Shown here: piece after piece, positions 1 through 7,674 of the stretch
Layout of the letters: each line of letters opens with the position of its first letter
Numbering within the stretch: position 1 is the stretch's first letter
Assembly: GCA_903864555.1 (NCBI GenBank)
Contig: CAIPGJ010000663.1
Location: forward strand, 1-7,674
Length of the DNA: 7,674 nt
DNA from: an uncultured Pseudomonadota bacterium
Lineage (GTDB): Bacteria; Pseudomonadota; Gammaproteobacteria; Burkholderiales; SG8-39
Direction: 5' to 3'
Program-made: the position numbers and the translations under genes
Notes under the pieces: model-generated
Told to the model about the DNA's origin: nothing
Databases searched by the model: none
Seen by the model: the letters and a program-made list of their open reading frames with translations, nothing else

Positions 1-1092
1 GAGGATGCGGCCGCCGGTGGCGGCGATGGGGTGGCCGAGGGAAATCCCCGAGCCGTTGACGTTCAGCTTGTCCGGGTCGTTCCAGCCCCAGCCCTTCAGC
101 ACGCCCAGCACCTGGCAGGCGAAGGCTTCGTTGAGTTCGACCAGGTCGAGTTGGCTCCAGTCCATGCCGGTCTTGGCAAAGAGCTTCTTCACCGCAGGCA
201 CCGGGCCCAGGCCCATGGTGGCGGGATGGCAGCCGGCCACGGCCCAGCCCACCAGGTAACCCATGGGTTCGAGCTTGAGTTCCTTCAGCTTGTCTTCGGA
301 CACCACCAGGCAGGCCGAGGCGGCATCGTTCTGCTGGCTGGCGTTGCCGGCGGTGACGATGCCGTCCTTCATGATGGGGCGCAGCTTGGCCAGGGTCTCC
401 AGCGTGGTCTCCGGGCGCACGCCCTCGTCCTTCTCGAAGCGGATGGGGTCGCCCTTTTTCTGCGCCAGTTCCACCGCCACCAGTTCGTCCTTGAACTTGC
501 CGTCCTTCCAGGCGGCTGTGGCGCGCTGCTGGCTGCGCAGGGCGTAGGCATCGGCTTCCTCGCGGGTGATGTTGCATTCCTTGGCGACGTTCTCGGCGGT
601 GCCGATCATGCCGGCGATCTGGCCGAAGCGATCCATCGGCTGTGACATCTCGCGGCCGCGCTCCAGGCGGTCATGGAACTTCACCGAGCCCATGCGCGCG
701 CCCCAGCGCATGTCGTTGGTGTAGTACTCGACGTTGCTCATGCTTTCCGCGCCGCCGGCGATCACCACGTCAGCGGCGCCGGTCTGCACCATCATGGCGG
801 CGTTCAGCACCGCCTGCAGGCCGCCGCCGCAGCGGCGGTCCACCTGGCAACCGGGTACTTCGATGGGCAGGCCCGCGGCCAGTGCCGCCCAGCGGCCCAG
901 CGCGGGGGCTTCGCCGCTCGGGTAACCGTGCGCGAACACCACATCGTCGATGCGCCCGGGCTCGATGCCGGTGCGCTCCACCAGCGCCTTGATGATCAGG
1001 CCGCCCAGCTTGCCCGCGTCCAGCGGACGCAGCGTGCCGCCGTAGCCGCCGACTGCCGTGCGCAAAGGGGATACGATCGCCGCTCGTCTCAT
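1..1092 (-). CDS. Thiolase (acetyl-CoA acetyltransferase family), 3' end outside window
   Basis: Thiolases cleave 3-ketoacyl-CoA with CoA, or condense two acyl-CoAs, through a covalent acyl-cysteine. The reading frame is open for 364 codons from ATG 1092-1090 to the window edge, so roughly 30 C-terminal residues are missing against a usual length near 390. Visible landmarks are the nucleophile Cys88 in VDRRCGGGLQAV, AGGAESMSN, TAGNASQQNDAAS, LNEAF (Asn321) and GHPIAATGGR with the catalytic His354. The second catalytic cysteine (CxGGG region) lies beyond the edge. The start is supported by GAGGA a few bases upstream and by the normal N-terminus RRAAIVSPLRTAVG. The gene lies 139 bp downstream of the LysR gene on the same strand and may be co-transcribed or use a weak promoter of its own. 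Family assignment is firm. Whether it is degradative or biosynthetic, and its chain-length preference, cannot be read. Confidence 0.95.
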   Translation of the reverse strand, partial: MRRAAIVSPLRTAVGGYGGTLRPLDAGKLGGLIIKALVERTGIEPGRIDDVVFAHGYPSGEAPALGRWAALAAGLPIEVPGCQVDRRCGGGLQAVLNAAMMVQTGAADVVIAGGAESMSNVEYYTNDMRWGARMGSVKFHDRLERGREMSQPMDRFGQIAGMIGTAENVAKECNITREEADAYALRSQQRATAAWKDGKFKDELVAVELAQKKGDPIRFEKDEGVRPETTLETLAKLRPIMKDGIVTAGNASQQNDAASACLVVSEDKLKELKLEPMGYLVGWAVAGCHPATMGLGPVPAVKKLFAKTGMDWSQLDLVELNEAFACQVLGVLKGWGWNDPDKLNVNGSGISLGHPIAATGGRIL

Positions 1093-1154
1093 GATGTCCT
1101 CGCTTTTGGTTGGTTCCGGCGCCTGATGCGGCTCCGGAGGTTGTGAATGGCGCA

Positions 1155-1160
1155 ATTCTA
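1155..1160 (-). promoter_or_regulatory. Possible -10 element upstream of the thiolase gene
   Basis: On the minus strand the 139-bp gap between lysR and the thiolase gene contains TAGAAT, five of six matches to the sigma-70 -10 consensus, about 60 bp before the thiolase ATG. No convincing -35 hexamer is seen 16-18 bp upstream, so this is a weak call. It would give the thiolase gene transcription independent of lysR. Confidence 0.3.
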
Positions 1161-1221
1161 GCCTGCCGGGCACTGCGGCTGCGTCGCGACCCGGACACTT
1201 CGGAAACCTCAGACACCCCGG

Positions 1222-1244
1222 ACGCAGGGCTTCAGTGCCTGCGT
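1222..1244. repeat. Inverted repeat overlapping the lysR stop codon
   Basis: ACGCAGG (1222-1228) and CCTGCGT (1238-1244) form perfect 7-bp arms around a 9-base loop that includes the lysR stop codon (1234-1232). No T-run follows on either strand, so it is not a standard intrinsic terminator. It could be a weak mRNA 3' structure between lysR and the thiolase gene, or chance. Confidence 0.3.
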
Positions 1245-2155
1245 GCCTGCCGCGAACTGCGTGTCCAGGCGGCGAACACCTCTTTCACGATGGTGGCGAG
1301 GCCGCGCGCGGCGACCGTGAGGGTCACGTCCTGGGGATGGATCAGGGCGATCTGGCGCCGCACCACCGGGCCCACCAGCGGTACGGCACGGATGCGTGGA
1401 TAGGCATCGCGAAACAGGATGAGGTTGGGTAGGATGGCCGCCCCCAGGCCCTCATTCACCAGGCCGAGGGCCGAGGTCGGGTGCAGCACCTCGTAAGTGC
1501 GTGGCAGCACGATGTTCAGTTCGGCCACGGCGCGGTCGAAGTAAAGGCCGCTGCCGGTGCCATGGCTGAGCAGGATCAGCGATTCGTTGCGCAGTTCCCG
1601 CCAGCGCACTTCCTTCTTCGACTTCAGCTTGTGGTCATCGCGACAGACCAGCACGAAGGGGTCGTGCAACAGCGGGGCCGCCTCGATGCCGCGCAGCGGC
1701 GCGGGCAGCACGGTGATGCCGATGTCGGCGCGTTTGGACAGCACCGCATCGGTCACCTCATGGGCCGCAGCGTCAAACAGGCGCAGGCGGTTGCGCGGAA
1801 AGCGCTGCGTGTAGTGGGACACGATGCGCGGCAGCAGGTGGCTGGCTACGCTCGACACGCAGGCGATGCCCACCTCGGCCTGGTCCAGTCGCGAGGTGTC
1901 GCGCACTTCGTGGAAGGCGTTGTTGATGTCGCTGAGGAGCCGCTGTGCGCGCGGCAGGAAGCCGTGGCCCACCTGCGACAGCCGCCAGGTGCGCGTGGTG
2001 CGCTCGATCAGCACCACCCCGAGCTGGGTCTCCAGGTTCTTCAGTCGTCGCGACAGCCCCGCCTGGGTGATGAACAGCGCCGTGGCCGCCTTGCTGAAGG
2101 AGCCATGCTCCACCACGGCAACAAAGGCCTGCAGGCCGGCGGTATCGAATTTCAT
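1232..2155 (-). CDS. LysR-type transcriptional regulator
   Basis: The 307-residue product has the standard LysR length and layout. An N-terminal winged helix-turn-helix spans about residues 3-62, with GSFSKAATALFITQAGLSRR followed by LKNLETQLGVVLIERT. A linker helix precedes a periplasmic-binding-protein-like effector domain from about residue 92, with the usual RADIGITVLP segment. LysR proteins act as cytoplasmic tetramers that bind T-N11-A sites and respond to a small ligand, commonly repressing themselves and activating a divergent operon. Here the gene is divergent from the CoA-transferase operon and lies upstream of the thiolase gene on the same strand. ATG 2155-2153 gives a normal LysR N-terminus, but no clear Shine-Dalgarno precedes it; the leader is AT-rich. 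The ligand is unknown; a substrate or CoA intermediate of the neighbouring pathway is the natural guess. Confidence 0.95.
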   Translation of the reverse strand: MKFDTAGLQAFVAVVEHGSFSKAATALFITQAGLSRRLKNLETQLGVVLIERTTRTWRLSQVGHGFLPRAQRLLSDINNAFHEVRDTSRLDQAEVGIACVSSVASHLLPRIVSHYTQRFPRNRLRLFDAAAHEVTDAVLSKRADIGITVLPAPLRGIEAAPLLHDPFVLVCRDDHKLKSKKEVRWRELRNESLILLSHGTGSGLYFDRAVAELNIVLPRTYEVLHPTSALGLVNEGLGAAILPNLILFRDAYPRIRAVPLVGPVVRRQIALIHPQDVTLTVAARGLATIVKEVFAAWTRSSRQARRH

Positions 2156-2187
2156 GAGTATTTGTCAAAAATCAAAAACGATTTCTC

Positions 2188-2217
2188 ATTTTACGGGCTG
2201 CAAGGCTTGCATCACAA
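2188..2217 (-). promoter_or_regulatory. Candidate lysR promoter
   Basis: On the minus strand, TTGTGA (2217-2212, four of six to TTGACA) and TAAAAT (2193-2188, five of six to TATAAT) are separated by 18 bp. The predicted start of transcription falls near 2181, leaving a leader of about 25 bases before the lysR ATG. The segment lies in a distinctly AT-rich patch (about 2160-2195) of an otherwise GC-rich window. The spacer contains the 2199-2211 palindrome, which suits autorepression. Confidence 0.5.
2199..2211. promoter_or_regulatory. Candidate LysR operator (T-N11-A palindrome)
   Basis: TGCAAGGCTTGCA is a perfect 13-bp interrupted palindrome, with arms TGCAAG and CTTGCA about a central G. It begins with T and ends with A eleven bases apart, which is exactly the T-N11-A form bound by LysR-family proteins. 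It lies in the lysR/CoA-transferase divergent region, 44 bp before the lysR start codon and inside the spacer of the candidate lysR promoter. The regulator that binds it is inferred to be the adjacent LysR. Confidence 0.6.
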
Positions 2218-2324
2218 TCGCTCCGCACTGAAGGCGTCGCTGGAGAAACCGCTTGAGCAACAGCGGGAACAAGCGAGTTCACGGTGCTGTGGCGGTGTGG
2301 CGCAGTCCAGGGGATGCGGCAGTT

Positions 2325-2354
2325 TTTTCATGCCTGTTGCGCCAGCCGCATAAA
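2325..2354 (+). promoter_or_regulatory. Weak candidate promoter for the CoA-transferase operon
   Basis: TTTTCA (2325-2330) and CATAAA (2349-2354), each four of six to the sigma-70 consensus, are separated by 18 bp. This would place the transcript start near 2361 and leave a leader of about 70 bases before GTG 2430. LysR-activated promoters often have poor hexamers, but the call is weak. The palindrome at 2199-2211 would lie farther upstream of this start than the usual activator site near -65. Confidence 0.25.
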
Positions 2355-2378
2355 TCGCTCAATGCGCAGACATGACGC

Positions 2379-2404
2379 GCCGGCCGAAGTAATGAGCCGG
2401 CCGG
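2379..2404 (+). repeat. GC-rich inverted repeat in the CoA-transferase leader
   Basis: CCGGCC (2380-2385) can pair with GGCCGG (2399-2404) around a 13-base loop; GCCGGC also occurs at 2379-2384 and 2396-2401, so alternative pairings exist. The repeat ends about 10 bases before the ribosome binding site of the CoA-transferase gene and could influence translation or mRNA stability. It may equally be a chance product of high GC. Confidence 0.3.
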
Positions 2405-2429
2405 AAAACCGTAGAGGAAGAGGCAATCC

Positions 2430-3620
2430 GTGTCCAAGAGTCTCGGCAAGGTCAAGATCATCGATTTCTCACGCGTGCTGTCAGGGCCGTATGCCACCCT
2501 GATCCTGGGCGACCTGGGCGCTGACATCCTCAAGGTGGAGGAGCCCACCGAGGGCGATGCCACGCGGGAGAACCGCCCCTTCGTCAATGGCCAGAGCCAT
2601 TACTTCCTCAGCCTCAACCGCAACAAGCGCAGCCTCGGGCTGAACCTGAAGACGAAAGAAGGCCAGGCCATTGCCCGCCAGCTGGTGAAGGACGCCGACG
2701 TGGTGCTGGAGAATTTCCGCCCCGGCAAGATGCAGGGGCTGGGCCTGGACTACGAAACCCTGTCGAAGGATAACCCGCGGCTTATCTATTGCTCGGTCAG
2801 CGGCTTTGGCCAGGACGGCCCACTGGCGCAGACGCCGGCCTACAACGACGTGGTGCAGGGCCTGAGCGGCGTGATGAGCATGAACGGCGAGCCCGATGGC
2901 ATGCCGGTGAAGGTGGGCATCCCCATCGGCGACATCGCCGCGGGCATGTTTGCCGCCATGGGCATCCTGTCCGCGCTGTATGAGCGCGAGCACAGCGGTC
3001 GCGGCAAGCACCTGGACATTTCCATGCTCGACTGCCTGATCGGCATGCTGGGCTACTCGGCCGGCTGGTACTTCGCCACCGGCAAGAGCCCGCACCGCGT
3101 CGGCTCGCGCCACCATTCGATTGCACCGGTGGGCGTGTTCCGCACCGCCGATGGCAAGGAACTGATCCTGGCGGTGTTCATCACCAAGTTCTGGCAGCGC
3201 TTTTGCGAGGCTGGCGGACGACCGGAACTGGCCACTGATCCGCGCTTCCAGGCGGCGCAGTCGCGTGTGGAAAACCAGGCCGAACTCTATCCCCTCATCG
3301 AGCAATTGGTGGCCAGCCAGCCACTGGCCTGGTGGTTGAAGGCGCTGTCGGTAGGGGACGTGCCCCATGCGCCGGTGCTGGCGGTGGGCGAGGCGCTGGA
3401 GCAGGAGTACGTGAAGTACCGCCACATGGTGATCGAGGCCACGCATCCCTCGTATGGCCCGGTGAAGATGGTCGGCCCGGTGATCAAGGAACGCGGCGAA
3501 GTGCCGACTGCGGCCAAGGCACCGCCCATGCTGGGCGAGCACAACGTCGAGGTGCTGCGCAGTTGCGGCTATTCCGACGCCGACATCGACAAGCTGCGCA
3601 AGGGCGGCGTCATCGCCTGA
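2430..3620 (+). CDS. CaiB/BaiF (family III) CoA-transferase
   Basis: Family III CoA-transferases move CoA between carboxylic acids through an aspartyl-CoA anhydride/thioester intermediate, as in formyl-CoA and carnitine CoA-transferases. The 396-residue product has the usual length. It opens with KIIDFSRVLSGPYAT and LGDLGADILKVEEP, then LNRNKRSLGLNLKT, ADVVLENFRPG and SVSGFGQDGP. GIPIGDIAAGM follows, where Asp168 matches the catalytic Asp169 of E. coli Frc, and then GRGKHLDISMLD. Translation starts at GTG 2430, chosen because GGAAGAGG (2416-2423) lies six bases upstream and the protein then begins normally. It is the first gene of the plus-strand series and divergent from lysR. Its likely job is to activate the organic acid taken up by the system as a CoA thioester. 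Donor and acceptor cannot be read from sequence. Confidence 0.95.
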   Translation: MSKSLGKVKIIDFSRVLSGPYATLILGDLGADILKVEEPTEGDATRENRPFVNGQSHYFLSLNRNKRSLGLNLKTKEGQAIARQLVKDADVVLENFRPGKMQGLGLDYETLSKDNPRLIYCSVSGFGQDGPLAQTPAYNDVVQGLSGVMSMNGEPDGMPVKVGIPIGDIAAGMFAAMGILSALYEREHSGRGKHLDISMLDCLIGMLGYSAGWYFATGKSPHRVGSRHHSIAPVGVFRTADGKELILAVFITKFWQRFCEAGGRPELATDPRFQAAQSRVENQAELYPLIEQLVASQPLAWWLKALSVGDVPHAPVLAVGEALEQEYVKYRHMVIEATHPSYGPVKMVGPVIKERGEVPTAAKAPPMLGEHNVEVLRSCGYSDADIDKLRKGGVIA

Positions 3621-3653
3621 CCTCGCTGGCCAGCAAGAACAGGCAACAACAAG

Positions 3654-3669
3654 GCCGGTCAGCACCGGC
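3654..3669 (+). repeat. Perfect intercistronic hairpin
   Basis: GCCGGT (3654-3659) and ACCGGC (3664-3669) form a perfect 6-bp stem closing the tetraloop CAGC in the 71-bp gap between the CoA-transferase and MaoC-like genes. No T-run follows, so it should not terminate transcription. It ends 12 bases before the next ribosome binding site. An mRNA-stability or processing element is possible. Confidence 0.35.
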
Positions 3670-3691
3670 TGCAACCGAAAAGGAAGTGGAC

Positions 3692-4825
3692 ATGAGTGCA
3701 GTTGAAGGCAAGAAGCAGTCTTTCGACCGACTGACTGACGAGGCGCTGGCGGAACTGCGCGCGGAGATCGGCACCGAAATCAAGGGGCCGCATGGTTACA
3801 TCACCGAAGCCACGCGCGATGGCATCCGCCATTTCGCCATGGGCATCGGCGATGAGAACCCGCTGTGGCAGGACGAGGACTACGCGAAGAAGTCGCCCCT
3901 GGGGACGATTGCCGCGCCGCCCTTCATCCTGCTCGCCTTCAACAAGACGGCCTGGGGCGCGCGCGGCCTGCGCGGCATCCATTCCATGTTCTCGGGCAGC
4001 TATTTCGAGTGGAAGCGTCCGATCGTGCTCGGTGACAAGCTCACCTCCAAGACCATCCTCAAGGACATCGAGATCAAGTCGAGCCGCTTTGCCGGCCGCG
4101 CCATCAAGCAGATCCGTGAGGCCACCTTCCGCGATGCCGCGGGCGAAGTCGTGGCCATCGCGCGTCCCTACAGCTTTCGCATCGAGCGCGACACGGCCAG
4201 CTCCAAGGGCAAGTACAACAGCCTGGTGCTGGGCACCTACACGCCGGAGCAGTACGCCGCCATCGCCGCCGATTACGACAAGGAAGTGCGCCGCGGCAGC
4301 GAGCCGCGCTACTGGGAGGATGTCACCGTGGGCGAGATGATGCCCCATGTGGTGAAGGGCCCGCTCACGGTCACCGACATCATCGTCTTCCTGCAGGGCT
4401 TCGGCGGGCAGTGGCTGCGCGCCCACGGCGATGCGGTGCGCTGGTATGCGCGCCACCCCAAGGGCGGCATCGTCAACAAGTTCGGTGCGCTCGAGCCGCC
4501 GGAGATCGTGCACTGGGACGACGAACTGGCACGTCGCGTCGGTGTGCCCGCTGCCTACGACTACGGCCCGCAGCGCATGGGCTGGCTGGGGCATCTGCTC
4601 ACCAACTGGATGGGCGACCACGGCTTCCTGCGCAGCCTGGATGCCCAGGTGCGCCGCTTCAACCTGGTGGGCGACACCACCTGGTGCCGCGGCAAGGTCG
4701 TCGACAAGCGCGAAGAGGATGGCAGGAAGGTCGTCATCTGCGAAATCTGGTGCGAAGACCAGCGCGGCGACATCACCGCCAAGGGCATGGCCACGGTGGA
4801 ACTGCCGACGAAGCAGGGCCAGTAG
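3692..4825 (+). CDS. MaoC-like double-hotdog hydratase/dehydratase
   Basis: MaoC-type proteins hydrate enoyl-CoA or dehydrate 3-hydroxyacyl-CoA in the cytoplasm. The 377-residue product has the size of a two-hotdog protein: an N-terminal FAS1-dehydratase-like repeat (about residues 20-170) and a C-terminal MaoC repeat (about 205-372). The N-terminal repeat has GDENPLWQDEDYA then IAAPPF. Trp59 sits where active R-hydratases carry His in D-x-N-P-x-H, common in this subfamily as I recall it. The C-terminal repeat has PPEIVHWDDELARRVGVPAAYDYGPQ, offering His274 as the more likely catalytic histidine. The ATG at 3692 is chosen because AAGGAAG (3680-3686) lies five bases upstream; the frame is open farther upstream but overlaps the CoA-transferase gene. 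It sits 71 bp after that gene and 61 bp before the selenoprotein gene. Substrate unknown. Confidence 0.9.
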   Translation: MSAVEGKKQSFDRLTDEALAELRAEIGTEIKGPHGYITEATRDGIRHFAMGIGDENPLWQDEDYAKKSPLGTIAAPPFILLAFNKTAWGARGLRGIHSMFSGSYFEWKRPIVLGDKLTSKTILKDIEIKSSRFAGRAIKQIREATFRDAAGEVVAIARPYSFRIERDTASSKGKYNSLVLGTYTPEQYAAIAADYDKEVRRGSEPRYWEDVTVGEMMPHVVKGPLTVTDIIVFLQGFGGQWLRAHGDAVRWYARHPKGGIVNKFGALEPPEIVHWDDELARRVGVPAAYDYGPQRMGWLGHLLTNWMGDHGFLRSLDAQVRRFNLVGDTTWCRGKVVDKREEDGRKVVICEIWCEDQRGDITAKGMATVELPTKQGQ

Positions 4826-4844
4826 TCCCGGCCTGAGCCCACCA

Positions 4845-4860
4845 GCCCATAAGCCCATAA
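4845..4860 (+). repeat. Tandem 8-bp repeat in an intercistronic gap
   Basis: GCCCATAA occurs twice in direct succession (4845-4852 and 4853-4860) in the 61-bp gap before the selenoprotein gene, followed by the short repeat GTACGCCAGTACGC (4861-4874). The motif resembles replication-slippage products. No function is evident. Confidence 0.5.
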
Positions 4861-4886
4861 GTACGCCAGTACGCAAGGAGGACCGC

Positions 4887-6602
4887 ATGTCAGCACAGGA
4901 ATCCGACGGTTACTACGAGGCCTACTGGCCGCGCGGTCCGCGCCAGAGCAAGATCAAGCCGCTGGCCAAGCGCTTCGATACCCTGGCCGGCAAGAAGGTC
5001 GCCTTCCTCTGGGATTACCTTTTTCGCGGTGACGAGATCTGGGTCACGTTGAAGGAAGAATTGAGCAAGCGTTATCCCGGCATCAGCTTCGTCGACTGGG
5101 CCGAGTTCGGCAACACCCACGGCACCGAGGAGCGCAAGGTGGTGGCCGCGCTGCCGCAGCGCTTCAAGGAACTGGGCGTGGATGCGGCCATCTCCGGGAT
5201 GGGTTGTTGAGGCAGCTGCACGCCCGCCGTGTTGCGGGCCAGTGCAGTGTGCGAGGCGGCGGGGATCCCTTCCTCGACGCTGGTGTGCGAGGGCTTCATG
5301 CCGCAGGCGGCGGCGGTCAGCATCGGCCTGGGACTGCCCAACATTCCCTGTGCCGTGGTGCCCGGCCATACCAATGTGCAGAGCAAGGATGAACTGAAGG
5401 CGAACGTGCTGCGGGTGACGCTGGATCAGGTCATCAGCAACCTCACGCAGACCCCGGCGGTGGCCGGTGAACGGGGCGAACCTGCGCAACAGAGCATCGT
5501 TTTCAAGGGCGGCTTCGATGCCGTCAACCAGTACTTCTACGAGAACGGCTGGGGTGATGGCCTGCCCATCGTGCCACCCACGCGCAGCAAGATCGAGGCC
5601 TTCCTCAGCTGCATCGATCTCGATCCCAACCAGAGCATTGCCACGCTGCTGCCCGAACAGCGCGCCGCCACGGTGTGGAGCATCGCCGTCAACGGCGTGA
5701 TGGCCGGTTGCAAACCCGAATACATGCCCCTGCTGGTAACGCTGGTGGAAGCCATGGCCGACCCGGCCTACGGCGTGGAGCACAGCGGCAACAGTCCGGG
5801 CGGGGAGACCCTCATCATCCTGAACGGTCCCATTACCCAGCAGCTGGACTTCAACTACACCCAGGGGGTGATGCGCGACGGCTTCCAGGCCAACACCTCC
5901 ATCGGCCGCTTCTGGCGCCTGTACCTGCGCAATGTGGCGGGCTTCCTGCCACACAAGAATGACAAGGCCACCTTCGGCAATACCTGGCGTGTGGTGGTGC
6001 CTGAAAACGAAGCCGTGCTGGCAAAGATAGGCTGGCCCACGGTGGGCGTGGACATGGGCAATCCGGCCGGGGCCAACACCGTGACCATCGGCCGTTACAC
6101 CGGTGGCAACCTGCTGGTGTCGGTGTCGGGTGATGTGTACAAGGACATGCTGCCCTATCTGGCCGATGCCGTGGTGCGGCAGATTTCCTGGCAGTTGATG
6201 TTCTCGGTGGGGCAGGGGCTGGGCAAGCTGCGTCCGCTGGTGCTGCTGCCGCCGATTCTGGCCGAAACCATGTCGCGCGCCGGGGTCACCAAGGAAGTAT
6301 TCAAGCAATACCTGTTCGACCACTCGCGCATTCCGGCCAGCCAGTTCTCGCGCATCCTGCGCGACTGGACGCAGAAGCCGACCTGGGACCTGGCCCTGGA
6401 AGTGAAGAACGGGAAGATTCCGAAGATCTTCCACGAGTCCGACGATCCGGACCGGCTGGTGCCGCTGGTGTGGCGCCCGGATGACTACATGGTGGCGGTG
6501 ACGGGTGATCCGCTGCGCAACAACGCCTATGTCTATGCCCACAACGGCCTGCGCGGTTATCCGGTGAGCAAGGTGGTGCGCCACGCCAAGGGCAAGGTCT
6601 GA
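4887..6602 (+). CDS. UGSC-family selenoprotein with large C-terminal domain; in-frame TGA read as selenocysteine
   Basis: One frame runs from ATG 4887 to TGA 6600-6602 with a single internal TGA at 5208-5210, giving 571 residues including Sec108. AAGGAGG (4875-4881) five bases upstream fixes the start. Residues 1-195 look like an alternating alpha/beta domain: strand KKVAFLWDYL, strand ISFVDW, strand VDAAISGMGC, then Cys107-Sec108-Gly-Ser-Cys111 at the start of a helix. Sec108 and Cys111 form a UxxC redox pair. Protein sequence after the TGA (TPAVLRASAVCEAAGI, VCEGFMPQAA) continues the same domain without a new start or ribosome site, so this is not two genes. About residues 207-571 form a second domain with GWGDGLPIVPPT (222-232) and AGCKPEY (Cys275); I cannot name it with confidence. 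From memory, UGSC proteins are a known but uncharacterised (seleno)protein family. A redox role is inferred. No signal peptide is seen, so it is probably cytoplasmic. Confidence 0.85.
5208..5247 (+). promoter_or_regulatory. Bacterial SECIS element (UGA plus stem-loop)
   Basis: Directly after TGA 5208-5210 the transcript can fold into a long hairpin. CTGCAC (5216-5221) pairs with GTGCAG (5242-5247), GCCCGC (5222-5227) pairs with GCGGGC (5234-5239), CA (5240-5241) bulges on the 3' side, and CGTGTT (5228-5233) is the apical loop. G5229 is the second loop base, 19 bases after the TGA. A stable upper stem, a small loop with G in its first two positions and this spacing are the described features of bacterial SECIS elements that recruit SelB with Sec-tRNA. 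The folding was done by eye; no free energy was computed. Confidence 0.8.
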
Positions 6603-6780
6603 CGGGTCGGCAACACGGGGGCGTCAGCGACAGGGGGCAGCAAAACACACAGGAGGTGGAGGACCGCAAGACCATAAGACCTGAAGGGGCCGTCAGAGCC
6701 TCGAAAAGGCGCATGGGATCTGGAACGAAAGCAACACTCGTCAGCAGTTTGCGCAGCGCAGATCACTGGAGGAGCAGCAG
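6603..6780 (+). other. 178-bp intercistronic region before the Bug gene
   Basis: No convincing gene, promoter or terminator is visible. An isolated Shine-Dalgarno-like run AGGAGGTGGAGGA (6651-6663) is not followed by a plausible gene. It shares GGAGGACCGCA (6658-6668) with the true ribosome-site region of the selenoprotein gene (4877-4887). TGCGCAGCGCA (6750-6760) is an 11-bp odd palindrome. The genuine ribosome site of the next gene is GGAGGAG (6768-6774). Confidence 0.5.
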
Positions 6781-7674
6781 ATGTCGAATCACAGCAAATA
6801 CGGGGGCCTCAGGCGGGCGACCCTGTCGGGTGTGGCCCTGTCGGCGCTGGTCGTGATGCACCCGGGCATGGCACAGGAGTATCCCAACCGGCCCATCCGC
6901 ATCATCACCACCCCGGTGGCCAGCGGCGGCGATGTCGTGGCACGCGAGTTGTCGGCGGGCATGAGCGGTCCTCTGGGCCAGCCCATCGTGGTGGAGAACC
7001 GCGCGGCGCTGAACGCCATCGAATTCGTCGCCAAGGCGGTCCCTGACGGTTACACGCTGCTGGTGAACGGCAGCGTGATCTGGTTGCAGCCGCTGCTGCA
7101 AAAGAGCACGCCCTGGGACCCGGTGCGTGACTTTGCCCCGATCTCGCTGCTGGCGCGCTCGCCCAATGTACTGGTGGTGACGCCATCCATCGGCGTCAAC
7201 AACGTGCGTGAGTTGCTGGCGCTGGCGCGGGCCAAGCCGGGTGCGCTGAGCTATTTCTCGGCCGGGCCGGGGTCCACGTCACAGCTCGCCTCGGAGCTGT
7301 TCAAGTCCATGGGTGGCGGGCTCAATATCGTTGGTGTGGCCTACAAGGGCACCAGCCAGGGCATGATCGACCTCCTCGAAGGCCGCATCCACATGGGCTT
7401 CGTGGTCGGGGCCTCGGTGGCGGGCCAGGTGAAGTCAGGCAGGCTGAAGGCACTGGGCGTCACCAGTCGTCAGGTCACCGCACTGGCAGACGGCCTGCCC
7501 ACCATCTCCGATTCCGGGTTGCCCGGCTATGAGTCGGTGCTGTTGCTCGGCGCCTTTGCCCCGGCGAAAACCTCGCCAGCCCTCATCAACCGCCTGAACC
7601 GGGAAATGGTCAGGGTGCTGAACGAACCTGCGGCCAGGCAGAAGCTGTTCAATGCCGGTGCCGATGTCGTGGCC
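6781..7674 (+). CDS. Bug-family (TctC-like) periplasmic solute receptor, 3' end outside window
   Basis: Bug receptors capture carboxylates or other small solutes in the periplasm, in some cases for tripartite tricarboxylate transporters. The frame is open for 298 codons to the window edge; the family is usually about 320-330 residues, so around 30 are missing. ATG 6781 follows GGAGGAG by six bases. The N-terminus has Arg-Arg, a hydrophobic stretch (about residues 13-26) and a likely signal-peptidase site near GMA-QEYP. Mature-protein landmarks are YPNRPIRIIT, VAKAVPDGYTLLV, the region around FAPISLLARSPNVLVV, SYFSAGPGSTSQLASELF, VAYKGTSQGMIDLLEGRI and GRLKALGVTS. Both N-terminal ligand loops depart from the usual glycine-rich forms: SGGDVVAR where PGGGTDxxAR is typical, and ENRAALNAIEFVAKA where a PGAGGxxG loop is typical. 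Position after the catabolic genes suggests it serves their substrate. No membrane subunits are in view; orphan Bug genes are common in Burkholderiales. Confidence 0.93.
   Translation, partial: MSNHSKYGGLRRATLSGVALSALVVMHPGMAQEYPNRPIRIITTPVASGGDVVARELSAGMSGPLGQPIVVENRAALNAIEFVAKAVPDGYTLLVNGSVIWLQPLLQKSTPWDPVRDFAPISLLARSPNVLVVTPSIGVNNVRELLALARAKPGALSYFSAGPGSTSQLASELFKSMGGGLNIVGVAYKGTSQGMIDLLEGRIHMGFVVGASVAGQVKSGRLKALGVTSRQVTALADGLPTISDSGLPGYESVLLLGAFAPAKTSPALINRLNREMVRVLNEPAARQKLFNAGADVVA

Follow-up and report, generated by a model that had tools for sequence, protein, structure and literature searches.

A UGSC-family selenoprotein gene within an apparent catabolic operon of a betaproteobacterium

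Introduction

When a long bacterial reading frame is interrupted by a single TGA, the codon could end a truncated gene or could specify selenocysteine (Sec) within one full-length protein, and in the second case it has to be asked what such a protein does. This question is raised by a 7,674-bp stretch of DNA from an uncultured betaproteobacterium (the window), for which a preliminary description, made from the sequence alone, proposed a selenoprotein of the UGSC kind. According to the accessible parts of PMC2398784, UGSC is a major selenoprotein family in ocean-sampling data, with 255 Sec and 21 Cys forms listed in 2008, fusion to a domain designated Unknown_1, and a supposed thioredoxin (Trx)-like fold; PMC5029168, as far as available, gives 33 UGSC genes in 26 organisms. 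Selenoprotein family tables are also found in the available parts of PMC9312934 and PMC1088965, and UGSC is not mentioned in the available portion of the main text of PMC12013277. The locus looks like one full-length UGSC-family selenoprotein gene within an apparent catabolic operon, and to the preliminary description we add a probable kinship to PrdB and GrdB, a separable C-terminal domain, and an array of paralogues.

Results and Discussion

The in-frame TGA is kept in relatives and replaced by cysteine in others

The TGA at codon 108 is the only stop inside the 571 codons of the frame, which itself ends in a TGA (6600-6602). It is preceded by TGT (Cys107) and followed by GGC AGC and then TGC (Cys111), giving C-U-G-S-C. 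The Pfam UGSC family (PF24696) matches residues 13-187, and therefore spans the TGA, with 95.3 bits against a cut-off of 25, so that the proposed continuity of the frame, and the suggested match to UGSC profiles, are both borne out. At least 510 stretches in the genome collection encode relatives, and in all of the best 80 of these, which we kept, the genome contigs have TGA followed by GG at codon 108, neither another stop nor a Cys codon occurring at that position. From the protein database we took the best 120 of 4065 matches. Eleven are full-length (97-99% query coverage), each with Cys at position 108; the remaining 109, one of which is the window's own, are partial and cover 73-80%, and the five of these that were aligned all begin at residue 115, behind the Sec. 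An in-frame UGA kept in orthologues with Cys in other homologues is the pattern by which bacterial selenoproteins are recognized, and position 108 almost certainly encodes Sec. The prediction that automated calling would split the gene also held, and standard gene calling hides such proteins as headless hypotheticals; the use of selenium by environmental Betaproteobacteria of this kind is therefore probably underestimated.

Cys forms were also sought in a sample of 398 Pseudomonadota genomes, and none was found there. A motif search matched three genomes, including G011, all with TGA and one of them probably by chance; a search with the Cys proteins, scoring at most three candidates per genome, likewise matched three, namely G011 (in TGA forms) and two by the C-terminal domain only. 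Judged by this sample, in which three of 398 genomes match with G011 included, the gene is rare outside this lineage.

These observations bear directly on whether the TGA is instead a true stop, or an assembly or sequencing error, leaving a pseudogene or two ORFs (a 107-residue truncated product and a headless downstream protein). Gene callers do split the gene, as the 109 headless entries among the best 120 matches illustrate, and read-through is here a prediction from sequence, but an error is very unlikely when the same codon is TGA in 80 of 80 loci; moreover, the Cys homologues form one continuous chain, the codons just 3' of the TGA are frozen at synonymous sites (see below), and no convincing ribosome site precedes the GTG at 5229, in keeping with the earlier reading of the downstream half, such that we give this explanation next to no weight. 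Reassignment of TGA to a standard amino acid (Trp or Gly), or low-level read-through without selenium, is similarly dismissed, for while an open frame does not by itself tell which residue is inserted, the absence of any Cys codon or other stop among the 80 loci also makes an alternative code very unlikely, residue 108 in the 11 full-length relatives is Cys rather than Trp or Gly, TGA terminates both the selenoprotein gene and the upstream CoA-transferase gene, and a tRNA-Sec scores over cut-off in 37 of 38 relatives' genomes.

A hairpin behind the UGA is conserved and its codons are frozen

The preliminary description placed a bSECIS-like hairpin at the TGA, and we find one just 3' of it: CTGCAC-GCCCGC-(CGTGTT)-GCGGGC-CA-GTGCAG, in which the CA is bulged. 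It is weak in the single sequence, the folding of which is not above chance (z -0.92; an equally good fold is reached by 34 of 200 shuffles), and Rfam gives no credible match at the hairpin, but comparison across genes supports it. We assembled 85 genes (81 distinct) from 86 places, having dropped a chance antisense match in L013. Over the 81 distinct sequences, 95.9% of cells are paired, as against 22-53% in controls with a slid partner. Cells with a double change number eight, which 0 of 500 shuffles reached, although the number of pairs changed on both sides is not above that of the shuffles (172 of 500), and the controls slid by -1 and +2 have 15 and 12 double-change cells, more than the hairpin's eight. 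At the foot of the upper stem, G-C is replaced by A-U in three genes.

A test that is independent of pairing, and is our strongest for the hairpin, is that of codon entropy in 84 genes (one of the 85 was dropped for its short downstream part) over 215 conserved codon columns. Thr112, Pro113, Ala114, and Val115 each have a codon entropy below all 94 other four-fold columns, and Leu116 and Arg117 lie below all 46 other six-fold columns, with the Leu116 codon being TTG in 81 of 83 cases. Among the 92 seven-codon windows the minimum (-3.63) falls at codons 111-117, whereas the lowest value outside the hairpin is -1.11. The natural explanation of this synonymous freeze is a constraint on the RNA. 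By pairing and codon freeze, if not by single-sequence folding or Rfam, the hairpin just behind the UGA thus qualifies as a bacterial SECIS, and we consider it very likely that the gene combines a selenoprotein with a SECIS element, an assessment that does not extend to the chemistry proposed below.

Diverged paralogues have a second hairpin sequence, GTCGTGG/CCACGAC, at the same place. With one mismatch allowed, this pattern occurs in 37 of the 38 relatives' genomes, 0 to 28 times per genome, and its reversed control does not occur. All four genomes in G011's family match this second type, with TGA each time even though Cys codons were allowed. A crude stem search in one genome with many paralogues (G005, described below) finds a stem of at least five uninterrupted pairs behind 45 of 49 paralogous TGAs and none of that length behind the other four.

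Relatives carry the selenocysteine machinery

The genes for Sec incorporation were sought in 38 genomes of relatives, reached through 38 of the 80 loci and distinct from the window's own genome. Scores over cut-off were obtained for selA in 38 of 38, selB in 36, tRNA-Sec in 37, and selD in 37. The misses are in G003 (selB and tRNA-Sec), G025 (selB, fragmented at contig ends), and G007 (selD), genomes whose completeness is not given. Among 14 control genomes, selA passes in one, selB in two, selD in two, and tRNA-Sec in five, which makes tRNA-Sec the less specific marker. That the relatives have Sec machinery is well supported by these matches. As far as they were sought, none of the findings that would have counted against the preliminary description was encountered: Sec genes are present in relatives, and homologues have Sec or Cys at position 108.

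We note that the selD matches of 31 of the 37 genomes contain a single internal TGA (e.g., G005:C41:26860-27789), and SelD may itself be a selenoprotein in those genomes. In several genomes, moreover, UGSC genes are found no more than about 250 bases from selA (G017:C185, G020:C138, G026:C110, G029:C129, and G031:C201).

The Sec domain belongs to the UGSC family and is probably remote kin of PrdB and GrdB

The protein is a UGSC-family (PF24696) selenoprotein and thus of an already known kind; some Burkholderiales relatives already have the NCBI name 'UGSC family (seleno)protein'. All of 24 diverse relatives match PF24696 at E <= 10, the best at 1e-46. In contrast, the short NCBIfam equivalog UGSC_fam (NF041046, 147 positions) is matched by the window protein only below cut-off, at 42.6 versus 125 bits. 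In the 24 members, position 108 (with TGA read as C), Gly109, and Cys111 are invariant. The two cysteines that had been described as flanking the TGA are present in the window, but only Cys111 is a family feature; among close relatives, L016, L074, and L078 have Ser or Ala at position 107, and distant paralogues have Ala or Asp there. In an AlphaFold2 model, residue 108 lies between a strand (100-106) and a helix (111-124), at the strand-helix junction where it had been expected, and residues 37-187 alternate strand and helix five times and align mostly to Rossmann-like chains. A UxxC redox motif at such a junction is shared with Trx-like UxxC selenoproteins, from which the regular beta-alpha alternation of the model differs.

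Weaker profile matches point to a further relationship. With the same 24 members, the NCBI models reached at E <= 10 include PrdB (TIGR04483) in 15, GrdB (TIGR01917) in nine, GrdF in six, and GrdH in three, with best E values of 2e-4, 6e-4, 2e-3, and 6e-4, respectively. PrdB is the Sec subunit of D-proline reductase, and GrdB, GrdF, and GrdH belong to glycine, sarcosine, and betaine reductase; the PrdB match stays far under the equivalog cut-off (20.7 versus 300 bits). Pfam gives no glycine-reductase family for these members at E <= 10, which lowers the odds of a PrdB-like homology. When the UGSC proteins are aligned by hhalign with PrdB-like proteins of the same genomes, the probability is 83.6% and E is 8e-6 for this one comparison, and U-x-x-C-T stands over U-x-x-C-T, with Glu and Gly-Ile-Pro at equal spacing behind. 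With profile kinship and the Sec columns aligned, the Sec domain is probably a remote relative of PrdB and GrdB over its Sec-bearing part. For comparison, PrdB of C. sticklandii has its Sec at position 152 of 242, and a mechanism for PrdB is proposed in the available part of PMC3091704, the source of both statements. None of the titles and abstract openings that we found in the literature reports a link between UGSC and PrdB, or a UGSC copy number such as that described below. For a family presented in the accessible part of PMC2398784 as a major one of aquatic metagenomes, the probable kinship gives a testable chemistry.

The same genomes have a second long selenoprotein family, that of the PrdB-like genes at L184-L190 (e.g., L184:958-2190, minus strand). 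In their products, a PrdB-like N-terminal part bearing U-P-x-C-T-C is joined to about 180 more residues, for a total of about 400-440.

A separable C-terminal domain

Fused behind the Sec domain is a C-terminal domain of about 370 residues, a difference from PrdB and GrdB. It has no match in NCBIfam or Pfam, and PDB sequences match residues 204-571 only at chance level (best E 0.06). PrdB and GrdB systems have a pyruvoyl-forming partner (PrdA or GrdE), whereas none is recognized in this domain: no PrdA- or GrdE-like model is among the NCBIfam or Pfam matches of the domain, and two stand-alone copies have no NCBIfam match. Pfam searches with the domain and these two copies gave a single weak thioredoxin-like match below cut-off. 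Copies of the domain on its own are common: with one such copy as the query, 7991 of 7996 scored proteins match at E <= 0.001; all of the 120 listed are 369-379 residues long, and those with names are called 'hypothetical protein'. Cys275 is invariant in 68 aligned sequences. In two loci (L174 and L156), a stand-alone UGSC gene lies directly 5' of a stand-alone C-terminal gene, and from this adjacency we suggest that the two parts probably work together. As a fused or split partner, the domain would make this a defined two-part enzyme.

Gene neighborhood

The features of the window are collected in Table 1. The first three plus-strand genes are separated by gaps of only 71 and 61 bases, and these short gaps suggest that the CoA-transferase, hydratase, and selenoprotein genes form an operon.

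Table 1. Features of the window and of two loci with the split gene arrangement
Feature	Position	Strand	Basis or remark
Thiolase gene		-	Cut by window start
LysR regulator gene	2155-1232	-	
CoA-transferase family III gene, upstream	2430..3620	+	PF02515, 415.6 bits
FAS1-DH/MaoC-like hydratase gene	3692..4825	+	PF13452 and PF01575; ends 61 bases 5' of the selenoprotein gene
Ribosome-binding site AAGGAGG	4875..4881	+	Sequence reading; 5 bases 5' of ATG 4887
Selenoprotein gene, UGSC family	4887..6602	+	571 codons and a stop, Sec at codon 108; TGA-as-U translation, PF24696, TGA in 80/80 kept loci
UGSC domain, residues 13-187	4923..5447	+	PF24696; alternating beta-alpha model; probable remote PrdB/GrdB kin
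Sec108 codon TGA	5208..5210	+	Translation, homologue alignment, comparison of loci
Bacterial SECIS hairpin	5216..5247	+	Pairing over 81 distinct sequences; synonymous freeze of codons 111-117
SECIS lower stem	5216-5221/5242-5247	+	
SECIS upper stem	5222-5227/5234-5239	+	
SECIS loop	5228-5233	+	
Cys111, second residue of UxxC	5217..5219	+	Invariant in 24 diverse members
C-terminal domain, residues 204-571	5496..6599	+	Unmatched in Pfam and NCBIfam; also occurs as a stand-alone protein; Cys275 invariant
TctC (Bug-type) solute-binding protein gene	6781..7674	+	PF03401, 180.2 bits; cut by window end
Stand-alone C-terminal genes behind stand-alone UGSC genes	L156:2173-3291; L174:2718-3833		Split form of the window's fused protein

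A TctC gene lies within 3 kb of 60 of 81 loci, the window included, and TctC is matched by 44 of 127 neighboring ORFs (those left of the 154 nearest ORFs after 27 were omitted by hand). We considered a tight linkage of TctC to the selenoprotein gene but rejected it, because the density of TctC genes hardly drops with distance (2.54 per 10 kb at 0-2 kb, 1.72 at 2-4 kb, 2.65 at 4-6 kb, and 1.37 at 6-8 kb); the abundance of TctC is rather a trait of these genome regions. Only 13 and 5 of the 81 loci have genes like the window's CoA-transferase and FAS1-DH genes, respectively, within 3 kb, and Pyr_redox_2 oxidoreductases are matched by 9 of the 127 ORFs. One gene at L156 (4283-5413, minus strand) looks on inspection like a close homologue of the FAS1-DH/MaoC gene in the window; it adjoins a TctC gene and the split UGSC pair, echoing the gene content of the window.

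A proposed function

The operon content suggests that carboxylates are taken up by the Bug protein, the linkage of which is loose, and are handled as CoA esters, and we infer that the selenoprotein performs a Sec-dependent reduction in this carboxylate/CoA operon. By analogy, the Sec domain would act like the Sec subunit PrdB or GrdB of proline or glycine reductase. The neighboring Bug protein would import the substrate, the CoA-transferase would activate it, and the MaoC-like hydratase would process it. The substrate, a small carboxylate or the corresponding CoA ester, would be held by the C-terminal domain and attacked at an activated carbon by the Sec108 selenolate; Cys111 would then resolve the seleno-adduct, forming a selenide-sulfide, and reduction by a thiol would restore the Sec/Cys pair. 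A PrdB-like reductive cleavage is our tentative choice, although somewhat short of probable, and the substrate class, a small carboxylate or CoA ester, is a rather doubtful part of the proposal.

A different possibility is that the selenoprotein is a general thiol-disulfide oxidoreductase and not a PrdB-like reductive enzyme, as the UxxC motif and the Pyr_redox_2 oxidoreductases among the neighboring ORFs could suggest. The regular alternation and mostly Rossmann-like alignments of the model speak against this, although a relation to Trx is possible, and the sequence kinship points to PrdB and GrdB; tens of diverged copies in one genome (see below) further suggest specialized roles. We regard a general oxidoreductase as unlikely, although it deserves to be taken seriously. 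A selenoprotein peroxidase or other detoxifying enzyme is improbable. Kinship to GrdB is in its favor, and the title of one paper cited in PMC3091704 concerns peroxidase activity of GrdB, but the window's neighbors encode a CoA-transferase, a hydratase, and a solute-binding protein, and the many diverged copies in one genome again argue otherwise.

Expansion of the family

Copies of the gene are numerous in some relatives. In a scan that scored at most 35 candidates per genome, the family profile matches all 38 genomes, from 2 to at least 35 times, with C-terminal-only matches included. The U-G-S-C-T-P-A pattern likewise occurs in 38 of 38, 1 to 11 times, against once for the reversed control, and some of its matches look like chance. 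The genome of locus L005 (G005, a 5.7-Mb metagenome-assembled genome [MAG]) had the most candidates at first look and was searched alone, yielding 70 family-profile matches among 100 candidates. All 70 places were fetched, and 55 fit TGA-GG-x-[Ser/Ala/Thr/Gly]-Cys; in 49 of them the frame is open for at least 55 codons before the motif and at least 30 behind it, giving at least 49 distinct UGSC genes. The downstream part is long in 32 and short in 17; among the short ones, C307 is a fused gene that contains a second stop. When TAA or TAG was substituted for TGA, the motif was found nine times, once with open frames (overlapping loci being unmerged). Even the closest pair among the 49 shares 74% identity over the Sec domain, too little for strain mixture to account for the count. 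Mixed species in this MAG are possible; selA, selB, and tRNA-Sec each score over cut-off once, all on contig C221. G005 is the richest of the 38 genomes, and several others have only one or two UGSC genes.

At least 49 copies in one MAG compares with the 33 genes in 26 organisms of PMC5029168 (as far as available), and with the 57 and 63 genes of the largest whole bacterial selenoproteomes in the available part of PMC13188914, the figure of 63 carrying a co-assembly caveat; there, anaerobes are called richest in selenoproteins. It is conceivable, and we offer it as speculation, that in a lineage of environmental Betaproteobacteria one PrdB/GrdB-like Sec domain has given rise to a large substrate-diversified family, with up to tens of members per genome, fused or split, each of them paired with the one unnamed C-terminal domain and acting on an imported carboxylate of its own. 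If so, this would be an expansion of a single selenoprotein family to near the size of those largest selenoproteomes, and in a group that the available part of PMC13188914 does not list with the clades rich in selenoproteins.

Some MAG records under other names have UGSC genes closely resembling those of records labelled Betaproteobacteria. Several are titled Bordetella parapertussis, one Chloroflexi, and one Chitinophaga pinensis; such records include those of L001, L019, L020, L060, and L065, and the names may be wrong assignments.
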